Shown one piece after another: positions 1-64,000 of a stretch of 64,000 nt of DNA; positions within the stretch are counted from its first letter, which is position 1, and every line of letters begins with the position of its first letter. The notes under the pieces are model-generated. The model ran no database searches. It was not told where the DNA came from and saw only the letters and a program-made list of their open reading frames with translations. The position numbers and the translations under genes were made by a program. Origin of the DNA: Flavobacteriales bacterium. Its GTDB lineage: Bacteria > Bacteroidota > Bacteroidia > NS11-12g > UBA955. The DNA lies in contig CANMCY010000005.1 in the NCBI GenBank assembly GCA_947496375.1, positions 62,001-126,000 of the forward strand, read 5' to 3'.

Positions 1-1
1 C

Positions 2-3000
2 AGTGTGAGCATTACGCTGAAAACAGGACTTACGATCTCTGTAAACAATGCCACCATATGTCCAGGAGACAAAGCTGTACTTACGGCTTCAGGTGCCAGC
101 ACCTATTCATGGACACTTTCACCAAGTGGAACACCCACTGATTTGTCGTCCACAACGGGCTCAACCGTATTAGCCAATCCTACTGCCACCAAAACCTATC
201 GTGTAACAGGTTCAAGCGCAACGGGCTGTCCGGGAACGGCCGATGCTACAGTGACTGTGAGTTCAGGGCTTGGGTTGATGTTATCAAATTCTATATCCAT
301 TTGCCCGGGTAGTCCTACTACGTTAACGGCTACAGCCAGTGGTTCTCCCACATTTTCATGGGCACCTGCAAGTTCCTTGTCGTCAGGGTCCGGTGCTTCG
401 GTGACGGCCACACCATCTGCCACCACTACCTACACAGTAACTGCTACTGCAGGATCATGCACAGAAACAGGAACAGTAACGGTGACGGTAAGTAACCCAC
501 CTGTAACTAGCTATCCGCCCAGAGAACTATATCACTGTGGTTCACTTTTTAATGGTAATGATTATTTTACTTTAAGAGTAAATTCAACCTCTGCAGTGCA
601 GTGTATTTGGCAATATTTTACTACTTCTTGGCAGCCTCCAATTACAGCAACCTCATCTTCTTCCGGTGAATGGAGAAATAATGCTGCTGGCTCTACTTCA
701 ACTTTAAATGAGCTCTACATTAAAGATAACGGAGCACCTTCATTGCAATTTCGAGTAGGTGTAGTTTCGGGTACCTGCACAACTTACTATTACACGGATC
801 TGGTAGACTTGAACGTTCCTACACCTGTTTTTTCAGTGTTGTCTGATCAGAATTTATGTAGTGGAGGAACACCAAGCCAGCTGTCTATAAACGGTTCCTT
901 TACCAGTGGTACTGGAACAGCAACCACTGCCGTTTATCAATGGCAGTCATCCACTGATGGTGTTACTTTTAGTAACATAGGTGGTGCATCATCTTCTTCA
1001 TATTCACCTGGAGCTTTAAGTGCAAATACATGGTATAGAGTTGGTTTAAATTCTGTAGCGGGGTCAACAGATTGCAAGTCAATGGATTATTCCTCATCTG
1101 TAAAAATTACTGTTTCAAGCGGGATTTCAGGCAATACCATATCCGGCACCAGTTGTTCATCGGGGCCCGCAACCTTAACCGGTAGCGCCATTACAGGCGG
1201 TACTTACCTGTGGCAGTCTTCATCAAACGGCAGCAGCTGGAGCGATATTCCGGGTGCAACCAGTCAGAATTATACAGCCCCTACCATTTTAACTCAAAAA
1301 ACATGGTATAGAAGGCAGGTTTCTGTGGCAAGTTGCACGGATATTAGTGCATCTGTTACGCTGCTTCCTGCCATTTTGGGCAATGAAATTGGGGGCAATC
1401 AAACGGTATGTTTAAATGGCACTGCATCATCATTTGGAACCGTAACACCAAATGGAGGTGAAGGTACTTACACTTATCAGTGGCAATCGGCACCCGATAA
1501 TTCGGGTACTCCTGGTACATGGGCTGATATTGGTGCGGCAACAACAAATTCATACACCCCATTAACTACATCTGCGGGAGTTACATGGTATCGGCTACGC
1601 GTAATTTCAGGTACCTGTACTAGTTTTAGTAATCAAAGTCAGGTTACGGTTATCAGTCTTACTATCAATGCTTCACCGTTAACCGCAACCGTTTGTAGCG
1701 GAACCACCACTACCATTACCGCATCAGGGGCCTCTACGTATTCTTGGTCACCGTCCACCGGGCTTGATGTAACTGCAGGTCCAGTGGTTAAGGCCACACC
1801 CACTACTACCCGAACATATACGGTAACAGGCACCGATGCAAATGGATGTACTGATAACGAATTCGTAACCATTACAGTAAATGCATTGCCAACTGCACCT
1901 ACCTCAAACGGTACATCCACCTATACAGCATGTAATCCGCCAACAAACAGTGTGAATTTAAATTCAATCTTTATTTCAGGCAGTGCAACGGCTCCCGAGG
2001 AGTATCGATGGTATACTGAAAACACCAATCCCCCTGTTATAAGTCCTGTTGCAAACCCTACGAGTACAAGCACCAACGGAACATATTATGCATTTACCTA
2101 TAACACTTCCACTGGATGTTATTCATCTTCTTCTATTTCAGCCACTTTAAATTTAAAGCAAAATACGCAGCCTGTGCCTCTTGCGTTTAGTTATTCTGCC
2201 TGTTCGCCGGCAACCTTCAATTTACAAAGCAATGAACCCACAGCACCCTCAGGCACCACCTGGGAATGGCAAACCGGCAGTACATACAATGTTTCCAATG
2301 CAGTTGCAACCCCTACAGCAGTATCCTCAGGAACATATTATTTGTTTGGCGTAAATGGAAGCTGCACCACCGTGGCCAGTGGCGTTGTTACTGTTACCAT
2401 CAATTCTTTGCCAACGGTTAGTATTACTACAGCATCAGAATCTGCCTGTTCTCCCAATAAGGTGGATATCACCAATAATTACACTGTTGGCAGTGATATT
2501 TACCAATGGTACACCGTCAGCAGCAATCCTACTCCGGCTACCCTGGTATCTGATCCCACGCAGGTATCCGCAGGTACCTATTATCTGTATGCAACCAATA
2601 CTACCACATTATGCCAAACCAGCAGTCCGGGTAGTGTTGTTGTTACCATCAACTCACCGCCCACAATTTCAATTACCACACCGTCTCTCATTTGTGAAGG
2701 TACCTCAGTAAATATTGTATCTTCTGTTTCTTCAGGCAGTCCCACCTACCAATGGTATTCTGTGAATACAGCCATCAATAGCACATCCACATTATCCAAC
2801 AGTAGTCCCTATAGCAATGTAACCACCAATACCCTTACCATAAATCCAACGACAGGGTTAAGTGATGATTTATTTTATGTAACGGCAACTGAGAGTGGTT
2901 GTTCGGCATCATCTTCCATGGTTCCTATACCTATGTCTACAGTCGTGTCCTGCACTTCTCAGCCCTCCAACAGCTTTGTATCAACCCTGCCCAATGGCAC

Positions 3001-3817
3001 CTATTTTAGTTTCAGCGTAGATGATTTTAATGCTAATATTCAATGGCAGCGCTCTAAAGATGGTGGCACTACCTGGCGAAATCTGGATACTGCTAAAAGC
3101 TATGATAAAGCTATCTATTACGGAATCTATACAGCTCGCCTGGATATTTTGTCTGTTAATGACAGTATGAATAATTATCAATACAGGGCTATCGCTACTA
3201 CCAGTCCATGTTCAGGCGGATGCACCACCAGTATTGCCACACTTACAACACCCGTTAGTCTCCCCGTCAGTGGCATGAAACTCACAGTTGCCAAGTCAGG
3301 TGATCAGCTGGAGCTTAAATGGTATGTGATGTCGGAAGAGGATGTGGAATATTACGTTGTGATGTATGCAGAAAACGGACAAGACTTTACCTCCATAGGC
3401 AAGGTATGGGTGCCCAATCCGTCTTTTACCGCAAAATCATATAGCTACGGGGTTCCGCCAAGAAAAGGATATTACAAAATACAGGCCGTAGCTGAACGCC
3501 ATGCACCCGTATTCAGCAATGTATTCTGGTATCAGTCCGGTGATGCCATTAAAACTGGCATCAACCCCAATCCGGTTCAGGCAGATAAAGGTTCGTTACT
3601 GTTGTCTGTCTCAGGTGTGGATCATGAGTTGCCATTTAAGGTGAATGTTCATGGAGTGGATGGCCGTTTAATCCAATCTGCAGAAATGAAAATGCAATCC
3701 GGTACCCATGTTTTTCAATTAAATGAAAATGCACTTTCAGGATCTCTCGTAATCCTAAGCGTTGTGCACCCGGATCTGGGGGTAATTCAGCGTAAAAAAG
3801 TGATAATCCAACACTAA
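2..3817 (+). CDS. Giant Ig-like repeat surface protein, T9SS type A sorted (5' truncated)
   Basis: The reading frame is open to the left edge of the window, so the true start and signal peptide lie outside; the GTG at base 5 is probably internal. About 1270 residues are visible. They consist of many Ig/PKD-like beta-sandwich repeats of roughly 75-100 residues, recognisable by recurring ICPG/Cxxg openings, YSW or YQWQ strands and TYTVT closings, rich in Ser, Thr and Gly. Near residue 1090 a fibronectin-like module (LELKWYVMSEEDVEYYVV) precedes a C-terminal domain of about 85 residues starting NPNPVQ, with the layout of a T9SS type A sorting domain (NPNP opening, Lys-rich end). I infer export across the outer membrane and attachment to or release from the cell surface. 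The ligand cannot be told; adhesion is likely. A strong terminator follows. Confidence 0.85.
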   Translation, partial: SVSITLKTGLTISVNNATICPGDKAVLTASGASTYSWTLSPSGTPTDLSSTTGSTVLANPTATKTYRVTGSSATGCPGTADATVTVSSGLGLMLSNSISICPGSPTTLTATASGSPTFSWAPASSLSSGSGASVTATPSATTTYTVTATAGSCTETGTVTVTVSNPPVTSYPPRELYHCGSLFNGNDYFTLRVNSTSAVQCIWQYFTTSWQPPITATSSSSGEWRNNAAGSTSTLNELYIKDNGAPSLQFRVGVVSGTCTTYYYTDLVDLNVPTPVFSVLSDQNLCSGGTPSQLSINGSFTSGTGTATTAVYQWQSSTDGVTFSNIGGASSSSYSPGALSANTWYRVGLNSVAGSTDCKSMDYSSSVKITVSSGISGNTISGTSCSSGPATLTGSAITGGTYLWQSSSNGSSWSDIPGATSQNYTAPTILTQKTWYRRQVSVASCTDISASVTLLPAILGNEIGGNQTVCLNGTASSFGTVTPNGGEGTYTYQWQSAPDNSGTPGTWADIGAATTNSYTPLTTSAGVTWYRLRVISGTCTSFSNQSQVTVISLTINASPLTATVCSGTTTTITASGASTYSWSPSTGLDVTAGPVVKATPTTTRTYTVTGTDANGCTDNEFVTITVNALPTAPTSNGTSTYTACNPPTNSVNLNSIFISGSATAPEEYRWYTENTNPPVISPVANPTSTSTNGTYYAFTYNTSTGCYSSSSISATLNLKQNTQPVPLAFSYSACSPATFNLQSNEPTAPSGTTWEWQTGSTYNVSNAVATPTAVSSGTYYLFGVNGSCTTVASGVVTVTINSLPTVSITTASESACSPNKVDITNNYTVGSDIYQWYTVSSNPTPATLVSDPTQVSAGTYYLYATNTTTLCQTSSPGSVVVTINSPPTISITTPSLICEGTSVNIVSSVSSGSPTYQWYSVNTAINSTSTLSNSSPYSNVTTNTLTINPTTGLSDDLFYVTATESGCSASSSMVPIPMSTVVSCTSQPSNSFVSTLPNGTYFSFSVDDFNANIQWQRSKDGGTTWRNLDTAKSYDKAIYYGIYTARLDILSVNDSMNNYQYRAIATTSPCSGGCTTSIATLTTPVSLPVSGMKLTVAKSGDQLELKWYVMSEEDVEYYVVMYAENGQDFTSIGKVWVPNPSFTAKSYSYGVPPRKGYYKIQAVAERHAPVFSNVFWYQSGDAIKTGINPNPVQADKGSLLLSVSGVDHELPFKVNVHGVDGRLIQSAEMKMQSGTHVFQLNENALSGSLVILSVVHPDLGVIQRKKVIIQH

Positions 3818-3842
3818 ACTAGCAAAACAAGATACTGTGATA

Positions 3843-3866
3843 AGAGGGGCCTAGGCCCCTTTTTTT
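3843..3866 (+). terminator. Rho-independent terminator
   Basis: A perfect palindrome GGGGCCTAGGCCCC (3846-3859), extended by one A-T pair, is followed by seven T residues. It lies 26 bases after the stop of the first giant surface protein and ends that transcript before the second giant gene. Confidence 0.85.
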
Positions 3867-3926
3867 GTGTCTAAAATATAATGTTATAAAAATCTACGAA
3901 ATGTAGTTTAATTGAAAAGCGTAGAA

Positions 3927-3934
3927 TATATTTG
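3927..3934 (+). promoter_or_regulatory. Candidate -7 promoter box
   Basis: TATATTTG matches the Bacteroidota -7 consensus TAnnTTTG. It lies 41 bases before the ATG of the second giant gene and downstream of a terminator, as expected for an independent promoter. A well-spaced -33 TTG is not obvious. Confidence 0.5.
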
Positions 3935-3975
3935 CACAAAAATCGAATAATAGAATAGTTCTACCATATAAATTT

Positions 3976-6900
3976 ATGAAAACTTACTCCCCTCCCTCAC
4001 AATATGTTAATTTTTTAGATCAATTTTCCTACCCACTGGGTAGGTTATCTGCGCAGGTATTCCTTATTTTGGTCATTCTTTTTCCTAAATATGGCTTATC
4101 TCAGAATTGTGCTGCCAATGCCGGACTGGATCAGGTTATCTGTGTCAATCAGTCTCTCAACCTGAGTGGACAGGTGTTTCAACCCCAGAGCTCACCTGTA
4201 TATATTCGGTGGAGGCAGGTTTCGGGACCCAATACTGCTACATTCAGCAATGCTTCAGCCACCGGAACCGCTGTCACCAACCTCGTTCCGGGTCAGTATA
4301 TTTTTGAACTGGCCAATGCCTGCACCATAGACACGGCCCGCGATCGGGTGGCCATTACCGTATTACAGCAAACCCCTTCAGTGGTGGTGGGGAAGGATAC
4401 CCTGATCTGCGCGCTGTCCGCGGTGAATTTATCGGGTAGTGTTCCACCTACAGGCGTTACCGGCACATGGACATCAACCCCGTCCAGCGGCACTTTTTCT
4501 AATGCAAACAGCCCAACTGCTACCTTTACCCCAACTTCAAATTCAACGGTCTATACCCTGACATGGATGTTAAGTAACGGCACTTGCAGCACCTCAGCGA
4601 ATATGACTGTTCGTGCTGTGGGCGCGACAACACCTGTGAGTGCGGGAGCTGACTTTACCGTCACATGCAGTAGCACTTCCACTGTATTAAACGGTTCCAA
4701 TCCGGGAGTGATGCCACCCCAATCTGTATTGTGGACGTATGTGAGCGGGCCGGCAACACCGGTTTTTAACAGTAGAATCGTCCGAAATCCAACCATTTCC
4801 GGTCTTGTAGTGGGTACGTATGAATTTAAATATGATGTTTCCGGTCCCTGTGCATCCGGTTCCGACAATGTGGTGGTTACGGTCAGCAATGTAAAAGTTC
4901 CTCCCAATGCCGGAAACAACAGAAGCTATACCAATTATTGTTCTGTGAATCCGGTAACCACTGAAGTATTGAGTGGAACGCCGCTGCTGGTAGGTGAAAC
5001 AGCCAAATGGACCCAGGTATCAGGTACAGGCGCCACATTTTCACCCAATGATTATGAAAGCAGCGTTACGGCTGGGAATTTACTTTCTCCTGCCAAGTCA
5101 TGGTCTTTTAGGTACACCAAAACAGCTGCTAACGGCTGTGTATCATTCTCAACGCACAATGTTTTCAGGGTAGATTCATTAATGAGTCTGACCGTCCCTT
5201 CGAGCATTAGCCCGGCATGCAATGCCAACGCAATTTTTGACGTTACATGGACGGGTGCATCTTCTACGGTGAATGAAGGCATGACAAGGACTGTGACCTT
5301 TGTTTCTGGCCCGGTAACACCTACGGGAAGCCCATCCAGAAGCGGATTGAGCACCTATGCTGATCGATGGACGATTTCAAACCTTACAACCCCCGGAACC
5401 TATGTTTATCTAGTTACATATTCAAATCAATGCGGAAGCCAAAGCCGATATATTACATTAAATATCAGCAGAACGCCCGGGGCCGTCAATGCCGGTTCCA
5501 GCATTGTAGTGCCCTGTGCACAGAATTTTACCTATCCAACCGGTTTTTCGTCCACACCCGGAACCCTGGCTTGGAAGCAGGTATCAGGTCCCAATACAGC
5601 AGCCCTTACCAATGTAAATTCTTCGGTGTTAACCGTGTCTAATCTGGTTGCCGGTCGATATGTGATGAGACTCACCAATAGTGGCGGAGCCAATTGTCAG
5701 GCAAAATCTGATACCATGCTGGTGATTGTGCCCCAGCAACCCACAAGCACTGCCCTGCTGGGCCCTGATGATACCGTTTGTGCAGGTCGCTACCGATTAA
5801 ATGGCAGCAGGCCGGCCCCCGGTGAGCGCGGAACATGGACCGTTTCACCTTCCTCAGGCATTACATTTTCCCCCAATAATACCAATCCCAGGGCTTATGC
5901 CGTTGGTTTGGCCGTAAATACTGTTTATACCTTTACGTGGACTATTAACGGCGCTTGTGGTATAATGTCAGACCAGCAGGTTATTACTACCACATCTTCT
6001 GCTGCGCCGGCTGTTCCCAACGCGGGTAGAGACCAGTGTCTGTCTTCATCTTCCACCCTGGCAAACCTTTCAGGCAGTAGTCCCGGCACAGCAACCCCGC
6101 TATGGACTGCGCTCAGTACAGGTACCACATTGGGCAGTCCATCCGCCCAGAATACCACAGCTACAATCAGCGGTGGCACCGGTGTATATGCTTACCGATA
6201 TCAGCTCTCATTAGCCGGTTGTGATGCCTTTGATGATACCGTTTTGGTGAGCATCAATCACAATGTTACTGCTGTAAACGCCGGTGCAGATCAGCAGGTA
6301 TGCGGTATATCCCTGCCGACATCCGTAACGCTTACCGCCAATATTGCGGCGCCTGCAGGTGCTACTTCTTTATGGAGCCAGTTAAGCGGGCCGAATGGTG
6401 CTGTCGTTGCAACGCCTGCAGCAGTATCCTCTCAGCTTTCTGGGCTTGGAATTGGTGTTTATGAGATGAGATATGCTATTTCGGTAGGTTCCTGCATTCC
6501 GGTTGGCGATACCACCCTCATTATTATCAATGCTCCTCCAACTACTGCCAACGCAGGCGCGGATCAAAGTCTTTGCGGAGGTGGCACCGGAGGCACAGGG
6601 TCGGTTGTATTAGCTGCCAATACCCCAACATCGGGTTCCGGAATTTGGAGTCTTGCAGCCGGTCCGGGCAGTGTTACATTTTCCAATGTCGGAAGCCCAA
6701 CGGCAACCGTATCAGGTTTGATTTATGGAAATTATTTTCTGGTATGGAACATTACCCCTTCGGGTGGAGCCGGCATTTGCAATACCAGCGCGGATACAAT
6801 GGTCATCAGGGTTGTGCCGACAGCTTATGCCGGTTTGGATGTTTTGTATTGTGATGTTTCCAATGTGCAGCTCAGTGGCAATTCGGGTACGTCGGGCACT

Positions 6901-9900
6901 TGGAGTTTCATTAGTGGAATTTCCACCCCAACGCTGATTACCAACTCTTCCTATACGGCAATTGCAAGTGGGTTAAATCATGCAACCAATGGGGCGGCTT
7001 ATGTATTCCGATACACACTGCCTGCCATCGGTAGTTGTTCTTCAACCTTCGATGAGGTGACGATTACCAATTATAGCAAACCTTCACAGGCAGATGCCGG
7101 CAACGATATCGAAATATGCCACAACGCATCTTCAGTAACCCTGAGCGCAGCATTACCCTCAGCAGGAGTGGGCTACTGGCAGTATATATCCGGGCCGGGC
7201 ACCCCTTCCGCCGGAGCAGGGAACGACACTTTTACGGATTCCGTGATCCAAAATCTGGCTGCCGGTGTTCATACATTCAGGTTTAGTGTTTATACCCATC
7301 CGACAGCATGTTTGGTTTCCACAGACGATGTGCTGGTTATCAGGGAAAGACCAGCCAATGCAGGCAATGATACTGCGGCTTGTTCTCCTGATTCGATTTT
7401 TCTGAACGGTGGAATATCGGCGTTTAACAATACCACCTGGAGTTATGTTTCAGGACCCGGTACTCCGGTTTTTTCAGATGCTGCCAATCCGAAAAGCCGC
7501 ATTAAGAGTTTGCAGCCGGGTACATACGTGCTAAGGTATACAATTAGCGGGCCTGTGGGTTGTTCAGCGAATTCGGATGATATTCAAATTACCATTGATG
7601 AAAAAATTACGGGTTTACAGGCAGGCAGGGACACCCTGATATGGGTAAATAATGCGGTAAGTCTAGGCAGTTCAACCACAATCAGCGGTGTTTCTTATCA
7701 ATGGTCACCGACAACATTTCTCAGCAATACGGCTGTTTCCAATCCATTGTTTTCCATTGGTTACAGTCCTGGATCTTACCTATACACCGTAACAGGAAGC
7801 CGAGGTGTCTGTTCAGCCGCGGATCAGGTTGTTATTTCGGTTCAGGGTTCTAAAATCAGCGGAACGGTGAGGCAGGATGTTGATGGTAATTTGGACAATG
7901 ATGTTGATGGTGTGGGCTGGGCAAAATCCCCTCCTGTAAAAGTTTTTCTCCTCGAAAATGGCTATCTGGTAAAACAGACCAATGCTGACCCGGTAACCGG
8001 TGCCTACACATTTAATGATGTGAATACGCAGATTGAATACGCTGTGATGATTCATACAGGTACTCATAATATTGGCGACAGACCTGTGGGTAAAACCTTA
8101 TGGGATTACTTTTCAACCACAGGAGAAGAATATGGATCTAATAACCTTTCCGGCACCGGATTGGAAAGTGGAACACCCAACGGTACCATTTTGGTTAAAT
8201 CAGGTAATGCTTTTGTGACAAATGTGGATTTTGGCCTTAATTTGATTCCGGTAGCCAATTTATCAATTATTTATAATGTAATTAATAAAGGAGGGACATT
8301 TAGAAATGCCTGTCCGCCTTTGTCAGGAACAGATGATGAGGATGGAGTCCAAACAGGTTTAAGTCCATTAAACGATACTTTAGTTATAATTACATTGCCA
8401 CTTACAGGCACCCTTTATTATGATAATGTTCCCGTGGTGCAGGGACAGGTCATACCCAATTATGACGACTCGAAGTTGACGGTTGATCCTAGTTTTAATG
8501 GGGCATCCGAGGCACTATACTTTACTTATGGATGGAAGGATCGCTTGGGTAATATCAGCAACAATATTACTCGTAATTATGCCCTCATGATATATAAAAG
8601 TGTAGCAGTTGGATTTGATATTCATGCGGATGGCGATGCACTGCAGGATGGGATAATCGATGGTTCATCTATTCGTTCCCTCTCAGGGCAGTCTATAAAA
8701 GCGTACCTTGTTGATGAAAGCACGGGATTGGTCGTGGATTCCAATCAGGTATTAAAGAAAAGCAATTTGTATTTTTATAATTTGAATTCTTACAGCAACT
8801 ATACACTTCATTTGTCAACCTTGAATGCTGCAATTGGGAATTCGCCACCATCAGAATTTAATTTACCGGCAAATTGGCAGATTACGGCAGAACAATTTGG
8901 TACTAGTAATGCAGCAGGTTCCGGTGTTGAATCAGGCATCCCAAATGGTATAATACCGATTCAAACTGTTGAAACTGATATTTTGAATGTGAAATTTGGA
9001 TTGAATTTTAAAACAATCTCGCACCGTAAAAAATACCTGCTAGATCCCAATGCCGTAACCGGGCTTACCGGCAGACCTCGCGGGAGCTTTACCCACTGGT
9101 TGCCACTTTACCATGCCAGCGGAAATTTTGATACCTCATTCGTTGCCACAGGCACAGGTGCTATGCCCGGAAGACTCTCCGGATATGATCTTGAGGATGG
9201 TCGTATTAAAGGACTTACCGGCCGTTCCACCGCTAAAGTTTTAATACGTAATTTACCGGATACAGGCAACGCGATACTGCAATATGAGACTGGTGGTAAT
9301 ACCTATTTATTACCACCCAATCCGGTGGCTTCACATCCATCGTATGGATTGTGGAACGCTACGCACGGAGGATATTTGCTTGACGGTTTTAATCCCGATA
9401 ATCTAAAAATGCTGCTAAAGATGGCTTATCAGGATTCAACTTCATTTGAATATGCCTATGTGGACAACAGCAACACCCTGGGAAGTTTTTCTCTTTATAC
9501 TGTGGGCTACATTACCCCGCTGCCCTTGAGCTTCCAAATGAAAAATTGTATCCCAAACCACCACGCTACACTGGTTCAGTGGAGAACGCTGGGTGAAGAG
9601 GGTTATCAGAAATTTAATGTCATGAGGGCCACCGGGTCTAATTCTGCATTCTTTAAAATTGGTGAGGTAGCTGCTCAGGGTTATTCTGTTTTACCTACCG
9701 ACTATAGTTTTAAGGACGAAAACACGATGGATGCGGATGTTTACTATAGAATCGACATTATAAAACATGACAATGCTGTTTTAAAAGCCGGGTATTGCAA
9801 TACAATGCCTGCCCATAAGCCCATGAATAGCTCTTTTTGTAAGGCCTATCCGAATCCGGCAAATAATTTTATAACCATTGATTTAATGAATGAAGAGGAA

Positions 9901-10080
9901 GGTATGGTGCAGATTGCATTAAAGAATGCCATTGGGCAGGAGATTATTCAAATGCAGCATTATCATGCTAATGATCAGTCTTCGGTGAACCTGAATGTAT
10001 CATCATTAATTCCGGGTTTATATTTCCTGGAATGCAGCAAAGAAGGGGAAGTTTACAGGCAGCGTATCATCAAACAATAG
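3976..10080 (+). CDS. Giant PKD/Ig-repeat protein with duplicated SdrD-B-like modules, T9SS type A sorted
   Basis: This 2034-residue protein begins with a long N-terminal region ending in a hydrophobic signal segment (about residues 25-43, FLILVILF...YGLSQ). Residues 45 to 1290 hold about 14 PKD/Ig-like repeats of 80-100 residues, most opening with NAGxDQxxC or AGNDxxxC and containing WxxVSGP. From about 1294 to 1420 comes a Cna-B/SdrD-B-like module with an Asp-rich DVDGNLDNDVDG loop; a related module (HADGDALQDGIIDG) spans about 1544-1675, and both end in GVESG/GLESG...FGLN, so they look like an internal duplication. An FN3-like module and a type A sorting domain starting at about 1955 (AYPNPANN) close the protein. 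I infer a secreted, possibly calcium-binding, surface adhesin or matrix protein; the ligand is unknown. Confidence 0.88.
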   Translation: MKTYSPPSQYVNFLDQFSYPLGRLSAQVFLILVILFPKYGLSQNCAANAGLDQVICVNQSLNLSGQVFQPQSSPVYIRWRQVSGPNTATFSNASATGTAVTNLVPGQYIFELANACTIDTARDRVAITVLQQTPSVVVGKDTLICALSAVNLSGSVPPTGVTGTWTSTPSSGTFSNANSPTATFTPTSNSTVYTLTWMLSNGTCSTSANMTVRAVGATTPVSAGADFTVTCSSTSTVLNGSNPGVMPPQSVLWTYVSGPATPVFNSRIVRNPTISGLVVGTYEFKYDVSGPCASGSDNVVVTVSNVKVPPNAGNNRSYTNYCSVNPVTTEVLSGTPLLVGETAKWTQVSGTGATFSPNDYESSVTAGNLLSPAKSWSFRYTKTAANGCVSFSTHNVFRVDSLMSLTVPSSISPACNANAIFDVTWTGASSTVNEGMTRTVTFVSGPVTPTGSPSRSGLSTYADRWTISNLTTPGTYVYLVTYSNQCGSQSRYITLNISRTPGAVNAGSSIVVPCAQNFTYPTGFSSTPGTLAWKQVSGPNTAALTNVNSSVLTVSNLVAGRYVMRLTNSGGANCQAKSDTMLVIVPQQPTSTALLGPDDTVCAGRYRLNGSRPAPGERGTWTVSPSSGITFSPNNTNPRAYAVGLAVNTVYTFTWTINGACGIMSDQQVITTTSSAAPAVPNAGRDQCLSSSSTLANLSGSSPGTATPLWTALSTGTTLGSPSAQNTTATISGGTGVYAYRYQLSLAGCDAFDDTVLVSINHNVTAVNAGADQQVCGISLPTSVTLTANIAAPAGATSLWSQLSGPNGAVVATPAAVSSQLSGLGIGVYEMRYAISVGSCIPVGDTTLIIINAPPTTANAGADQSLCGGGTGGTGSVVLAANTPTSGSGIWSLAAGPGSVTFSNVGSPTATVSGLIYGNYFLVWNITPSGGAGICNTSADTMVIRVVPTAYAGLDVLYCDVSNVQLSGNSGTSGTWSFISGISTPTLITNSSYTAIASGLNHATNGAAYVFRYTLPAIGSCSSTFDEVTITNYSKPSQADAGNDIEICHNASSVTLSAALPSAGVGYWQYISGPGTPSAGAGNDTFTDSVIQNLAAGVHTFRFSVYTHPTACLVSTDDVLVIRERPANAGNDTAACSPDSIFLNGGISAFNNTTWSYVSGPGTPVFSDAANPKSRIKSLQPGTYVLRYTISGPVGCSANSDDIQITIDEKITGLQAGRDTLIWVNNAVSLGSSTTISGVSYQWSPTTFLSNTAVSNPLFSIGYSPGSYLYTVTGSRGVCSAADQVVISVQGSKISGTVRQDVDGNLDNDVDGVGWAKSPPVKVFLLENGYLVKQTNADPVTGAYTFNDVNTQIEYAVMIHTGTHNIGDRPVGKTLWDYFSTTGEEYGSNNLSGTGLESGTPNGTILVKSGNAFVTNVDFGLNLIPVANLSIIYNVINKGGTFRNACPPLSGTDDEDGVQTGLSPLNDTLVIITLPLTGTLYYDNVPVVQGQVIPNYDDSKLTVDPSFNGASEALYFTYGWKDRLGNISNNITRNYALMIYKSVAVGFDIHADGDALQDGIIDGSSIRSLSGQSIKAYLVDESTGLVVDSNQVLKKSNLYFYNLNSYSNYTLHLSTLNAAIGNSPPSEFNLPANWQITAEQFGTSNAAGSGVESGIPNGIIPIQTVETDILNVKFGLNFKTISHRKKYLLDPNAVTGLTGRPRGSFTHWLPLYHASGNFDTSFVATGTGAMPGRLSGYDLEDGRIKGLTGRSTAKVLIRNLPDTGNAILQYETGGNTYLLPPNPVASHPSYGLWNATHGGYLLDGFNPDNLKMLLKMAYQDSTSFEYAYVDNSNTLGSFSLYTVGYITPLPLSFQMKNCIPNHHATLVQWRTLGEEGYQKFNVMRATGSNSAFFKIGEVAAQGYSVLPTDYSFKDENTMDADVYYRIDIIKHDNAVLKAGYCNTMPAHKPMNSSFCKAYPNPANNFITIDLMNEEEGMVQIALKNAIGQEIIQMQHYHANDQSSVNLNVSSLIPGLYFLECSKEGEVYRQRIIKQ

Positions 10081-10097
10081 GAAGACGGCCGCAAAAA

Positions 10098-11045
10098 TCA
10101 GAATTTGTATAAAAAACCCAACCCGAGTACCCATGAATTTTGCCATGCATTCTCTCCCGGTCTGGCGAGGTCTTTGTCAAAAACACTGATGAGGGTGTAA
10201 TTGAAATTCAGGTATCGTGTGAGTTTAACGGTCAGTCCGGCGTCTATGCGGCTGTCGAGCGGACTGGGATTGCGTTTAAAGTTGTACGGTATAAAAGCAA
10301 GGTAGTTGGTGCGAATGAGGATTTGTTTATTAAAATTAAACTCTCTGTTGAAACCGGTTTGTATCTGAAACCCCTGTTCACTGCGAATATATTGCCCCTT
10401 GTTTACCCCGGCAATGGTGTTTTGGTTGCGCTTTTCATACAAAGATTGATTGAGCATGAAAGTCTGTTTGAGGGAGAAAAGAGCCAGACGTCCATAAAAT
10501 CGTTCCGATGGTTTTGCTTCAAGTCCGATGGCCGACATTAATGAACCCTGGCTTAAAAAACTGCTGACTAGGTTTTTGACTTCTCTTCCATTGGCATCGC
10601 GTGTGTAATTGTAACCGGGCAGGAGCTGTGTTTGCAGATTTAAACCTCCAAAGCCACTGAGCCACGTTGCTCTGTCAAAAGAAATACCGTATTTACTGTC
10701 TATAAATACGTTGTCCATGTTTTTTCGGGTGCTTCTGAACTTATTCCCCAAATTGTCGGTCATGGTACTGGAAATAGCTCCGGCGTTTATTTTAAGTATA
10801 TTATCCCAAGCTTGTCTTTTGTATTTGAGATTGTAAAAAGCCCGAACATAGAAGTTACCGCTGAGGTTGTTGGCTGAACCTCCGCTCCAATTGGGGCTGG
10901 TGCCGGAAAGGGCAGTGGTAGCACCCACTTCGGCGCCCCATCTGATGATTTTAGTAGAATCCACGGCCTGCGTAGAATCGGGGTTTGCATAACCATGACC
11001 GGCCTGTAACAATGTGCAGAATATGATGATCAGGGCATACCGCAT
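10098..11045 (-). CDS. DUF3078 family outer-membrane protein
   Basis: The 315-residue product starts with a signal peptide (MRYALIIIFCTLLQAGHGYA). It carries the hallmark NWSGGSANNLSG segment of the Bacteroidota DUF3078 family, followed by alternating amphipathic strands (FYVRAFYNLKYKRQAWDN) and a C-terminal strand ending in Phe, all typical of an outer-membrane beta barrel. The family has no established function. It is convergent with the giant gene, 17 bases apart, and ends a minus-strand run behind mscL (19 bases) and sucC. The barrel assignment is inference from the strand pattern; the family assignment is fairly secure. Confidence 0.8.
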   Translation of the reverse strand: MRYALIIIFCTLLQAGHGYANPDSTQAVDSTKIIRWGAEVGATTALSGTSPNWSGGSANNLSGNFYVRAFYNLKYKRQAWDNILKINAGAISSTMTDNLGNKFRSTRKNMDNVFIDSKYGISFDRATWLSGFGGLNLQTQLLPGYNYTRDANGREVKNLVSSFLSQGSLMSAIGLEAKPSERFYGRLALFSLKQTFMLNQSLYEKRNQNTIAGVNKGQYIRSEQGFQIQTGFNREFNFNKQILIRTNYLAFIPYNFKRNPSPLDSRIDAGLTVKLTRYLNFNYTLISVFDKDLARPGENAWQNSWVLGLGFLYKF

Positions 11046-11064
11046 TGGGAGGGGTATACAGGAA

Positions 11065-11367
11065 TTATGGTTTTTCTTTGGTGATTACCTCTTTGGTTCG
11101 GTTGATGGCTTTTACAATGATGAACAGAACCATGGAGATGATGATGAAATTGAGGGTGGAAGCGATTAATTTGCCGTAGGTAAAGGGCCCTGCAGCCAGG
11201 GACTCTATCTTTTTAAACCCTCCGATAAAGGCAATAATAGGCATGATGATGTCATTAACTATGCTATCCACAATTTTTTGGAAAGCACCGCCAATCAATA
11301 CTGCAACAGCCAAATCTATGACATTGCCTTTTTTGATAAATTCCTTGAACTCAGTAATAAATCCCAT
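11065..11367 (-). CDS. mscL: Large-conductance mechanosensitive channel MscL (short form)
   Basis: MscL forms a homo-oligomeric inner-membrane pore that opens under membrane tension and protects against osmotic downshock. The first 45 residues fit the family signature: the N-terminal amphipathic helix (GFITEFKEFIKKGNVIDLAVAVLIGGAF), TM1 and the IMPI turn. A short periplasmic loop and TM2 (IISMVLFIIVKAINR) follow. The protein is only 100 residues against about 130-145 for most members; both the periplasmic loop and the C-terminal cytoplasmic helix bundle are reduced, and the chain stops about ten residues after TM2. It lies between sucC (46 bases) and the DUF3078 gene (19 bases) on the same strand. 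Confidence 0.93.
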   Translation of the reverse strand: MGFITEFKEFIKKGNVIDLAVAVLIGGAFQKIVDSIVNDIIMPIIAFIGGFKKIESLAAGPFTYGKLIASTLNFIIISMVLFIIVKAINRTKEVITKEKP

Positions 11368-11413
11368 ACATATTATACTGCAAAATAATGCAGGTTAATC
11401 AATATTGCAGTGA

Positions 11414-12643
11414 TTAGGCCGCAGAGGTGTTTTCTGTCAGTACCTTCTTAACCAGGTCGGCAGCTTCCTTCAGTACAATCGCACTGAAAACCTTAAGCCC
11501 GCTTTCATCAATGATTCGCTTGGCTTCTTCGGCGTTGGTACCCTGCAGGCGCACGATGATTGGAATTTTTACATCTCCAATTTTTTTGTAAGCCTCTACT
11601 ACGCCATTGGCAACGCGGTCACAACGTACGATACCGCCGAAAATATTGATGAGTATGGCCTTCACATTGGGATCGCTCATAATGATGCGGAAACCTGCCT
11701 CTACGGTTTCAGCATTGGCGGTTCCGCCCACATCCAAAAAGTTGGCCGGCTCCCCGCCGCTGAGTTTGATAATGTCCATGGTAGCCATAGCCAGCCCGGC
11801 ACCATTAACCATGCAGCCCACGTTTCCGTCAAGCTTCACAAAGTTAAGGTTGTATTTGCCGGCTTCCACTTCAGTGGGATCCTCTTCGGCGATGTCGCGT
11901 AAAGCGGCATAAGCGGGGTGGCGATAGAGGGCATTGTCATCCAGATTTACCTTGGCATCCACAGCAATGATGCGGTCATCACTGGTTTTAAGAACCGGAT
12001 TGATTTCAAACATGGCACTGTCTGTCTCTTCATAAGCTTTGTAGAGTGCTGAAACAAACGATACCATTTCTTTAAACGCTTTGCCTTCCAGTCCCAGTTT
12101 GAAAGCGATTTTACGGGCCTGAAACGCCTGGAATCCTACAGCCGGATCAATCCATTCTTTGTGGATTTTTTCAGGGTGCTGTTCGGCAACTTCTTCGATA
12201 TCCATTCCACCTTCCGTGGTGTAGATGATTACATTTCTTTTGGTTTGCCTGTCCAGCAACACGCTCATGTAATATTCTTTGGGCTCAGATGGTCCGGGAT
12301 AGAATACATCCTGAGCCACGAGTACTTTGTTCACCACTTTTCCGGCTGCACCGGTCTGTATGGTAATCAGGGTTCCGCCTAAAAGATTTTTTGTAATTTC
12401 TGCCGCCTGTTCGGGGGATTTTGCGATCTGCACGCCTCTGTGCTCAGTGCCGGCAATTTTGCCTTTACCGCGGCCACCCGCATGAATCTGTGCTTTGATT
12501 ACGCACCAGTCGCTGTTGAATTCGTCTTTAACCTTGCGTGCAGCTTCCATGGCCTGCTCGGGTGTTTCGGCAACAAAACCACCCTGAATGGCCACTCCAT
12601 AACTTTTCAGTATTTCTTTGGCCTGATACTCGTGAATATTCAT
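11414..12643 (-). CDS. sucC: Succinyl-CoA synthetase beta subunit
   Basis: This TCA-cycle enzyme converts succinyl-CoA to succinate with formation of ATP or GTP; the beta subunit carries the nucleotide-binding ATP-grasp fold. At 409 residues it is close to the usual 390-400. The start [17 protein letters not shown] is typical, followed by [14 protein letters not shown], the EINPVLKT metal-site region and the C-terminal CoA-ligase part with [19 protein letters not shown]. The alpha subunit gene sucD is not in this window, so the two are unlinked here. A -7 box lies 17 bases upstream, divergent from the LolD-like gene. Confidence 0.96.
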
Positions 12644-12660
12644 GCTTGTTTTACGGGACG

Positions 12661-12668
12661 CAAAATTA
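12661..12668 (-). promoter_or_regulatory. Candidate -7 box for sucC
   Basis: Read on the minus strand this is TAATTTTG, a full match to TAnnTTTG, 17 bases before the sucC start codon. No clear -33 TTG is seen. Confidence 0.5.
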
Positions 12669-12730
12669 ACTATTTTATGTCGTCTTACCTGATTTTTATG
12701 ATAAGTTATCTCAAAAAAGAAAATTTGCCG

Positions 12731-12738
12731 TAGGTTTG
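12731..12738 (+). promoter_or_regulatory. Candidate -7 box for the LolD-like gene
   Basis: TAGGTTTG matches TAnnTTTG and ends four bases before a GTG (12743) and seven before an ATG (12746). If functional it would start transcription at or next to the start codon, giving a leaderless mRNA. Confidence 0.5.
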
Positions 12739-12742
12739 AAGT

Positions 12743-13429
12743 GTGATGGAGCCATCAGCCCTTATTGTTGCCAGGAGTGTTAAGAAGAGCTACGGGAAAC
12801 TGGATGTGCTGAAAGGAATTGACCTGGCTGTTCAGTCCTCGGAAATTGTTTGTATTACAGGGGAGAGCGGCGCCGGTAAAAGCACGTTGCTGCATATTTT
12901 GGGTACGCTTGATACACCTGACGCAGGAGATGTTTTTATTAAAAATGAACGCATCAATGGAATGGATAGACGCAGATTGTCTCAATTCAGAAATCAGAAT
13001 CTGGGTTTTGTGTTTCAGTTCCATCAGTTGTTGCCGGAATTTTCTGCGCTAGAAAATGCCTGTATACCGGCGTGGATAGCAGGTATGAGTAAAAAGCAGG
13101 CAGCGGATAAAGCAATGCCCTTGTTTGAATTACTGGGGATTGCAGACCGAATGCATCATAATCCATCAGAGCTTAGTGGCGGAGAGCAGCAGCGGGTATC
13201 TGTAGTGCGTGCACTCATCAATAATCCGGCGGTGGTTTTTGCCGATGAACCGAGTGGGAATCTGGATAGCAAAAATGCCCGTGCCTTGCACGATTACTTT
13301 TTAAAATTGAGGGAAGAACTTGGGCAAACCTTTGTTATTGTTACCCATAATCCGGAATTGGCCGGTATGGCAGACCGGCATTTGCACATGAAGGATGGTC
13401 TGTTTTTACAGAATAATGAATCTGTATAA
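12743..13429 (+). CDS. lolD: ABC transporter ATP-binding protein, LolD-like
   Basis: ATPase subunit of an ABC transporter of the MacB/LolD type; LolCDE extracts lipoproteins from the inner membrane for transfer to LolA. The sequence shows Walker A GESGAGKST, Q-loop FVFQFHQLLPEF, signature LSGGEQQR, Walker B VVFADEPSGNLD and the switch His in VTHNPEL. The FQ-LLPEFSALENAC context and 228-residue length fit LolD rather than other families. No permease gene is adjacent, which is common in Bacteroidota where lolC/E lie elsewhere. The start is either GTG 12743 or the next codon ATG 12746; I give the outer one because of its promoter spacing. It is convergent with the sensor kinase gene. Confidence 0.85.
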   Translation: MMEPSALIVARSVKKSYGKLDVLKGIDLAVQSSEIVCITGESGAGKSTLLHILGTLDTPDAGDVFIKNERINGMDRRRLSQFRNQNLGFVFQFHQLLPEFSALENACIPAWIAGMSKKQAADKAMPLFELLGIADRMHHNPSELSGGEQQRVSVVRALINNPAVVFADEPSGNLDSKNARALHDYFLKLREELGQTFVIVTHNPELAGMADRHLHMKDGLFLQNNESV

Positions 13430-13469
13430 TTCCGCCAATCAGATTTTTATTTAATTAGCCTGCAGTTTA

Positions 13470-16400
13470 TCAAACCGGAAAATCTGGAAAAAGGATGGTA
13501 ACAGTAGTTCCTTTCAGTGGGGTAGAGGCTACCTTCATATCCCCGTTGATAATATCCAGCATTTTAAATATCAGCGAGTATCCAATGCCATAGCTTTGCA
13601 ATTCACTGCTGTCTTTGTGGTGTACCTGCAAGGTGCGGTTCTGAATTTTTTCAAGTACATCCGGTTGCATGCCATTTCCGGTATCTTTTACCTCAATGCA
13701 ATGTAAATCTTCTTTTTTATGGTAATGGACGCTGATGGTTCCATTTTTGGTAAATCTATTTGCGTTACTGATCAAATTAGTTAAAATGATATTCAGGGCG
13801 CTCTGAGAGGTGGATGCGGTAGCTTTTACCGGCACTTTGGATATCATTTCATTGTTATTGATTTGCAATCCTATTTTCACAAAACTTTGCAAGTCTGCCA
13901 CCATGCTGTGCAGAGGGATTTTGGGTTGTACCGTAGTGAATGATTTACCACTGGATCTCTCGTTCAAAATATTCGAACATAGTATTTCCAATCTTTTGGT
14001 GGAATTAATTATTAATTCAAGATGGTTTAAAATATCTGCTTTTTTTAGTCTTTTCTGGTATTCATGAACCTTATCACCCACCACATTGATGTATTTAATC
14101 GGAGCAAAAATGTCGTGGTTGATAACGCTGATATAGATACCATTGATTTTATTGAGTTGCGTTAATTCAGCTACTTTGGCCATTAACTGTCCATTGATTT
14201 CTGTAATTTCATGTGTTTTTTCACGAATGATTTCAACAAGCTTCCTGTTTTTTATTTCGGCATTGCGTGTTTTTAGCCATGTAATGAAACTGATGGTAAT
14301 TACCATGAAAACAATAAACAGGAAGAGATATGATGTTTGAAAATACCAAGGATTTTCCTTTTCTATCCGAATTGTCAGAACTACGGTTTCTTTGCCATTG
14401 TCATCAATATACAGAAACTGTAAGTTGTGATAGCCCGGTTCTTCCACCAGTACATTCACCCTTGAAAGCTCATTGTAAGGTATGAAAGCCAGGGTGTCAT
14501 CGATTCTGTAATACAGGTTTAGGCTTTTGGGGTTGGCCCAGTGCACCGTTTGAATATGAAATCTGACTTCATTGATATTGTTAGTTAACTTGAGTTTTCC
14601 ATCCTTTATGGTGAGTGTTTTGCCAAATCCGGTCACCTTTTTTATCTGTATGTTTTGTCCAGATTTTCTGTAAGGGAAGTCTTTTAGGGGCCTAAACTGA
14701 ATGATTCCCATTAAGCTGGGTATGCTGAACAGGGTATCTCCAAAATTCAGGTAGGCGGGGTAAGCTCCACCATTCATTTCGTCTGTGGGCAGACCGTCAT
14801 TGTAATCGAAGTATTGTGGCTGAGGTAAAAATTCGCCCCCCTCAATCACTTTATCAAAGCTCTTGGCAGGGAAACGCAGTAACCCGTCATTGGTAGATGC
14901 CCAAAGGAAATTGTTTTTATCCTTCACCAGGAAATGGGTCCTTAGCAGTGAGCCATAATGGTCGGATTTTAATTTTTTCAGGGTTTGATTGACAGAGTCT
15001 ATGGTGAATAAACCTTCACCATAGGTAGTCACAATAATTTGTTGGTTATGACGAAAAAAAGACCGGAAGCAAGTGGATTTTTTTATGTTATTAATCTGGT
15101 TGCCGACAGGATCATAGATGAACAATCCTCCGCAATAGGCCAGCCATATTTTTTTGTTGATGACTATACTTTGGTTAACCAGACCATACCCAATGGGCGT
15201 TTGTATTTGGTGAATAACAGTATCTTTTTGAGGGTCGTAAGTAAATATACCATACGTATTGAGTATATAGGTGGTTCCCTGATAATTAATGTAGCTTTGG
15301 TTCTGCCCCATTGGTATGATGTTTTTGCCTACTTTTTTTGGGGTTAAGGTGTTTAAATCCAGCGTATAATAATATTTATGGGTATTGCCTAATATCGTTT
15401 TTTCATTGATATAGTGATAGGAATATGAGAGGTTATAGTTTTTAAAAAAGTCTCTGAAAGAGACAGGGGTATTGCTGAATTGGTTAGGATAATCGGCAAC
15501 AAACTGACCATTTCTGAGGGGAATTTGTAAATAATATTGGTAGAAATCAAAATTATTTTTAGGTAGTTTGTGTTGGTAAATAGAGAAATTGGATTTACTG
15601 TATATGAGCAAGCCATCGGCAAAAGTTCCGATGAATAGTTTGTCGAGTTTTTGACTGAAAATAGCAGTAAAAATTGCAATATCGGTGGGTATATCCTCTG
15701 TAATAAGTTTCCAGTAATAGGATTCATTCCCCTTATCCTTATTTAAAATCCAAGCTTTGTTCTGATGAATTAAAACCGGTGTTTTATTATTGTCTGTAAA
15801 CCATCTTACACCAGGTATTTCACTGGATTTTACAGGAAGTGAAATGGGCTTTATCGTGGTTTGATTGATGCAAAATAATTCATTGCTATTGGAATTCAAT
15901 ATCCAGTAATTGTTTTGATAGAAGATGTCTTTGATAATTGAATTACTTGTGTGAATTAACCTGTGGCGGTTGTTTTCGAAACGATATATATGATTGTTTC
16001 TTCGGATGTATATGGTTTTGTCAGGTGATATATTAAATGCTGAGGCCCCTTTCAGCGAGTCTTTAACCTGATTCCATAGTTTATTTCCAAATGGTACATC
16101 GACGGAATATAAAGTATGGTGGAATGGAGGAAAGTCAGATGCGGAAAAATCCAGGTTTTCCAAAAAGGTATCGCGGGTAATTTTATAGGTTTTTCTGTCT
16201 ACGCAATTAATAAATAGTTCTTTACGCTCATTTTGAAAAATTTTGGCAATTCTTTCAGGGATTTTGGAAGGATAGGGTGTGATTTGTGAACCATCAAAGT
16301 GAAAAAGACCATTGGGTGTGGCTATCCACAATCTGCCTGTTTCATCCTGCAATAAATCCGAGATGATGTTTTCGGATAACTGCTTGTTTTGTTTGTTGAA

Positions 16401-16502
16401 ATAACGGGGATAATAGTCAGGACTGGATTGTCCGCTAACAATCGAGCAAAGCGATACAATTACCGCGAATAGTAATAAGGTTTTGCCTTTCGGACGAATC
16501 AT
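13470..16502 (-). CDS. Sensor histidine kinase with two-component regulator propeller domain
   Basis: The 1010-residue protein has a signal peptide (to about SIVSGQ), a long periplasmic sensor with beta-propeller (Reg_prop) repeats such as ISDLLQDETGRLWIATPNGLFHFDG, a Y_Y_Y-like region near residue 640-700 (NLYYRIDDTLAFIPY...YHNLQFLYIDDNG), one transmembrane helix (YLFLFIVFMVITISFITW), a helical linker and a kinase core. The H-box is SVINHDIFAPIKYI, the N-box NLISNANRF, then DTGNGM and GIGYSL for the G boxes. It autophosphorylates on the H-box His and hands the phosphate to a regulator, almost certainly the upstream LuxR-type protein whose stop overlaps this start by four bases (ATGA). There is no fused receiver domain, so this is not a one-component hybrid. 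The signal is unknown. Confidence 0.9.
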   Translation of the reverse strand: MIRPKGKTLLLFAVIVSLCSIVSGQSSPDYYPRYFNKQNKQLSENIISDLLQDETGRLWIATPNGLFHFDGSQITPYPSKIPERIAKIFQNERKELFINCVDRKTYKITRDTFLENLDFSASDFPPFHHTLYSVDVPFGNKLWNQVKDSLKGASAFNISPDKTIYIRRNNHIYRFENNRHRLIHTSNSIIKDIFYQNNYWILNSNSNELFCINQTTIKPISLPVKSSEIPGVRWFTDNNKTPVLIHQNKAWILNKDKGNESYYWKLITEDIPTDIAIFTAIFSQKLDKLFIGTFADGLLIYSKSNFSIYQHKLPKNNFDFYQYYLQIPLRNGQFVADYPNQFSNTPVSFRDFFKNYNLSYSYHYINEKTILGNTHKYYYTLDLNTLTPKKVGKNIIPMGQNQSYINYQGTTYILNTYGIFTYDPQKDTVIHQIQTPIGYGLVNQSIVINKKIWLAYCGGLFIYDPVGNQINNIKKSTCFRSFFRHNQQIIVTTYGEGLFTIDSVNQTLKKLKSDHYGSLLRTHFLVKDKNNFLWASTNDGLLRFPAKSFDKVIEGGEFLPQPQYFDYNDGLPTDEMNGGAYPAYLNFGDTLFSIPSLMGIIQFRPLKDFPYRKSGQNIQIKKVTGFGKTLTIKDGKLKLTNNINEVRFHIQTVHWANPKSLNLYYRIDDTLAFIPYNELSRVNVLVEEPGYHNLQFLYIDDNGKETVVLTIRIEKENPWYFQTSYLFLFIVFMVITISFITWLKTRNAEIKNRKLVEIIREKTHEITEINGQLMAKVAELTQLNKINGIYISVINHDIFAPIKYINVVGDKVHEYQKRLKKADILNHLELIINSTKRLEILCSNILNERSSGKSFTTVQPKIPLHSMVADLQSFVKIGLQINNNEMISKVPVKATASTSQSALNIILTNLISNANRFTKNGTISVHYHKKEDLHCIEVKDTGNGMQPDVLEKIQNRTLQVHHKDSSELQSYGIGYSLIFKMLDIINGDMKVASTPLKGTTVTILFPDFPV

Positions 16503-17101
16503 TTATAGAGCTGAACCAACTCTACAACGTTGTTTACATTCAGCTTGTGGAAGATACGGGCTTTAATAGTAGATACGGTATTGCTTTTAATACCGAGTTC
16601 TGTGGCAATATTCAGCGTAGACTTACCCTCCATCAGCATTTGCAGAATCTGGTTTTCCCGTTTGCCCTTGATGAGCGGCTTTTTATTCAAACGGGGCATG
16701 CTCACACCATTGATAAACTCAGAAAAACGACGGGTTATTTCCACTTCGGAAGTTTTCTTTTCGCAGTAATCAATTTTGTATTTGCTGAGAATGCGCTGGA
16801 ACATCACTTCAGGATGCATTGAAAACAATAGAATGCGGGTATCAGGGTTGCGCTCAATGATTTTTTCTACCAGGGTAATGCTCGACCCCTCGGGGAAGGT
16901 CACATCAAGAATAATGTGGGTGGGCTTTTCCTTCTCGATGGTGGGTAACAGCATGCTCAACTGCGAACACTCAACAATGTTCTTTATGTTAAGATTCATG
17001 GAAAGGATTAGCTTTATGCCACTGAAGATAATGGTGTGATCATCTGCAATCAGAACCTTTACTTCATTGACATCTCTGGGGGCTTCCGGTACGTGAATCA
17101 T
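16499..17101 (-). CDS. LuxR/NarL-family response regulator
   Basis: At 200 residues it has a receiver domain with acidic pair D20-D21 (VLIADDHTIIFSG), phospho-acceptor D66 (IILDVTF), a Ser/Thr switch position around LLFSMH and a conserved Lys in the EKKTS region. The C-terminal LuxR-type helix-turn-helix (KRENQILQMLMEGKSTLNIATELGIKSNTVSTI) binds DNA. It is the first gene of a two-gene operon with the propeller-domain kinase, overlapping it by ATGA. The promoter upstream has both a -7 box and a well-spaced -33 TTG. Targets are unknown. Confidence 0.93.
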   Translation of the reverse strand: MIHVPEAPRDVNEVKVLIADDHTIIFSGIKLILSMNLNIKNIVECSQLSMLLPTIEKEKPTHIILDVTFPEGSSITLVEKIIERNPDTRILLFSMHPEVMFQRILSKYKIDYCEKKTSEVEITRRFSEFINGVSMPRLNKKPLIKGKRENQILQMLMEGKSTLNIATELGIKSNTVSTIKARIFHKLNVNNVVELVQLYK

Positions 17102-17134
17102 ATGAATTTATTCTTAAATTTTATTTGTTGTCTG

Positions 17135-17165
17135 CAAAAGTATTGAATTTTGTCATAAAAATCAA
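17135..17165 (-). promoter_or_regulatory. Promoter of the response regulator-kinase operon
   Basis: On the minus strand TTG (17165-17163) and TACTTTTG (17142-17135) are separated by 20 bases, a good fit to the Bacteroidota -33/-7 pair. The -7 box lies 33 bases before the response regulator ATG. Confidence 0.6.
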
Positions 17166-17261
17166 CCAAACGAATATTCAACAATGATAAGTAGTACAAA
17201 AATCGGTTTTGGGCATTCTGTGTAAAATTTAGAAAAAGTTTTATCTTTTATGAAAAAATAC

Positions 17262-17269
17262 TAATTTTG
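17262..17269 (+). promoter_or_regulatory. Candidate -7 box for the HTH-like gene
   Basis: TAATTTTG matches TAnnTTTG and lies 31 bases before the ATG at 17301. It could drive the whole run HTH-like gene, recQ and two glycosyltransferases. The -33 element is unclear. Confidence 0.5.
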
Positions 17270-17300
17270 GTGAATCAGCAATACGAAAAATCGCAAATTT

Positions 17301-18293
17301 ATGGATTACCAAAGTGCCTTTATTCAAATTATCAAAAAGTCAGTACCGGCACATCTTCACCTGGCCGAGGAAGTGAGCTGTGCACTGGGTATCAGCGCAG
17401 ACAGTGCCTACCGAAGATTGCGCGGTGAGACAGACTTTACGCTGAATGAAACGGTAAAGCTGTGTTTGCATTTTAGCATTCCGCTGGAAGCCCTGAATTC
17501 GGAAATGGAGGATGTGGTAACTTTTAAAATCAATAATATTCTTGGCAATACCGATAGTTTTTCCAGCTATTTGGACTCATTAGACCGAGATCTTACCTGG
17601 CTTTCCAAATTCGATGACAGTATGCTGTTTTATGCAGCGGAAGATACCCCTGTCTTTTACCATTTTTTCTTTCCCAGACTGTCGGCTTTTAAAATGATTT
17701 ACTGGACCAAAAGTATTTTAAATACACCCCATTTTCAGGGGCTTAAAGTGGAAGATATGTCTTTACCGGAGGAATGGAAAAGTAAAGTGCTGGATATTAC
17801 GCATAAATATCAAGGTATCCCCACCACGGAAATCTGGAATGAAGACACGATTAAGAGCACCCTTCAACAAATAAAATTTTATTGGGAGGCCGGTTTTTTC
17901 AGGGAAATGGCTTCGGTTACAGCAGTGCTTGAGGATTTGAAAAATTTGATTGATATGGCTTCCAAACAGGCCGAACTGGGCAGGAAATACAATCCGGTTA
18001 AAGGAACCTTTACTGATACCCCTTTCTCGCTGTATATCAGTGATCTTATGATTGGCAATAATCATGTGTACATGGCCAGCGGAGAGCGCAGCACCAGCTA
18101 TATCGGTTATGCATCATTCAACTATATGCGCACTGCCAATACCACTTTTAACGGGCAGGTGAGTGGTTGGCTGGACAATCTCATTGCCAAAAGCACCCTG
18201 GTGAGCAAGGTAGCGGAAAAACAGCGCAACCAGTTTTTTAAAATCGCACTCAGGCGGGTGGAACAGTTAATGGAAGAAATATCGGCGGGCTAA
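17301..18293 (+). CDS. Uncharacterised protein with N-terminal HTH-like region
   Basis: I do not recognise a named family for the whole 330-residue protein. Residues about 15-65 (HLAEEVSCALGISADSAYRRLRGETDFTLNETVKLCLHFSIPLEAL) look like a Cro/BetR-type helix-turn-helix with a recognition helix near SADSAYRRLRG, as in many Bacteroidota proteins annotated only as HTH proteins. The remaining 260 residues are mostly helical, rich in aromatic residues (FYHFFFPRLSAFKMIYW, IKFYWEAGFF), with no membrane segment or signal peptide. The stop shares one base with the recQ start (TAATG), so the two are translationally coupled. I infer a cytoplasmic DNA-binding regulator with a large effector domain. Confidence 0.65.
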   Translation: MDYQSAFIQIIKKSVPAHLHLAEEVSCALGISADSAYRRLRGETDFTLNETVKLCLHFSIPLEALNSEMEDVVTFKINNILGNTDSFSSYLDSLDRDLTWLSKFDDSMLFYAAEDTPVFYHFFFPRLSAFKMIYWTKSILNTPHFQGLKVEDMSLPEEWKSKVLDITHKYQGIPTTEIWNEDTIKSTLQQIKFYWEAGFFREMASVTAVLEDLKNLIDMASKQAELGRKYNPVKGTFTDTPFSLYISDLMIGNNHVYMASGERSTSYIGYASFNYMRTANTTFNGQVSGWLDNLIAKSTLVSKVAEKQRNQFFKIALRRVEQLMEEISAG

Positions 18294-20182
18294 TGGGCGC
18301 AGGGGCCTCAGATATACTTCTTAAGCATTGGGGATATCCGGCATTCAGGCCCGGACAGGAAAATATTATTTCCCATATACTCACCGGTCAGGATGTGATT
18401 GCGCTGTTGCCCACCGGGGGAGGCAAGAGTATTTGTTTTCAGGTACCTGGTATGATGCATGATGGCCTCACGCTGGTGGTTTGTCCACTCATTTCTTTGA
18501 TCAAAGATCAGGTGGATGCACTTGAAAGGCGAAATATTCCTGCAGTGGGGCTGCACAGCGGCCTTTCATTCAAAGAAGTGAGGAACATTATGGACCACGC
18601 CCTCAGGGGCGGTTACCGCTTTTTGTATGTATCCCCGGAACGCTTGGCTACTGATAATTTTCGGGAATACCTTCCCAATCTCAATATAAAGTTGCTGGTG
18701 GTAGATGAAGCCCACTGTATTTCGCAGTGGGGGTATGATTTTCGGCCTGCCTATCTGCGTATTGCGGAATGCAGGCAATTCTTGCCTAATGTGCCGGTGG
18801 CGGCATTCACGGCAAGCGCCCCTCCCTACGTGGTAAAAGACATTGCCGATAAGCTGGCCCTGAATGAACCCCGCATCAGCATGGGGGATTTTGGAAGACC
18901 CAATCTTCATTTTCATGTGCATGAAAATGAGGATAAATATGGATTTATTCTCAAAATGCTTTCCAACACCCGTGGCAGCAGTCTTGTATTTGCAAGAAAC
19001 CGTAAAGAAACGGAAGAGCTTTCTGTTTTTTTGCAACAGCATGGTTTGTCTGCTGATTTTTATCATGCCGGGATGAAGGCCGCAGACCGGGTGCGAAAGC
19101 AGGATCTATGGATGAAAAACCAGATTCGGATTATTTGCTGCACTAACGCCTTCGGGATGGGCGTAGATAAACCCGATGTACGGTTCGTATTTCACCTGAC
19201 ACCCTCACCAAGCCCCGAAGATTATTATCAGGAAGCAGGACGGGCAGGACGGGATGGGCAGGATAGCTGGTGTATTATGCTATATCGCCCTGCCGATTTC
19301 GAACAAATGCGTGTGCAGGTAGATGCTCGTTTTCCTAATGCGGATGTCCTGGCCCGTGTATACCATGCCCTGATGGCGCATCTCAATATTCCTGAGGGCG
19401 GGGGCATGCATCAATGGTATGAAATGGATCCGGCCGAAATTGCCGGTCGATACAGATTTCAGCTTTCCGAATTCATTCATGGTCTCAAATCCCTGGAATT
19501 GTTGCAGTTTTTCAGTCTCTCGGAAGGAGTTCATACCCCCTCGGCCATTCATATTTCTGCTGATTATACATCAGTGTATGATTTTAAAATCCGATACCCG
19601 GAATTTGAGCCCATCATCGATTTATTGCTTCGCTCGCATGCCGGAATTCTGGATAACTACATTCCCGTTTTTGAAAGCGTGCTTTGTAAGCGATTAAGAA
19701 TAAAGGAAGCAGCACTTACAGAAACGCTAAAACGTCTGCAGGCCTTGCAAATACTGGATTATCGGCCAGCTACCGAAAAGCCCAGGGTGTTTTTATATGA
19801 CCCAAGGCATTCACGGCCGGTCTTCAATACCAAAAACCTGGAACCGTTGAAAAAAGCACGCCTGCAGGCCATTGAGCAAATGCAACTGTATGCCTGCAAT
19901 AAAGACTGCAGGGCTTCCTGGTGGATTGCTTATTTCACCTCTAAAACAGCCGATGCCTGCGGGCATTGCGATTTGTGTACCAGAAAAAAGAAATCGGGGG
20001 CAGTGACACCGCATACCTGGTCTGAAAAGATCAAAGCACATATTGAGATGCATCAGCCGGATTACAATAATATGCTGGAATGGCTGCCCGATGATGCAGC
20101 AGTAAAACAATTGCGATTGTTGATGGATGAGGGTATTATTGCAAGCAATTCTGAAGGGAAACTGATTTGGGCCGGCAGGTAA
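18293..20182 (+). CDS. recQ: RecQ-family ATP-dependent DNA helicase
   Basis: 3'-5' superfamily 2 helicase acting in recombination repair and replication-fork processing. The sequence has the FRPGQ Q-motif, Walker A LLPTGGGKS (K45), motif II VVDEAHCISQWGYDFRP, the SAT-like motif FTASAPP (TAS rather than TAT), motif VI YYQEAGRAGRDG, and a zinc-binding subdomain with Cys residues in YACNKDCRASWW and ACGHCDLC. At 629 residues it ends after the winged-helix region with no HRDC domain, as in short Bacteroidota RecQ forms. It starts on the last base of the preceding stop and overlaps the next gene by 16 bases. Confidence 0.95.
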   Translation: MGAGASDILLKHWGYPAFRPGQENIISHILTGQDVIALLPTGGGKSICFQVPGMMHDGLTLVVCPLISLIKDQVDALERRNIPAVGLHSGLSFKEVRNIMDHALRGGYRFLYVSPERLATDNFREYLPNLNIKLLVVDEAHCISQWGYDFRPAYLRIAECRQFLPNVPVAAFTASAPPYVVKDIADKLALNEPRISMGDFGRPNLHFHVHENEDKYGFILKMLSNTRGSSLVFARNRKETEELSVFLQQHGLSADFYHAGMKAADRVRKQDLWMKNQIRIICCTNAFGMGVDKPDVRFVFHLTPSPSPEDYYQEAGRAGRDGQDSWCIMLYRPADFEQMRVQVDARFPNADVLARVYHALMAHLNIPEGGGMHQWYEMDPAEIAGRYRFQLSEFIHGLKSLELLQFFSLSEGVHTPSAIHISADYTSVYDFKIRYPEFEPIIDLLLRSHAGILDNYIPVFESVLCKRLRIKEAALTETLKRLQALQILDYRPATEKPRVFLYDPRHSRPVFNTKNLEPLKKARLQAIEQMQLYACNKDCRASWWIAYFTSKTADACGHCDLCTRKKKSGAVTPHTWSEKIKAHIEMHQPDYNNMLEWLPDDAAVKQLRLLMDEGIIASNSEGKLIWAGR

Positions 20183-21273
20183 GTTCAATTGTGTTTACCG
20201 TGACCAATGATCTGGTTACGGATCAGCGTATGCATCGTATTGTGGGAGCATTTGCCGAGGCCGGTTACCGGGTAAAACTGGTGGGCAGGGAATGGCAGGG
20301 TTCAGCGCCCGCATCAGGTCTGGGATTTCCGGTAAAGCGCTTTCGTTGTTTGTTTAATAAGGGTAAGTTATTTTACCTGGAATACAATCTGCGTCTGATG
20401 TGCTGGCTGCTTTTTCAATCCTTTGATTGCCTTTGGGCCGTGGATTGCGATACGGCATGGCCGGCACGGTTGTTTTCTCTCATTCGAAGAAAGCCGTGGG
20501 TGTTTGATGCCCATGAATTGTTTAGCAGGGTGCCTGAAGTGATTGACAGGAAGAGGGTTCAGCGGATATGGCAACTCACCGAAAAGATGGCGTTTTCCCG
20601 TGCGGATTTGTGTATTACTGTAGGGCCTGCTTTGGCCGGATGGTTTGAGACAGCGTATGGCCGAAAGGTTGAAGTGGTGAGAAATATGCCTCCGGTATCC
20701 GGGGGATTGCCCTACCGGCCGGAAACGGATAGATTCATTCTCTATCAAGGGGCTTTGAACAAAGGGAGAGGGCTGGAGAATCTCATCAAAGCCATGCATG
20801 CTGTAAATGCCAGGTTATTGTTGGCCGGAGAAGGGGATCTAAGTAGCCAACTACGGCAATTGGTTGTTGATGAGGGTCTTTCTGAAAGGGTTGTGTTTTT
20901 AGGTAAACTTCCTCCGTCAGCGCTGCCCGAGCTCACTTCCAGGGCTTGGATTGGCTACAATGTCAGCGAACCAATGGGGCTTAGCTACCAACTTTCACTC
21001 AATAACAAGTTTTTTGATTACGTTCATGCCGGTCTCCCTTCGCTCATCAATCCATTTGAGGAATATGTAAAGCTCAACGCTGACTATGAAGTGGGGCTAC
21101 TCACCGAGCCCAATGTTGAGACAATCAGTCGAAATTTGCAATTATTACTAAATGATAATGAGGTACATTTGCGATTATCGCAAAATTGTATCAAAGCTCG
21201 TGAAATGTGGAACTGGGAGCATGAAAAGGAGCATCTGTTAACAATTTTTCATAAAGTCTTTAAACGTGTCTAA
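20167..21273 (+). CDS. Glycosyltransferase family 4-like protein
   Basis: A 368-residue GT-B fold glycosyltransferase. The N-terminal half opens IVFTVTNDLVTDQRMHRI and contains VFDAHELFSRVPEV; the C-terminal half has LYQGALNKGRGLENLIKAM, LLAGEGDL and a nucleotide-sugar site region around NEPxGLSYQLSLNNKFFDYVHAGLPSL. It should transfer a sugar from a nucleotide donor to a cell-surface glycan or lipid acceptor; the substrates cannot be told. The assigned start is TTG 20167, overlapping recQ by 16 bases; GTG 20191 is a shorter alternative that still keeps the first strand. It overlaps the next glycosyltransferase by eight bases. Confidence 0.85.
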   Translation: MGRQVSSIVFTVTNDLVTDQRMHRIVGAFAEAGYRVKLVGREWQGSAPASGLGFPVKRFRCLFNKGKLFYLEYNLRLMCWLLFQSFDCLWAVDCDTAWPARLFSLIRRKPWVFDAHELFSRVPEVIDRKRVQRIWQLTEKMAFSRADLCITVGPALAGWFETAYGRKVEVVRNMPPVSGGLPYRPETDRFILYQGALNKGRGLENLIKAMHAVNARLLLAGEGDLSSQLRQLVVDEGLSERVVFLGKLPPSALPELTSRAWIGYNVSEPMGLSYQLSLNNKFFDYVHAGLPSLINPFEEYVKLNADYEVGLLTEPNVETISRNLQLLLNDNEVHLRLSQNCIKAREMWNWEHEKEHLLTIFHKVFKRV

Positions 21274-22381
21274 AACCCTCCATATCATCGCATTCGATAT
21301 GCCATATCCTGCTGATTACGGTGGGGTTATTGATATTTATTACAAAGTCAGGGCGCTGAGTGAGCAGGGTGTGAAGATAAAATTGCATGTATTTCTGTAC
21401 GGCGGAAAAACAGCATCACCCCATCTGGAAAGTCTTTGTCAGAAAGTTTATTATTACGAGCGTAAACGATTTAAAAATCCATTTACGGGAGAATTGCCCT
21501 ACATAGTGGCCACCCGTATTGATGAGCAGTTGTTGTTAAACCTGAGTAAAGATGATGCTCCGATTTTGTTTGAAGGTCTGCACAGTACCGCTTTGCTATC
21601 TGCTCCGGAATTGTCGGGAAGATTTAAAATGGTAAGAACCCACAACGTGGAGCATGACTATTACCAGTTTCTGGAAGAGGCGGAAACCAGTTTTTTCAAG
21701 AAGTATTTTTTTCGCATTGAGAGTGAAAGACTACGCAGGTATGAGTCTGTGCTGGGATATGCCAACCTTATCATGCCTATATCGCCCAAGGATACTGCGT
21801 ATTATAAAACCAAGTTTAGCAGGGTGCAGTACCTGCCTGCATTTCATACCTCAGACAGGGTAGAATCTCAGACAGGCAGAGGCGAATTTGTGCTCTATCA
21901 CGGCAACCTGGGGGTGGGTGAAAATAATAAGGCAGCCCTTTTTCTGGTGCATGAGGTTTTTCCTTATCTGGAAATGCCCTGTTTCATTGCAGGCAATCAA
22001 CCCACAAGACAGCTAAAGACGGCCGCTGAGGGGATGCCCCATGTAACCCTGCTTTCCGATATCAGCAGTGAGGAAATTTTACAGAAGATTGTGCAGGCCC
22101 ATGTAAATCTGCTGGTAACATTTCAGTCTACGGGAATAAAACTGAAGCTGCTGAATGCCCTGCACAAGGGCCGATATTGTGTAGCCAACAGGCCTATGGT
22201 GGCTGAAACAGGGCTGGAGTCTCTGTGCATGGTAGCCGATGATGCCGAAAGCTTGATAAGGGCTACCCAAAGCGCTTGGTCATCGAGTTTTGGGGCAGAA
22301 GCCTTGTTGCAAAGACAGTCTTTGCTCAATGAGGGTTTTTCTAATAGCAACAACGCCGCCCTCATAGCGTCTTATCTTTAA
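21266..22381 (+). CDS. Glycosyltransferase (GT-B fold)
   Basis: The 371-residue protein begins at GTG with LHIIAFDMPYPADYGGVIDIYYKVRAL, a glycosyltransferase opening with a Gly-rich donor/acceptor loop. A His-rich VRTHNVEHDYY segment and LPAFHTSDRVESQ lie mid-protein, and FVLYHGNLGVGENNKAA begins the C-terminal Rossmann domain, followed by CFIAGNQPTRQLK and GIKLKLLNALHKGRYCVAN. It is probably cytoplasmic and acts with the preceding glycosyltransferase on the same glycan. No polymerase, flippase or sugar-nucleotide genes are next to the pair, so the pathway is not defined here. Confidence 0.8.
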   Translation: MSKTLHIIAFDMPYPADYGGVIDIYYKVRALSEQGVKIKLHVFLYGGKTASPHLESLCQKVYYYERKRFKNPFTGELPYIVATRIDEQLLLNLSKDDAPILFEGLHSTALLSAPELSGRFKMVRTHNVEHDYYQFLEEAETSFFKKYFFRIESERLRRYESVLGYANLIMPISPKDTAYYKTKFSRVQYLPAFHTSDRVESQTGRGEFVLYHGNLGVGENNKAALFLVHEVFPYLEMPCFIAGNQPTRQLKTAAEGMPHVTLLSDISSEEILQKIVQAHVNLLVTFQSTGIKLKLLNALHKGRYCVANRPMVAETGLESLCMVADDAESLIRATQSAWSSSFGAEALLQRQSLLNEGFSNSNNAALIASYL

Positions 22382-22414
22382 TACGCATATCCTTATTGTG
22401 CAGAAGTAAAAGAT

Positions 22415-22442
22415 TTTGCATGATTAAGTCGTTGTAATTTTG
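22415..22442 (+). promoter_or_regulatory. Promoter of the TPR protein gene
   Basis: TTTG (22415-22418) and TAATTTTG (22435-22442) form a -33/-7 pair with a 16-base spacer. The -7 box ends nine bases before the ATG at 22452. Confidence 0.55.
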
Positions 22443-22451
22443 ATAAGGAAT

Positions 22452-25400
22452 ATGAAAATTCGTCTTTTATTGCTCACTTCTGTCTTTGCATTGCGTTTGG
22501 CGGGACAGGGAACACAGGTCAATCGCTATCCCGGCATTTACTATCAGCGCGGGGTTGAGTTATTCGATGAAAAGAAATATAATGCGGCGGTAACCCAGCT
22601 GGGGCTGTATTTGCAAAGTGATGAGGTGTTAACCAACCGGATAGAAGCAGAGTATTATCTTTCTGTGAGCAAGATGTTTGCGGGGCACACAGATGGGGAA
22701 GCATCCGTAAGGCGGTTTTTACTCAACAATCCCGGATCCCACAAAACCCACATGGCCAATCTTGCCATGGGGGATTTTTATTACCTGAAGCAAAAATACT
22801 CTACTGCGCTGTCCTATTATAAAAATGTGGACCAATCGGCCATATCCGGAGATATTTCAGACCGATTCTACTTTAGAAAAGGGTATTGCCAGGTGAGTAC
22901 CAAAAAATATAAAGATGCGGCCGAAACCCTGCAGCCATTAACCAAAAGAAACAATGAATACAAAACCCTGGCCTTGTATTATTATGCCTATTGTGCCTAT
23001 TACAACGGGCAGTATGCCGATGCCCTGACTGCCTTTCATTCCATTGAAGATGAGGGACCGAAAGCAGTGAAACTTTATATTGCCCAGATCTATTATCTGC
23101 AAAACCAGTATGATAAAGCGTTGTTGGCAGCCGATAAAATCAAGGGGGGAGTACCCGCCGGCAGGGTGAGTTTTTTGAAAGGAAAATGTTACTACCGCCT
23201 GGGTAAATATACACAGGCAGCGGAGGCGTATAATGCCAGCGGTATGACCCTCGACAGTCTGGATAGAAACGAAGTGTATGAATTTGGTTTTGCCAATTAT
23301 AAAGCCGAGCAATGTACCAAGGCCGTAGAATGGTTAAAAAACATTGCCTATTTGGGCGATAGCATTGCACAATATGCCAGTTACAACCTGGGAGATTGCT
23401 ATTTGAAACTGAGAAGCAAACGTGACGCCATGAATGCATTTGCTGAAGCGTATAGAAACGCATATAGCAGGGAGGTAGCGCAGGATGCCCTGTTAAATCA
23501 GGCGAAAATAGCCGTAGAGCTAAATGAAAGCAATGCTGCTACCTTGCTTCAGAAGTACATCTCAGCGTATGGGAATTCTTCCAAGAGTAAAGAAGCCAAA
23601 AAGCTTCTGGCAGGTCTGTTACTAAATACGGATAATTATAGAGACGCAGCAGCAGTGCTGGAGAGCATCTCCGACCCGGATCCTCAGACTGAAGAAGCAT
23701 TTCAGCGGGTGAGTCTGGCCAGGGGCATGGAGTTGTTTAAAAACAGAAACTGGGATGAGGCATCCGCCATGTTCGATAAGTGCATGTCAAAATCAGCCAA
23801 TCGCAATCTGGCGGGGCAGGCAGCATTGTGGAAAGCGGAGGTATACATGCAGCAAGGTAAGTTTAATCAGGTTTCAGATTTTTATCAGCGGTTTCTGGAT
23901 GCTCCCGGCGTAAGCGATCTTGAGGTCTATCCTTTTGCGTTTTACGGATTGGGTTATAGCCGCTACAAGGAAGAGTCTTATGGCGATGCCATTCCATATT
24001 TTGAAAAATTCCTGAAAACCATCAGCCGTGGTCGCTACGATGAGCGCATTTACAACGATGCCCAGCTGCGTCTGGGTGACTGTAATTATTCACAGGCAGC
24101 CAAATTGGGCAAAGATGCCAATACCCAAAAGCGAAAGCACATGGAGGACGCCATTACGGCCTATGCCTATGTTACCGGTAAAAAAGGGGCAGATGCCGAT
24201 TATGCATTGTATCAGACTGGAATGTTGTATGGGCTTCAGGGACAGCTGTTTGACCTGTCGGGAATGCGTGAGAAAAAAATTACAGCGCTGAAACGCCTGG
24301 TGACTGATTTTTCATCAAGCCGTTTTTTACCGGATGCCTACTTCGAACTGGGCTCTGAGTACTGGGTTGCAGGCAGTAGTCGTGAGGCTGAGCGCTATTA
24401 TTCATCTCTGGTAGATGATTTTAAAACCCATCCTTTGGTGCTGCGCTGTCTGCTTAATCTGGGGCGGTTGTACAACAATAATGGGCAGAGTGAAAAGGCA
24501 GTGGAAATGTATACGCGTCTTTTTGATCAGTTTCCGGGTACACCCGAAGCAAAAACCGCCTCAGAAAACGTGAAACGCATATACACAGACCAGGGTAAGG
24601 GTGGCGAATTTGTTAAATGGACGAAGAACAGGGGCGGTATGACGGCCTCCGAAACGGATAGTTTGCTTTATTTCACTGCGTTCAACCTATATGAAAGGGA
24701 TAAATACAAAGAGGCCGCAACGGCTTTTCAGGAATACCTGACAGAGGTTAGCAGAGGGTTTTTTAAAGTGGCTGCCAATTATTACAAGGCAGTTTGCCAT
24801 GAAGAATTGAAACAAGCCAATGAATCGTTGCCGCACTATAAAATTGCTGCCGAATCCAATGGCTTTGAATTTCAGGAGGATGCTGTGCTTAGCGTGCTTG
24901 AAATTTTGGGGGCTAAAGCAAGTTGCGGTGATGCAATGCCCTACCTGACCCGCCTTGAGCAAATTACCCGCGACAAGGAAAAAAGACATCAGGCATGGAA
25001 AAATATGCTCCGTTGCTACGAACAGCAAAACAACTGGGCAGAAGGAAGGATCCTGGCGGCGAAAATCGGAACAGAGCTCAGCAGTACGGATGATTTAAAG
25101 GCCGAGGCCCTCGTATTTATTGGTAAAGCAGATGTGCAGGATAAAAAATGGGCCGATGCGCTGATTCGTTTTAAGGAGGCCTACACTAAATTTAATAACA
25201 AGTTTGCTGCAGAAGCCAAATACCGCGAAGCGTGGGTGTATTATACCACGGATAGCTTTGAGCTGGCCAAAGAATCCTGCTATGGTGTGCTGGATCAGTT
25301 TAACAGTTATGACTTTTGGGTTGGTAAATCCATGTTGTTGCTGGGCGATGCATTCCTGAAAACCAAGGATGAATTCAATGCTAAAGCCACCTGGAATAGC

Positions 25401-25496
25401 GTGGCCGAGAACTTTGAAATTCAGGAACTGGTGGCCGAAGCCCGCGAAAAACTGGCTCGTCTACGCGATAAAAAATCCAGACCCGGCGACGAATAA
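22452..25496 (+). CDS. Large secreted or periplasmic TPR protein
   Basis: I chose ATG 22452 because it gives a clean signal peptide (MKIRLLLLTSVFALRLAGQG); a TTG twelve bases upstream overlaps the -7 box. The 1014-residue product is made almost entirely of tetratricopeptide-like helical hairpins, for example YYQRGVELFDEKKYNAAVTQLGLYL, FYLRKGYCQVSTKKYKDAAETL-like units, PDAYFELGSEYWVAGSSREAERYY and CLLNLGRLYNNNGQSEKAVEMYTRLF. Such proteins act as periplasmic scaffolds for outer-membrane or envelope machines, related in layout to YbgF/BamD-type repeats. No catalytic domain is visible. It is transcribed alone. The partner is unknown. Confidence 0.8.
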   Translation: MKIRLLLLTSVFALRLAGQGTQVNRYPGIYYQRGVELFDEKKYNAAVTQLGLYLQSDEVLTNRIEAEYYLSVSKMFAGHTDGEASVRRFLLNNPGSHKTHMANLAMGDFYYLKQKYSTALSYYKNVDQSAISGDISDRFYFRKGYCQVSTKKYKDAAETLQPLTKRNNEYKTLALYYYAYCAYYNGQYADALTAFHSIEDEGPKAVKLYIAQIYYLQNQYDKALLAADKIKGGVPAGRVSFLKGKCYYRLGKYTQAAEAYNASGMTLDSLDRNEVYEFGFANYKAEQCTKAVEWLKNIAYLGDSIAQYASYNLGDCYLKLRSKRDAMNAFAEAYRNAYSREVAQDALLNQAKIAVELNESNAATLLQKYISAYGNSSKSKEAKKLLAGLLLNTDNYRDAAAVLESISDPDPQTEEAFQRVSLARGMELFKNRNWDEASAMFDKCMSKSANRNLAGQAALWKAEVYMQQGKFNQVSDFYQRFLDAPGVSDLEVYPFAFYGLGYSRYKEESYGDAIPYFEKFLKTISRGRYDERIYNDAQLRLGDCNYSQAAKLGKDANTQKRKHMEDAITAYAYVTGKKGADADYALYQTGMLYGLQGQLFDLSGMREKKITALKRLVTDFSSSRFLPDAYFELGSEYWVAGSSREAERYYSSLVDDFKTHPLVLRCLLNLGRLYNNNGQSEKAVEMYTRLFDQFPGTPEAKTASENVKRIYTDQGKGGEFVKWTKNRGGMTASETDSLLYFTAFNLYERDKYKEAATAFQEYLTEVSRGFFKVAANYYKAVCHEELKQANESLPHYKIAAESNGFEFQEDAVLSVLEILGAKASCGDAMPYLTRLEQITRDKEKRHQAWKNMLRCYEQQNNWAEGRILAAKIGTELSSTDDLKAEALVFIGKADVQDKKWADALIRFKEAYTKFNNKFAAEAKYREAWVYYTTDSFELAKESCYGVLDQFNSYDFWVGKSMLLLGDAFLKTKDEFNAKATWNSVAENFEIQELVAEAREKLARLRDKKSRPGDE

Positions 25497-25500
25497 GCCA

Positions 25501-25644
25501 TTAGTGCTCGGTGTAGATATCACCCAGTAATTTCTCCGTTTGCCCAAACTTCTCGCTGGTTTTTTTGACCAGATTAATCGCTTGTTTGGCAGCAATCTCT
25601 GCATCATCATATCTTTTAGGGCTTATAACAATGCGACATAGGTG
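25501..25644 (-). pseudogene. Possible gene remnant (C-terminal fragment, no start codon)
   Basis: On the minus strand a frame of 47 codons runs from just after a TGA to a TAA and reads RIVISPKRYDDAEIAAKQ then AINLVKKTSEKFGQTEKLL and GDIYTEH. The composition is protein-like, with amphipathic helices, unlike random intergenic sequence, yet there is no ATG, GTG or TTG start. I interpret it as the 3' end of a decayed gene. I cannot name the family. A bidirectional-looking terminator lies at its right. Confidence 0.4.
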
Positions 25645-25678
25645 TCAGTCTGTCAAAATCTAATTACCCATAAACCCC

Positions 25679-25709
25679 AAAAAAACACCCGTTTAAGGGT
25701 GTTTTTTTT
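25679..25709. terminator. Bidirectional terminator
   Basis: The arms AAAAACACCC (25681-25690) and GGGTGTTTTT (25697-25706) flank a six-base loop. T-runs exist on both strands, so it can end the minus-strand coiled-coil gene to its right and the TPR gene transcript from the left. Confidence 0.8.
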
Positions 25710-25724
25710 GTTACAATCTATCTT

Positions 25725-26654
25725 TTACTTTAAATCCAGCACTTCACTGCCAATTTTAAAACCATCGCTATAAAGCTCAATGGTATATTTACCTTTTTTC
25801 AAATCCCTGGCAGGGCGCCATTTGGTGGCCGGTACGGCCTTGCTCTCCTGGTCGTAGGATACAGAGAATTTATAGGTGTATTTGCTCTCTTTGCTTTCAT
25901 ACTCGAATGTGCCGCCTTCGCTGCCGGGATTGGTCAGCGTGATACCTTCCGGACCGGTTACTTTAACAAAGATGGTTTTATCTCCGGGTTCTGCTACTTT
26001 GTTTTCAGCCAGTGTAAATGAAGTTCTGAAAGCTTCTACATCTTTTGCACGGTTGGTTGTGGCTTCCTTACCGGTAATCCAGCGTTTTTTGAGCGCTTCT
26101 ACTTTGATACTGCCTGCCTGTAATCGCTGGGCGATATTTTTGTATTTTTTCTTTTCAGCGCTTAACTGTTTATTTTCAGATACTGCGGCCTCTTTCTCCA
26201 GTTGTAGTTGGTTGTTTACCTCTTTTAACTCTTCATTTTCTTTCTGCAATTGATCTAATTGCAGCGACAATGCTTCGATTTTTGCCTTTAATTCCGCAAT
26301 TTCAGCATCGCTGGCATTTTTATTATTACGCAGTTTGCTGACCAGTGTAGCAATTTCGTTCTTTCGTTTCACGAGGTCAGCATTTAGCTCCTTATTGTTA
26401 TCTACCAAAGCAGCGCTGTCCCGCCTGAATTTTTCAAGTAAAAATTCTGCTTCTTCCAGTGCGGCTGTTTTTTCTTTTAAGTTACCTTCTGTGGTTACCA
26501 GTTTCTTTTCCACGATTTCCTTTTCATTGCCGCCTTTTTGCCACATGTAAAACAATCCGGCATTCAGGGCTAATAAAATGCCGATGATGGTGTACAGCAG
26601 TGCCTTACTGTTGCGATTTTTTTGTTCGGCCTGGTTGGTGGGCGTTGTTTCCAT
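25725..26654 (-). CDS. Membrane-anchored coiled-coil protein
   Basis: A longer frame exists upstream, but ATG 26654 (METTPTNQAEQ) is preferred because it follows a -7 box and removes a poor extension. The 310-residue product has a short cytoplasmic tail, one transmembrane helix (ALLYTIIGILLALNAGLFYMW, about residues 20-40), a long Glu/Lys/Leu-rich coiled coil (about 45-185) and a C-terminal beta-rich domain of about 100 residues (FTLAENKVAEPGDKTIFVKV...SVSYDQESKAVPATKW) ending in GKYTIELYSDGFKIGSEVLDLK. The C-terminal part resembles proteins of Bacteroidota of unknown function. I infer an envelope-spanning structural protein; orientation is probably N-in with the coiled coil in the periplasm. 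Confidence 0.7.
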   Translation of the reverse strand: METTPTNQAEQKNRNSKALLYTIIGILLALNAGLFYMWQKGGNEKEIVEKKLVTTEGNLKEKTAALEEAEFLLEKFRRDSAALVDNNKELNADLVKRKNEIATLVSKLRNNKNASDAEIAELKAKIEALSLQLDQLQKENEELKEVNNQLQLEKEAAVSENKQLSAEKKKYKNIAQRLQAGSIKVEALKKRWITGKEATTNRAKDVEAFRTSFTLAENKVAEPGDKTIFVKVTGPEGITLTNPGSEGGTFEYESKESKYTYKFSVSYDQESKAVPATKWRPARDLKKGKYTIELYSDGFKIGSEVLDLK

Positions 26655-26678
26655 AATTAGGGTTTTTAACGATATGTG

Positions 26679-26686
26679 CAAATGTA
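26679..26686 (-). promoter_or_regulatory. Candidate -7 box for the coiled-coil gene
   Basis: On the minus strand this reads TACATTTG, matching TAnnTTTG, 24 bases before ATG 26654. It supports the shorter start for the coiled-coil protein. Confidence 0.5.
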
Positions 26687-26736
26687 AAATTACAAAATAT
26701 CTTTTAAATATAAAATATTTGCAACTGTCCAATACA

Positions 26737-27279
26737 ATGGAAATAATTAACGAGCCAATTCCGGGATTGTGGTTGCTGAAACCCAATGTTTTTGCCGACC
26801 ACAGGGGGCATTTTTATGAAAGTTACCGCGCAGATTTTTTTAACAAGGAAGGGATAGATATCAATTTTGTTCAGGATAATCAGAGTTTATCCAACCGTGG
26901 GATAGTGCGTGGATTGCATTTTCAGGCCCCGCCCCATGCCCAGGACAAACTCGTGAGGGTGGTGGCCGGTGCGGTGCTCGATGTGGTGGTTGATATCCGT
27001 AAGGATTCTCCTACCTATGGAAAAACATTCGCGGTGGAATTAACGGCTGACAATTTCCTCATGTTGTTTATTCCTAAAGGATTTGCACATGGGTTTGCCA
27101 CGCTGGAGGATCATACCATTTTTCAATACAAATGCAGCGACTACTATGCCCCGTCTGCAGAAGGGGGAGTGCTTTGGAATAGCCCTTCACTGGAAATAAA
27201 CTGGGGCTTTGATGAGCCGGTACTGTCGCAAAAGGATACGCTTCATCCTGATTTTAGCCACTTTGAATCTCCGTTTTAA
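26737..27279 (+). CDS. rfbC: dTDP-4-dehydrorhamnose 3,5-epimerase
   Basis: RmlC epimerises C3 and C5 of dTDP-4-keto-6-deoxyglucose on the route to dTDP-rhamnose. Start ATG 26737 gives 180 residues, the usual size (MEIINEPIPGLWLLKPNVFADHRGHFYESY). Conserved elements are the catalytic His in SNRGIVRGLHFQAP, the Lys/Arg in QDKLVRVVAGAVLDVVVDIR and the PKGFAHGFATL strand. The other dTDP-rhamnose genes (rfbA, B, D) are not adjacent. The 3' end overlaps the convergent acetyltransferase gene by 26 bases. Confidence 0.92.
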   Translation: MEIINEPIPGLWLLKPNVFADHRGHFYESYRADFFNKEGIDINFVQDNQSLSNRGIVRGLHFQAPPHAQDKLVRVVAGAVLDVVVDIRKDSPTYGKTFAVELTADNFLMLFIPKGFAHGFATLEDHTIFQYKCSDYYAPSAEGGVLWNSPSLEINWGFDEPVLSQKDTLHPDFSHFESPF

Positions 27280-27799
27280 ACGGTGATTTTTTGATTAAGT
27301 CTGTCCATATCCCATTTTCCTTGGTTTTATTAAAGCCTAGTTTTGATAATATGTGCATCGAAATGGTATTGTCTCGGTGAACCTGTGCCAGAATCGATGG
27401 CAGTTTGAGTGAAAGAAAACCCCATTCTACACAAGTTTTCACTGCGTCTGTAGCAATGCCCTTCCCCCTAAATTCAGGGTGCAATCTATAGGATAAGTCA
27501 ATCTGGTTGCTGAGGTCCTTTCGCACCCTGAGGCCACACAAGCCGGCCAGTAAGCCACTATCATTATGCTCTATAGCCCATAACCCGAATCCATGACGCT
27601 TGTAATGAGGGTAGTAATTAAGCCATGATATAATATCAGACAGGGATTGCTGCCGCAATAGTCGGGTAAATCTCCGAGTTTCAATGTCAGTATGGATTTC
27701 CAGGATTCTCGGTGCATCATGAAGTTCCATTTTGCGAAATCGACAGCCGGTTGTTTGGGAAAGTAATGGAATTTGCATGGCTGATGCAATGTTACCCAT
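27254..27799 (-). CDS. GNAT family N-acetyltransferase (RimJ/RimL-like)
   Basis: The 181-residue protein has the GNAT fold signatures of the RimJ/RimL group: the opening CRFRKMELHDAPRILEIHTD, a central strand LAGLCGLRV, the acetyl-CoA pyrophosphate loop HPEFRGKGIATDAVKTCVEWGF and the closing SMHILSKLGFNKTKE. Such enzymes acetylate ribosomal-protein N-termini, other proteins or small amines; the substrate cannot be told. Starts at 27799 and 27778 are both possible; the first leaves only 19 bases to the divergent mazG-like start. Confidence 0.85.
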   Translation of the reverse strand: MGNIASAMQIPLLSQTTGCRFRKMELHDAPRILEIHTDIETRRFTRLLRQQSLSDIISWLNYYPHYKRHGFGLWAIEHNDSGLLAGLCGLRVRKDLSNQIDLSYRLHPEFRGKGIATDAVKTCVEWGFLSLKLPSILAQVHRDNTISMHILSKLGFNKTKENGIWTDLIKKSPFKTEIQSG

Positions 27800-27806
27800 T
27801 GATTCT

Positions 27807-27814
27807 TATGTTTG
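27807..27814 (+). promoter_or_regulatory. Candidate -7 box for the mazG-like gene
   Basis: TATGTTTG matches TAnnTTTG and ends four bases before ATG 27819, so transcription would begin at the start codon. Confidence 0.55.
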
Positions 27815-27818
27815 CAAT

Positions 27819-28157
27819 ATGCAGGAAATTACGCTTTCACAGGCCCAGCAGAGGGTAGATGAATGGATCAAAAATGTTGGGGTACGTTATTTTTCAGAAT
27901 TGACCAACATGGCAGTTTTAACCGAGGAAGTGGGAGAACTGGCGCGTATCATGGCCAGAACTTATGGCGACCAGAGTTTCAAAGAAACAGATTTAAACAG
28001 GAAGCTGGGAGATGAAATGGCAGATGTGCTTTGGGTATTAATTTGCCTTGCCAATCAAACCGGTGTGAATCTGACGGAGGCCTTTGAGCAAAATTTGCAG
28101 AAAAAACAGGACAGGGATTCAGAAAGGCATAAAAACAACCCCAAACTAAATCCCTGA
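27819..28157 (+). CDS. MazG-like nucleotide pyrophosphohydrolase
   Basis: An all-alpha NTP pyrophosphatase that would hydrolyse (d)NTPs, often non-canonical ones, to monophosphates. The start at MQEITLSQAQQ gives 112 residues, typical for the single-domain type. The metal-binding motif EExxE is seen in VLTEEVGELARI, with the second acidic helix LGDEMADVLWVLICLANQTG. A longer frame upstream is rejected because the -7 box sits inside it. It is transcribed alone, divergent from the GNAT gene. Confidence 0.9.
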   Translation: MQEITLSQAQQRVDEWIKNVGVRYFSELTNMAVLTEEVGELARIMARTYGDQSFKETDLNRKLGDEMADVLWVLICLANQTGVNLTEAFEQNLQKKQDRDSERHKNNPKLNP

Positions 28158-28224
28158 ACTTCTGCTTACGACAGAATGACTTTGTTTAACGACTAGCAGG
28201 CAAACATTCCACAGGGCTATTCGT

Positions 28225-28232
28225 TACCTTTG
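28225..28232 (+). promoter_or_regulatory. Candidate -7 box for the mevalonate operon
   Basis: TACCTTTG matches TAnnTTTG and ends eight bases before the TTG start of the type 2 isomerase gene. It is the only clear promoter candidate for the six-gene isoprenoid operon, whose genes otherwise lie close together or overlap. Confidence 0.55.
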
Positions 28233-28240
28233 TATTCATT

Positions 28241-29248
28241 TTGGAAAATAACGATCTCAGCTCCCGCAAAACAGATCATATTCAGCTGGCCTTCGAGGCA
28301 CAATCCAAAGGCCTGGATGATCGATTCTATTACGAGCCCATGCTTCATGCGCACCCGGTTTCCGGTGCTATCCCCCCGTTGCAGCTGGCCGGAAAGGTTT
28401 TAAAGGCCCCATTGTGGATCAGTAGCATGACCGGCGGAGCACAGCTGGCGGGCAACATTAACCGCAATCTGGCTTTGGCCTGTAAAAATTTTGGCCTTGG
28501 GATGGGTTTGGGCAGCTGTCGGTCTTTGCTTGAAAGCAATGACTATTTTCATGATTTTGCTGTTCGGAAATTTATGGGGGATCAGCCATTATTTGCCAAT
28601 CTGGGAATTGCTCAGGTAGAGGAATTGCTTGCGCTTAACCAGTTTGAAAAAATTCGTGATATGGTTCGCCGGCTCGAGGCCGATGGTTTGATAATCCACG
28701 TAAATCCTTTGCAAGAATGGCTGCAGCCCGAAGGTGACCGAATTGTCAATCCGCCGATACACACCATTACACAATTTCTGGAAATGGCCGATTTTCCGGT
28801 CATGGTTAAAGAAGTGGGGCAGGGGTTTGGGCCTGCAAGTCTTCAGGCACTGGCACAATTACCGCTTGAAGCCATAGAATTCGGTGCCTCCGGTGGTACC
28901 AACTTTAGCATGCTCGAAAACCTGAGGCGTGATGATTTTTTCAGAGAACAGTTTGGTCCCGTGGCCAATATTGGCCACAATGCCAATGAAATGGTAAGCT
29001 GGGCCGCTGAACTTTGCACTGCTCCTGCAAATAGCGTTAAAACACGCGCATTCATTGTTTCCGGTGGAATCAAGAACTTTCTGGACGGTTATTATCACGT
29101 TCAGCGTTTGCCCTGGAAATCGCTCTATGCTCAGGCGTCGGCATTTTTGAAACATGCCATGCGCAGTGAAGATGAACTAATGGAATTTACCGAAAATCAG
29201 ATTCGGGGATTGGAACTTGCCTATACATTTCTTACCGTTAAAAAATGA
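28241..29248 (+). CDS. fni: Type 2 isopentenyl-diphosphate delta-isomerase (FMN-dependent)
   Basis: Interconverts IPP and DMAPP with reduced FMN and Mg2+ in the cytoplasm. The family landmarks are SSRKTDHIQLA at the N terminus, the WISSMTGGA strand, GMGLGSCRSLLES, the conserved HVNPLQEWLQPEGDR with active-site Gln and Glu, VKEVGQGF, the FGASGGTNFSMLE phosphate loop and the SGGIKN loop. Length 335 is usual. The start is TTG (MENNDLSSRK), with no better upstream codon. It heads the mevalonate operon and overlaps the HMG-CoA reductase gene by ATGA. Confidence 0.95.
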   Translation: MENNDLSSRKTDHIQLAFEAQSKGLDDRFYYEPMLHAHPVSGAIPPLQLAGKVLKAPLWISSMTGGAQLAGNINRNLALACKNFGLGMGLGSCRSLLESNDYFHDFAVRKFMGDQPLFANLGIAQVEELLALNQFEKIRDMVRRLEADGLIIHVNPLQEWLQPEGDRIVNPPIHTITQFLEMADFPVMVKEVGQGFGPASLQALAQLPLEAIEFGASGGTNFSMLENLRRDDFFREQFGPVANIGHNANEMVSWAAELCTAPANSVKTRAFIVSGGIKNFLDGYYHVQRLPWKSLYAQASAFLKHAMRSEDELMEFTENQIRGLELAYTFLTVKK

Positions 29249-30588
29249 AAAACACTCAGCCCGTCAAAGGATTTAGCAAACTTAGCAAACACGCAAAGCT
29301 GGAATGGCTTATATCCCGGTACAGCCAAAAACCGGAATTGTCGCAGTCTATGCTCAGCGGATACTGGCACGCTGATGCAGAAGTTCAAAAACTGCACGAT
29401 GAATTTATTGAAAATACCATCAGCAATTATTACCTGCCTTTTGGTGTTGCCCCCAATTTTCTGATCAACGGAAAGTTGTATGCATTGCCCATGGCCATAG
29501 AAGAGAGCAGCGTGGTAGCTGCAGCGGCTAAAGCAGCCAATTTTTGGCTGGATCGCGGCGGTTTTCAAACCCGTGTTATCAGCACCCGGAAAATAGGGCA
29601 TGTTCATTTTTTGTGGGAAGGAGCTGATCCACAGCAACTTTTCAGTTTTTTTGACAGGGTAAAAAGTAAGTTTTTTGATCAGGCAGAACCCCTCACACGC
29701 AATATGGTGCTTAGGGGTGGCGGTATTGCTGATATTCAGCTACGCGACAAAACCGAGCTTGAGCCGGGATATTACCAGCTGGAAGCAACATTTGAAACCT
29801 GCGACAGCATGGGTGCCAATTTTATCAACTCATGCCTGGAAAATTTTGCCAAAACACTGCAAACAGAAATCACTGAATATGACACATTAAACGCAGCGGA
29901 GCGTACCGTACAGGTAGTAATGAGCATTTTGAGTAATTACACCCCTGAATGCATTGTCAGAGCCGAGGTTTCTTGCAGTATTGATGAGATTAACGAGGGC
30001 AGTGGTATCGGAAATCGTGAGTTTGCCGATAAATTTTGCCGTGCCATTCGGATTGCAGAAATAGAGCCTTATCGGGCTGTAACGCACAATAAGGGCATTA
30101 TGAATGGCATTGACGCGGTGGTGCTGGCTACCGGCAACGATTTTAGGGCCGTGGAGGCATGTGCTCACGCTTTTGCCTCCCGAAGTGGCAGTTACCGCAG
30201 TCTTACCCATGCTGAAATTGTAAATAATCGATTTGTTTTTTCATTGAATATTCCCTTATCGCTGGGAACCGTAGGAGGTATTACCAACCTGCATCCCATG
30301 GTGAAATTTGCCCATGAAATTCTCGGTAATCCGGGTGCTGCAGAATTGATGCAGATAGTGGCTGTTGCAGGTCTGGCCCAAAACTTCAGCGCCGTGCGCA
30401 GTCTCATCACCAGCGGTATACAAAAAGGACACATGAAGATGCATTTGCTGAATATTCTCAACCAGCTGGAGGCCACCGATGAGGAGAAAGAAAAGATTGT
30501 GGATTACTTCAAGGATCATGTGGTCAGTTATTCAGAGGCCGTTCGGGTGTTTTGCAGTTTACGCGGGGTGACCGCCCAATCCAATTAA
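29245..30588 (+). CDS. mvaA: Hydroxymethylglutaryl-CoA reductase, class II
   Basis: Reduces HMG-CoA to mevalonate with two NAD(P)H, the committed step of the mevalonate pathway. The 447-residue soluble protein shows class II landmarks: PMAIEESSVVAAAAKAA (catalytic Glu at 86/87), the catalytic Lys and Asp in THNKGIMNGIDAVVLATGND, LGTVGGITNLHP, and the catalytic His in IQKGHMKMHLLNI. Class II enzymes often prefer NADH and can run in degradation, but the operon partners here show a biosynthetic role. It overlaps fni by four bases and the next kinase follows after three. Confidence 0.95.
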   Translation: MKNTQPVKGFSKLSKHAKLEWLISRYSQKPELSQSMLSGYWHADAEVQKLHDEFIENTISNYYLPFGVAPNFLINGKLYALPMAIEESSVVAAAAKAANFWLDRGGFQTRVISTRKIGHVHFLWEGADPQQLFSFFDRVKSKFFDQAEPLTRNMVLRGGGIADIQLRDKTELEPGYYQLEATFETCDSMGANFINSCLENFAKTLQTEITEYDTLNAAERTVQVVMSILSNYTPECIVRAEVSCSIDEINEGSGIGNREFADKFCRAIRIAEIEPYRAVTHNKGIMNGIDAVVLATGNDFRAVEACAHAFASRSGSYRSLTHAEIVNNRFVFSLNIPLSLGTVGGITNLHPMVKFAHEILGNPGAAELMQIVAVAGLAQNFSAVRSLITSGIQKGHMKMHLLNILNQLEATDEEKEKIVDYFKDHVVSYSEAVRVFCSLRGVTAQSN

Positions 30589-30591
30589 GTT

Positions 30592-31521
30592 GTGAAATCC
30601 TATTTTTCACACGGTAAAATTTTGCTGGCCGGCGAATACGCTGTGATGTGTGGTGTGGAGGCCCTGGCCCTGCCTGTAAAAGCGGGTCAATGGCAACATG
30701 TATGGGAAATGCCCGCAAAAGGAGTGTCTAAACTGGTGTGGCAAAGCAAAGAAGCAGACGGAACCGTTTGGTTTGAATGCAGAATAGACACGGATATTAT
30801 GCATGTATCAGAAACAGATAACACGACATATTCTGATACTTTACTGAAGCTTTTATTGCATATCAAAGAGCAAAAACCGGATTTCTTTTTGCACAAAAAT
30901 ATTCGCATTGAGACTGAATGTGAATTTGACAGAACCTTTGGACTGGGCAGCAGCAGCACCCTGGTTTGCAATTTGGCCAAATGGAGTGGTGTGAATGCGC
31001 ATGATTTGCAGGAACGTGTATTGGGTGGCAGCGGATATGATATTGCCGTGGGAAATCTGGGTAAACCACTGGTATATTGGCGCGAACAATCCGAGCCCAA
31101 TTGGTCTGCATGGCAATTGCCCGTTGATTTTACCCAACATTGGTATCTGGCCTTTCCGGGTAAAAAGCAAAATAGTCGCGAAGCATTGAATGACGTTAAA
31201 AAGCAGCTGGAAATCATACAGACTGATGTTGCGCTCCTTCAGCAGATGAATGCCTGCATTCAGGCCATTAAAACACCGCGCAGTTTGCCCATGCTGGAGG
31301 CGATGCTTGAAATGTGGCAGGCGTTGCTGGCTCAGCGTCTTGATTTGCCACGTCCTTATGAAACCCTGGGTTTATCGCCCGTTAGGGGGGGATTGTGCAA
31401 ATATCTGGGGGCTTGGGGTGGGGATGTGTTGCTCATCAACCATACTTTTCTGGAGGCCAATGAATCTGCATTTGAAAATATGCAACTTGTTCCCTGGAAT
31501 GAGTTTGTAATCTCAATATAG
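30592..31521 (+). CDS. GYDIA-family GHMP kinase, candidate phosphomevalonate kinase
   Basis: This 309-residue protein (GTG start) belongs to the GHMP kinase superfamily, as shown by the N-terminal strand HGKILLAGEYAVMCG, the ATP-binding GLGSSSTLV (about residues 117-125) and the motif GSGYDIAVGNLG (147-158) that names the GYDIA group. Near residue 270 KYLGAWGGDVLLI aligns with the GAGGGDC motif 3 of phosphomevalonate kinases. Its operon holds mevalonate kinase, decarboxylase, reductase and isomerase, but no recognised phosphomevalonate kinase. I infer it phosphorylates 5-phosphomevalonate to 5-diphosphomevalonate. Alternatives are a second mevalonate kinase or a kinase of another small molecule. 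Confidence 0.85.
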   Translation: MKSYFSHGKILLAGEYAVMCGVEALALPVKAGQWQHVWEMPAKGVSKLVWQSKEADGTVWFECRIDTDIMHVSETDNTTYSDTLLKLLLHIKEQKPDFFLHKNIRIETECEFDRTFGLGSSSTLVCNLAKWSGVNAHDLQERVLGGSGYDIAVGNLGKPLVYWREQSEPNWSAWQLPVDFTQHWYLAFPGKKQNSREALNDVKKQLEIIQTDVALLQQMNACIQAIKTPRSLPMLEAMLEMWQALLAQRLDLPRPYETLGLSPVRGGLCKYLGAWGGDVLLINHTFLEANESAFENMQLVPWNEFVISI

Positions 31522-31543
31522 CGAAAAAAAACGACAAAAACAA

Positions 31544-32572
31544 GTGAAATCGACCTATCGTTGCTCGTCTAACATAGCCCTGGTAAAGTACTGGGGTAAG
31601 AAAACCGGTGGTATTCAGCTTCCGGCCAACCCTAGTATTAGTTTTACCCTTAGGGACTTGTATACTGAGACCACTGTTTCAGTTGAAGGAAACAATACCA
31701 CCGGAAAACCGGCGTTTGATTTCTTTTTTGAGGGACAGCCCAAACCTAGCTTTATACCGAAACTTAGCGATTTTTTCGATCGTGTTGAGCGTGAATACAG
31801 CATTTTGAAAGCATTTCGACTGCATATTCACTCATCCAATAATTTTCCGCATGGAACCGGCATTGCCAGTAGTGCTTCAGGATTTGGCGCATTATCCTGC
31901 TGCCTTGCAGCACTGGAGCATCAACATACAGGCAAGGTTTTGGAATCTGAACAAATCAGCCGCACGGCCCGTTTGGGGAGTGGCAGTGCCTGTCGCAGTA
32001 TGTATGAAGAACCCGCCATCTGGGGTATTCACCCGGAAATTGAAGGCAGCAATGATGAATTTGCCATTCCCTTGCCATACCCTATGCATAGTGCATTTCA
32101 TGAGATGATGGATGCGGTTCTGATTATTGATGCGGGCGAAAAATCGGTAAGCAGCACCGTGGGGCATGGATTATTGAAGGGGAACCCTTTTGCTGCTGCC
32201 CGATATGGAGAAGCTACTTTGCATCTTACGGAAATAATCCAGGCCCTGAAAACCGGCAATATGTCTGACTTTATCCGAATTGTGGAGCAAGAAGCGCTGC
32301 AATTGCATGCCATGATGATGCTCAGCAACCCATATTTTATTCTCATGCGTCCCGCTACACTGTCGGTAATTGAAGCGGTTTGGGCGTTTAGAAGGGATAC
32401 CGGCATTTCACTTATGTTTACCCTTGATGCCGGCGCTAATGTGCATCTGCTATTTCCAAAAGCTCAATATCAGCAAGTTAAAAACTTTATTGAGTCCCAA
32501 TTGTTAGAATATTGTCAGAACAAACAGTACTTTTGCAGTGCAATAGGTGCTGCTCCGGTTCGAATTGAGTAA
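31544..32572 (+). CDS. mvaD: Diphosphomevalonate decarboxylase
   Basis: ATP-dependent decarboxylation of 5-diphosphomevalonate to isopentenyl diphosphate. Landmarks in the 342 residues are the N-terminal NIALVKYWGKK, the ATP loop GTGIASSASGFGALS, the Arg in RLGSGSACRSMYEEPAIWG, and the catalytic Asp in FTLDAGANVHLLF. The Lys-Arg-Asp set of true decarboxylases is therefore present, unlike the mevalonate 3-kinases of some archaea. GTG start, 22 bases after the GYDIA kinase. Confidence 0.94.
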   Translation: MKSTYRCSSNIALVKYWGKKTGGIQLPANPSISFTLRDLYTETTVSVEGNNTTGKPAFDFFFEGQPKPSFIPKLSDFFDRVEREYSILKAFRLHIHSSNNFPHGTGIASSASGFGALSCCLAALEHQHTGKVLESEQISRTARLGSGSACRSMYEEPAIWGIHPEIEGSNDEFAIPLPYPMHSAFHEMMDAVLIIDAGEKSVSSTVGHGLLKGNPFAAARYGEATLHLTEIIQALKTGNMSDFIRIVEQEALQLHAMMMLSNPYFILMRPATLSVIEAVWAFRRDTGISLMFTLDAGANVHLLFPKAQYQQVKNFIESQLLEYCQNKQYFCSAIGAAPVRIE

Positions 32573-32578
32573 AATATC

Positions 32579-33517
32579 ATGCTAAAAGATACCCTCTATT
32601 ATTCCAAAATTTTACTGTTCGGTGAGTATGGTATCATTGAAAATGCCATGGGCTTAAGCATTCCGTATCACTTCTATAAAGGGAAGTTGCTGATGGCAGG
32701 AGCAGAAATGACCGATGAGCAAAAGGAAAGTAACCAAAGCTTGCGGAATTACTGGCAGTACCTCGCAGACGAAAATAATCTGTTGACCCGATTCCTGAAT
32801 CTGGACAGAATGAGCGGGGATATTGCCTGTGGATTGTACTTTGACAGCAGTATCCCGCAAGGATTTGGTGTGGGTAGCAGTGGTGCACTGGTTGCGGCCA
32901 TATACGATACCTACGCCCTAAATCCGATCAATCCTGACTCAGTGAGCGAGAACGATGATTTGCTGCAGCTTAAGCAGTTGTTGTCAACAATGGAGAGTTA
33001 TTTTCACGGAAAAAGTTCCGGTCTGGATCCCCTGATTTGTTATCTAAATCTGCCGATTCTGGTAAAGGGAAAAACAGAACTGGGCGCTGTGGCAATTCCT
33101 GACGAGAATACGCTCGGTAAAGGAGCGATCTTCCTTATGGATAGTGGCTCACCCGGCAAAACGCAGGGTATGGTTTCCTTGTTTCTGCAAAAATTAAAGG
33201 ATGATGGTTTTAGAAACCTGGTAAGAACTCAACTTAAAAAATACAACGATGAATGTGTGAAAGCATTCCTCAAAGGCGATACAGGCCCCCTGTTTGATAA
33301 CTTGAAACAGCTCTCAACCCTGTTTTTGGAAAATTTCAGACCCATGATCCCCGATCGGTTTGAAACCCTCTGGAGAAAAGGTATAGAGACCAATGCATAT
33401 TACCTGAAACTTTGCGGAAGCGGCGGTGGAGGTTTCGTGCTTGGTTTTACCGAAGATCTGGAAAAGGCACAGATATTACTAAAAGGCCATAAATTGCAGG
33501 TCATTCACCAGTTTTGA
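32579..33517 (+). CDS. mvk: Mevalonate kinase
   Basis: Phosphorylates mevalonate at O5. The 312-residue GHMP kinase has KILLFGEYGIIENAMGLSIP, the ATP loop GFGVGSSGALVAA (about residues 95-107), a catalytic Asp in GKSSGLDPLICY (D150) that matches the mevalonate kinase SGxD motif, and motif 3 CGSGGGGFVLGF near the C terminus. It starts six bases after the mvaD stop and its stop overlaps the region before the UbiA gene. The GEYG in place of GEHA is a minor departure common in Bacteroidota. Confidence 0.9.
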   Translation: MLKDTLYYSKILLFGEYGIIENAMGLSIPYHFYKGKLLMAGAEMTDEQKESNQSLRNYWQYLADENNLLTRFLNLDRMSGDIACGLYFDSSIPQGFGVGSSGALVAAIYDTYALNPINPDSVSENDDLLQLKQLLSTMESYFHGKSSGLDPLICYLNLPILVKGKTELGAVAIPDENTLGKGAIFLMDSGSPGKTQGMVSLFLQKLKDDGFRNLVRTQLKKYNDECVKAFLKGDTGPLFDNLKQLSTLFLENFRPMIPDRFETLWRKGIETNAYYLKLCGSGGGGFVLGFTEDLEKAQILLKGHKLQVIHQF

Positions 33518-33522
33518 ATAGG

Positions 33523-34410
33523 ATGACCGGCCTAAGCCGGAAAAAATGGATCAAACTTACCTTGCTGCTGGGTGCGGTGCGGTGGTATAATGTGCTGTTG
33601 TTAACGGCTGCACAATATATACTTGCTTTTTTTATTTTTGGTGAAAACAGGACGCCTGAACAGATTTTCCTGGATCGCAAATTGCATCTGATTGTGCTGG
33701 CTAATGCCTTTGCCGTGGCGGGTGCATTTCTCATCAACGTGTTTTATGATGCCGATAAAGATCTGGTGAATCGTTCAAAATTCGCCACGTTGTATCGTTT
33801 GATTGGTCAGGAATACGTGCTGAACATCTACGTAATTTTTTGTGTGACTGCAGCACTACTGGCATTGATGGCTTCATTGAAAGTATTTCTGTTCATGGCC
33901 GTATTTGTGTTCATTCTCTGGTTCTACAGCCACAAATTACAAAAAATACCCCTTTTGAGGGAGGTTTCGGCCTCTCTGCTGGCGCTGGCGCCGCTGTTGA
34001 CCGTGTGGCTTCATTTTGGAGATATGCATACGGGATTGCTTTTATATCTGGGAAGCTTATTTATGTTGTCATTTACCCGAGAAGTAATCAAAGATTTACA
34101 GGGCAATAAAGGCAATATCATTTTTGGTTACACTACCATGGTGGTGGTAACCGGAACCCGCTTTGCAAGAAAGTGGCTGCTGGTGCTGAATATGCTGCTT
34201 CTTTCACTGTGGTTGCTGGGAAATGCCAATTTTAATCATGGAATGGGTTTTTACAGCATGGTCAGTTTAATTTCTGCATCACTGTCATTCCTGGTGAGTG
34301 CCATTGTGGGCAGCACCTCCGGCAGTCAGGTTCTTTCATCGGCTGATGCCATCCTCAAGGCCGGTATTGTGATCCACTTACTTTCACCGGTAGTGGTGGT
34401 GTGGATGTAA
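33523..34410 (+). CDS. UbiA-family prenyltransferase
   Basis: A 295-residue membrane protein (ATG 33523; TTG 33514 is an alternative) with eight or nine hydrophobic helices. The first Asp-rich motif, N72-x3-D76-x3-D80 (NVFYDADKD), binds the prenyl diphosphate via Mg2+. The second, REVIKDLQGNKGN, keeps D191 but has Asn at 195 and 198 where many members have Asp. The TREVIKD context resembles (di)geranylgeranylglyceryl-phosphate synthases more than UbiA or MenA. As the last gene of the mevalonate operon it presumably uses the operon's product. A role in menaquinone or haem O synthesis cannot be excluded. Exact substrate is unknown. Confidence 0.8.
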   Translation: MTGLSRKKWIKLTLLLGAVRWYNVLLLTAAQYILAFFIFGENRTPEQIFLDRKLHLIVLANAFAVAGAFLINVFYDADKDLVNRSKFATLYRLIGQEYVLNIYVIFCVTAALLALMASLKVFLFMAVFVFILWFYSHKLQKIPLLREVSASLLALAPLLTVWLHFGDMHTGLLLYLGSLFMLSFTREVIKDLQGNKGNIIFGYTTMVVVTGTRFARKWLLVLNMLLLSLWLLGNANFNHGMGFYSMVSLISASLSFLVSAIVGSTSGSQVLSSADAILKAGIVIHLLSPVVVVWM

Positions 34411-34438
34411 TTCTCTTTTTATCCGGGTTGCTGCGTTT

Positions 34439-34446
34439 TATCTTCG
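34439..34446 (+). promoter_or_regulatory. Candidate -7 box for priA (one mismatch)
   Basis: TATCTTCG differs from TAnnTTTG in one base and ends four bases before the GTG start of priA. The same spacing is seen at four other genes in this window. Confidence 0.35.
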
Positions 34447-34450
34447 CAGT

Positions 34451-36907
34451 GTGTCGGAACGAATAACCCTATTTGCCGAAGTATTGTTGCCGCTGCCGGT
34501 ACCAAAGGCCTATATATATAGGGTGCCGCAAGAGTTAAATGAGCTGTTGCAGGCCGGACACCGCGTTATCGTTCAGTTTGGACCCCGAAAAGTGTATTCC
34601 GGCATTATTCTTAGGTTTTCGGAAACTCCGCCGATAGGATATACTGCCAGCTACATTCTGGAGATGCTGGAGGCGGAGCCGGTGGTGCTGCCTATTCAAT
34701 TGCAGTTCTGGCAATGGGTAGCTTCATATTATATGTGTTATCCGGGTGAAGTAATGGCAGCCGCATTACCCGCAGGTTTTCGTCTGCAAAGTGAGAGTTT
34801 ACTTACGTTGCATCCTGAATTTGACCCGGAAAATATTCCTGAGCTCGATGAAAAGGAAACCGTAATATTTAATGCCATGGTAAAGCTCAAGGAGCTTAAA
34901 ACCGATTCCATTGCTGAAATGCTGGGGCAGAAAAGCGGCATGAAACAAATCAGATCCCTTTATTTAAAAGGGATAGCTGTTTTAAAAGAGGAGGTGTCGG
35001 AACGTTATCGTCCCAAGTGGGAGGATATTATTTCGCTGTCGACCCAGTGGAACGATGAGGTTTTTGCAAAGGAAACACTCTGTCAACTGGAAAAAAAAGC
35101 GCCTAAACAAGCCGATGCTATCATGGCTGTGCTGGGTCTCGGAAAAGGCAGTCTGACCAAGAAAGAATTGCTTTCAAAACATGGTCTGCAGGCAGCTCAG
35201 ATATCATCGCTGGTTCAAAAGGGATTGCTGATACAGGAAAGGCGGCAGGTGGACCGCCTCGCGCGATTGGTAACAGAACCGGATGAACTGGAACTGACTA
35301 TCGAACAGCAAATGGCCGCAGATCAGGTAGCGGCTGCTTTTGAAACCGGCAAAAATGTACTGCTTTATGGGGTGACCGGGAGCGGTAAAACGTATTTATA
35401 CATTCAACAAATAAAACAGGCGCTAAATAATGGAAAACAGGCGCTGTTACTAATCCCTGAAGTGGCGCTTACTGAACAGCTGGTTTCTCGGCTGGAACAT
35501 TATTTTGGTAATGAAATGGGTGTGTGGCATAACTACTACAGCGGACATGAACGTACAGAACTTTATGAAAAAGTATTGCGGGGGGATGTTCGTTTTGTTG
35601 TAGGTGCCCGTTCAGCACTGTTCGCTCCCTTTTCAGATCTGGGGGTTGTGGTTATTGATGAGGAGCACGAAAATAGTTTCAAACAGTTTGATAAACGGCC
35701 TCATTATCATTGCAGGGATGCCGCGATTCAATTGGCACGTCTGCACCAATGCAGGGTACTGGCTGGCAGTGCCACACCTTCCTATGAATTGTGGAATTTG
35801 TGTACCGAAGGTCGCTGGGAAAAAGTAATTTTAAATAAAAGGTACATACATACTCCACCGCCACAGGTGCTGCTGGTAAACACAGCAGAAGCAGGCAAAA
35901 AAAATAAGCCCAAAGGTCCATTTCATAACCACATGCTGGAGGCCATAAGTCAGTGTCTGGAAGCCAAAAGCCAGGTTATTGTTTATCAAAACCGGAAGGG
36001 ATTTGTACCCTATATCAATTGCGATATGTGCGGTTACACACCCCATTGTGTAAATTGTGATATTACCCTTACGTATTACAAAAGCAATGGACAGCAGCGC
36101 TGTGGCTATTGTGGACACACCCAGCCCCCCATGAATGTTTGTCCGGCATGCGGAAGTACGGCAGTGTCCATGAAAGGGTTTGGTACCGAACGCATTGCTG
36201 AGGAATTGGCACTTGCTTTTCCTACGGCCAGAATTGCTCGTCTGGATCAGGAAAGTGCCCGCAAACGCAGCGATTTTCAGCGGATTTTTAATGGTTTTGC
36301 CAATGGCGATATCGATATTTTAGTGGGCACCCAGTTGCTAAGTAAGGGCCTGGATTTTCAAAATGTGGGGCTGGTGGCAGTACCCGATGCGGATATGCTG
36401 CTTAATATCCCGGACTTCAGAACCCATGAACGGGCTTTTCAGCAGCTGTTTCAGGTTGGAGGAAGGGCAGGCAGGGGCGCAAAACAGGGGCAGGTAATGA
36501 TTCAGTCCAGACAAACTTCACATCCCGTTTTGCAGGCGGTGTTGAATGATGATTATCTGGGTCTTGCACAGCATGAAATTCTGCTTCGACAACAGTTTCA
36601 GTATCCTCCATTTTTTAGGATGATAAAAGTGACCATCAGACACAAGGATTTGCGCAAGTCGGAGGAGGCATCGAAGTATTTTGCGGGTTTACTCAGAAGC
36701 ATACTCAAAGAGCGACTGATGGGGCCTCAGGCGCCTATGGTAGGGAGGGTGCGCAACTATTATCTGCAGCAACTCCTGATTAAGATGGATAAGAAAAAAG
36801 ATGATGCCGGGAAAGTGAAAGAATTGTTGTGGAATGCTTCATCTAAGGTGATTGCTATGTCAGATTTTAAAGGGGTTTGGTTTGATTTTGATGTGGACCC
36901 TGTCTAA
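34451..36907 (+). CDS. priA: Primosomal protein N' (replication restart helicase PriA)
   Basis: PriA recognises stalled forks and D-loops and reloads the replicative helicase. The 818-residue product (GTG start) shows the 3'BD (VLLPLPVPKAYIYRVPQE), Walker A GVTGSGKTYLY, DEEH box VVIDEEHENSFKQ, a zinc module of paired Cys motifs (CDMCGYTPHCVNCDITLTYY, CGYCGH, CPACGS), GFGTERIAEEL, and helicase motifs GTQLLSKGLDF and QVGGRAGRG. No frameshift or missing motif is seen. It stands alone between the mevalonate operon and hpd. Confidence 0.97.
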   Translation: MSERITLFAEVLLPLPVPKAYIYRVPQELNELLQAGHRVIVQFGPRKVYSGIILRFSETPPIGYTASYILEMLEAEPVVLPIQLQFWQWVASYYMCYPGEVMAAALPAGFRLQSESLLTLHPEFDPENIPELDEKETVIFNAMVKLKELKTDSIAEMLGQKSGMKQIRSLYLKGIAVLKEEVSERYRPKWEDIISLSTQWNDEVFAKETLCQLEKKAPKQADAIMAVLGLGKGSLTKKELLSKHGLQAAQISSLVQKGLLIQERRQVDRLARLVTEPDELELTIEQQMAADQVAAAFETGKNVLLYGVTGSGKTYLYIQQIKQALNNGKQALLLIPEVALTEQLVSRLEHYFGNEMGVWHNYYSGHERTELYEKVLRGDVRFVVGARSALFAPFSDLGVVVIDEEHENSFKQFDKRPHYHCRDAAIQLARLHQCRVLAGSATPSYELWNLCTEGRWEKVILNKRYIHTPPPQVLLVNTAEAGKKNKPKGPFHNHMLEAISQCLEAKSQVIVYQNRKGFVPYINCDMCGYTPHCVNCDITLTYYKSNGQQRCGYCGHTQPPMNVCPACGSTAVSMKGFGTERIAEELALAFPTARIARLDQESARKRSDFQRIFNGFANGDIDILVGTQLLSKGLDFQNVGLVAVPDADMLLNIPDFRTHERAFQQLFQVGGRAGRGAKQGQVMIQSRQTSHPVLQAVLNDDYLGLAQHEILLRQQFQYPPFFRMIKVTIRHKDLRKSEEASKYFAGLLRSILKERLMGPQAPMVGRVRNYYLQQLLIKMDKKKDDAGKVKELLWNASSKVIAMSDFKGVWFDFDVDPV

Positions 36908-36956
36908 TGTTGAAAATTGGCAATAATTGAATATTTTGTTGTTATTTTGAAGGCCA

Positions 36957-38081
36957 ATGGAGACGCTGGAAACAACCGAGACAATGACTGCTCAAGATTT
37001 TCTTCCCTTAAATGGAACTGACCACATAGAATTTTATGTGGGCAATGCCAAACAAAGTGCTTATTATTACCAATCTGCCTGGGGTTACAAACTCGTTGCC
37101 TATTCGGGCCCGGAAACGGGTGTGAGAGATCGTGCAAGCTATGTTTTACAACAAGATAAAGTTCGCCTGGTACTTACTACCTCTCTGCAACCTGATTCTG
37201 ATATTACACGTCATCATGCCAAACATGGCGATGGAGTAAAGTTTCTATGTATATGGGTAGATGATGCCACCCAAAGTTTTGAAGAAACCGTAAAACGCGG
37301 TGCAAAACCTTACATGGAGCCCACCCGCTTTGAGGATGAGCACGGCTGGGTGGTTATCAGTGCCATCCATACCTATGGAGAGACCATTCATAAATTTGTA
37401 GAACGCACCCACTACCATGGGCCTTTTCTTCCCGGGTTTAAGGAGGTGAAAAATGCCATTGATGTAGTTCCGGTGGGTTTAAGGTACGTAGATCACTGTG
37501 TGGGAAATGTGGAACTGGGCGCAATGAATCAATGGGTTAAGTATTATGAAGATGTGATGGGTTTTAAGTTGCTTATCACTTTTGATGATGAGGATATCAG
37601 CACAGAATACAGTGCACTGATGAGTAAGGTGGTGAGTAATGGCAATGGCTACATCAAATTCCCTATCAACGAGCCCGCCGAAGGTCGTAAAAAATCTCAG
37701 ATTGAAGAGTACCTTGACTTTTACCATGGCGCAGGTGTTCAACATATTGCCATTGAGACAGATAATATTATTGAAACTGTGGGTGAACTGAGACGCAGAG
37801 GGGTAGAGTTTTTATATGTTCCTGAGACATACTACGATGATATCCCTGAACGTGTGGGGCAAATTGATGAAAATCTGGAAGCGCTAAAAAAGCTGAATAT
37901 TCTGATTGACAGAGATGAAGACGGGTATTTGCTGCAAATCTTTACCAAACCTGTGGAAGACAGGCCTACTCTGTTTTATGAGATTATACAGCGCAGGGGA
38001 GCCAAAAGTTTTGGTAAGGGCAATTTTAAGGCGCTTTTTGAGAGCATTGAGCGCGAACAGGAGCTCCGGGGCAATCTTTAA
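36957..38081 (+). CDS. hpd: 4-hydroxyphenylpyruvate dioxygenase
   Basis: Converts 4-hydroxyphenylpyruvate to homogentisate with O2 and Fe(II) in tyrosine degradation. The 374-residue protein contains two vicinal-oxygen-chelate halves. The iron ligands are recognised as His in RYVDHCVGNV, His in VQHIAIETDNI and Glu in LFYEIIQRRG. The C-terminal helix carrying GKGNFKALFESIEREQ is as in the family. The homogentisate pathway partners are not in the window. Its stop shares a TTAA tetramer with the convergent OsmC gene. Confidence 0.97.
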   Translation: METLETTETMTAQDFLPLNGTDHIEFYVGNAKQSAYYYQSAWGYKLVAYSGPETGVRDRASYVLQQDKVRLVLTTSLQPDSDITRHHAKHGDGVKFLCIWVDDATQSFEETVKRGAKPYMEPTRFEDEHGWVVISAIHTYGETIHKFVERTHYHGPFLPGFKEVKNAIDVVPVGLRYVDHCVGNVELGAMNQWVKYYEDVMGFKLLITFDDEDISTEYSALMSKVVSNGNGYIKFPINEPAEGRKKSQIEEYLDFYHGAGVQHIAIETDNIIETVGELRRRGVEFLYVPETYYDDIPERVGQIDENLEALKKLNILIDRDEDGYLLQIFTKPVEDRPTLFYEIIQRRGAKSFGKGNFKALFESIEREQELRGNL

Positions 38082-38488
38082 ATAAACTCAACCTGCACGT
38101 CCTGCTTAATATCAGGGTGCAGACTGCGTGCTACCGGACAGGTTTTAACGATCCGCAGCAGGCCTTCTTTGGCATGTTCATCGTGCTTTTCCTGCAGTTG
38201 TATTTGTAAATGGATTTCAATTCTGACGATGCGTCTGGGATCTGTGCCCATGTGTTTGATAGTATGGGCTTTGGTACCCTCAATATGGTATCCGTGGTTT
38301 TGGGCGTAAATCCCCATGGTAGTGATGATGCAGTTGGCCAGACTCAACGCGCATAAATCGGTGGGAGAGAAGGCCTCGCCTTTACCCTGATTGTCTGATG
38401 GTGCATCCGTAATAATGCTATTTCCGCTTTGCAGGTGTGTGTTTTGGGTGCGAAGTTCACCCACATACACGGTTTCAAATCCGTTCAT
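38078..38488 (-). CDS. OsmC family peroxiredoxin-like protein
   Basis: OsmC/Ohr proteins reduce organic hydroperoxides with a pair of cysteines. In the 136-residue sequence the two Cys occur in the expected settings, SLANCIITTMG and VKTCPVARSLHPDI, with the Arg/Glu context of the family less clear. The best match is the general OsmC group rather than Ohr. Convergent with hpd, overlapping by four bases. Confidence 0.88.
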   Translation of the reverse strand: MNGFETVYVGELRTQNTHLQSGNSIITDAPSDNQGKGEAFSPTDLCALSLANCIITTMGIYAQNHGYHIEGTKAHTIKHMGTDPRRIVRIEIHLQIQLQEKHDEHAKEGLLRIVKTCPVARSLHPDIKQDVQVEFI

Positions 38489-38512
38489 TGGGGCGAAGTT
38501 CGGGAAAAAGCA

Positions 38513-39544
38513 TTAACGCAGCAAAGTGATATTGCCCGTGTAAATTCTGCGTATTTTATCCGTTCCCATCAGCTCAATTCGGCATGCATAAACGCCCGAT
38601 GGGGCCGGTTTCCCCATGTAATTTCCGTCCCATCCGCTTTTCATGTCCACGGATCGGTAAACAATTTGCCCCCACCGGTTTAGGATAATCATGGAAAACT
38701 GGGTAAATCCTTCCAGATAGGGCTGAAACAAATCGTTAGGGGCTGCATCATTGGGGGTGAAGGCATTGGGAATGAAGAATACCGGCGGACAACTGTCTAT
38801 CAGTGAAATGGCATCTGTTTTGCGGCAGCCGTCGACACTGGTTACCGTTACGCTATAATCTCCGGCCAGGTTGGCAATGATGGAAGATGTAGTTTCATTT
38901 CCGGGGCTCCACAAATAGGTGTACCCCGCGCCGGAACCTGCATCCAGCAGCACATTGGCATTTCTGCATACAAATCGGTCATTGCCCAGATCCACCTGCG
39001 GCTGAGTGCCTTGTCTAACGGCAATCGTTTTACTCGTACTGCCGCACTGTGAGTATACTTTTACGGAATACGTGCCGGGTTGGGTAATGGTTAGGGTGCG
39101 GTTGTTGGTGTCTTTGCCGGATAAATTCACATCAGGGCTGGTCCAGTGGTATTGGGCACCACGAAAATTGTTGCCAGCATTCAGGTTCAGGGTAATACCG
39201 CTTCCGCAAAAAACCGTATCGCGCATGGGTATGGGTTCGAAGACACTCTGAATAACCAGCACCCAGATGTTTTGGGTCTTCTTGCTCGAATCAGAGAAGG
39301 TGCTTTCACATGAGGTAAGGAATAATCCGGTATCAGGGTAGTTTACGTTGGGCTCTCTGAGTGCTGAACTGCCGGGTACGCCGCCCTGAAAGGTCCATTT
39401 CCAGCTTACAGATGGCAAGCTGTTTCCGGTATTGAATTCTTTGTAATTAATGCCCGAACCTTTACAGATAATGAGGGAAGGGGTTTGTGCAATGGCATTA
39501 ATTGCATATATGCTTAAAAACAACAATAAAGACTTTGTTCTCAT
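38513..39544 (-). CDS. T9SS type B sorting domain protein with PKD-like domains
   Basis: The 343-residue product has a signal peptide (LLLFLSIYAINAIAQ), a PKD-like module containing WKWTFQGGVPGSS, one or two Ig-like units (DTVFCGSGITLNLNAG, LGNDRFVCRNANVLLDAG) and a C-terminal gliding-motility-associated type B sorting domain opening FFIPNAFTPNDAAPNDLFQPY, with LNRWGQIVYRS, GWDGNYMGKPAPSGVYACRI and GNITLLR. It is exported by the T9SS. The function of the short N-terminal domains is unknown. A -7 box lies 10 bases upstream of the ATG. Confidence 0.9.
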   Translation of the reverse strand: MRTKSLLLFLSIYAINAIAQTPSLIICKGSGINYKEFNTGNSLPSVSWKWTFQGGVPGSSALREPNVNYPDTGLFLTSCESTFSDSSKKTQNIWVLVIQSVFEPIPMRDTVFCGSGITLNLNAGNNFRGAQYHWTSPDVNLSGKDTNNRTLTITQPGTYSVKVYSQCGSTSKTIAVRQGTQPQVDLGNDRFVCRNANVLLDAGSGAGYTYLWSPGNETTSSIIANLAGDYSVTVTSVDGCRKTDAISLIDSCPPVFFIPNAFTPNDAAPNDLFQPYLEGFTQFSMIILNRWGQIVYRSVDMKSGWDGNYMGKPAPSGVYACRIELMGTDKIRRIYTGNITLLR

Positions 39545-39554
39545 GGCATTTCTA

Positions 39555-39562
39555 CAAATGTA
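39555..39562 (-). promoter_or_regulatory. Candidate -7 box for the type B cargo gene
   Basis: The minus strand reads TACATTTG, matching TAnnTTTG, ten bases before the ATG at 39544. Confidence 0.45.
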
Positions 39563-39577
39563 CTGCGATTTTTAATA

Positions 39578-40462
39578 TTAATCGTCGTGGTTCAGTGGTC
39601 TTTGCTTAATGATGCCTCCCTTGGTTTCTTTAACGCTGTGCATAACAACAAATGCGTTGGGCTCTATTAAATCCAGTTCTCGTTTTAATTTGTTGATTTC
39701 AAGGCGCGTGATAACGGTATATAGGATGTCGATTTCATTGGTTTCTCCACGTTTTCCATATCCTTTTTTACCATTGTAAATGGTTACGCCCCTGCCCATT
39801 TTGTTGCTAATCATTGTTTGAATTTTTTCGCCTTGGGATGAAACGATGGTCACCCCTACATATTCTTCTATTCCCTCAATCACAAAATTTAGGGTTTTTG
39901 AGGCCGCCAGGTAGGTAATCATGGAATACATTGCTCTTTCTGTGCCCAGGAAATAAGCGGCCGAAGCAAAAATGACTATGTTGATGAAAAGGACTACATC
40001 ACGAATGGTTGTATTGGTTTTTTTACTCAAAAAAATAGCCAGAATTTCAATGCCGTCAATCACACATCCTCCCCTTACTGCAAGGCCTATTCCTGCACCA
40101 AGAAAGAACCCTCCAAACGCAGCCACCAGTAATTTATCGTGAGTAACAACGGGGAACTCCACCCAAGCCAGTATCACGGCCAGCCCCATAACGGCTATGG
40201 TTGTTTTTAGCGCAAAGGTTTTTCCCAGCGTTTTAAGCCCCATGATGACCAATGGAATGTTGATTGCAATGATGAGTATGTGAAATGGAGCACCGCTAAT
40301 GGCAGAACTGAGCAAGGATATACCTGTAGCGCCTCCATCAATAAATTCGTTAGGCAATAAAAAGGCCTTGGATCCGAATGCTGCAGAAAATATGCCTACT
40401 ATAATCTTCGCGATATCCAGTATGTGGCTAAATACGTTGTTTTTTGAGTTTTTTAGCTTCAT
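39578..40462 (-). CDS. YitT family membrane protein
   Basis: The start MKLKNSKNN at 40462 is preferred over an upstream ATG that would overlap dinB. The 294-residue protein has five or six transmembrane helices (IAKIIVGIFSAAFGSKAFLLP, ILIIAINIPLVIMGLKTL, LLVAAFGGFFLGAGIGLAVRGG) and a C-terminal cytoplasmic DUF2179 domain (VSSQGEKIQTMISNKMGRGVTIYNGKKGY). The FLLPNEFIDGGATGISLL and GGCVIDGIEILA segments are typical. Function of the family is not established; transport has been proposed. It follows dinB by 22 bases and may be cotranscribed. Confidence 0.88.
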   Translation of the reverse strand: MKLKNSKNNVFSHILDIAKIIVGIFSAAFGSKAFLLPNEFIDGGATGISLLSSAISGAPFHILIIAINIPLVIMGLKTLGKTFALKTTIAVMGLAVILAWVEFPVVTHDKLLVAAFGGFFLGAGIGLAVRGGCVIDGIEILAIFLSKKTNTTIRDVVLFINIVIFASAAYFLGTERAMYSMITYLAASKTLNFVIEGIEEYVGVTIVSSQGEKIQTMISNKMGRGVTIYNGKKGYGKRGETNEIDILYTVITRLEINKLKRELDLIEPNAFVVMHSVKETKGGIIKQRPLNHDD

Positions 40463-40484
40463 GGTACTGTTATCCAAATTTCGG

Positions 40485-41654
40485 TTATTGTTGCTTGTCC
40501 GAGGGATGATTGTAGCTATTTGCAATCGCTCTTTTTACTGCATCCTCTCCATATCGATTGCGTATTTTGTCCATGGCTTGATACAGGTTAATCATTTCTT
40601 CGGTGTGCTCAAACAGATTGATTTGGAGGGAGCCGGTTACCAGTTCGCTGAACCGCACCCCAATGAGTCTCACCAGCATGCGTTTTTCATATAGTTTTTC
40701 AAATAACTCGCAACTACAGGCAATCAGGGTGTGGTCTGCGCTGGTGTAAGGAATGCGTAGCTGTTTTGTGTAGGTGTTAAAATCGCTGTAGCGTATTTTT
40801 ACGGTAACACAACCGGTTACTTTATTTTGTTTTCGAAGCTGGTAGGCCAGGTTTTCAGCCATGCTCACGATAAGACTCTTTAGCATTTGCACATTGATGG
40901 TGTCCTGTTCAAATGTTCGCTCTGCACTGATGCTTTTTTGTTCCCGGTAAGGTTCTACGGGGGCATGGTCTATACCCTGGCTTTTTTTCCAGATATCGGT
41001 GCCGGTTTTCCCCAGGGTTTTCTCCATGAGCTCCACCGGCATGGATTGCACTGTTTCAATACGCTGAATACCCAGCCCTCTAAGCGTTTTGTAGGTTTCT
41101 TGTCCCACCCCGGGTATTTTTTTTATGCTTAGTGGCGCCAGAAAGGGCTTTTCATTTCCGTGCAGTATGTTTTTGGCCCCAGCAGGTTTGGCCTCACCGG
41201 TGGCTATTTTGCTCACGGTTTTGTTGGCACTTAGGCCAAAGGAAATTGGCAGACCGGTTTCATATTGTATTTTCACACTTAACGCTTTGGCGATTTGCCA
41301 GCAGCCAAAAAAACGGTCCATGCCACTCAGATCCAGATAGAATTCATCAATGCTGCTTTTTTCATATACCGGAACATTTTCAGCCACAATGTCGGTAACC
41401 ATGCGTGAATAACGGCTGTATAATTCGTGGTCGCCTCGTATGATCATGGCATCGGGGCACAGCTGCCGGGCCATTTTTACCGGCATGGCACTCCTTACCC
41501 CATAAGCCCTTGCCTCGTAACTGCAGCTGGCTACCACACCTCTGTCGCCCGTGCCGCCAATAATCAGCGGGATGTTCTGCAAGGCGCTGTTGCGCAAACG
41601 CTCTACACTTACAAAAAAGCTGTCCAAATCCATGTGCGCAATGTGTTTTTTCAT
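40485..41654 (-). CDS. dinB: DNA polymerase IV
   Basis: Y-family translesion polymerase. Metal-binding residues sit in HMDLDSFFVSVE and SSIDEFYLDLSG; YEARAYGVRSAMP, FGLSANKTVSKIATGEAKP and the HhH region KIPGVGQETYKTLRGLGI are all present, followed by the little-finger domain (ERTFEQDTINVQML). A beta-clamp binding peptide QINLF is visible near residue 344. At 389 residues it is slightly longer than the usual 350. Divergent from the next T9SS gene. Confidence 0.95.
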   Translation of the reverse strand: MKKHIAHMDLDSFFVSVERLRNSALQNIPLIIGGTGDRGVVASCSYEARAYGVRSAMPVKMARQLCPDAMIIRGDHELYSRYSRMVTDIVAENVPVYEKSSIDEFYLDLSGMDRFFGCWQIAKALSVKIQYETGLPISFGLSANKTVSKIATGEAKPAGAKNILHGNEKPFLAPLSIKKIPGVGQETYKTLRGLGIQRIETVQSMPVELMEKTLGKTGTDIWKKSQGIDHAPVEPYREQKSISAERTFEQDTINVQMLKSLIVSMAENLAYQLRKQNKVTGCVTVKIRYSDFNTYTKQLRIPYTSADHTLIACSCELFEKLYEKRMLVRLIGVRFSELVTGSLQINLFEHTEEMINLYQAMDKIRNRYGEDAVKRAIANSYNHPSDKQQ

Positions 41655-41808
41655 GATAAAAAAATTAACAAAAAGTTGGCATTTAAATTAACAATAAAAG
41701 ATGAGGATTCAAAAACGATTATTCACCTTTGGTTGTTTATTGTTTAATGTTTTACAGCATGCCTTCAATTTTGGCCTGTTAATTTGGTGGCAGCCCCGGG
41801 TTTTGTTG

Positions 41809-41816
41809 TATTTTTG
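41809..41816 (+). promoter_or_regulatory. Candidate -7 box for the 832-aa T9SS gene
   Basis: TATTTTTG matches TAnnTTTG, with TTG at 41784-41786 placed 22 bases upstream. The box ends 13 bases before the TTG start. Confidence 0.5.
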
Positions 41817-41829
41817 TATAGAATAGCGA

Positions 41830-44328
41830 TTGGATATATTTAAATCATATCTTCGGAAACTTCTGTCGGCAGTATTTTTTCTGTGGATTTCTGTTTCTTC
41901 AGCTACCCACATCGTTGGGGGTGAAATGACGTATACCTATCTGGGTTCAAATCGGTATAAGGTTAGACTCGATTTGTATATTGATTGTGTCAATGGAGAT
42001 CCGGGTGCCATATCCAGTGATGCCACCGCTTGGTTTGGCGTATGGGATGGAAATACAAGGAGAATAATCAGCGGCTATCCGGTTGAAATTTCGAGGACCG
42101 GGCCCAAAAGAATCCAAAAAACCAACTACAACTGCATATCCATTGCTCCCAATGCCTGCGTAGACCATTACTGGTATGAAACCACGCTGACACTGGCCCC
42201 GCGCACAAACGGTTACATTATCTCGTTTCAGCGATGCTGCCGTAATAACAGCATTTCCAATCTGTTTGATCCGGGAGGTACCGGTGCCAATTACTGGACA
42301 GCCATACCCGACGCCCGTAGTACTCCCAATCAAAAAGAAAATAACAGCGCAGTATTCAAAGAACTTCCCCCCAACTTCCTTTGTACCAATACGCCCCTTA
42401 ATTTTGATCACAGTGCTACAGACCCTGATGGCGACAGTCTTGCCTATGATTTGTTTTTGCCTTACACAGGGGGAACACGAACACAGCCCAGGCCCGATAA
42501 CCGGTTTAACGGTAATCTTGAAAATCCACCATTTTCCCGAATCACTTGGGGTTCCGGGTATTCTACCAGTTCACCGATTGACGGCAATCCCTTGCTCAAT
42601 GTTGATCCCATTACCGGTAAAATGACCTTGGTACCCACGCAAACCGGTCAGTTTGTGGTGGGAATCCGGGTGAAGGAATACCGCAAAGGAAAGCTCATTT
42701 CTGAGACCATGCGGGACTATCAGTTTAATGTGCAGGCCTGTGTGATTGATGTGGTGGCTTCTTACTTTGTGCCAACCGTGGTTTGTGGTTATAAATATCA
42801 GTTCAGAAACCAGAGCAAGGGCGGAACACGCTATCACTGGGATTTTGGAGTGCCCGGAATCAGTACGGATACATCCAATCTATACCAGCCAACCTACACG
42901 TTCCCGTATGCAGGTAAATTTAAAATTAAACTCATTGCATGGAAAAATAATTGTTCAGATACTTTTGAAGCAGAAATGGAAGTTCTTAAACCGGAAAAGC
43001 CCGATTTAAAGTCTGATACGACCATCTGTGAAGGAGCAACTCTCAATCTGACCTCTAATCTTACCGGCGATTTTTATCTTTGGAGTAATGGTCAAACCAC
43101 CCCCTCGATTACAATCAATCAACCGGGGCTTTATTGGCTGGAGCTTACCAAAAATACCTGCAAATGGCGAGATACCATGGTGCTGACCGTTGACCGCACC
43201 AAAGTGGCGATTACCGGTGATACATTGTATTGCAGTGATGAGCAATTCTCCCGAACCCTTAAGGCAACTTCCGGCCTGAAAAGCTATCTGTGGAATACCG
43301 GTGCGACCACCCCCAACATTACTGTCAGTCAGTCCGGAATGTATTTTGTTGCCGGAACCACAGTGAATGGGTGCAAATCCATTGATACTGCCTACATCAA
43401 TCGCTTTTCACCTGTGGTAGTATCCATCAGGGATACCATAGTTTGCCCCGGAAATCCGGTCACATTCAACAATCAGAACCCCACCGCCACCGCTACTCGC
43501 TGGAGCAATGGTGAAACAGGATCGTCCATTACCGTAAAAACGCCCGGCACCTATGTGGTGCGCGTTACACGCGGACTTTGCAGCACGTGGGATACATTCA
43601 ATCTGAATAATTTTCCATCCACCCTATCACTGGGGCCTGATATGCGGTTTTGCGAGCGAATAGATACACTCCTGACTGCGCCGCGCAGCGATTTTCAGTC
43701 AGTGGTGTGGAATAATGAGGTTACCGGGAATACCTTCAGACTGCAAAAGTCGGGTAAGCTTACCATTTCCGTTATCAATCGCTTTGGCTGTCCTGAATCA
43801 GATTCTATTAATGTAAACTTGTTTTTAAACCCTCGCGTGAATCTGGGCAATGATACCCTCGTCTGCCTGTCGGTTCATCCCGTGCTGGATGCAGGTTCGG
43901 GCATGGAGTGGTATCGATGGCATAATGGAACATCAGAGCGAACCTACAAAGCAATTGATCCCGGAACCTATTGGGTAAAGGTGAAAGATGCCAACGGGTG
44001 CTTTGGCTCGGATACCGTAACCATCAATAAAAGAGGTGATTTATATCCTTCCACATTGTTTATGCCTAATGCATTTACGCCGGATGGAAATGGCATCAAC
44101 GATTTCTACCCCATGAATAAATTCCCTAAAGTGGGTACGCTATATAATGTGAAGCTTTACAACCGCTGGGGCTCGAAACTGATTGAACTTGAATCGCCGG
44201 ATGTGAACTGGGATGGCAATATCAATGGGGTACCCGCACCCGAAGGCGCTTATGTTTACCTGGCAACATGGATTGGATGTGACAACGAACGTCGAACCAT
44301 TAGCGGCAGTTTTCACATTTTGCGGTAA
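41830..44328 (+). CDS. T9SS type B sorted protein with PKD and Ig-like repeats
   Basis: Starts at TTG (MDIFKSYLRKLLSAVFFLWISVSSA is a plausible signal peptide); no earlier ATG exists in frame. The N-terminal domain THIVGGEMTYTYLGSNRYKVRLDLYIDC followed by ISFQRCCRNN recurs in large Bacteroidota gliding-associated proteins. A PKD module (YHWDFGVPGISTDTSN) and four or five Ig-like repeats (DTTICEGATLNLTSN, DTIVCPGNPVTFNN, NDTLVCLSVHPVLDAGSG) follow, and a type B sorting domain ends it (LFMPNAFTPDGNGINDFYPM ... GSFHILR). It is 832 residues. I infer a surface-exposed structural or adhesive protein. Confidence 0.9.
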   Translation: MDIFKSYLRKLLSAVFFLWISVSSATHIVGGEMTYTYLGSNRYKVRLDLYIDCVNGDPGAISSDATAWFGVWDGNTRRIISGYPVEISRTGPKRIQKTNYNCISIAPNACVDHYWYETTLTLAPRTNGYIISFQRCCRNNSISNLFDPGGTGANYWTAIPDARSTPNQKENNSAVFKELPPNFLCTNTPLNFDHSATDPDGDSLAYDLFLPYTGGTRTQPRPDNRFNGNLENPPFSRITWGSGYSTSSPIDGNPLLNVDPITGKMTLVPTQTGQFVVGIRVKEYRKGKLISETMRDYQFNVQACVIDVVASYFVPTVVCGYKYQFRNQSKGGTRYHWDFGVPGISTDTSNLYQPTYTFPYAGKFKIKLIAWKNNCSDTFEAEMEVLKPEKPDLKSDTTICEGATLNLTSNLTGDFYLWSNGQTTPSITINQPGLYWLELTKNTCKWRDTMVLTVDRTKVAITGDTLYCSDEQFSRTLKATSGLKSYLWNTGATTPNITVSQSGMYFVAGTTVNGCKSIDTAYINRFSPVVVSIRDTIVCPGNPVTFNNQNPTATATRWSNGETGSSITVKTPGTYVVRVTRGLCSTWDTFNLNNFPSTLSLGPDMRFCERIDTLLTAPRSDFQSVVWNNEVTGNTFRLQKSGKLTISVINRFGCPESDSINVNLFLNPRVNLGNDTLVCLSVHPVLDAGSGMEWYRWHNGTSERTYKAIDPGTYWVKVKDANGCFGSDTVTINKRGDLYPSTLFMPNAFTPDGNGINDFYPMNKFPKVGTLYNVKLYNRWGSKLIELESPDVNWDGNINGVPAPEGAYVYLATWIGCDNERRTISGSFHILR

Positions 44329-44759
44329 ATATCCTCAATTAGTGAAAACACCCTTTTGTCTATGGGGAATGTAAAGTCATCTGTCTGAAGCGTATGAATG
44401 TCTTCCCATCGAAATTCTACCAGATAATCTTTATTCCATCTTTTCTCAATGGCTTTATATACAGAGATTTCTGTCTGTAAATTCACCATATAATAGAACG
44501 AAATAATCTGTTGTGAGGGGTTGAAGGCACTGGGTTGATAGAATTCATTTACGAAAAATAAATCCCCGATGCCAATATCCACATTCAGTTCTTCCTTCCA
44601 TTCCCTAATCAAGCAATCGGCAAGGCCTTCGCCGGGCTCTAGTCCGCCACCGGGGAATTTGGTAAAAGCATGATCCCCGCCCATTTCTGTAGAAATCAGC
44701 AATTTACTTTCCTGTATGGCGATGCCATAGACCCGGATATTAAAAGCGCCCGTGCTCAC
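44313..44759 (-). CDS. Nudix hydrolase
   Basis: The Nudix box GGLEPGEGLADCLIREWKEELNV fits GX5EX7REUXEEXGU except for Asn in place of the final Gly. The 148-residue protein (GTG start) should hydrolyse a nucleoside diphosphate linked to another moiety; the substrate is unknown. The 3' end overlaps the convergent T9SS gene by 16 bases. A near-consensus -7 box ends four bases upstream of the start. Confidence 0.9.
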   Translation of the reverse strand: MSTGAFNIRVYGIAIQESKLLISTEMGGDHAFTKFPGGGLEPGEGLADCLIREWKEELNVDIGIGDLFFVNEFYQPSAFNPSQQIISFYYMVNLQTEISVYKAIEKRWNKDYLVEFRWEDIHTLQTDDFTFPIDKRVFSLIEDIYRKM

Positions 44760-44763
44760 GGTG

Positions 44764-44771
44764 CGAAATTA
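44764..44771 (-). promoter_or_regulatory. Candidate -7 box for the Nudix gene (one mismatch)
   Basis: The minus strand reads TAATTTCG, one base from TAnnTTTG, ending four bases before the GTG start at 44759. Confidence 0.35.
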
Positions 44772-44781
44772 CCCGAATCGC

Positions 44782-45213
44782 TTAATATCTTGCATATTCT
44801 GGCAGGAATCGACTTTCTTCAGGCAGCAATCTGTGGTTGGCAACCCGTCGAATACCATTCTTTAATAATGGTGAATTGAAATTAATGATCAGCCCCAGGC
44901 GATAATTACCCAGCTTCATATTTCGCAGCATTTTATGAACATGCTGATCGGTAACCTGTTCGCAGGTTTCAAGCTCTATCGCCAGTTTATCATCCAGCAC
45001 CAGGTCTATGCTGTATCCATCATCTATGTGCAGGTTTTTGTAGGTAACAGACAGGGGTTTCATAGAGGTTGTTGAGATACCGTTTTGCCCAAGTTCATAC
45101 AAGAGGCATTCACGGTATACACTCTCTTTCAGACCGGGCCCAAGGGCTTTGTGGATTTCAATTGCCAGACCTATCACGGTGTGGGCAAGATGGTTTTCAG
45201 GTATGTCAATCAT
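44782..45213 (-). CDS. GxxExxY protein (PD-(D/E)XK-like fold)
   Basis: The start MIDIPENHLAH at 45213 gives 143 residues, near the family's usual 125-140; an ATG at 45300 would add an atypical tail. The family motif is visible as GLKESVY within IHKALGPGLKESVYREC, then SIDLVLDDKLAIELETCEQV and LGLIINFNSPLLKNGIRRV. In most members the strand reads ELKA, giving the nuclease-like Lys; here it is ELET, so the Lys is missing and catalysis is doubtful. The family's function is unknown. Confidence 0.85.
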   Translation of the reverse strand: MIDIPENHLAHTVIGLAIEIHKALGPGLKESVYRECLLYELGQNGISTTSMKPLSVTYKNLHIDDGYSIDLVLDDKLAIELETCEQVTDQHVHKMLRNMKLGNYRLGLIINFNSPLLKNGIRRVANHRLLPEESRFLPEYARY

Positions 45214-45341
45214 GGTGGTAGAGTTTAATGGTACGAAGCTATTGGCTTTATACAGGTGAAAAAAATGACAATTATCATGCGTAAATCCTGAGGTTGTCAT
45301 ACCTATAGAAACAAATCATGGAAGGTGCCTTGGTCAGTCCT

Positions 45342-45349
45342 TATTTTTG
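45342..45349 (+). promoter_or_regulatory. Candidate -7 box for pyrC
   Basis: TATTTTTG matches TAnnTTTG and ends 14 bases before ATG 45364. No well-spaced -33 element is evident. Confidence 0.5.
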
Positions 45350-45363
45350 TATGGAAAATTCGG

Positions 45364-46698
45364 ATGAAAAAAACCATAATTCGCAATGCAAGCCTTATTA
45401 ATGAGGGCGTAATTTACAGGGCAGATGTTCTGCTGGAAGGACCGTTTATTGCCAGAATTGAGCGCAATGGAATTCAGGACATTGTGGCTGAGGAGGTTGA
45501 TGCGGAGGGTTGTTTTCTAACCCCGGGCGTTATTGATGATCAAGTGCATTTTCGCGAGCCGGGCTTAACCCATAAAGCAGAAATATATACCGAAAGCCGT
45601 GCTGCTCTGGCCGGAGGTGTTACATCTTACATGGAAATGCCCAATGTGATTCCTAAGACCACCACTATTGAAAAACTTGAGGAAAAGATGGGCATAGGGG
45701 CTGCCCGCAGCGCGGTTAATTATTCCTTTTTTATGGGCACCACCAATGACAATCTGGAGGAACTGAAAAAGGTGAATCCCAAAACAACCTGTGGGGTTAA
45801 AATCTTTATGGGCAGCAGTACCGGCGACATGCTGGTAGATGATGCTGAGGTGCTTAACCGCATTTTTGCTGAGATTCCGGTTTTAATAGCCACCCACTGT
45901 GAAAATGAAAATCGCGTAAAGGAACGCCTGGCACAGTGGATTCAACAATATGGTGAAGATATTCCCCCTGCCGAACATGCCAGGATTCGCGATGAAGAGG
46001 CATGTCTGCTCAGCTCCTCATTTGCAAGGGAACTCGCAATCAATCACAATACCCGTTTGCATATACTGCATATCACCACTACAGAGGAGCTGGATTTGTT
46101 TCGAAATGATATCCCGCTGGAACAGAAACGCATCACTTCTGAAGTTTGTGTCCACCATTTGCATTTTACCGCTGATGATTACGCGACGCTGGGCAATTTC
46201 ATCAAGTGCAATCCGGCCATCAAAGAACCACGGCACAAAGAAGCGCTATGGAATGCCCTGTTAGACGACCGCTTGGATATCATTGCCACCGACCACGCAC
46301 CTCATACCTTACAGGAAAAGCAAATGCCCTATACACAGAGCCCTTCGGGTCTTCCTCTGGTTCAGCATAGCTTGCAGCTCATGCTTGAATATGCATTGCA
46401 AGGCAAAATCAGTTACGAAAAAGTGATAGATAAAATGTGTCACAAACCGGCTGTTTGTTTTCAGATTGACCGTCGCGGCTATATCAGAGAAGGTTATTAT
46501 GCCGATTTAATTCTTGTCAGGCCCCATGTTCACTACAAGGTAACGCCGGAAAATATCCTGTATAAATGCGGTTGGAGTCCGCTAAACGGGATGTTGTTTA
46601 ATCATTCTATAGAAAAGGTATGGGTGAATGGTGCGCTGGGCTGGGATCATGGTCTTACTGATAACTATAACCCTATGCGTCTGCATTTTACCCGCTAG
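45364..46698 (+). CDS. pyrC: Dihydroorotase
   Basis: Cyclises carbamoyl-aspartate to dihydroorotate in pyrimidine synthesis. I start at MKKTIIRNASL (45364), downstream of the -7 box, giving 444 residues. The metal-binding motif is DDQVHFREPGLTHK, with the carbamylated Lys in GVKIFMGSSTG, His residues in IATHCENE and HILHITTTEE, and Asp in IATDHAPH. VDD rather than VDxHVHxR and the overall length place it in the larger type I-like group. An allantoinase or other cyclic amidohydrolase is a lesser alternative. Confidence 0.9.
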   Translation: MKKTIIRNASLINEGVIYRADVLLEGPFIARIERNGIQDIVAEEVDAEGCFLTPGVIDDQVHFREPGLTHKAEIYTESRAALAGGVTSYMEMPNVIPKTTTIEKLEEKMGIGAARSAVNYSFFMGTTNDNLEELKKVNPKTTCGVKIFMGSSTGDMLVDDAEVLNRIFAEIPVLIATHCENENRVKERLAQWIQQYGEDIPPAEHARIRDEEACLLSSSFARELAINHNTRLHILHITTTEELDLFRNDIPLEQKRITSEVCVHHLHFTADDYATLGNFIKCNPAIKEPRHKEALWNALLDDRLDIIATDHAPHTLQEKQMPYTQSPSGLPLVQHSLQLMLEYALQGKISYEKVIDKMCHKPAVCFQIDRRGYIREGYYADLILVRPHVHYKVTPENILYKCGWSPLNGMLFNHSIEKVWVNGALGWDHGLTDNYNPMRLHFTR

Positions 46699-47603
46699 GC
46701 AAGTTTCATTCTTTTCAAATAGAAAGGGAGCAGCACCTGGTTAAAATCCCCTGAAACATCAATGGGGTAGAAGTCTATGTTATACTGAAGACATCGGTCT
46801 TTTATCAGTTTATCCATGTCGGAAATTTGCGACAGATAGGCGTCTTTTATTGCTGCCGGATTTAGCAGAATATTCTCACCCGTTTCTGTGTCAATAAAAC
46901 GTGTGGGTTTATTGTCAAAAGAAAATTGAACCTCCTGGGGAGCATGTTGAACATGAAACAGGATGATTTCATTTTTGGCGAATTTTATTTGCTGAATGGC
47001 CTTCCAGATGTTTTCATCATCTGCCAGGTTTTCAAACATGTCGCTGAAAATAACCACGAGACTCCGGCGGTGCTGGGTTAAAGCAATTTGCTCAAGACAA
47101 TAACCAATATGGGTATTTATGGATGTCTGGGGTTCTTTTTTTACATCCCAGTACCCCTGAAGTTCATGTAGGATTTCCTGCAGATGCGCCCTGCTGCTGC
47201 GGGCAGATGTTTGCTGAATGATGTTTTCACCAAAAGTGGTCAATCCAAAAGCATCCCTTTGTTTGTAGAGCAATCGGCATACTGAAGCAGCAGCCAATAC
47301 AGAGAATTTAAGTTTTGCCATACTCGCTTCCGGGAAATACATGCTGCCCGAAACATCCAGTACGATGCGGCAGCGAAGATTGGTCTCTTCCTCAAACCGT
47401 TTGGTATAAATACGATCTGTTCTGGCATATAGTTTCCAGTCAATGTTTTTGGTGCTTTCTCCGGGATTGTAAGGTCTATGCTCGGCAAACTCAACCGAAA
47501 ATCCATGGAAGGGACTTCTGTGTATGCCTGTAATAAAACCTTCTACCACTTGTTTTGCAAGCAGTTCAAGATTTCCATACTGCTGAACCTCTTCCAGTAA
47601 CAT
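46695..47603 (-). CDS. DUF58 domain protein (vWA-like)
   Basis: The 302-residue cytoplasmic protein has the DUF58 hallmarks FSVEFAEHRPYNPGESTKNIDWKLYARTDRIYTKRFEEE and the MIDAS motif DVSGSMYFPE, a Mg2+-binding von Willebrand A fold. These proteins usually stand beside a MoxR AAA ATPase and act as its partner in assembly or chaperone systems. No moxR is present here, so the partner is elsewhere. The stop interlocks with that of convergent pyrC in a shared CTAG. Confidence 0.88.
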   Translation of the reverse strand: MLLEEVQQYGNLELLAKQVVEGFITGIHRSPFHGFSVEFAEHRPYNPGESTKNIDWKLYARTDRIYTKRFEEETNLRCRIVLDVSGSMYFPEASMAKLKFSVLAAASVCRLLYKQRDAFGLTTFGENIIQQTSARSSRAHLQEILHELQGYWDVKKEPQTSINTHIGYCLEQIALTQHRRSLVVIFSDMFENLADDENIWKAIQQIKFAKNEIILFHVQHAPQEVQFSFDNKPTRFIDTETGENILLNPAAIKDAYLSQISDMDKLIKDRCLQYNIDFYPIDVSGDFNQVLLPFYLKRMKLA

Positions 47604-47610
47604 CGTATAT

Positions 47611-47618
47611 CAAATATA
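47611..47618 (-). promoter_or_regulatory. Candidate -7 box for the DUF58 gene
   Basis: The minus strand reads TATATTTG, matching TAnnTTTG, seven bases before the DUF58 ATG. It abuts the end of the trxA terminator hairpin. Confidence 0.45.
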
Positions 47619-47620
47619 CA

Positions 47621-47649
47621 AAAAGAGGTCGGTTATTCCGACCTCTTTT
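47621..47649 (-). terminator. Terminator of trxA
   Basis: Perfect 12-bp arms (AAAAGAGGTCGG and CCGACCTCTTTT) enclose a five-base loop. On the minus strand the right arm ends in T residues. It separates trxA from the DUF58 gene. Confidence 0.85.
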
Positions 47650-47667
47650 GTTGAATAAAGATTTTGT

Positions 47668-47985
47668 TTACAGTACTGCGTCAATTTTTTGGGTGATGGA
47701 GGGCTTGGGTACTGCACCTACGATCTTATCAACGATTTGTCCGCCTTTGAAAACGAGCAGGGTAGGGATACTGCGTATGCCATAATTGCCGGCGATATCG
47801 CCATTTTCGTCAACGTTGAGTTTGCCTACCACGGCTTTACCGTCGTATTCTTTAGCGATTTCTTCAACGATAGGTCCGATCATACGGCAAGGGCCGCACC
47901 ATTCTGCCCAAAAATCTACCAGTACAGGTTTGTCTGATTGCAGCACCTTTTCATTCCAGTTGCCGCTTGTGAAAGTTTCAGCCAT
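47668..47985 (-). CDS. trxA: Thioredoxin
   Basis: The 105-residue thioredoxin fold carries the redox centre WCGPC (Cys30 and Cys33) in VLVDFWAEWCGPCRMIGP, the cis-Pro in IRSIPTLLVFKGG and normal length. It reduces protein disulfides in the cytoplasm with electrons from thioredoxin reductase, which is not in the window. It has its own promoter and terminator. Confidence 0.97.
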   Translation of the reverse strand: MAETFTSGNWNEKVLQSDKPVLVDFWAEWCGPCRMIGPIVEEIAKEYDGKAVVGKLNVDENGDIAGNYGIRSIPTLLVFKGGQIVDKIVGAVPKPSITQKIDAVL

Positions 47986-48026
47986 GTTTTATAAAATTAG
48001 TAAAGATTGTTTTTCAAATGTCGTAC

Positions 48027-48034
48027 CAAAGATA
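48027..48034 (-). promoter_or_regulatory. Candidate -7 box for trxA
   Basis: The minus strand reads TATCTTTG, a full match to TAnnTTTG, 41 bases before the ATG at 47985. Confidence 0.55.
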
Positions 48035-48059
48035 GGCGTACCGGTAATGTGACATTTTG

Positions 48060-48845
48060 TCATTTTATCAACTTTTTACCACCTAGTTCCATTCCTATTC
48101 CAAATAATGCAAAATCATACTTAACCGGATCTTCGGCGTCAAATTTTTTAAGATTGACAGTGAGTTCTAATGCAGTGTACCAATCTGCCTGTTTGCGTGT
48201 TATGAGTTTGAGTTGTGTGGCAGTTCGGTGCACGTGCACATCCAGCGGACAAATAAGCTGTGATGGTGCGATGTCTTTCCACAAGCCGAAATCAACCCCT
48301 TTTGCATCTGAACGTACCATCCAGCGGAGGAATAGGTTGATTCTTTTGCACGCGCTTTTTCTTAGGGGTGTCTGCAGGTGTTTTTCGGTTCTGTTAAGAT
48401 GGGGCAGGGAGAAAAAATACCGGTGAAAGTAAATCAATGCGTTTTCTACATGAGGGTCATTGATTTTCATGCCTGACGAAAAGGCAATTTCTAGGCTGTT
48501 GTGAAGGGTGTAATGATGCTGAAGAAACTCTAGGAAATACAGTAAGTCGCAGTATTGAAATGTACGGTGTACCCATTTTTCGAAACGTTTTCTGTCTTTT
48601 TCCCGGTGGTTTACAATAAAATCATGGGGGCTTTCATCCATCAGCGCCGTCAGTCTGTTTGCGCTGTTAATGATGGAAGTGCGGTTGCCCCAGGCCAATA
48701 GGGCGGCGAATAATCCAGCAATTTCAATATCCTGTTTTTTGCTGAATCTGTGGGGTACAGAGATAGGGTCTGGGGCAATAAACGATGCATCGTTAAACTG
48801 TTGAAGGTTTTCATCCAGCAAGGTTTGCAGCGTTTTTTTATTCAT
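48060..48845 (-). CDS. TIGR02757 family protein (DUF2400)
   Basis: The 261-residue protein starting MNKKTLQTLLDENLQQFND matches the conserved TIGR02757 family, with PDPISVPHRFSKKQDIEIAGLFAALLAWGNRTSIINSANRLT, FFSLPHLNRTEKHLQTPLRKSACKRINLFLRWMVR and the end CPLDVHVHRTATQLKLITRKQADW. The helical layout and the LDVHVHR segment recall HhH-GPD DNA glycosylases, but activity is not established. It lies four bases after the AAA_14 ATPase gene and is probably cotranscribed; the start at 48845 was preferred over TTG 48860, which would overlap. Confidence 0.88.
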   Translation of the reverse strand: MNKKTLQTLLDENLQQFNDASFIAPDPISVPHRFSKKQDIEIAGLFAALLAWGNRTSIINSANRLTALMDESPHDFIVNHREKDRKRFEKWVHRTFQYCDLLYFLEFLQHHYTLHNSLEIAFSSGMKINDPHVENALIYFHRYFFSLPHLNRTEKHLQTPLRKSACKRINLFLRWMVRSDAKGVDFGLWKDIAPSQLICPLDVHVHRTATQLKLITRKQADWYTALELTVNLKKFDAEDPVKYDFALFGIGMELGGKKLIK

Positions 48846-48849
48846 GGTT

Positions 48850-49977
48850 TTATGCTCCAATCCAATCCAGATAGTTCCGCTGGTTAATCAGATGAAACGG
48901 CACCTCGGGGTATCCTTTGGCAAAGGCAACGGGTATCCGGCATTTGTCATCCGTCCATTTGCACTCAAAAGCAGTCAATTGCTTGTTTTCAACTTCGATA
49001 AGGTCGATTTCCTGCTGGTCGTAGGTTCGCCAGAAATAACTTTCTGTATCGTGGCTATGGTAGGCATGGTACTTGTTTCTTTCAGACAGAATATATTGTT
49101 CCCAAAGCGCTCCCACATCCCTGCGTACGGCTAGTGGCCTGAAATCGCCGATGAGGGCGTTTCGGATACCATTGTCGGCAAAGTACCATTTGCGTCCTTT
49201 GGCAACTTCCTTTCTCAGGTTACCGCTGTAACCGCCGCGGCTGTAAATAACAAATACTTTGCTCAGCAAATCCAGGTAGCGCTCAACGGTGTTTTTACTC
49301 ATGCCCAGTTGCTGCCCAAGCTCCTGCATGGACACTTCATTTCCCACCTGATGGGCCAGTAATACCAGTAAATCTTTGAGCTTTTGTGAGTTGTTGATTT
49401 GCTCAAACATCAAAATATCTTTGAGTAAGTATGTGTTTACGAGTTCTCTCAGATAATCGGTTTTTTCTTTATAGGTTTTCAACTGACTTATTTCCGGGTA
49501 GCTGCCCAGGATGAGTCTGTCTTCCAGGTTTTGCCGGGTTTGTAGCAAGCTTTCCTTTTGCTTCCATTCCATTTGAGCAAGCGGAAATAAATGGAAATTG
49601 AGCGTTCTGCCTACCAGGGGATTTCCCATTTTCTCAATATCGAATGCAGATGAGCCGGTAAGGATAACATGCAGCGGTTTTATGTTGTCAATCATCAGCT
49701 TCACCTTGCGTGCAACATCGGGAATGAACTGTGCCTCGTCTATTATCAACAGGCGGTATCCCTCCAGCATTTTTCGGTAGTTGGCTATGGTGCGGTTTTC
49801 CAGCAGTATGTGGGTATCGTTGTCCTCACCGTTTAGCCAAAGCGTTGTTTTTTGCTTTTTGCCATATAGGGTTTGAAGCAGTTCGGTCTTGCCTACGCGG
49901 CGTGCTCCCAGCAACAGTGAAACCTTTTGTTTGCTGAGGTTGTCTTCCATGATTTTTAGCAATTTTCGATCAAACAC
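48850..49977 (-). CDS. AAA_14/DUF4143 ATPase
   Basis: The 375-residue protein (GTG start, MFDRKLLKIMEDNL) has Walker A LLLGARRVGKTELLQ, Walker B LLIIDEAQFIPD, and the sensor LTGSSAFDI, followed by a winged-helix-like segment (MQELGQQLGMSKNTVERYLDLL) and a C-terminal DUF4143 region with a degenerate nuclease-like strand (QEIDLIEVENKQLTAFECKWTDD, containing E-x-K). Such STAND-like ATPases are common, often mobile accessory genes in Bacteroidota, and their function is unknown. Three palindromic repeats lie directly upstream and probably govern its expression. Confidence 0.9.
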   Translation of the reverse strand: MFDRKLLKIMEDNLSKQKVSLLLGARRVGKTELLQTLYGKKQKTTLWLNGEDNDTHILLENRTIANYRKMLEGYRLLIIDEAQFIPDVARKVKLMIDNIKPLHVILTGSSAFDIEKMGNPLVGRTLNFHLFPLAQMEWKQKESLLQTRQNLEDRLILGSYPEISQLKTYKEKTDYLRELVNTYLLKDILMFEQINNSQKLKDLLVLLAHQVGNEVSMQELGQQLGMSKNTVERYLDLLSKVFVIYSRGGYSGNLRKEVAKGRKWYFADNGIRNALIGDFRPLAVRRDVGALWEQYILSERNKYHAYHSHDTESYFWRTYDQQEIDLIEVENKQLTAFECKWTDDKCRIPVAFAKGYPEVPFHLINQRNYLDWIGA

Positions 49978-49999
49978 ACTTCAAAGTTACTAAAAAACA

Positions 50000-50095
50000 T
50001 TAAAACAGTCAATGAAATGACTGAAATAATGTAAAAAACGTCAATAGACTGACAGAATTTATATAAAAAACGTCAATGAACTGACAGAATTTACA
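50000..50095. repeat. Three 32-bp tandem repeats each holding a GTCA-N6-TGAC palindrome
   Basis: Units at 50000-50031, 50032-50063 and 50064-50095 follow each other without spacers. The second and third are identical at 29 of 32 positions; the first matches the third at 23. Each contains GTCA, six bases, TGAC, at 50008-50021, 50040-50053 and 50072-50085. The first palindrome extends to CAGTCA/TGACTG. The 32-base period places the sites about three helical turns apart on one face of the DNA. They lie 31 to 108 bases upstream of the AAA_14 ATPase start codon, so they look like a repressor or activator operator cluster. Confidence 0.85.
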
Positions 50096-50150
50096 TAATT
50101 AGGGTTGGGTTTTTCTTGATAATTAGCGCTTATACCCTTTATTTGTAAGG

Positions 50151-51296
50151 TTAAACGGCTTTTAGGGCATCATCCAGATCCTGAATCAAATCATCGAGAT
50201 GTTCAATGCCTACACTCAGGCGGATTAGCGAATCTTTTAATCCCGATGCTTCCCGCTGTTCCTTAGGAATGCTGGCATGGGTCATGGTTGCCGGGTGCCC
50301 CACCAGACTTTCTACCCCGCCCAGACTTTCAGCGAGCGAGAATAGGTGGGTGTTTTTTAGGAATTTTATGGCCGATTCTACGGAATCGTCCTGTAAGGTA
50401 AATGAGATCATTCCGCCAAAACCCCGCATCTGTTTTTTAGCCACTGAATGTCCCGGATGCTCTTCAAATCCCGGCCAATATACGGTTCCAACTTTTGGAT
50501 GTGCCTTCAGCCAATGAGCGATGGCAGCTCCATTTTCACAGTGTCTTTGCAAGCGCACGTGCAGGGTTTTTATTCCGCGAAGTACCAGAAAGCAATCCTG
50601 TGGGCCGGGTGTGGCGCCACAGCTGTTCTGAATGAAAGCCAGACGGTCTCTGAGAGCAAGATCATTTACACAAAGCGCTCCGAGCACCACATCACTGTGC
50701 CCGTTTATATATTTTGTGGCACTGTGCATCACAATATCTGCTCCATATTGTGCCGGATTTTGCAGGTAAGGGCTGGCAAAGGTATTGTCTACTACCACAA
50801 TCGCACCGGCAGCTTGGCCAATCTGGCAAACTGCTTCTATGTCTATGATACGAAGCAAAGGGTTGGTTGGGGTTTCTGCCCATATCATTTTAGTATTGGG
50901 TGTGATGGCTTTTCGTACGTTTTCAGCATCAGTCATATCTACGAATTGAAAACGAATTCCATAGGGCTCAAAAATCTTGGTAAACAGTCGATAAGTACCT
51001 CCGTACAAATCGTTGGTGCTGATTACTTCATCGCCGGGTTTTAACAATTTTACGCAGGCATCCACAGCGCCCATACCGGTGCTAAAACACAATCCGTAAT
51101 TCATGCCTTCCAGGGCCGCCAGATTTTTTTGCAATACATCCCTGGTAGGATTCTGGGTTCTCGCATATTCATACCCTTTGTGTTCTCCGGGTGCGGCCTG
51201 AACATAGGTGCTGGTCTGAAAAATGGGTGTCATGATGGCGCCTGTTGTGGGGTCAGGTTCAATACCGGCGTGAAGTACCTTGGTTTCGATGTGCAT
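50151..51296 (-). CDS. Cystathionine gamma-synthase/lyase-type PLP enzyme
   Basis: A PLP-dependent Cys/Met metabolism enzyme (trans-sulfuration family), tetrameric and cytoplasmic. The 381 residues show TKVLHAGIEPDPTTGAIMTPIFQTSTY, the YARTQNPTR region, the Asp binding the PLP nitrogen in VVVDNTFASPY, the PLP Lys in HSATKYINGHSD and SLGGVESLVGHPATMTHAS near the end. Members catalyse cystathionine gamma-synthase, gamma-lyase or related reactions that sequence alone does not separate; the HPATMTHAS segment is common in gamma-synthase/lyase enzymes. It stands alone. Confidence 0.9.
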   Translation of the reverse strand: MHIETKVLHAGIEPDPTTGAIMTPIFQTSTYVQAAPGEHKGYEYARTQNPTRDVLQKNLAALEGMNYGLCFSTGMGAVDACVKLLKPGDEVISTNDLYGGTYRLFTKIFEPYGIRFQFVDMTDAENVRKAITPNTKMIWAETPTNPLLRIIDIEAVCQIGQAAGAIVVVDNTFASPYLQNPAQYGADIVMHSATKYINGHSDVVLGALCVNDLALRDRLAFIQNSCGATPGPQDCFLVLRGIKTLHVRLQRHCENGAAIAHWLKAHPKVGTVYWPGFEEHPGHSVAKKQMRGFGGMISFTLQDDSVESAIKFLKNTHLFSLAESLGGVESLVGHPATMTHASIPKEQREASGLKDSLIRLSVGIEHLDDLIQDLDDALKAV

Positions 51297-51351
51297 ACTG
51301 CAAATTAAGGGTTCGCCGATGAATTGTCAATACACCGTTTATGCACCGAAA

Positions 51352-51963
51352 CTATTTGCGAATGCGGATTAAGGTAGTGTTGCAGCCGATGATGCCATAC
51401 AATTCTTCTACATCGATGTTTCTGAGTGATATGCATCCCCTGGTCCAGGGAATACCCCTGTTAACCAGAAAATCCCTGCCTTCCGACACCCCATGTATGC
51501 CAATTTCTCCACCAATGGATGCATTTTTCGGAATGAGACCTTGCTTTTTGGCCTGCCTGTGCTTTTGCTTTGAATCTTTCGTTGGGTAGTTTAGCCACAT
51601 AAAGTACTTCCAGCTTTTGTGCGGATATTTTGACTGAACAAAAAAATCGCCTTCAGGAGTGAGGTTGTCACCCTCCCTAAGTTTGTCTGCCATACTGCGC
51701 GAACCCAATGCAACAGGATAAGTCTTCAAACGGCGGTTATTGTGCATCAGACTCAGTGTTTTCTCTGATTTGTCAATCAGTACTGTGAGGGATTGCGGCT
51801 TTATGCCCTGTTCGCGAATGTAATTTTTAATATCTACAATTTTTGGATCATCGGTTTTTCCGGATTCTCGTGTTGCGCTGTCATTGGCTGAAGGGTTGGA
51901 ACAGTTTAAGAAAACCGTGGTAATGGTAAACAGGGTAAGCAAAAAAGCTATATGAGATTTCAT
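51352..51963 (-). CDS. L,D-transpeptidase (YkuD) lipoprotein
   Basis: The N terminus has a lipoprotein signal (TVFLNC, Cys at about 21), so the protein is anchored in the envelope. The YkuD domain ends with HGVSEG ... NRGIPWTRGCISLRNIDVEELY, giving the catalytic His and Cys177 of L,D-transpeptidases, which make 3-3 peptidoglycan cross-links or attach proteins. At 203 residues it is a single catalytic domain with no LysM or PG-binding module. It follows purN on the same strand after 31 bases. Confidence 0.92.
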   Translation of the reverse strand: MKSHIAFLLTLFTITTVFLNCSNPSANDSATRESGKTDDPKIVDIKNYIREQGIKPQSLTVLIDKSEKTLSLMHNNRRLKTYPVALGSRSMADKLREGDNLTPEGDFFVQSKYPHKSWKYFMWLNYPTKDSKQKHRQAKKQGLIPKNASIGGEIGIHGVSEGRDFLVNRGIPWTRGCISLRNIDVEELYGIIGCNTTLIRIRK

Positions 51964-51994
51964 AACCTTGTCTGTTATTTTAAATGATAACGTG

Positions 51995-52561
51995 TCAGAT
52001 GTCTAATATCTTTGAAATGGCCCGGGGAAATATAAAAAACTCGAGCTGATGTATTTTTTCGGTAAGGGTAGCCAGTGTTTCATCAGACGCAACGGAAAAC
52101 GACTCCTGCAGTACAATTTCACCTTCGTCGTATTTTTCATTCACCTTGTGAACGGTAACACCGTGTATGTTGTCTCCATTTTGCAAAACAGCCCTGTGCA
52201 CATGTTCGCCATACATTCCTTTGCCACCATAGGCAGGCAATAGCGCAGGGTGTATGTTTAAAATCCTGTTTTCGTATTTTTTTACCAATCTGTCCGGGAA
52301 GAGCCATAAAAATCCGGCCAGTACGATGATATCCGGCCTGTAGTGCTCCAGTTGTTCGTCCAGAAAACCTTGATGCAGGCAATGTTCTTTGTGGAATAAA
52401 ACCACAGGAACTCCCCATTGCTTCGCCCTGGCAATTACCCTGGCTTCGGGTTTATTGCAAAATACGGCTGTAACGCGGGCCTTGGGACATTCCGCAAAGT
52501 GGCGGATGATATTCTCAGCGTTGGTTCCGCTACCGGAGGCAAAAATTACAATGGATTTCAT
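51995..52561 (-). CDS. purN: Phosphoribosylglycinamide formyltransferase
   Basis: GAR transformylase using 10-formyl-THF in purine synthesis. The 188 residues show FASGSGTNAENI, the LAGFLWLFP segment, catalytic Asn-His-Asp set with NIHPALLPAYGGKGMYGEHVH, and the conserved Asp in KYDEGEIVLQ. Full length, no anomaly. It starts three bases after the DUF4837 stop, so the two are probably cotranscribed. Confidence 0.95.
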   Translation of the reverse strand: MKSIVIFASGSGTNAENIIRHFAECPKARVTAVFCNKPEARVIARAKQWGVPVVLFHKEHCLHQGFLDEQLEHYRPDIIVLAGFLWLFPDRLVKKYENRILNIHPALLPAYGGKGMYGEHVHRAVLQNGDNIHGVTVHKVNEKYDEGEIVLQESFSVASDETLATLTEKIHQLEFFIFPRAISKILDI

Positions 52562-52563
52562 GC

Positions 52564-53622
52564 TCAGTGGAAGACGATGCTTGCAGCCATTAAATCAAAG
52601 GTTCTGTAGAATGAAAGTTTGGGCATGTCCGGTGCGTGCATAAATCCATCAAAAGCAATAATGCGTTTGTTGGCAGCATCGTGAAAGAAATATCGCACAA
52701 AGGGACCTCTTCGGAAGGTGCCCTCTTCGGTATACCAGCCGCGTAGTATATCGGCATTGTATTTCCCAACTTTTACATGATGTTCCCAGGTAAGCGGAAA
52801 CAATTTGCTTTCACTCACCTGAACCCTTGTTCCTTCTGTATTTTTAACGTACTTACCGGTAAAATAATTGCGGTTGGCTTTGGCTTTTTCTGCGTTATCT
52901 ATTGGCACGGAATCGCTGAAGATATTGATAAACACATGCCGGTAAAAACGGGGTGTTTCCTGCCACAGCCACACCACCTCCGCATTGTTGAATTCGAGTT
53001 TAAACTGGGGTGGAAAAGCAAATGAAAATCCATATTTGCCCTGAATCATGCGACCAATACTGTCGCTGTACTCATTAGGCATAAGGTTTCCCGGTAAACC
53101 TTGTTGCAGCTCGTTTTCAAGAAATTCTTTTTCAAGGGCTGCAGTCAGCAATGCATTATCTCCGGCCAGTGATTCTGCTTCACAGCGAATAACTGTCTGG
53201 TTTTGAGCCCATATATTTTTATAAACATTAAGCTGAAATCCTCGACCATCAATGGTTTTGACGATATCCTTTTTTTCGAGATCGCTGCTGTATTTTCCGG
53301 CTGTTTTTCCATCTACTTCCATAACCAGAATCATGGGTGCATGTTTTTCTATTCCCTCGATACTTTCGGGGCGGCCAAACCAAAACTGCAATGAGGGCTC
53401 AAACTCCTGTTTTTCAGCTTTTTCGGCGTTTAAAAGAATGGGTGAAAATCGATTGTAAGCGCTCTCAAACGTTGCTTTTACCGTCTCCTGATGATTTTCG
53501 TGAGATACTACCAAAACTTCAGCCGGTGAGCCTTCGGTCCGGGGTAGCTCGGTAGATTCTTTTCTTGTACACGCTGAAATGCCTGTGATTAAAACAAAAA
53601 GAATGGCGATGTGGAATTTCAT
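52564..53622 (-). CDS. DUF4837 family lipoprotein
   Basis: Start MKFHIAILFVLITG (53622) gives 352 residues and a lipobox LITGISAC with Cys18. The rest matches the Bacteroidota DUF4837 family, with GSPAEVLVVSHENHQETV, GRGFQLNVYKNIWAQNQTV, YGFSFAFPPQFKLEFN and RRGPFVRYFFHDAANKRIIAFDGFMHAP. It is membrane-anchored with unknown function. A longer frame beginning at 53661 has an extra atypical N terminus and is rejected. Confidence 0.88.
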   Translation of the reverse strand: MKFHIAILFVLITGISACTRKESTELPRTEGSPAEVLVVSHENHQETVKATFESAYNRFSPILLNAEKAEKQEFEPSLQFWFGRPESIEGIEKHAPMILVMEVDGKTAGKYSSDLEKKDIVKTIDGRGFQLNVYKNIWAQNQTVIRCEAESLAGDNALLTAALEKEFLENELQQGLPGNLMPNEYSDSIGRMIQGKYGFSFAFPPQFKLEFNNAEVVWLWQETPRFYRHVFINIFSDSVPIDNAEKAKANRNYFTGKYVKNTEGTRVQVSESKLFPLTWEHHVKVGKYNADILRGWYTEEGTFRRGPFVRYFFHDAANKRIIAFDGFMHAPDMPKLSFYRTFDLMAASIVFH

Positions 53623-53683
53623 TGGGGCAAATTTCACCAATTGCCTCAAATAAATTGTCACATGGAAGAGATAAAAGGGAAAA

Positions 53684-54913
53684 TCAACCCTGATGGTTGT
53701 TCACCCATTGCATTTTGTAGATAATCAGGGTTCTACCCAGGGGAGCGTAATTGCCCCTAAGGCTATTCCATGCTTTGATTTGTTGCACGGTCACACCATG
53801 CTTTCTGGCAATACTATACAGCGTCTGCCCTCTTTGTACTTTATGGTAGGAGGGAAGCCATTTTTGAACATAGGCCGGTTTGTTGGCTTCTTCAATGGCT
53901 TTTTCCCTGCGAGCAAAAGCGTAAATGCTGTCTTTTTCTGCCATAAACTGCATGCTAACATCGTAAGGAAGCAGCAAGTGATGGGTCTGGGAACCAAGGG
54001 TACTTTTCTTAATAAATTCCCTATTGTATCCCACAATTTCATCCTCGGTGATGTTCAGGTATCGAGCTATGATTCCCATGCTAATGGCGCTGTCTACCGG
54101 CGTTTTTACCAATACCGCTGAACGTTCGTTGTGGTTGAAAGTTGAGTAACGGGTAAAGCTCAACACATAAGCCGCAGCAATGAACTTGGGCACGTATTGT
54201 TGGGTTTCACGTGGCAGAAACGGCATGATGGACCAGAAATCTTTTTTACCGCCGGATCGGTTAATAGCTTTTTGAACATTGCCCGCACCGCAGTTGTAAG
54301 AAGCGATAGCCATCAGCCAGTCGCCAAACTGATTGTAGCTGTTTCTAAAATATTCACACGCTTTTTCTGTGCTTTGAACGATGCCTTTGCGTTCGTCGAT
54401 ATTGTAATCAATGCGCATACCCATACTGCGGCCTGTGTAGGGCATAAACTGCCATAGTCCTGTAGCCCCGCACCAGCTAACGGCATTGGGATTTAGGTGG
54501 CTTTCTATGATGCTTACATATTTTAATTCCTGAGGCAAATTGTATTTGTCCAGGACCTTTTCATAAATTGGGAAATAGAGCTGCATGCGTTTATGCAACA
54601 TTTCATAAAAACCACCGTTTTGTGCCATCAGATAGCGTATGTGGAGTGCCACATGTTGATTGTAGGGAAATGCAATACTGCTGCCCAGTTGATTCATCTG
54701 CGATTTGAAAACGTCCTGATTAAGCTGGTTGTGATTGAATGAATCGCTCAGTGGAAGGTGGGAAGGAATGTTTTCGTATAGCAGCTGGGTAAGACTATCA
54801 ATCTTATCTATATTGGTTTCCATTGTGGGTCCAATGGGTGCCTGTGCCATGGTGGCAAAAGGACTTAGAATTCCTGAGAGAAAGCAGATGAGGATATGTA
54901 CAGTTAATCGCAT
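53684..54913 (-). CDS. Lytic transglycosylase with LysM domain (MltD-like)
   Basis: Start MRLTVHILICFLSG (54913) gives 409 residues and a signal peptide ending near ATMAQA. The SLT domain has the catalytic Glu in SIIESHLNPNAVSWCGATGLWQFMPYTGRSMGM and the ASYNCGAGNVQKA motif; a C-terminal LysM-type module (YHKVQRGQTLYSIARKHGVTVQQIKAWN) binds peptidoglycan. It cleaves glycan strands with 1,6-anhydro formation in the periplasm. It is a single gene. Confidence 0.93.
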   Translation of the reverse strand: MRLTVHILICFLSGILSPFATMAQAPIGPTMETNIDKIDSLTQLLYENIPSHLPLSDSFNHNQLNQDVFKSQMNQLGSSIAFPYNQHVALHIRYLMAQNGGFYEMLHKRMQLYFPIYEKVLDKYNLPQELKYVSIIESHLNPNAVSWCGATGLWQFMPYTGRSMGMRIDYNIDERKGIVQSTEKACEYFRNSYNQFGDWLMAIASYNCGAGNVQKAINRSGGKKDFWSIMPFLPRETQQYVPKFIAAAYVLSFTRYSTFNHNERSAVLVKTPVDSAISMGIIARYLNITEDEIVGYNREFIKKSTLGSQTHHLLLPYDVSMQFMAEKDSIYAFARREKAIEEANKPAYVQKWLPSYHKVQRGQTLYSIARKHGVTVQQIKAWNSLRGNYAPLGRTLIIYKMQWVNNHQG

Positions 54914-55004
54914 TGTGATGTTCCGCAGAGCGAATTTATAAATCAAATCATAAATTAAGCAAAAAGCGTACCATGAATAACGTTTAGAAAAAGAAAAATA
55001 TTGT

Positions 55005-55012
55005 TATCTTTG
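55005..55012 (+). promoter_or_regulatory. Candidate -7 box for the ald leader
   Basis: TATCTTTG is a full match to TAnnTTTG. The transcript would start near 55017, about nine bases before a short leader ORF and hairpin. Confidence 0.6.
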
Positions 55013-55025
55013 TATAGTTAGTCCC

Positions 55026-55073
55026 ATGCTCAAGGCGGCTGTACGGTTACATAAAATGCGCCTTGTGCATTAA
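55026..55073 (+). promoter_or_regulatory. Structured leader with 15-codon ORF and imperfect hairpin before ald
   Basis: A short ORF runs ATG (55026) to TAA (55071-55073) and encodes MLKAAVRLHKMRLVH. The same segment forms a hairpin, TGCTCAAGGCG (55027-55037) with CGCCTTGTGCA (55059-55069), with one T-T mismatch and a 21-base loop, so the ORF's start codon lies at the base of the stem. No T-run follows, so it is not a terminator. The alanine dehydrogenase ATG is 24 bases after the stem. I infer an RNA-level control region or leader peptide. Confidence 0.5.
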
Positions 55074-55093
55074 ATAGGACAGGTTAACAATTC

Positions 55094-56314
55094 ATGGCGA
55101 AAAAAATCAGTTCAGGATCCGTAAAGGTGTCGTCAGAGGCAGAAACACTGGCACTTCCGGTTAGGAAAGATCCACGTTTTCCATCCCTTTCCATAGGTAT
55201 TCCCAAAGAAATTACCTTTCAGGAGAACAGGGTTCCTTTAACCCCGTCTGCTGTTCAGTATTTTGTTTCAAACGGGCATAAAATCCGAATGGAGACCGGA
55301 GCAGGCCGCAACGCGAATTTTTCAGATTCGCAGTACAGTGAGTGCGGCGCTGAAATAGCATACAATGCCAGGGATGTATACGAGTCAGATATCATATTAA
55401 AGGTAGATCCGCCCACCTCCAGAGAAGTAGAGTGGATGAGGCCCGGTCAACTGCTGATTTCAGCACTACAAATCAATCAACTGGATGAGGCCTTGCTGAG
55501 AAAAATGATGGATAAACGCATTTACGCTATGGCTTATGAATTTCTGGAGGATGATTCCGGTGCATTGCCCATCATTCGCGCCATGAGTGAGATTGCAGGC
55601 ACCGCCAGTATTTTGATTGCGGCAGAATACCTGAATAATACCCACATTGGGAAGGGTGAACTTTTGGGGGGATTTGCCGGTGTGCCACCCACGCAGGTGG
55701 TGGTTATCGGAGCGGGTGCTGTAGGAGAATTTGCAACCAAAGCAGCGCTGGGCCTTGGAGCCAACGTGAAAGTGTTTGATAACAAAATGTATCGTCTGCG
55801 CCGTATTCAAAAGAGCTTTGGATTTCATTTGTATACCAGTACCATACAACCGCGGGTGCTGCAAAGTGCCCTCGAAAGTGCCGACGTGGTAATTGGTGCA
55901 CTTTCAGGAAAAGGGGCGAGGAGCCCTGTGGTGGTGACGGAAGAAATGGTTACCCGCATGCGGGCCAACAGTGTGATTATCGATGTGGCCATTGACAGAG
56001 GCGGCAATTTTGAATCCAGCGATATTACCAATCATGAGAAACCGGTTTTCAAAAAGCACGATGTGATTCATTATTGCGTCCCCAACATTGCCAGTCGTGT
56101 CAGCCGCACCGCCAGTTATGCCCTCAGCAACGTTTTCACCCCATTGCTCGATGAAATGGCCTCCCTGGGCGGCTTTGCTGATTACCTGAGACTGAAGCCG
56201 GGCATCCGAAAAGGAACCTATTTGTTCAAGGGGAGTCTGACCAACCGGGATCTTGCTGATAAATTCGGCATTCGCTGCCATGACATTGATTTGATGGCAG
56301 GGATGTACCTTTAA
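55094..56314 (+). CDS. ald: Alanine dehydrogenase homologue (catalytic His replaced)
   Basis: The 406-residue protein has an extra 30 residues, then the family fold starting SIGIPKEITFQENRVPLTP. Lys103 (DIILKVDPPT), Glu149 (MAYEFLED) and Asp301 (VIIDVAIDRGG) match catalytic or binding residues of alanine dehydrogenase. The strand that carries catalytic His96 in other enzymes reads ISALQINQLD, so Gln126 seems to take its place. The Rossmann loop VVVIGAGAVGEFA binds NAD. It should interconvert L-alanine and pyruvate, but the His change makes activity uncertain; a related transhydrogenase-like enzyme is possible. It is transcribed behind a structured leader. Confidence 0.8.
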   Translation: MAKKISSGSVKVSSEAETLALPVRKDPRFPSLSIGIPKEITFQENRVPLTPSAVQYFVSNGHKIRMETGAGRNANFSDSQYSECGAEIAYNARDVYESDIILKVDPPTSREVEWMRPGQLLISALQINQLDEALLRKMMDKRIYAMAYEFLEDDSGALPIIRAMSEIAGTASILIAAEYLNNTHIGKGELLGGFAGVPPTQVVVIGAGAVGEFATKAALGLGANVKVFDNKMYRLRRIQKSFGFHLYTSTIQPRVLQSALESADVVIGALSGKGARSPVVVTEEMVTRMRANSVIIDVAIDRGGNFESSDITNHEKPVFKKHDVIHYCVPNIASRVSRTASYALSNVFTPLLDEMASLGGFADYLRLKPGIRKGTYLFKGSLTNRDLADKFGIRCHDIDLMAGMYL

Positions 56315-56325
56315 AACCAGCTCCC

Positions 56326-57750
56326 TTACTTTCCGATTATAGCGATTTTGGCCGTTACCGGAGCTTTCCGTAACGCTTTCCATGAGGGAAAATCTTCCCG
56401 TGCCATGTATATCTGATTGACGTTGATGAGGCCATCTGTAGGTTCAATTATCCTGAATGAATATCCATTTCGGTTCAGATTGTTCAGGTAAAATGATACA
56501 TCCGTATTGAATGCATTGCAATACACGCCGTATTTTTTTTTGTTGGAAAATGTATTGTTTTTTAAATAGGCCACCAACACTTCTTTTTTGTTGGGATTTT
56601 TTTGATGATTGTGAGATAAAACAATACTGTAGGCGGATTTCACATGGAAAACAAGCCCGATGATGACAATGCTGAACGCTAATTTTGGGGACCCGGAACG
56701 GATCTTTCTAAACCAGACATCAAGAAAATGGGCCATGCAAATTACCAACGGAAAGATAAGGGGCAAATCGTACCAAAAGTTTTTACTGTGGCTTAGGCTA
56801 ATAATGGGCAACGTGAAACAAATTGTGGCAAGACCCAATCTGGAAAATGATTTATGCCGCCATTGATAACCGGCCCAGATCAATGATAATAGCCCTAGGT
56901 ACCCGTATACTTGCAACCGGCCTTTAAAACCTTTGATGTAGTACAATACATCCGTATTTGCATTATTTGCCGAAGTAAAACGCCCCATCCATTCTTCCAT
57001 ATTGACCAATTGAATATAGCCGGGTTGCAGTTGCTCCCTAACCGCATAGTAGCTTACAATACACAATCCTGATAACGCAAACGGAATCAGCATTTTAAAT
57101 GTGAAAAGATTTTTGCGGAATTCTGCATCAAGAATGCCCAAAGTCATTATTCCGGGTAAAATAAAGCCAACAGCGATGCTTTTGGTGAGCCATCCCAGCA
57201 GCAGTCCCATGGCGGAAATCCAGGCCCAGTGAACCTTGCCTGAAGTTAAAAACAGGTATCCGGCTACCAAAATCACAGTCTGAAAAAAGCACAGCATGGC
57301 ATCATGGTCGCCGAATAAGAAACCGTGTGGATGCAGTGTGGCTGGTATTGTGATGGAGGTTACAGCACAAAATAATGCAACAGCCGCGCTCACCCCTTCG
57401 CGGAGCAGAAACCAGAACGCTGCAAATGCGATGCCCAGGGCTGCCAGTGCAGAAGGGAAACGTATGCCCATTTCTGTAACCCCCCATATTTTCGTTGACA
57501 GGCATTGAGCCCAAATGAGCAAGGGCGGCTTTAATTCCCAGGTTTCAGGATTTCCCTGAAAGTATCGTACCAGCCATTTTCCATTTTGCAGCATTTCCTG
57601 GGTGTTGACTGCATTTCTGGCTTCATCCCACTGCTGTATGATGGGTGCTGATAATGAATGGATGTAGAGAAAATACCAGATGCCTGTAATCACCAGCAAA
57701 CCGGCTACGCTATGCTTGCGGGAAAGGGGTGTATTCCGGGCGCCCTGCAT
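56326..57750 (-). CDS. Glycosyltransferase family 39 membrane protein
   Basis: The 474-residue integral membrane protein has about ten hydrophobic helices and an early WDEARNAVNTQEMLQNGKWLV, whose acidic pair is the catalytic region of GT39/ArnT-like enzymes that use polyprenyl-phosphate sugar. The acceptor (lipid A, protein or glycan) cannot be told. It is the last gene of the dapB-lepB-GT39 operon, eight bases after lepB. Confidence 0.85.
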   Translation of the reverse strand: MQGARNTPLSRKHSVAGLLVITGIWYFLYIHSLSAPIIQQWDEARNAVNTQEMLQNGKWLVRYFQGNPETWELKPPLLIWAQCLSTKIWGVTEMGIRFPSALAALGIAFAAFWFLLREGVSAAVALFCAVTSITIPATLHPHGFLFGDHDAMLCFFQTVILVAGYLFLTSGKVHWAWISAMGLLLGWLTKSIAVGFILPGIMTLGILDAEFRKNLFTFKMLIPFALSGLCIVSYYAVREQLQPGYIQLVNMEEWMGRFTSANNANTDVLYYIKGFKGRLQVYGYLGLLSLIWAGYQWRHKSFSRLGLATICFTLPIISLSHSKNFWYDLPLIFPLVICMAHFLDVWFRKIRSGSPKLAFSIVIIGLVFHVKSAYSIVLSHNHQKNPNKKEVLVAYLKNNTFSNKKKYGVYCNAFNTDVSFYLNNLNRNGYSFRIIEPTDGLINVNQIYMAREDFPSWKALRKAPVTAKIAIIGK

Positions 57751-57758
57751 GCGGCAGT

Positions 57759-59309
57759 CTATTCAATGCTTCGGAGGATTTTGTCCCACCTTACGCCTTT
57801 GGTTTCGTATTCCATGTTATTGTCATGGATGAACGGTAAGCCGTTTTCATCAATTTTGATGACTTTTTTAAGACTAAAGAAGGTGAATAATGGTTTTCCA
57901 ACTACGTGGTCCTCGGGGACATAGCCCCAGTAGCGACTGTCAGAGCTGTTGTACCTGTTATCACCCATCATCCAGTAGTAACCATATTTAAAAGTGTAGG
58001 TGGTTACTTTTTCATCGCCTTGCACAAATCCATTTCCATCCCAGGTAATACCGGCCTTCTCGTATCGGTTTACGGCCAGCCGATACCAGTCCCAGTTGTT
58101 CTTGGTGAGCGTAATGGTTTCGCCTCTTTTGGGCAGGTAAACAGGGCCATAGTCGTTCAGTGACCATTTGTGCCTGAAATATAGGTTGTTGGTGGTGTCG
58201 GGGAATAAACTCACTGACATGCCATCGTCTGCAATATCCTCGAAAATACTGCCCACAGCCGGATCTTTTTTTATCCTCTCAGCATTTTCTTTCCAGGTAA
58301 AAATAGTGTAGGGAATAAGTTTTTTGCCCCGTTTTTCAGCCGCCTGAATATATTCAGTTGCTTTGATGGGAATGGTAAAATCTCCCAGGTCATTTCTCAC
58401 GAGAAAATCGCTGCTGATGGGCTCATTCATGAGCAGGAGGTATCTTTTTTGTTGTTTACCAACCGTTGCCAGTGTGCTCCAAGGGGCCCCGGTTTTTCTC
58501 ACCATCACTGCACCATTCACTATTTTCAGTGAATCACCGGGAATCCCCAGGCATCTTTTTACATAATTATCTTTTTTATCAACCGGAAACTCTTCTCCAT
58601 CGGCCGGCCAGTTAAACACCACCACATCGTTATTTTTGATGGTATACCAGCCCGGAAGGCGCATGTAGGGCAATTCTACCGCATCGGAAAACGCAGTAAA
58701 TCCCATCAGTTCTTTGTGGGCGATAACGGGTACGGTAATGGGTGTCATGGGGATACGCATGCCCACTTTTACGCGGCTTACAACCAGAAAATCTCCTACC
58801 TTAAGATTACCCTCCATACTGGGAGTTGGAATGACGAAAAAGTCAAAAAACAATGCCCTCATTCCCCCGGCTACATAAGCGGCAAATAATAAGGCATCGG
58901 CCCATTCCCGCGTTCCGGAGTGTTTGGGGATGTTGGTTTTTCTCCATTCTGCAGCCCCGCCTGGGCCTATGAATTTAAGGTCCTTGCGCATGGCAAGTAC
59001 AGGCAAATAAACGAAAGTAAACAGTATGCCTGTAAAATGTTGCCAGAATTTGAACTGCCCGAAACTTCTCAGCAAATCCAGGGTAATGTTAAAACTGAAA
59101 AGGATATTGATGCATGGTATTACCATACCCACCATATACCACCAGGGCCTGCCTACCATTTTTATCCAAAACCACCAGCTGACGATAGGCAAAAATGCTG
59201 TCCATGCCGGCTGTCCGGCTTTTTTGAACATCACAAACAATCCGATACGGGTGAGCACAAACGCGAGTGCCCACATGATCATAAATAAGCCCAGTGAATA
59301 AGATTCCAT
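57759..59309 (-). CDS. lepB: Signal peptidase I, long Bacteroidota form
   Basis: Cleaves signal peptides of exported proteins at the outer face of the inner membrane. The catalytic Ser164 sits in PTPSMEGNL and Lys251 in YVKRCLGIPGD, followed by VVVFNWPADGE and the C-terminal MMGDNRYNSSDSRYWGYVPEDHVVGKP. At 516 residues it is much longer than the E. coli enzyme, with several N-terminal transmembrane segments (residues about 5-100), as seen in this phylum. It lies between dapB (17 bases) and the GT39 gene. Confidence 0.95.
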   Translation of the reverse strand: MESYSLGLFMIMWALAFVLTRIGLFVMFKKAGQPAWTAFLPIVSWWFWIKMVGRPWWYMVGMVIPCINILFSFNITLDLLRSFGQFKFWQHFTGILFTFVYLPVLAMRKDLKFIGPGGAAEWRKTNIPKHSGTREWADALLFAAYVAGGMRALFFDFFVIPTPSMEGNLKVGDFLVVSRVKVGMRIPMTPITVPVIAHKELMGFTAFSDAVELPYMRLPGWYTIKNNDVVVFNWPADGEEFPVDKKDNYVKRCLGIPGDSLKIVNGAVMVRKTGAPWSTLATVGKQQKRYLLLMNEPISSDFLVRNDLGDFTIPIKATEYIQAAEKRGKKLIPYTIFTWKENAERIKKDPAVGSIFEDIADDGMSVSLFPDTTNNLYFRHKWSLNDYGPVYLPKRGETITLTKNNWDWYRLAVNRYEKAGITWDGNGFVQGDEKVTTYTFKYGYYWMMGDNRYNSSDSRYWGYVPEDHVVGKPLFTFFSLKKVIKIDENGLPFIHDNNMEYETKGVRWDKILRSIE

Positions 59310-59326
59310 GAATGTTTTATTTCAGA

Positions 59327-60052
59327 TTAAATCGACTCAAAATTAAGCATATCCTTCATGGAATACACACCCTGCTTTCCAATAATCCATTCAGCGGCCA
59401 GGGTTGCGCCCATGGCAAAACCTTGTCTGTTGTGGGCTGCGTGGGTAATTGAAATGCTGTCAACAGCGCTGTTCCATTGGATAGTGTGGGTTCCCGGTAC
59501 CTGATCCTCCCGCAAAGCGAGAATGGGGATTTTTCCGCCAAATGATTGTTTTTCATCGTTGGAAAGTTCCCAGTCTTCAAACAAAAGGTGTTCTTTGATT
59601 ATCCCTTCTGCCATAGAAATGGCGGTGCCACTGGGTGCATCCAGTTTTTGAGTGTGGTGAATTTCGGTAATACCTGCGGCATATTCCCGGTTTTTATTCA
59701 TGATTCGGGCCAGGATACTGTTAATAAGGAAAGCGATATTGACCCCAACGCTGAAATTGGTTGCCGTAAACAGAGCGCCTTCATTCTGAAATAATAATTT
59801 CACATCCTCAAAATGTTCGTACCAACCCGTTGTGCCCACCACCACCGGGATTCCGGCCTCACGGCATAGCGCAATATGTCCTTTAGCCAGTTCAGGGCGG
59901 GAGAATTCGATGGCAACATCGGCTTTCTTCAGTTCTTCTGCATCCGGTCTGTTTTCACTGCCGTATTTTCCAACGATTATGTGATTTCTTTCATGGGCGA
60001 TTTTTTCAATGGCTTTACCCATTTTTCCATACCCGATTAATGCTATTTTCAC
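59327..60052 (-). CDS. dapB: 4-hydroxy-tetrahydrodipicolinate reductase
   Basis: NAD(P)H-dependent step of lysine/diaminopimelate synthesis. The 241 residues (GTG start) show the nucleotide loop GYGKMGKAI, GTTGWYEHF, ATNFSVGVNIAF, and the catalytic HHTQKLDAPSGTA motif with His and Lys. The AAHNRQGFAMGATLAAEWI end is typical. First gene of the dapB-lepB-GT39 operon; its -7 box ends four bases upstream of the start codon. Confidence 0.95.
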   Translation of the reverse strand: MKIALIGYGKMGKAIEKIAHERNHIIVGKYGSENRPDAEELKKADVAIEFSRPELAKGHIALCREAGIPVVVGTTGWYEHFEDVKLLFQNEGALFTATNFSVGVNIAFLINSILARIMNKNREYAAGITEIHHTQKLDAPSGTAISMAEGIIKEHLLFEDWELSNDEKQSFGGKIPILALREDQVPGTHTIQWNSAVDSISITHAAHNRQGFAMGATLAAEWIIGKQGVYSMKDMLNFESI

Positions 60053-60056
60053 ACGA

Positions 60057-60064
60057 CAAAGTTA
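60057..60064 (-). promoter_or_regulatory. Candidate -7 box for dapB
   Basis: On the minus strand this reads TAACTTTG, a full match to TAnnTTTG, and ends four bases before the GTG start, predicting a leaderless transcript. Confidence 0.55.
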
Positions 60065-60113
60065 ATTTTAAAGCAATCAATATTTATTCAGGCATTGTAT
60101 TCAATCATTTTTC

Positions 60114-61145
60114 ATGATTTTTGCCGTGTTGAAAAAACGTATTCAAAAACCCTGGTTCCTAGTGCTTGTGTCGTTGGTGCTGTTGTGCTTCCTATATGGC
60201 ACGTACTTGATTTTTGGTGACGCAGTTACCAGCGATAAAAAGGTTAGAATCAGAATAAGAAAAGGATGGACCTTACAGCAATTATCGGATAGTTTAGTCA
60301 GCAAGGCCGGTTTAAAACATCCGTCGGTTTTCAGGTTTGTGTCGGAAAACGCCGGTTACAAAATACCCAGACCCGGGGTTATACAAGTTTTGCCGCGTAG
60401 CAATCTGTATTCAATCGTTAACCAGCTCAAGGCAAATCGAAATCAAACCGTCAATATTGCCATTAGGGGCAGTATGGATGCAACTCAGCTGGCTATGTTG
60501 TTTTCTTCAAAGCTGGAAGTGGATAAAGACAGTTTTTTGTTGATGCTCAAAGACCGCTCAAAACTTGGGAAATTTGATGTGACTGATACAACCTGGGCAA
60601 CCTTGTTTATTCCCAATACCTATAACCTGTATGCATCTACAGAATTGAATCAATTGATGGATCGGATGCATAAAGAATATGCCTTGTTTTGGAATTCCGG
60701 GCGAAAACAGCGTTCAATTGTTCAGCGGCTTACCTGTCATGAGGTGTTAACCCTTGCGAGTATTGTGACCAAAGAAAGTAATAAAACCGATGAGTATGAA
60801 CAGATTGCCGGGGTTTATTTGAATCGTTTGCGAATCGGAATGCCTTTGCAGGCCGACCCAACTGTAGTGTATGCCCGGGGCAGGGCAGGAAGGGTTTGGG
60901 CAGCAGATCTTGCTATCCAAAGTCCTTACAACACATACCTTCACAAAGGGCTTCCTCCGGGACCTATTTGTATTCCTAATCTGCAAAGCATAGAGGCAGT
61001 ATTGAATTATAAGCAGCATAATTATCTGTATTTCTGTGCCAGAGCCGATTTCAGCGGCTACCACGATTTTGCAATTTCTCTTGCGGATCACAATAGAAAT
61101 GCAGCTGCCTTTCATAAGGCCATGAATGAAAGGGGCATTAAATAA
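60114..61145 (+). CDS. mltG: Endolytic transglycosylase MltG
   Basis: A membrane-anchored enzyme that cuts nascent glycan strands. It has a transmembrane anchor (PWFLVLVSLVLLCFLYGTYLIFG), a LysM-like region and the YceG domain with catalytic Glu in LASIVTKESNKTDEYEQIAGVYLNRLRIGMPLQADPTVVYA, and the closing YNTYLHKGLPPGPICIPNLQSIEAVLNY. The 343-residue length is normal. It is transcribed alone and ends in a terminator shared with the convergent gene. Confidence 0.95.
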   Translation: MIFAVLKKRIQKPWFLVLVSLVLLCFLYGTYLIFGDAVTSDKKVRIRIRKGWTLQQLSDSLVSKAGLKHPSVFRFVSENAGYKIPRPGVIQVLPRSNLYSIVNQLKANRNQTVNIAIRGSMDATQLAMLFSSKLEVDKDSFLLMLKDRSKLGKFDVTDTTWATLFIPNTYNLYASTELNQLMDRMHKEYALFWNSGRKQRSIVQRLTCHEVLTLASIVTKESNKTDEYEQIAGVYLNRLRIGMPLQADPTVVYARGRAGRVWAADLAIQSPYNTYLHKGLPPGPICIPNLQSIEAVLNYKQHNYLYFCARADFSGYHDFAISLADHNRNAAAFHKAMNERGIK

Positions 61146-61173
61146 AAAAGACAGCCATTGGGCTGCCTTTTTT
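61144..61173. terminator. Bidirectional terminator
   Basis: CAGCC (61152-61156) pairs with GGCTG (61161-61165) across a four-base loop, extended through one A-C mismatch by G-C and six A-T pairs. T-runs on both sides allow it to end mltG and the convergent minus-strand gene. Confidence 0.8.
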
Positions 61174-61190
61174 AATCAGAATTATAAGAT

Positions 61191-61967
61191 TTACAATTTC
61201 TGGAATTTGATGATCCCATTTTCATTGGATTTGCTCCATTTCAGGTAATAAAAACCCTGAGGCAAATTACGGGTATTGATGTTTAAGCCCGAGATTTCCA
61301 CCGGATATGCAGCCCCATTGATTCCGGTTACGGTGAGCTGATCAACGGCTTTGTTCAATGATAAATTATCCATGCATGGGTTGGGGAATGCCGATAATTT
61401 TACAGTCGCAATTTGATTGGTGTTGCTGCTGGCATCCAATGTAAGAACTTTTTTGGCAGTGGCTGCCTGGTCGCCGGTGGCTGCGCCTGTGCCGTTAGCT
61501 GCAATTCCTGCTGCGTAAATGGTCACATCACTGGTGGGGTTTGCGGGTGCCGTCCATTCATAGGACCATGCGCCCACAGCACTGGGTGAATTTTGCACCA
61601 CAATATCGCGGCTGTTTGCGCTGATAATTCTCGAAGCCGAGGTAGCGTTGGCAGTAGTGCCTGTTTTTTTATTGGTGGCATCCAAAACGGTGCTTTGGAA
61701 TCCTTTAACTGTAGATGCGCCAAGAACTCCAACAACGATGGTGTAAGTTTTACCGGCTTTGTAGGAAGTTACCGGAGTCATCATGCCTTTTTCGGTTACA
61801 CCAATATTGATGGATGTGCCTTGAATACCGCCACTGTGACAGGATCCGCAATTGCCGTCAGATGACGGTGCCCCTGTGCGGTCATCGGTTCTGCCGCTTG
61901 AACTCCCCATTAATATTACGGCACTGGCCATAACGAGACCTGAAACGATAAAGTAATTTTTTCTCAT
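61191..61967 (-). CDS. Choice-of-anchor V/Reelin-like protein with CxxCH motif and T9SS type A sorting domain
   Basis: The 258-residue product has a signal peptide (to about ILMGSSS), a segment TGAPSSDGNCGSCHSGGIQG holding a CxxCH haem-binding motif, a beta-sandwich domain (ITIVVGVLGASTVKGFQSTVLDATNKKTG-like strands, GAWSYEWTAPA, VTIYAAGIAANG) like the choice-of-anchor V or reelin-type domain, and a short type A sorting domain (FPNPCMDNLSLNKAVDQLTVTG ... GFYYLKWS). I infer a secreted surface protein, perhaps with covalent haem. Function unknown. Confidence 0.8.
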   Translation of the reverse strand: MRKNYFIVSGLVMASAVILMGSSSGRTDDRTGAPSSDGNCGSCHSGGIQGTSINIGVTEKGMMTPVTSYKAGKTYTIVVGVLGASTVKGFQSTVLDATNKKTGTTANATSASRIISANSRDIVVQNSPSAVGAWSYEWTAPANPTSDVTIYAAGIAANGTGAATGDQAATAKKVLTLDASSNTNQIATVKLSAFPNPCMDNLSLNKAVDQLTVTGINGAAYPVEISGLNINTRNLPQGFYYLKWSKSNENGIIKFQKL

Positions 61968-62109
61968 TTTATAGATTTTAGTTGCAAATTAACATTTTTT
62001 TTAGTAAATTTAAAATGAGTAATCCATCATATTTCTGTTAAATGGATGATTGTGAGTAATCCGTGAAAAATGTGGATTGTTTGGCAAACAAATCGCAGCG
62101 TTATTTCAT

Positions 62110-62117
62110 TACTTTTG
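62110..62117 (+). promoter_or_regulatory. Candidate -7 box for the nuo operon
   Basis: TACTTTTG matches TAnnTTTG and ends 16 bases before the nuoA ATG. No well-spaced -33 TTG is seen. Confidence 0.5.
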
Positions 62118-62133
62118 TAATCGCTAAAAAAGT

Positions 62134-62499
62134 ATGAGCAGCCCATCGAGTTATCTGCCCATCGTGATTCAAACAGGAGTAGCCATCGGTTTTGTCGCAC
62201 TGGCACTGGGTTTGTCTCATTTGTTGGGTCCAAAGAGAAAGACTACCCAAAAAGATGAAACCTTTGAATGTGGCATCGAAACACAGGGTAATGCCCGGTT
62301 TCCGGTGTCTGTCAAATATTTCCTAACCGCCATATTGTTTGTTTTATTTGATGTAGAGGTGATTTTCTTTTATCCCTATGCCGTCAATTTCAAAGAAATG
62401 GGCGCAGAAGGATTTATTGCGGTAGTTTCATTTGTAGCCTTGTTTCTGGCCGGATTCATTTATGTCTGGAAAAAAGGTGCTTTTGAGTGGGAACGTTAA
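62134..62499 (+). CDS. nuoA: NADH-quinone oxidoreductase subunit A
   Basis: Three-helix membrane subunit of Complex I. Landmarks in the 121 residues are KDETFECGIETQGNARFPVSVKYFLTAILFVLFDVEVIFFYPYA, with the conserved Cys loop and acidic DVEVIFFYP. It begins the nuo operon, 27 bases before nuoB. Confidence 0.96.
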   Translation: MSSPSSYLPIVIQTGVAIGFVALALGLSHLLGPKRKTTQKDETFECGIETQGNARFPVSVKYFLTAILFVLFDVEVIFFYPYAVNFKEMGAEGFIAVVSFVALFLAGFIYVWKKGAFEWER

Positions 62500-62526
62500 A
62501 TCATAATTAAACATAATCACAGGTAA

Positions 62527-63069
62527 ATGGTAAAGATGGTAGAAGCTCCGGAGGGTGTTGAGGGACAAGGTTTTTTTGCCACCTCGCTGGATAAAGTAAT
62601 AGGAATGGCACGCGCCAATTCATTGTGGCCGCTTCCGTTTGCAACTTCCTGTTGCGGAATTGAATTTATGGCAACCATGGGAGCGAATTATGATTTGGCC
62701 CGTTTTGGTTCAGAGCGTCTCAGTTTTTCGCCCCGACAGGCCGATTTGCTCATGGTTATGGGTACCATCGCAAAGAAAATGGGCCCCGTACTCAAGCAGG
62801 TTTATGATCAGATGGCGGAACCCAAATGGGTGATTGCTGTGGGAGCATGTGCCAGCAGTGGTGGCATTTTTGATACCTACAGCGTTTTGCAAGGGATAGA
62901 CAGAATTATTCCGGTAGATGTTTACGTTCCCGGTTGTCCACCCCGTCCGGAACAGATTATTGAAGGCGTGATGAAAATTCAGGATCTGGCCCGAAACGAA
63001 AATCTTAGGCGCAGAAATAGTGATGAGTACAAAAAAATGCTGGAAAGCTATAACATCGAAACCCTATGA
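62527..63069 (+). CDS. nuoB: NADH-quinone oxidoreductase subunit B
   Basis: Carries the terminal N2 [4Fe-4S] cluster of Complex I. Ligand Cys occur in ATSCCGIEFMA, VGACASSGG and VPGCPPRPE. At 180 residues it is normal. It overlaps nuoC by four bases (ATGA). Confidence 0.97.
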   Translation: MVKMVEAPEGVEGQGFFATSLDKVIGMARANSLWPLPFATSCCGIEFMATMGANYDLARFGSERLSFSPRQADLLMVMGTIAKKMGPVLKQVYDQMAEPKWVIAVGACASSGGIFDTYSVLQGIDRIIPVDVYVPGCPPRPEQIIEGVMKIQDLARNENLRRRNSDEYKKMLESYNIETL

Positions 63070-63578
63070 GTATGGCTGAATTAAACAACGAAAACGTGCT
63101 GAAGGCCTTGACAGATACTTTCGGTGATGCCATTCTTCATTCAGAAATGCAGTTTGGCATGCTCAATGTTGAAATTCCGGCAGACAGAAATCTGGATATT
63201 ATCGGCTGGCTGAAATCCAATGAGTCACTAAAAATGGAATTTCTTACGGATTTGTGTGCCGTGCACTACCCGGAGCAAAAAGGCCGCGAACTTGCAGTGG
63301 TGTATCACCTGCACAGCTGGACCAAAAATTACCGCATGCGAATTAAGTGTTTTATTTCCGCACAAAAACCTGAAATAGCCAGCCTGACCGGTCTCTACAA
63401 CGCAGCCAATTGGATGGAACGTGAGACCTTTGATTTTTATGGAGTTCAGTTCTCAGGGCACCCTGACCTGAGAAGAATCCTGAATATGGACGAAATGGAT
63501 TATCATCCGCTGCTGAAGCAATATGCACTTGAGGATGAAACCCGCGATGATAAAGACGATAGTTTCTTCGGAAGATGA
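63066..63578 (+). CDS. nuoC: NADH-quinone oxidoreductase subunit C
   Basis: Peripheral arm subunit (30 kDa family) that helps assembly next to NuoD. Landmarks are FLTDLCAVHYPEQKGRELAVVYHL, IASLTGLYNAANWMERETFDFYGVQFSGHPDLRRILNMDE. Length 170. It is separate from nuoD, unlike the fused nuoCD of E. coli, and overlaps nuoD by four bases. Confidence 0.96.
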   Translation: MSMAELNNENVLKALTDTFGDAILHSEMQFGMLNVEIPADRNLDIIGWLKSNESLKMEFLTDLCAVHYPEQKGRELAVVYHLHSWTKNYRMRIKCFISAQKPEIASLTGLYNAANWMERETFDFYGVQFSGHPDLRRILNMDEMDYHPLLKQYALEDETRDDKDDSFFGR

Positions 63579-64000
63579 GCCAGTTAGATACACGCAATTA
63601 CGACAAATTTGTCAGCACCGAAACCATAGACGGTGAAATAGCTACCCTCAATCTGGGGCCTACACATCCTGCAACCCATGGCGTTTTTCAGAACGTAATG
63701 AAGGTGGACGGAGAGCGGATTATTAGCAGTGAACCTACCATCGGCTATATACACAGGGCTTTTGAAAAATTGGCAGAAAGAAGGCCATACAATCAGATTA
63801 CCCCAATTACAGACCGACTGAATTACTGTTCATCGCCTATCAATAATTTAGGTTGGCACATGACCGTAGAAAAGCTGGCAGGTATCCATGTGCCCAAAAA
63901 GGTGGATTACATGCGGGTAATTATCATGGAACTGGCCCGTATTGCGGATCACCTGGTGTGCAACTCTGTTATCGGGGTAGATACCGGAGCCCTGACCGGC
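63575..64000 (+). CDS. nuoD: NADH-quinone oxidoreductase subunit D (3' truncated by window)
   Basis: The visible 142 codons begin MSQLDTRNYDKFVSTETIDG and contain LNLGPTHPATHGVFQNVMKVDGE, GYIHRAFEKLAERRPYNQITPITDRLNYCSSPINN, the start of the 49-kDa quinone-binding subunit. The gene runs off the right edge. Its ATG overlaps the nuoC stop. Confidence 0.96.
   Translation, partial: MSQLDTRNYDKFVSTETIDGEIATLNLGPTHPATHGVFQNVMKVDGERIISSEPTIGYIHRAFEKLAERRPYNQITPITDRLNYCSSPINNLGWHMTVEKLAGIHVPKKVDYMRVIIMELARIADHLVCNSVIGVDTGALTG

Follow-up and report, generated by a model that had tools for sequence, protein, structure and literature searches.

The window, by which we mean the whole 64-kb stretch of DNA analyzed here, contains a single tandem repeat array (TRF: period 32 bp, 3.0 copies, 83% matches), which lies behind the co-oriented gene of a Cys/Met-metabolism PLP enzyme (50151-51296) and before the start of an AAA_14/DUF4143 ATPase gene on the minus strand (Table 1). 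Its three units are contiguous and spacerless, and differ pairwise at 9, 8 and 3 of 32 positions. Each has a perfect GTCA-N6-TGAC dyad in the same place, exactly 32 bp from the next; the 64 kb hold no other dyad of this kind. The intergenic region reaches a tandem score of 52.2, whereas 1,000 dinucleotide shuffles of it score 9.9 ± 1.7 and at most 17.5. The original prediction had described such repeats 31-108 bases upstream of the ATPase start, and this distance holds for the GTG at 49977. We prefer that start, which gives a protein of 375 aa, over the ATG at 49950 because two orthologues (L022 and L023) have an ATG at the 49977 codon. A CRISPR array was considered and rejected, as there are no spacers between the contiguous units, and a comparison with the structured RNAs of Rfam gave only sub-threshold chance matches.

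The protein matches the PADLOC profile for PDC-S01 (PDLC04789) over its full length (1e-147, residues 1-373 of 375), and PDC-S01 profiles likewise match 24 of 24 diverse family members scanned. Pfam finds AAA_14, HTH_11 and DUF4143 domains in it, NCBIfam holds no model for it, and its AF2 model (pLDDT 91) places a helix at residues 228-240. The Walker A, the Walker B and the PD-(D/E)XK-like motif are all intact; within the last of these E293, E323, D325 and K340 are invariant and E338 is conserved in at least 90%. Foldseek returned only generic AAA+ relatives at low TM-scores, RuvB, MuB and ORC being among the closest folds. The nearest non-generic relatives of known structure, alike in protein sequence, are the archaeal AAA ATPases PDB 2fna (E 2e-8) and 2qen (2e-4), whose group we take to share a layout of ATPase plus winged helix. 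PDC-S01 itself is a single-gene phage defence candidate of PADLOC, described as an ATPase joined to a domain of the PD-(D/E)XK superfamily and reported to be the fourth commonest of the defence candidates among prokaryotes (PMC12988326). It keeps candidate status here, since a demonstration of antiviral activity was not found in the openly readable literature.

Table 1. Window coordinates of the array, the predicted promoter and the ATPase gene
Feature	Position	Strand	Basis or remark
Array, three contiguous 32-bp units	50002..50098	-	TRF score 129; shuffles
Distal dyad	50072..50085	.	Pattern
Middle dyad	50040..50053	.	Pattern
Promoter-proximal dyad, GTCA-N6-TGAC	50008..50021	.	Contains TTG of predicted -33 element
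TTG of predicted Bacteroidota -33 element, inside proximal dyad	50010..50012	-	Predicted from the TTG-N20-TAnnTTTG pattern
-7 box TAACTTTG, 4 nt before start codon	49982..49989	-	Fits consensus TAnnTTTG (PMC9723704)
PDC-S01 gene, AAA_14 ATPase - winged HTH - PD-(D/E)XK-like (DUF4143), 375 aa, GTG start	48850..49977	-	Pfam, PADLOC, AF2
Walker A, residues 24-31, GARRVGKT	49885..49908	-	G24, R26, G29, K30 invariant
Walker B, D80 E81	49735..49740	-	Invariant
Recognition helix of winged HTH, residues 228-240, KNTVERYLDLLSK	49258..49296	-	AF2; K228 and N229 are the top array-tracking columns
PD-(D/E)XK-like motif, E293 / E323-x-D325 / E338-x-K340	48958..49101	-	Alignment

Upstream arrays in the PDC-S01 family

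A search of the 2.49-Mb genome for further sites, as had been proposed, revealed no unrelated copies: the two-dyad pattern occurs without mismatch at the array locus only, and matches with 3 mismatches elsewhere are no more frequent than those of a reversed-pattern control. What the genome does contain, beyond anything in the original prediction, is a set of related genes with arrays of their own. Several of its eight clear AAA_14 genes (the low-scoring matches L009-L011 were left out as other ATPases) have a differently spelled array directly upstream, with periods of 32 (L001), 33 (L003), 29 (L004) and 25 bp (L005), and L002 has long dyads instead. A 113-bp unit, repeated 2.8 times and unrelated to the 29-bp array, also lies upstream of L004 (700-1021, contig C25).

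The family sample began with 77 genes from about 100 related genomes, to which we added 80 named homologues (from Flavobacterium, Pedobacter, Chitinophaga, Algoriphagus, Prevotella and Parabacteroides, and a small number from Fibrobacterota, Ignavibacteria and Opitutales) and then a phylum sample. These were compared with 282 control genes from the same genomes, and an upstream tandem score of at least 20 was counted as an array. This threshold was reached by 39 of 74 family genes in the first set and by 4 of the 282 controls. In the full set, which is more skewed than the first to close relatives of the window's protein, 56% of 196 family genes have an upstream tandem array (controls, 1.4%) and 70% have either an array or a dyad (controls, 2.8%), leaving about 30% below both thresholds. 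The array period is 32-33 bp in 90 genes and 22-23 bp in 10, corresponding to three or two helical turns; the control genes that passed have periods of 21 or 24. Judged by sequence, the upstream array is thus a phylum-wide rule of a family of defence candidates, with a private array for each paralogue, and not a local oddity. Its conservation outside Bacteroidota is at best weakly indicated: among 12 plasmid loci from other phyla, a group not significantly above the control (P 0.066), Treponema has a dyad and a second copy about 32 bp further on, Moraxella and Thermus HB27 have strong dyads, and most others have neither.

Within single genomes, none of 39 paralogue pairs have like operators where 3.5 would be expected (P 0.019), a comparison that depends on a chosen similarity threshold and on few pairs. 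One genome, G118, holds 14 PDC-S01-type genes (L126, L155-L162 and L170-L174), some of them close neighbours on contigs C41 and C81, and their upstream dyads are mutually different.

The exact two-dyad array was also sought in 97 relatives and 396 genomes of the phylum Bacteroidota, both sets including the window's own genome. In these roughly 490 genomes it occurs almost solely beside a family gene or its remnants, most often directly upstream of an intact family ORF, and the array is kept in related strains that carry the ATPase, as the original prediction called for; the reversed pattern gave one match each in two relatives. Places without an intact gene comprise a contig end (L260), two solo arrays with no intact ATPase gene adjacent (L257 and L274), which are possibly remnants or sites that regulate something else, and two genomes with C-terminal remnants only. 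In these two, G003 (L110/L262) and G238 (L271), separate internal deletions have removed most of the ATPase gene and left the array and the 3' end. In 57 genes of GTCA type, 109 sites fall within the 200 bp upstream and 3 within the 400 bp downstream, so that the repeats do not stand at both ends and were rejected as terminal repeats of a mobile element.

The gene and its array lie between the PLP-enzyme gene and a DUF2400 gene in four genomes (G000, G001, G002 and G004). The same two neighbours are 12 bp apart in G006, are separated by two repeats and the last ATPase codons in G003, and flank only degraded sequence in G005. Orthologues of 75% identity in another family (G066 and G071) have kept the array, with the gene and the neighbour genes on different contigs; that gene and array occupy a different locus there points to transfer as a unit. 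A PDC-S01 gene with a CGCCA-type array adjoins rteC on a small Bacteroides finegoldii record (L288, NZ_OY725962.1, 2282-4319), a neighborhood presumably like that on CTnDOT-like elements, and close homologues with CGCCA-type repeats and the same upstream sequence are found in Prevotella, Phocaeicola, Xylanibacter, Leyella and Parabacteroides (L187-L191 and L240). This suggests that the CGCCA-type homologues are carried on a CTnDOT-like element. A PDC-S01 homologue of 38% identity also occurs on a contig from a viral collection (L255, IMGVR_UViG_2920175905_000002).

Array sequence and the recognition helix

The spelling of the array follows that of the protein's winged helix. A perfect N6 dyad of one of two classes was present in 62 genes. 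All 55 of the GTCA class have K at residue 228, and the 7 of the TTCA class have R (6) or T (1) there; ranked by mutual information, this column comes first of 375 and accounts for the entire label entropy. The same region emerged from an unbiased scan of 5,377 pairs, in which, without regard to dyad class, pairwise operator similarity was correlated with identity in 8-residue segments after removal of rest-of-protein identity. The segment 223-230 came out best (r 0.19; mean over segments 0.013, sd 0.058), as did 229 and 228 among the 375 single columns. Genes fetched later, less than 90% identical to the earlier ones and bearing such dyads, repeated the pattern (K with GTCA in 9 of 9, R with TTCA in 2 of 2).

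K228 is insufficient alone, as 14 of 23 new K228 genes fall in neither dyad class and mostly have other residues at 227 or 229. By eye, DKNT helices go with GTGAAT-type dyads, and a change of N229 to T or S goes with CGCCA-type repeats. GTCA-N6-TGAC is kept in orthologues of 46-47% identity that share the helix SKNTVERYLDLL, and orthologues of 49-50% identity whose helix is GKGTIDKYLDLL or GKSTVDKYLDLL have TTGTCGGAATT repeats. On the tree, helix and dyad class change together, with 4 changes needed between the GTCA and TTCA classes (6 with three judged by eye); the tree-corrected K/R sign test draws on only 2-3 changes on well-supported branches and is underpowered. At the level of sequence, the array co-varies with the protein's own winged-helix residues, and the suggestion that the ATPase itself might be the binder is strengthened by it.

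Promoter geometry and candidate roles of the array

In GTCA- and TTCA-type genes, 47 of 52 intervals between consecutive perfect dyads measure 32 bp, and the distance from the center of the last dyad to the -7 box is mostly 25-27 or 15-17 bp; these distances differ by one turn of the helix, and echoes of them appear another 32 bp away. Over 99 sites, the repeat unit has the consensus nTTAATTnnGTCAnTnnAnTGACnGAATTTAn, which makes a large part of its 32 bp palindromic. The 4-nt gap between -7 box and start codon seen in the window is also the commonest one in the family (36 of 196 family genes, 7 of 282 controls). Leaderless transcripts account for only 5.5% of mapped flavobacterial mRNAs, for which TAnnTTTG is the -7 consensus (PMC9723704).

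We consider it probable that the array is an operator bound by the ATPase itself, overlapping the gene's predicted -33 element and serving negative autoregulation. As for an operator, the site is confined to the promoter of its own gene, the two solo arrays excepted, and varies with the recognition helix of its putative regulator. According to this view, each GTCA-N6-TGAC dyad would be bound by the winged HTHs of two molecules in a symmetric arrangement, and dyad symmetry together with the 32-bp helical phasing suggests dimeric and cooperative binding. Because the dyads lie three helical turns apart, successive pairs would sit on one face of the DNA, making an ATPase-mediated assembly along the array possible; ATP or a nuclease activity may also have a role at the array. 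Binding at the proximal dyad, which covers the -33 element, would shut off this compact promoter and its near-leaderless mRNA, and it is this position that speaks for repression rather than activation. The operator spelling of each paralogue would be set mainly by residues 227-229, and a private spelling would mean no cross-regulation among the copies in one cell, with which the mutually distinct operators within a genome fit as independent switches.

Alternatively, the ATPase may bind the array mainly as a loading, target or self-recognition site, iteron-like or homing-like, and not for promoter control, which we regard as unlikely. The intact PD-(D/E)XK-like motif, the distant fold similarity of the AAA+ part to RuvB, MuB and ORC, and the lack of shared operators among paralogues in one genome would all suit such a role; the sites, however, lie upstream and are phased to the -7 box, the terminal copies expected of a transposon are missing at the 3' end, and the paralogue comparison carries the caveats given above. 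A related and similarly doubtful possibility is that the operator doubles as an address, such that PDC-S01 excludes incoming elements or paralogues with the same operator and no two genes of one address coexist in a cell, much as in plasmid incompatibility. Compatible with this idea are, again, the paralogue pairs and a protein that combines sequence-specific DNA recognition with ATPase and nuclease-like domains.

Less probable still is that a separate regulator encoded elsewhere binds the array and that the ATPase gene is merely what it regulates. Small dedicated repressors do control defence genes through repeated palindromes, among them the dimeric RptR, which represses a Type I RM defence island by binding three short-palindrome repeats in the defence promoter (PMC12255303). 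Against such an arrangement, the array sequence tracks the recognition helix of the ATPase itself, and arrays differ among the paralogues of one genome. A neutral minisatellite in the AT-rich spacer, or chance inheritance, has next to nothing in its favor, because slippage in AT-rich DNA can yield tandem repeats but does not explain unrelated arrays at the same place before dozens of paralogues, nor their dyad symmetry, preserved 32-bp period and co-variation with the helix.

The array is therefore best classed, on present comparisons, as most likely an autoregulatory operator array, new in that its reader would be an ATPase with a nuclease-like domain and in that each paralogue would have a private site. 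It resembles the RptR system in having three repeats with a short palindrome in the promoter of a defence gene, here a candidate one, to which a dimer presumably binds, and differs from it in that RptR is a separate small protein, whereas here the DNA-reading domain lies inside the ATPase and every paralogue has its own site. No description of an operator, a winged-HTH code or autoregulation of PDC-S01 was found in the openly readable literature, and what is openly available on DUF4143 and COG1373, judged by title and abstract, holds nothing on such repeats. The autoregulated controller proteins of restriction-modification systems and the operators of toxin-antitoxin systems are a further parallel, in that tandem dyads at a promoter are bound by the product of the same gene. 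The binders there are small HTH or RHH proteins, in contrast to the AAA+ ATPase with a nuclease-like domain considered here.

If the autoregulatory interpretation is correct, each PDC-S01 member is given a concrete candidate DNA ligand that is partly predictable from its helix, and with the ligand defined, binding, ATP dependence and nuclease action become assayable on a known substrate. Our results also suggest that each PDC-S01 gene travels together with its switch as a self-contained unit, and the family as a whole would provide many naturally occurring operator-reader pairs that differ from one another.
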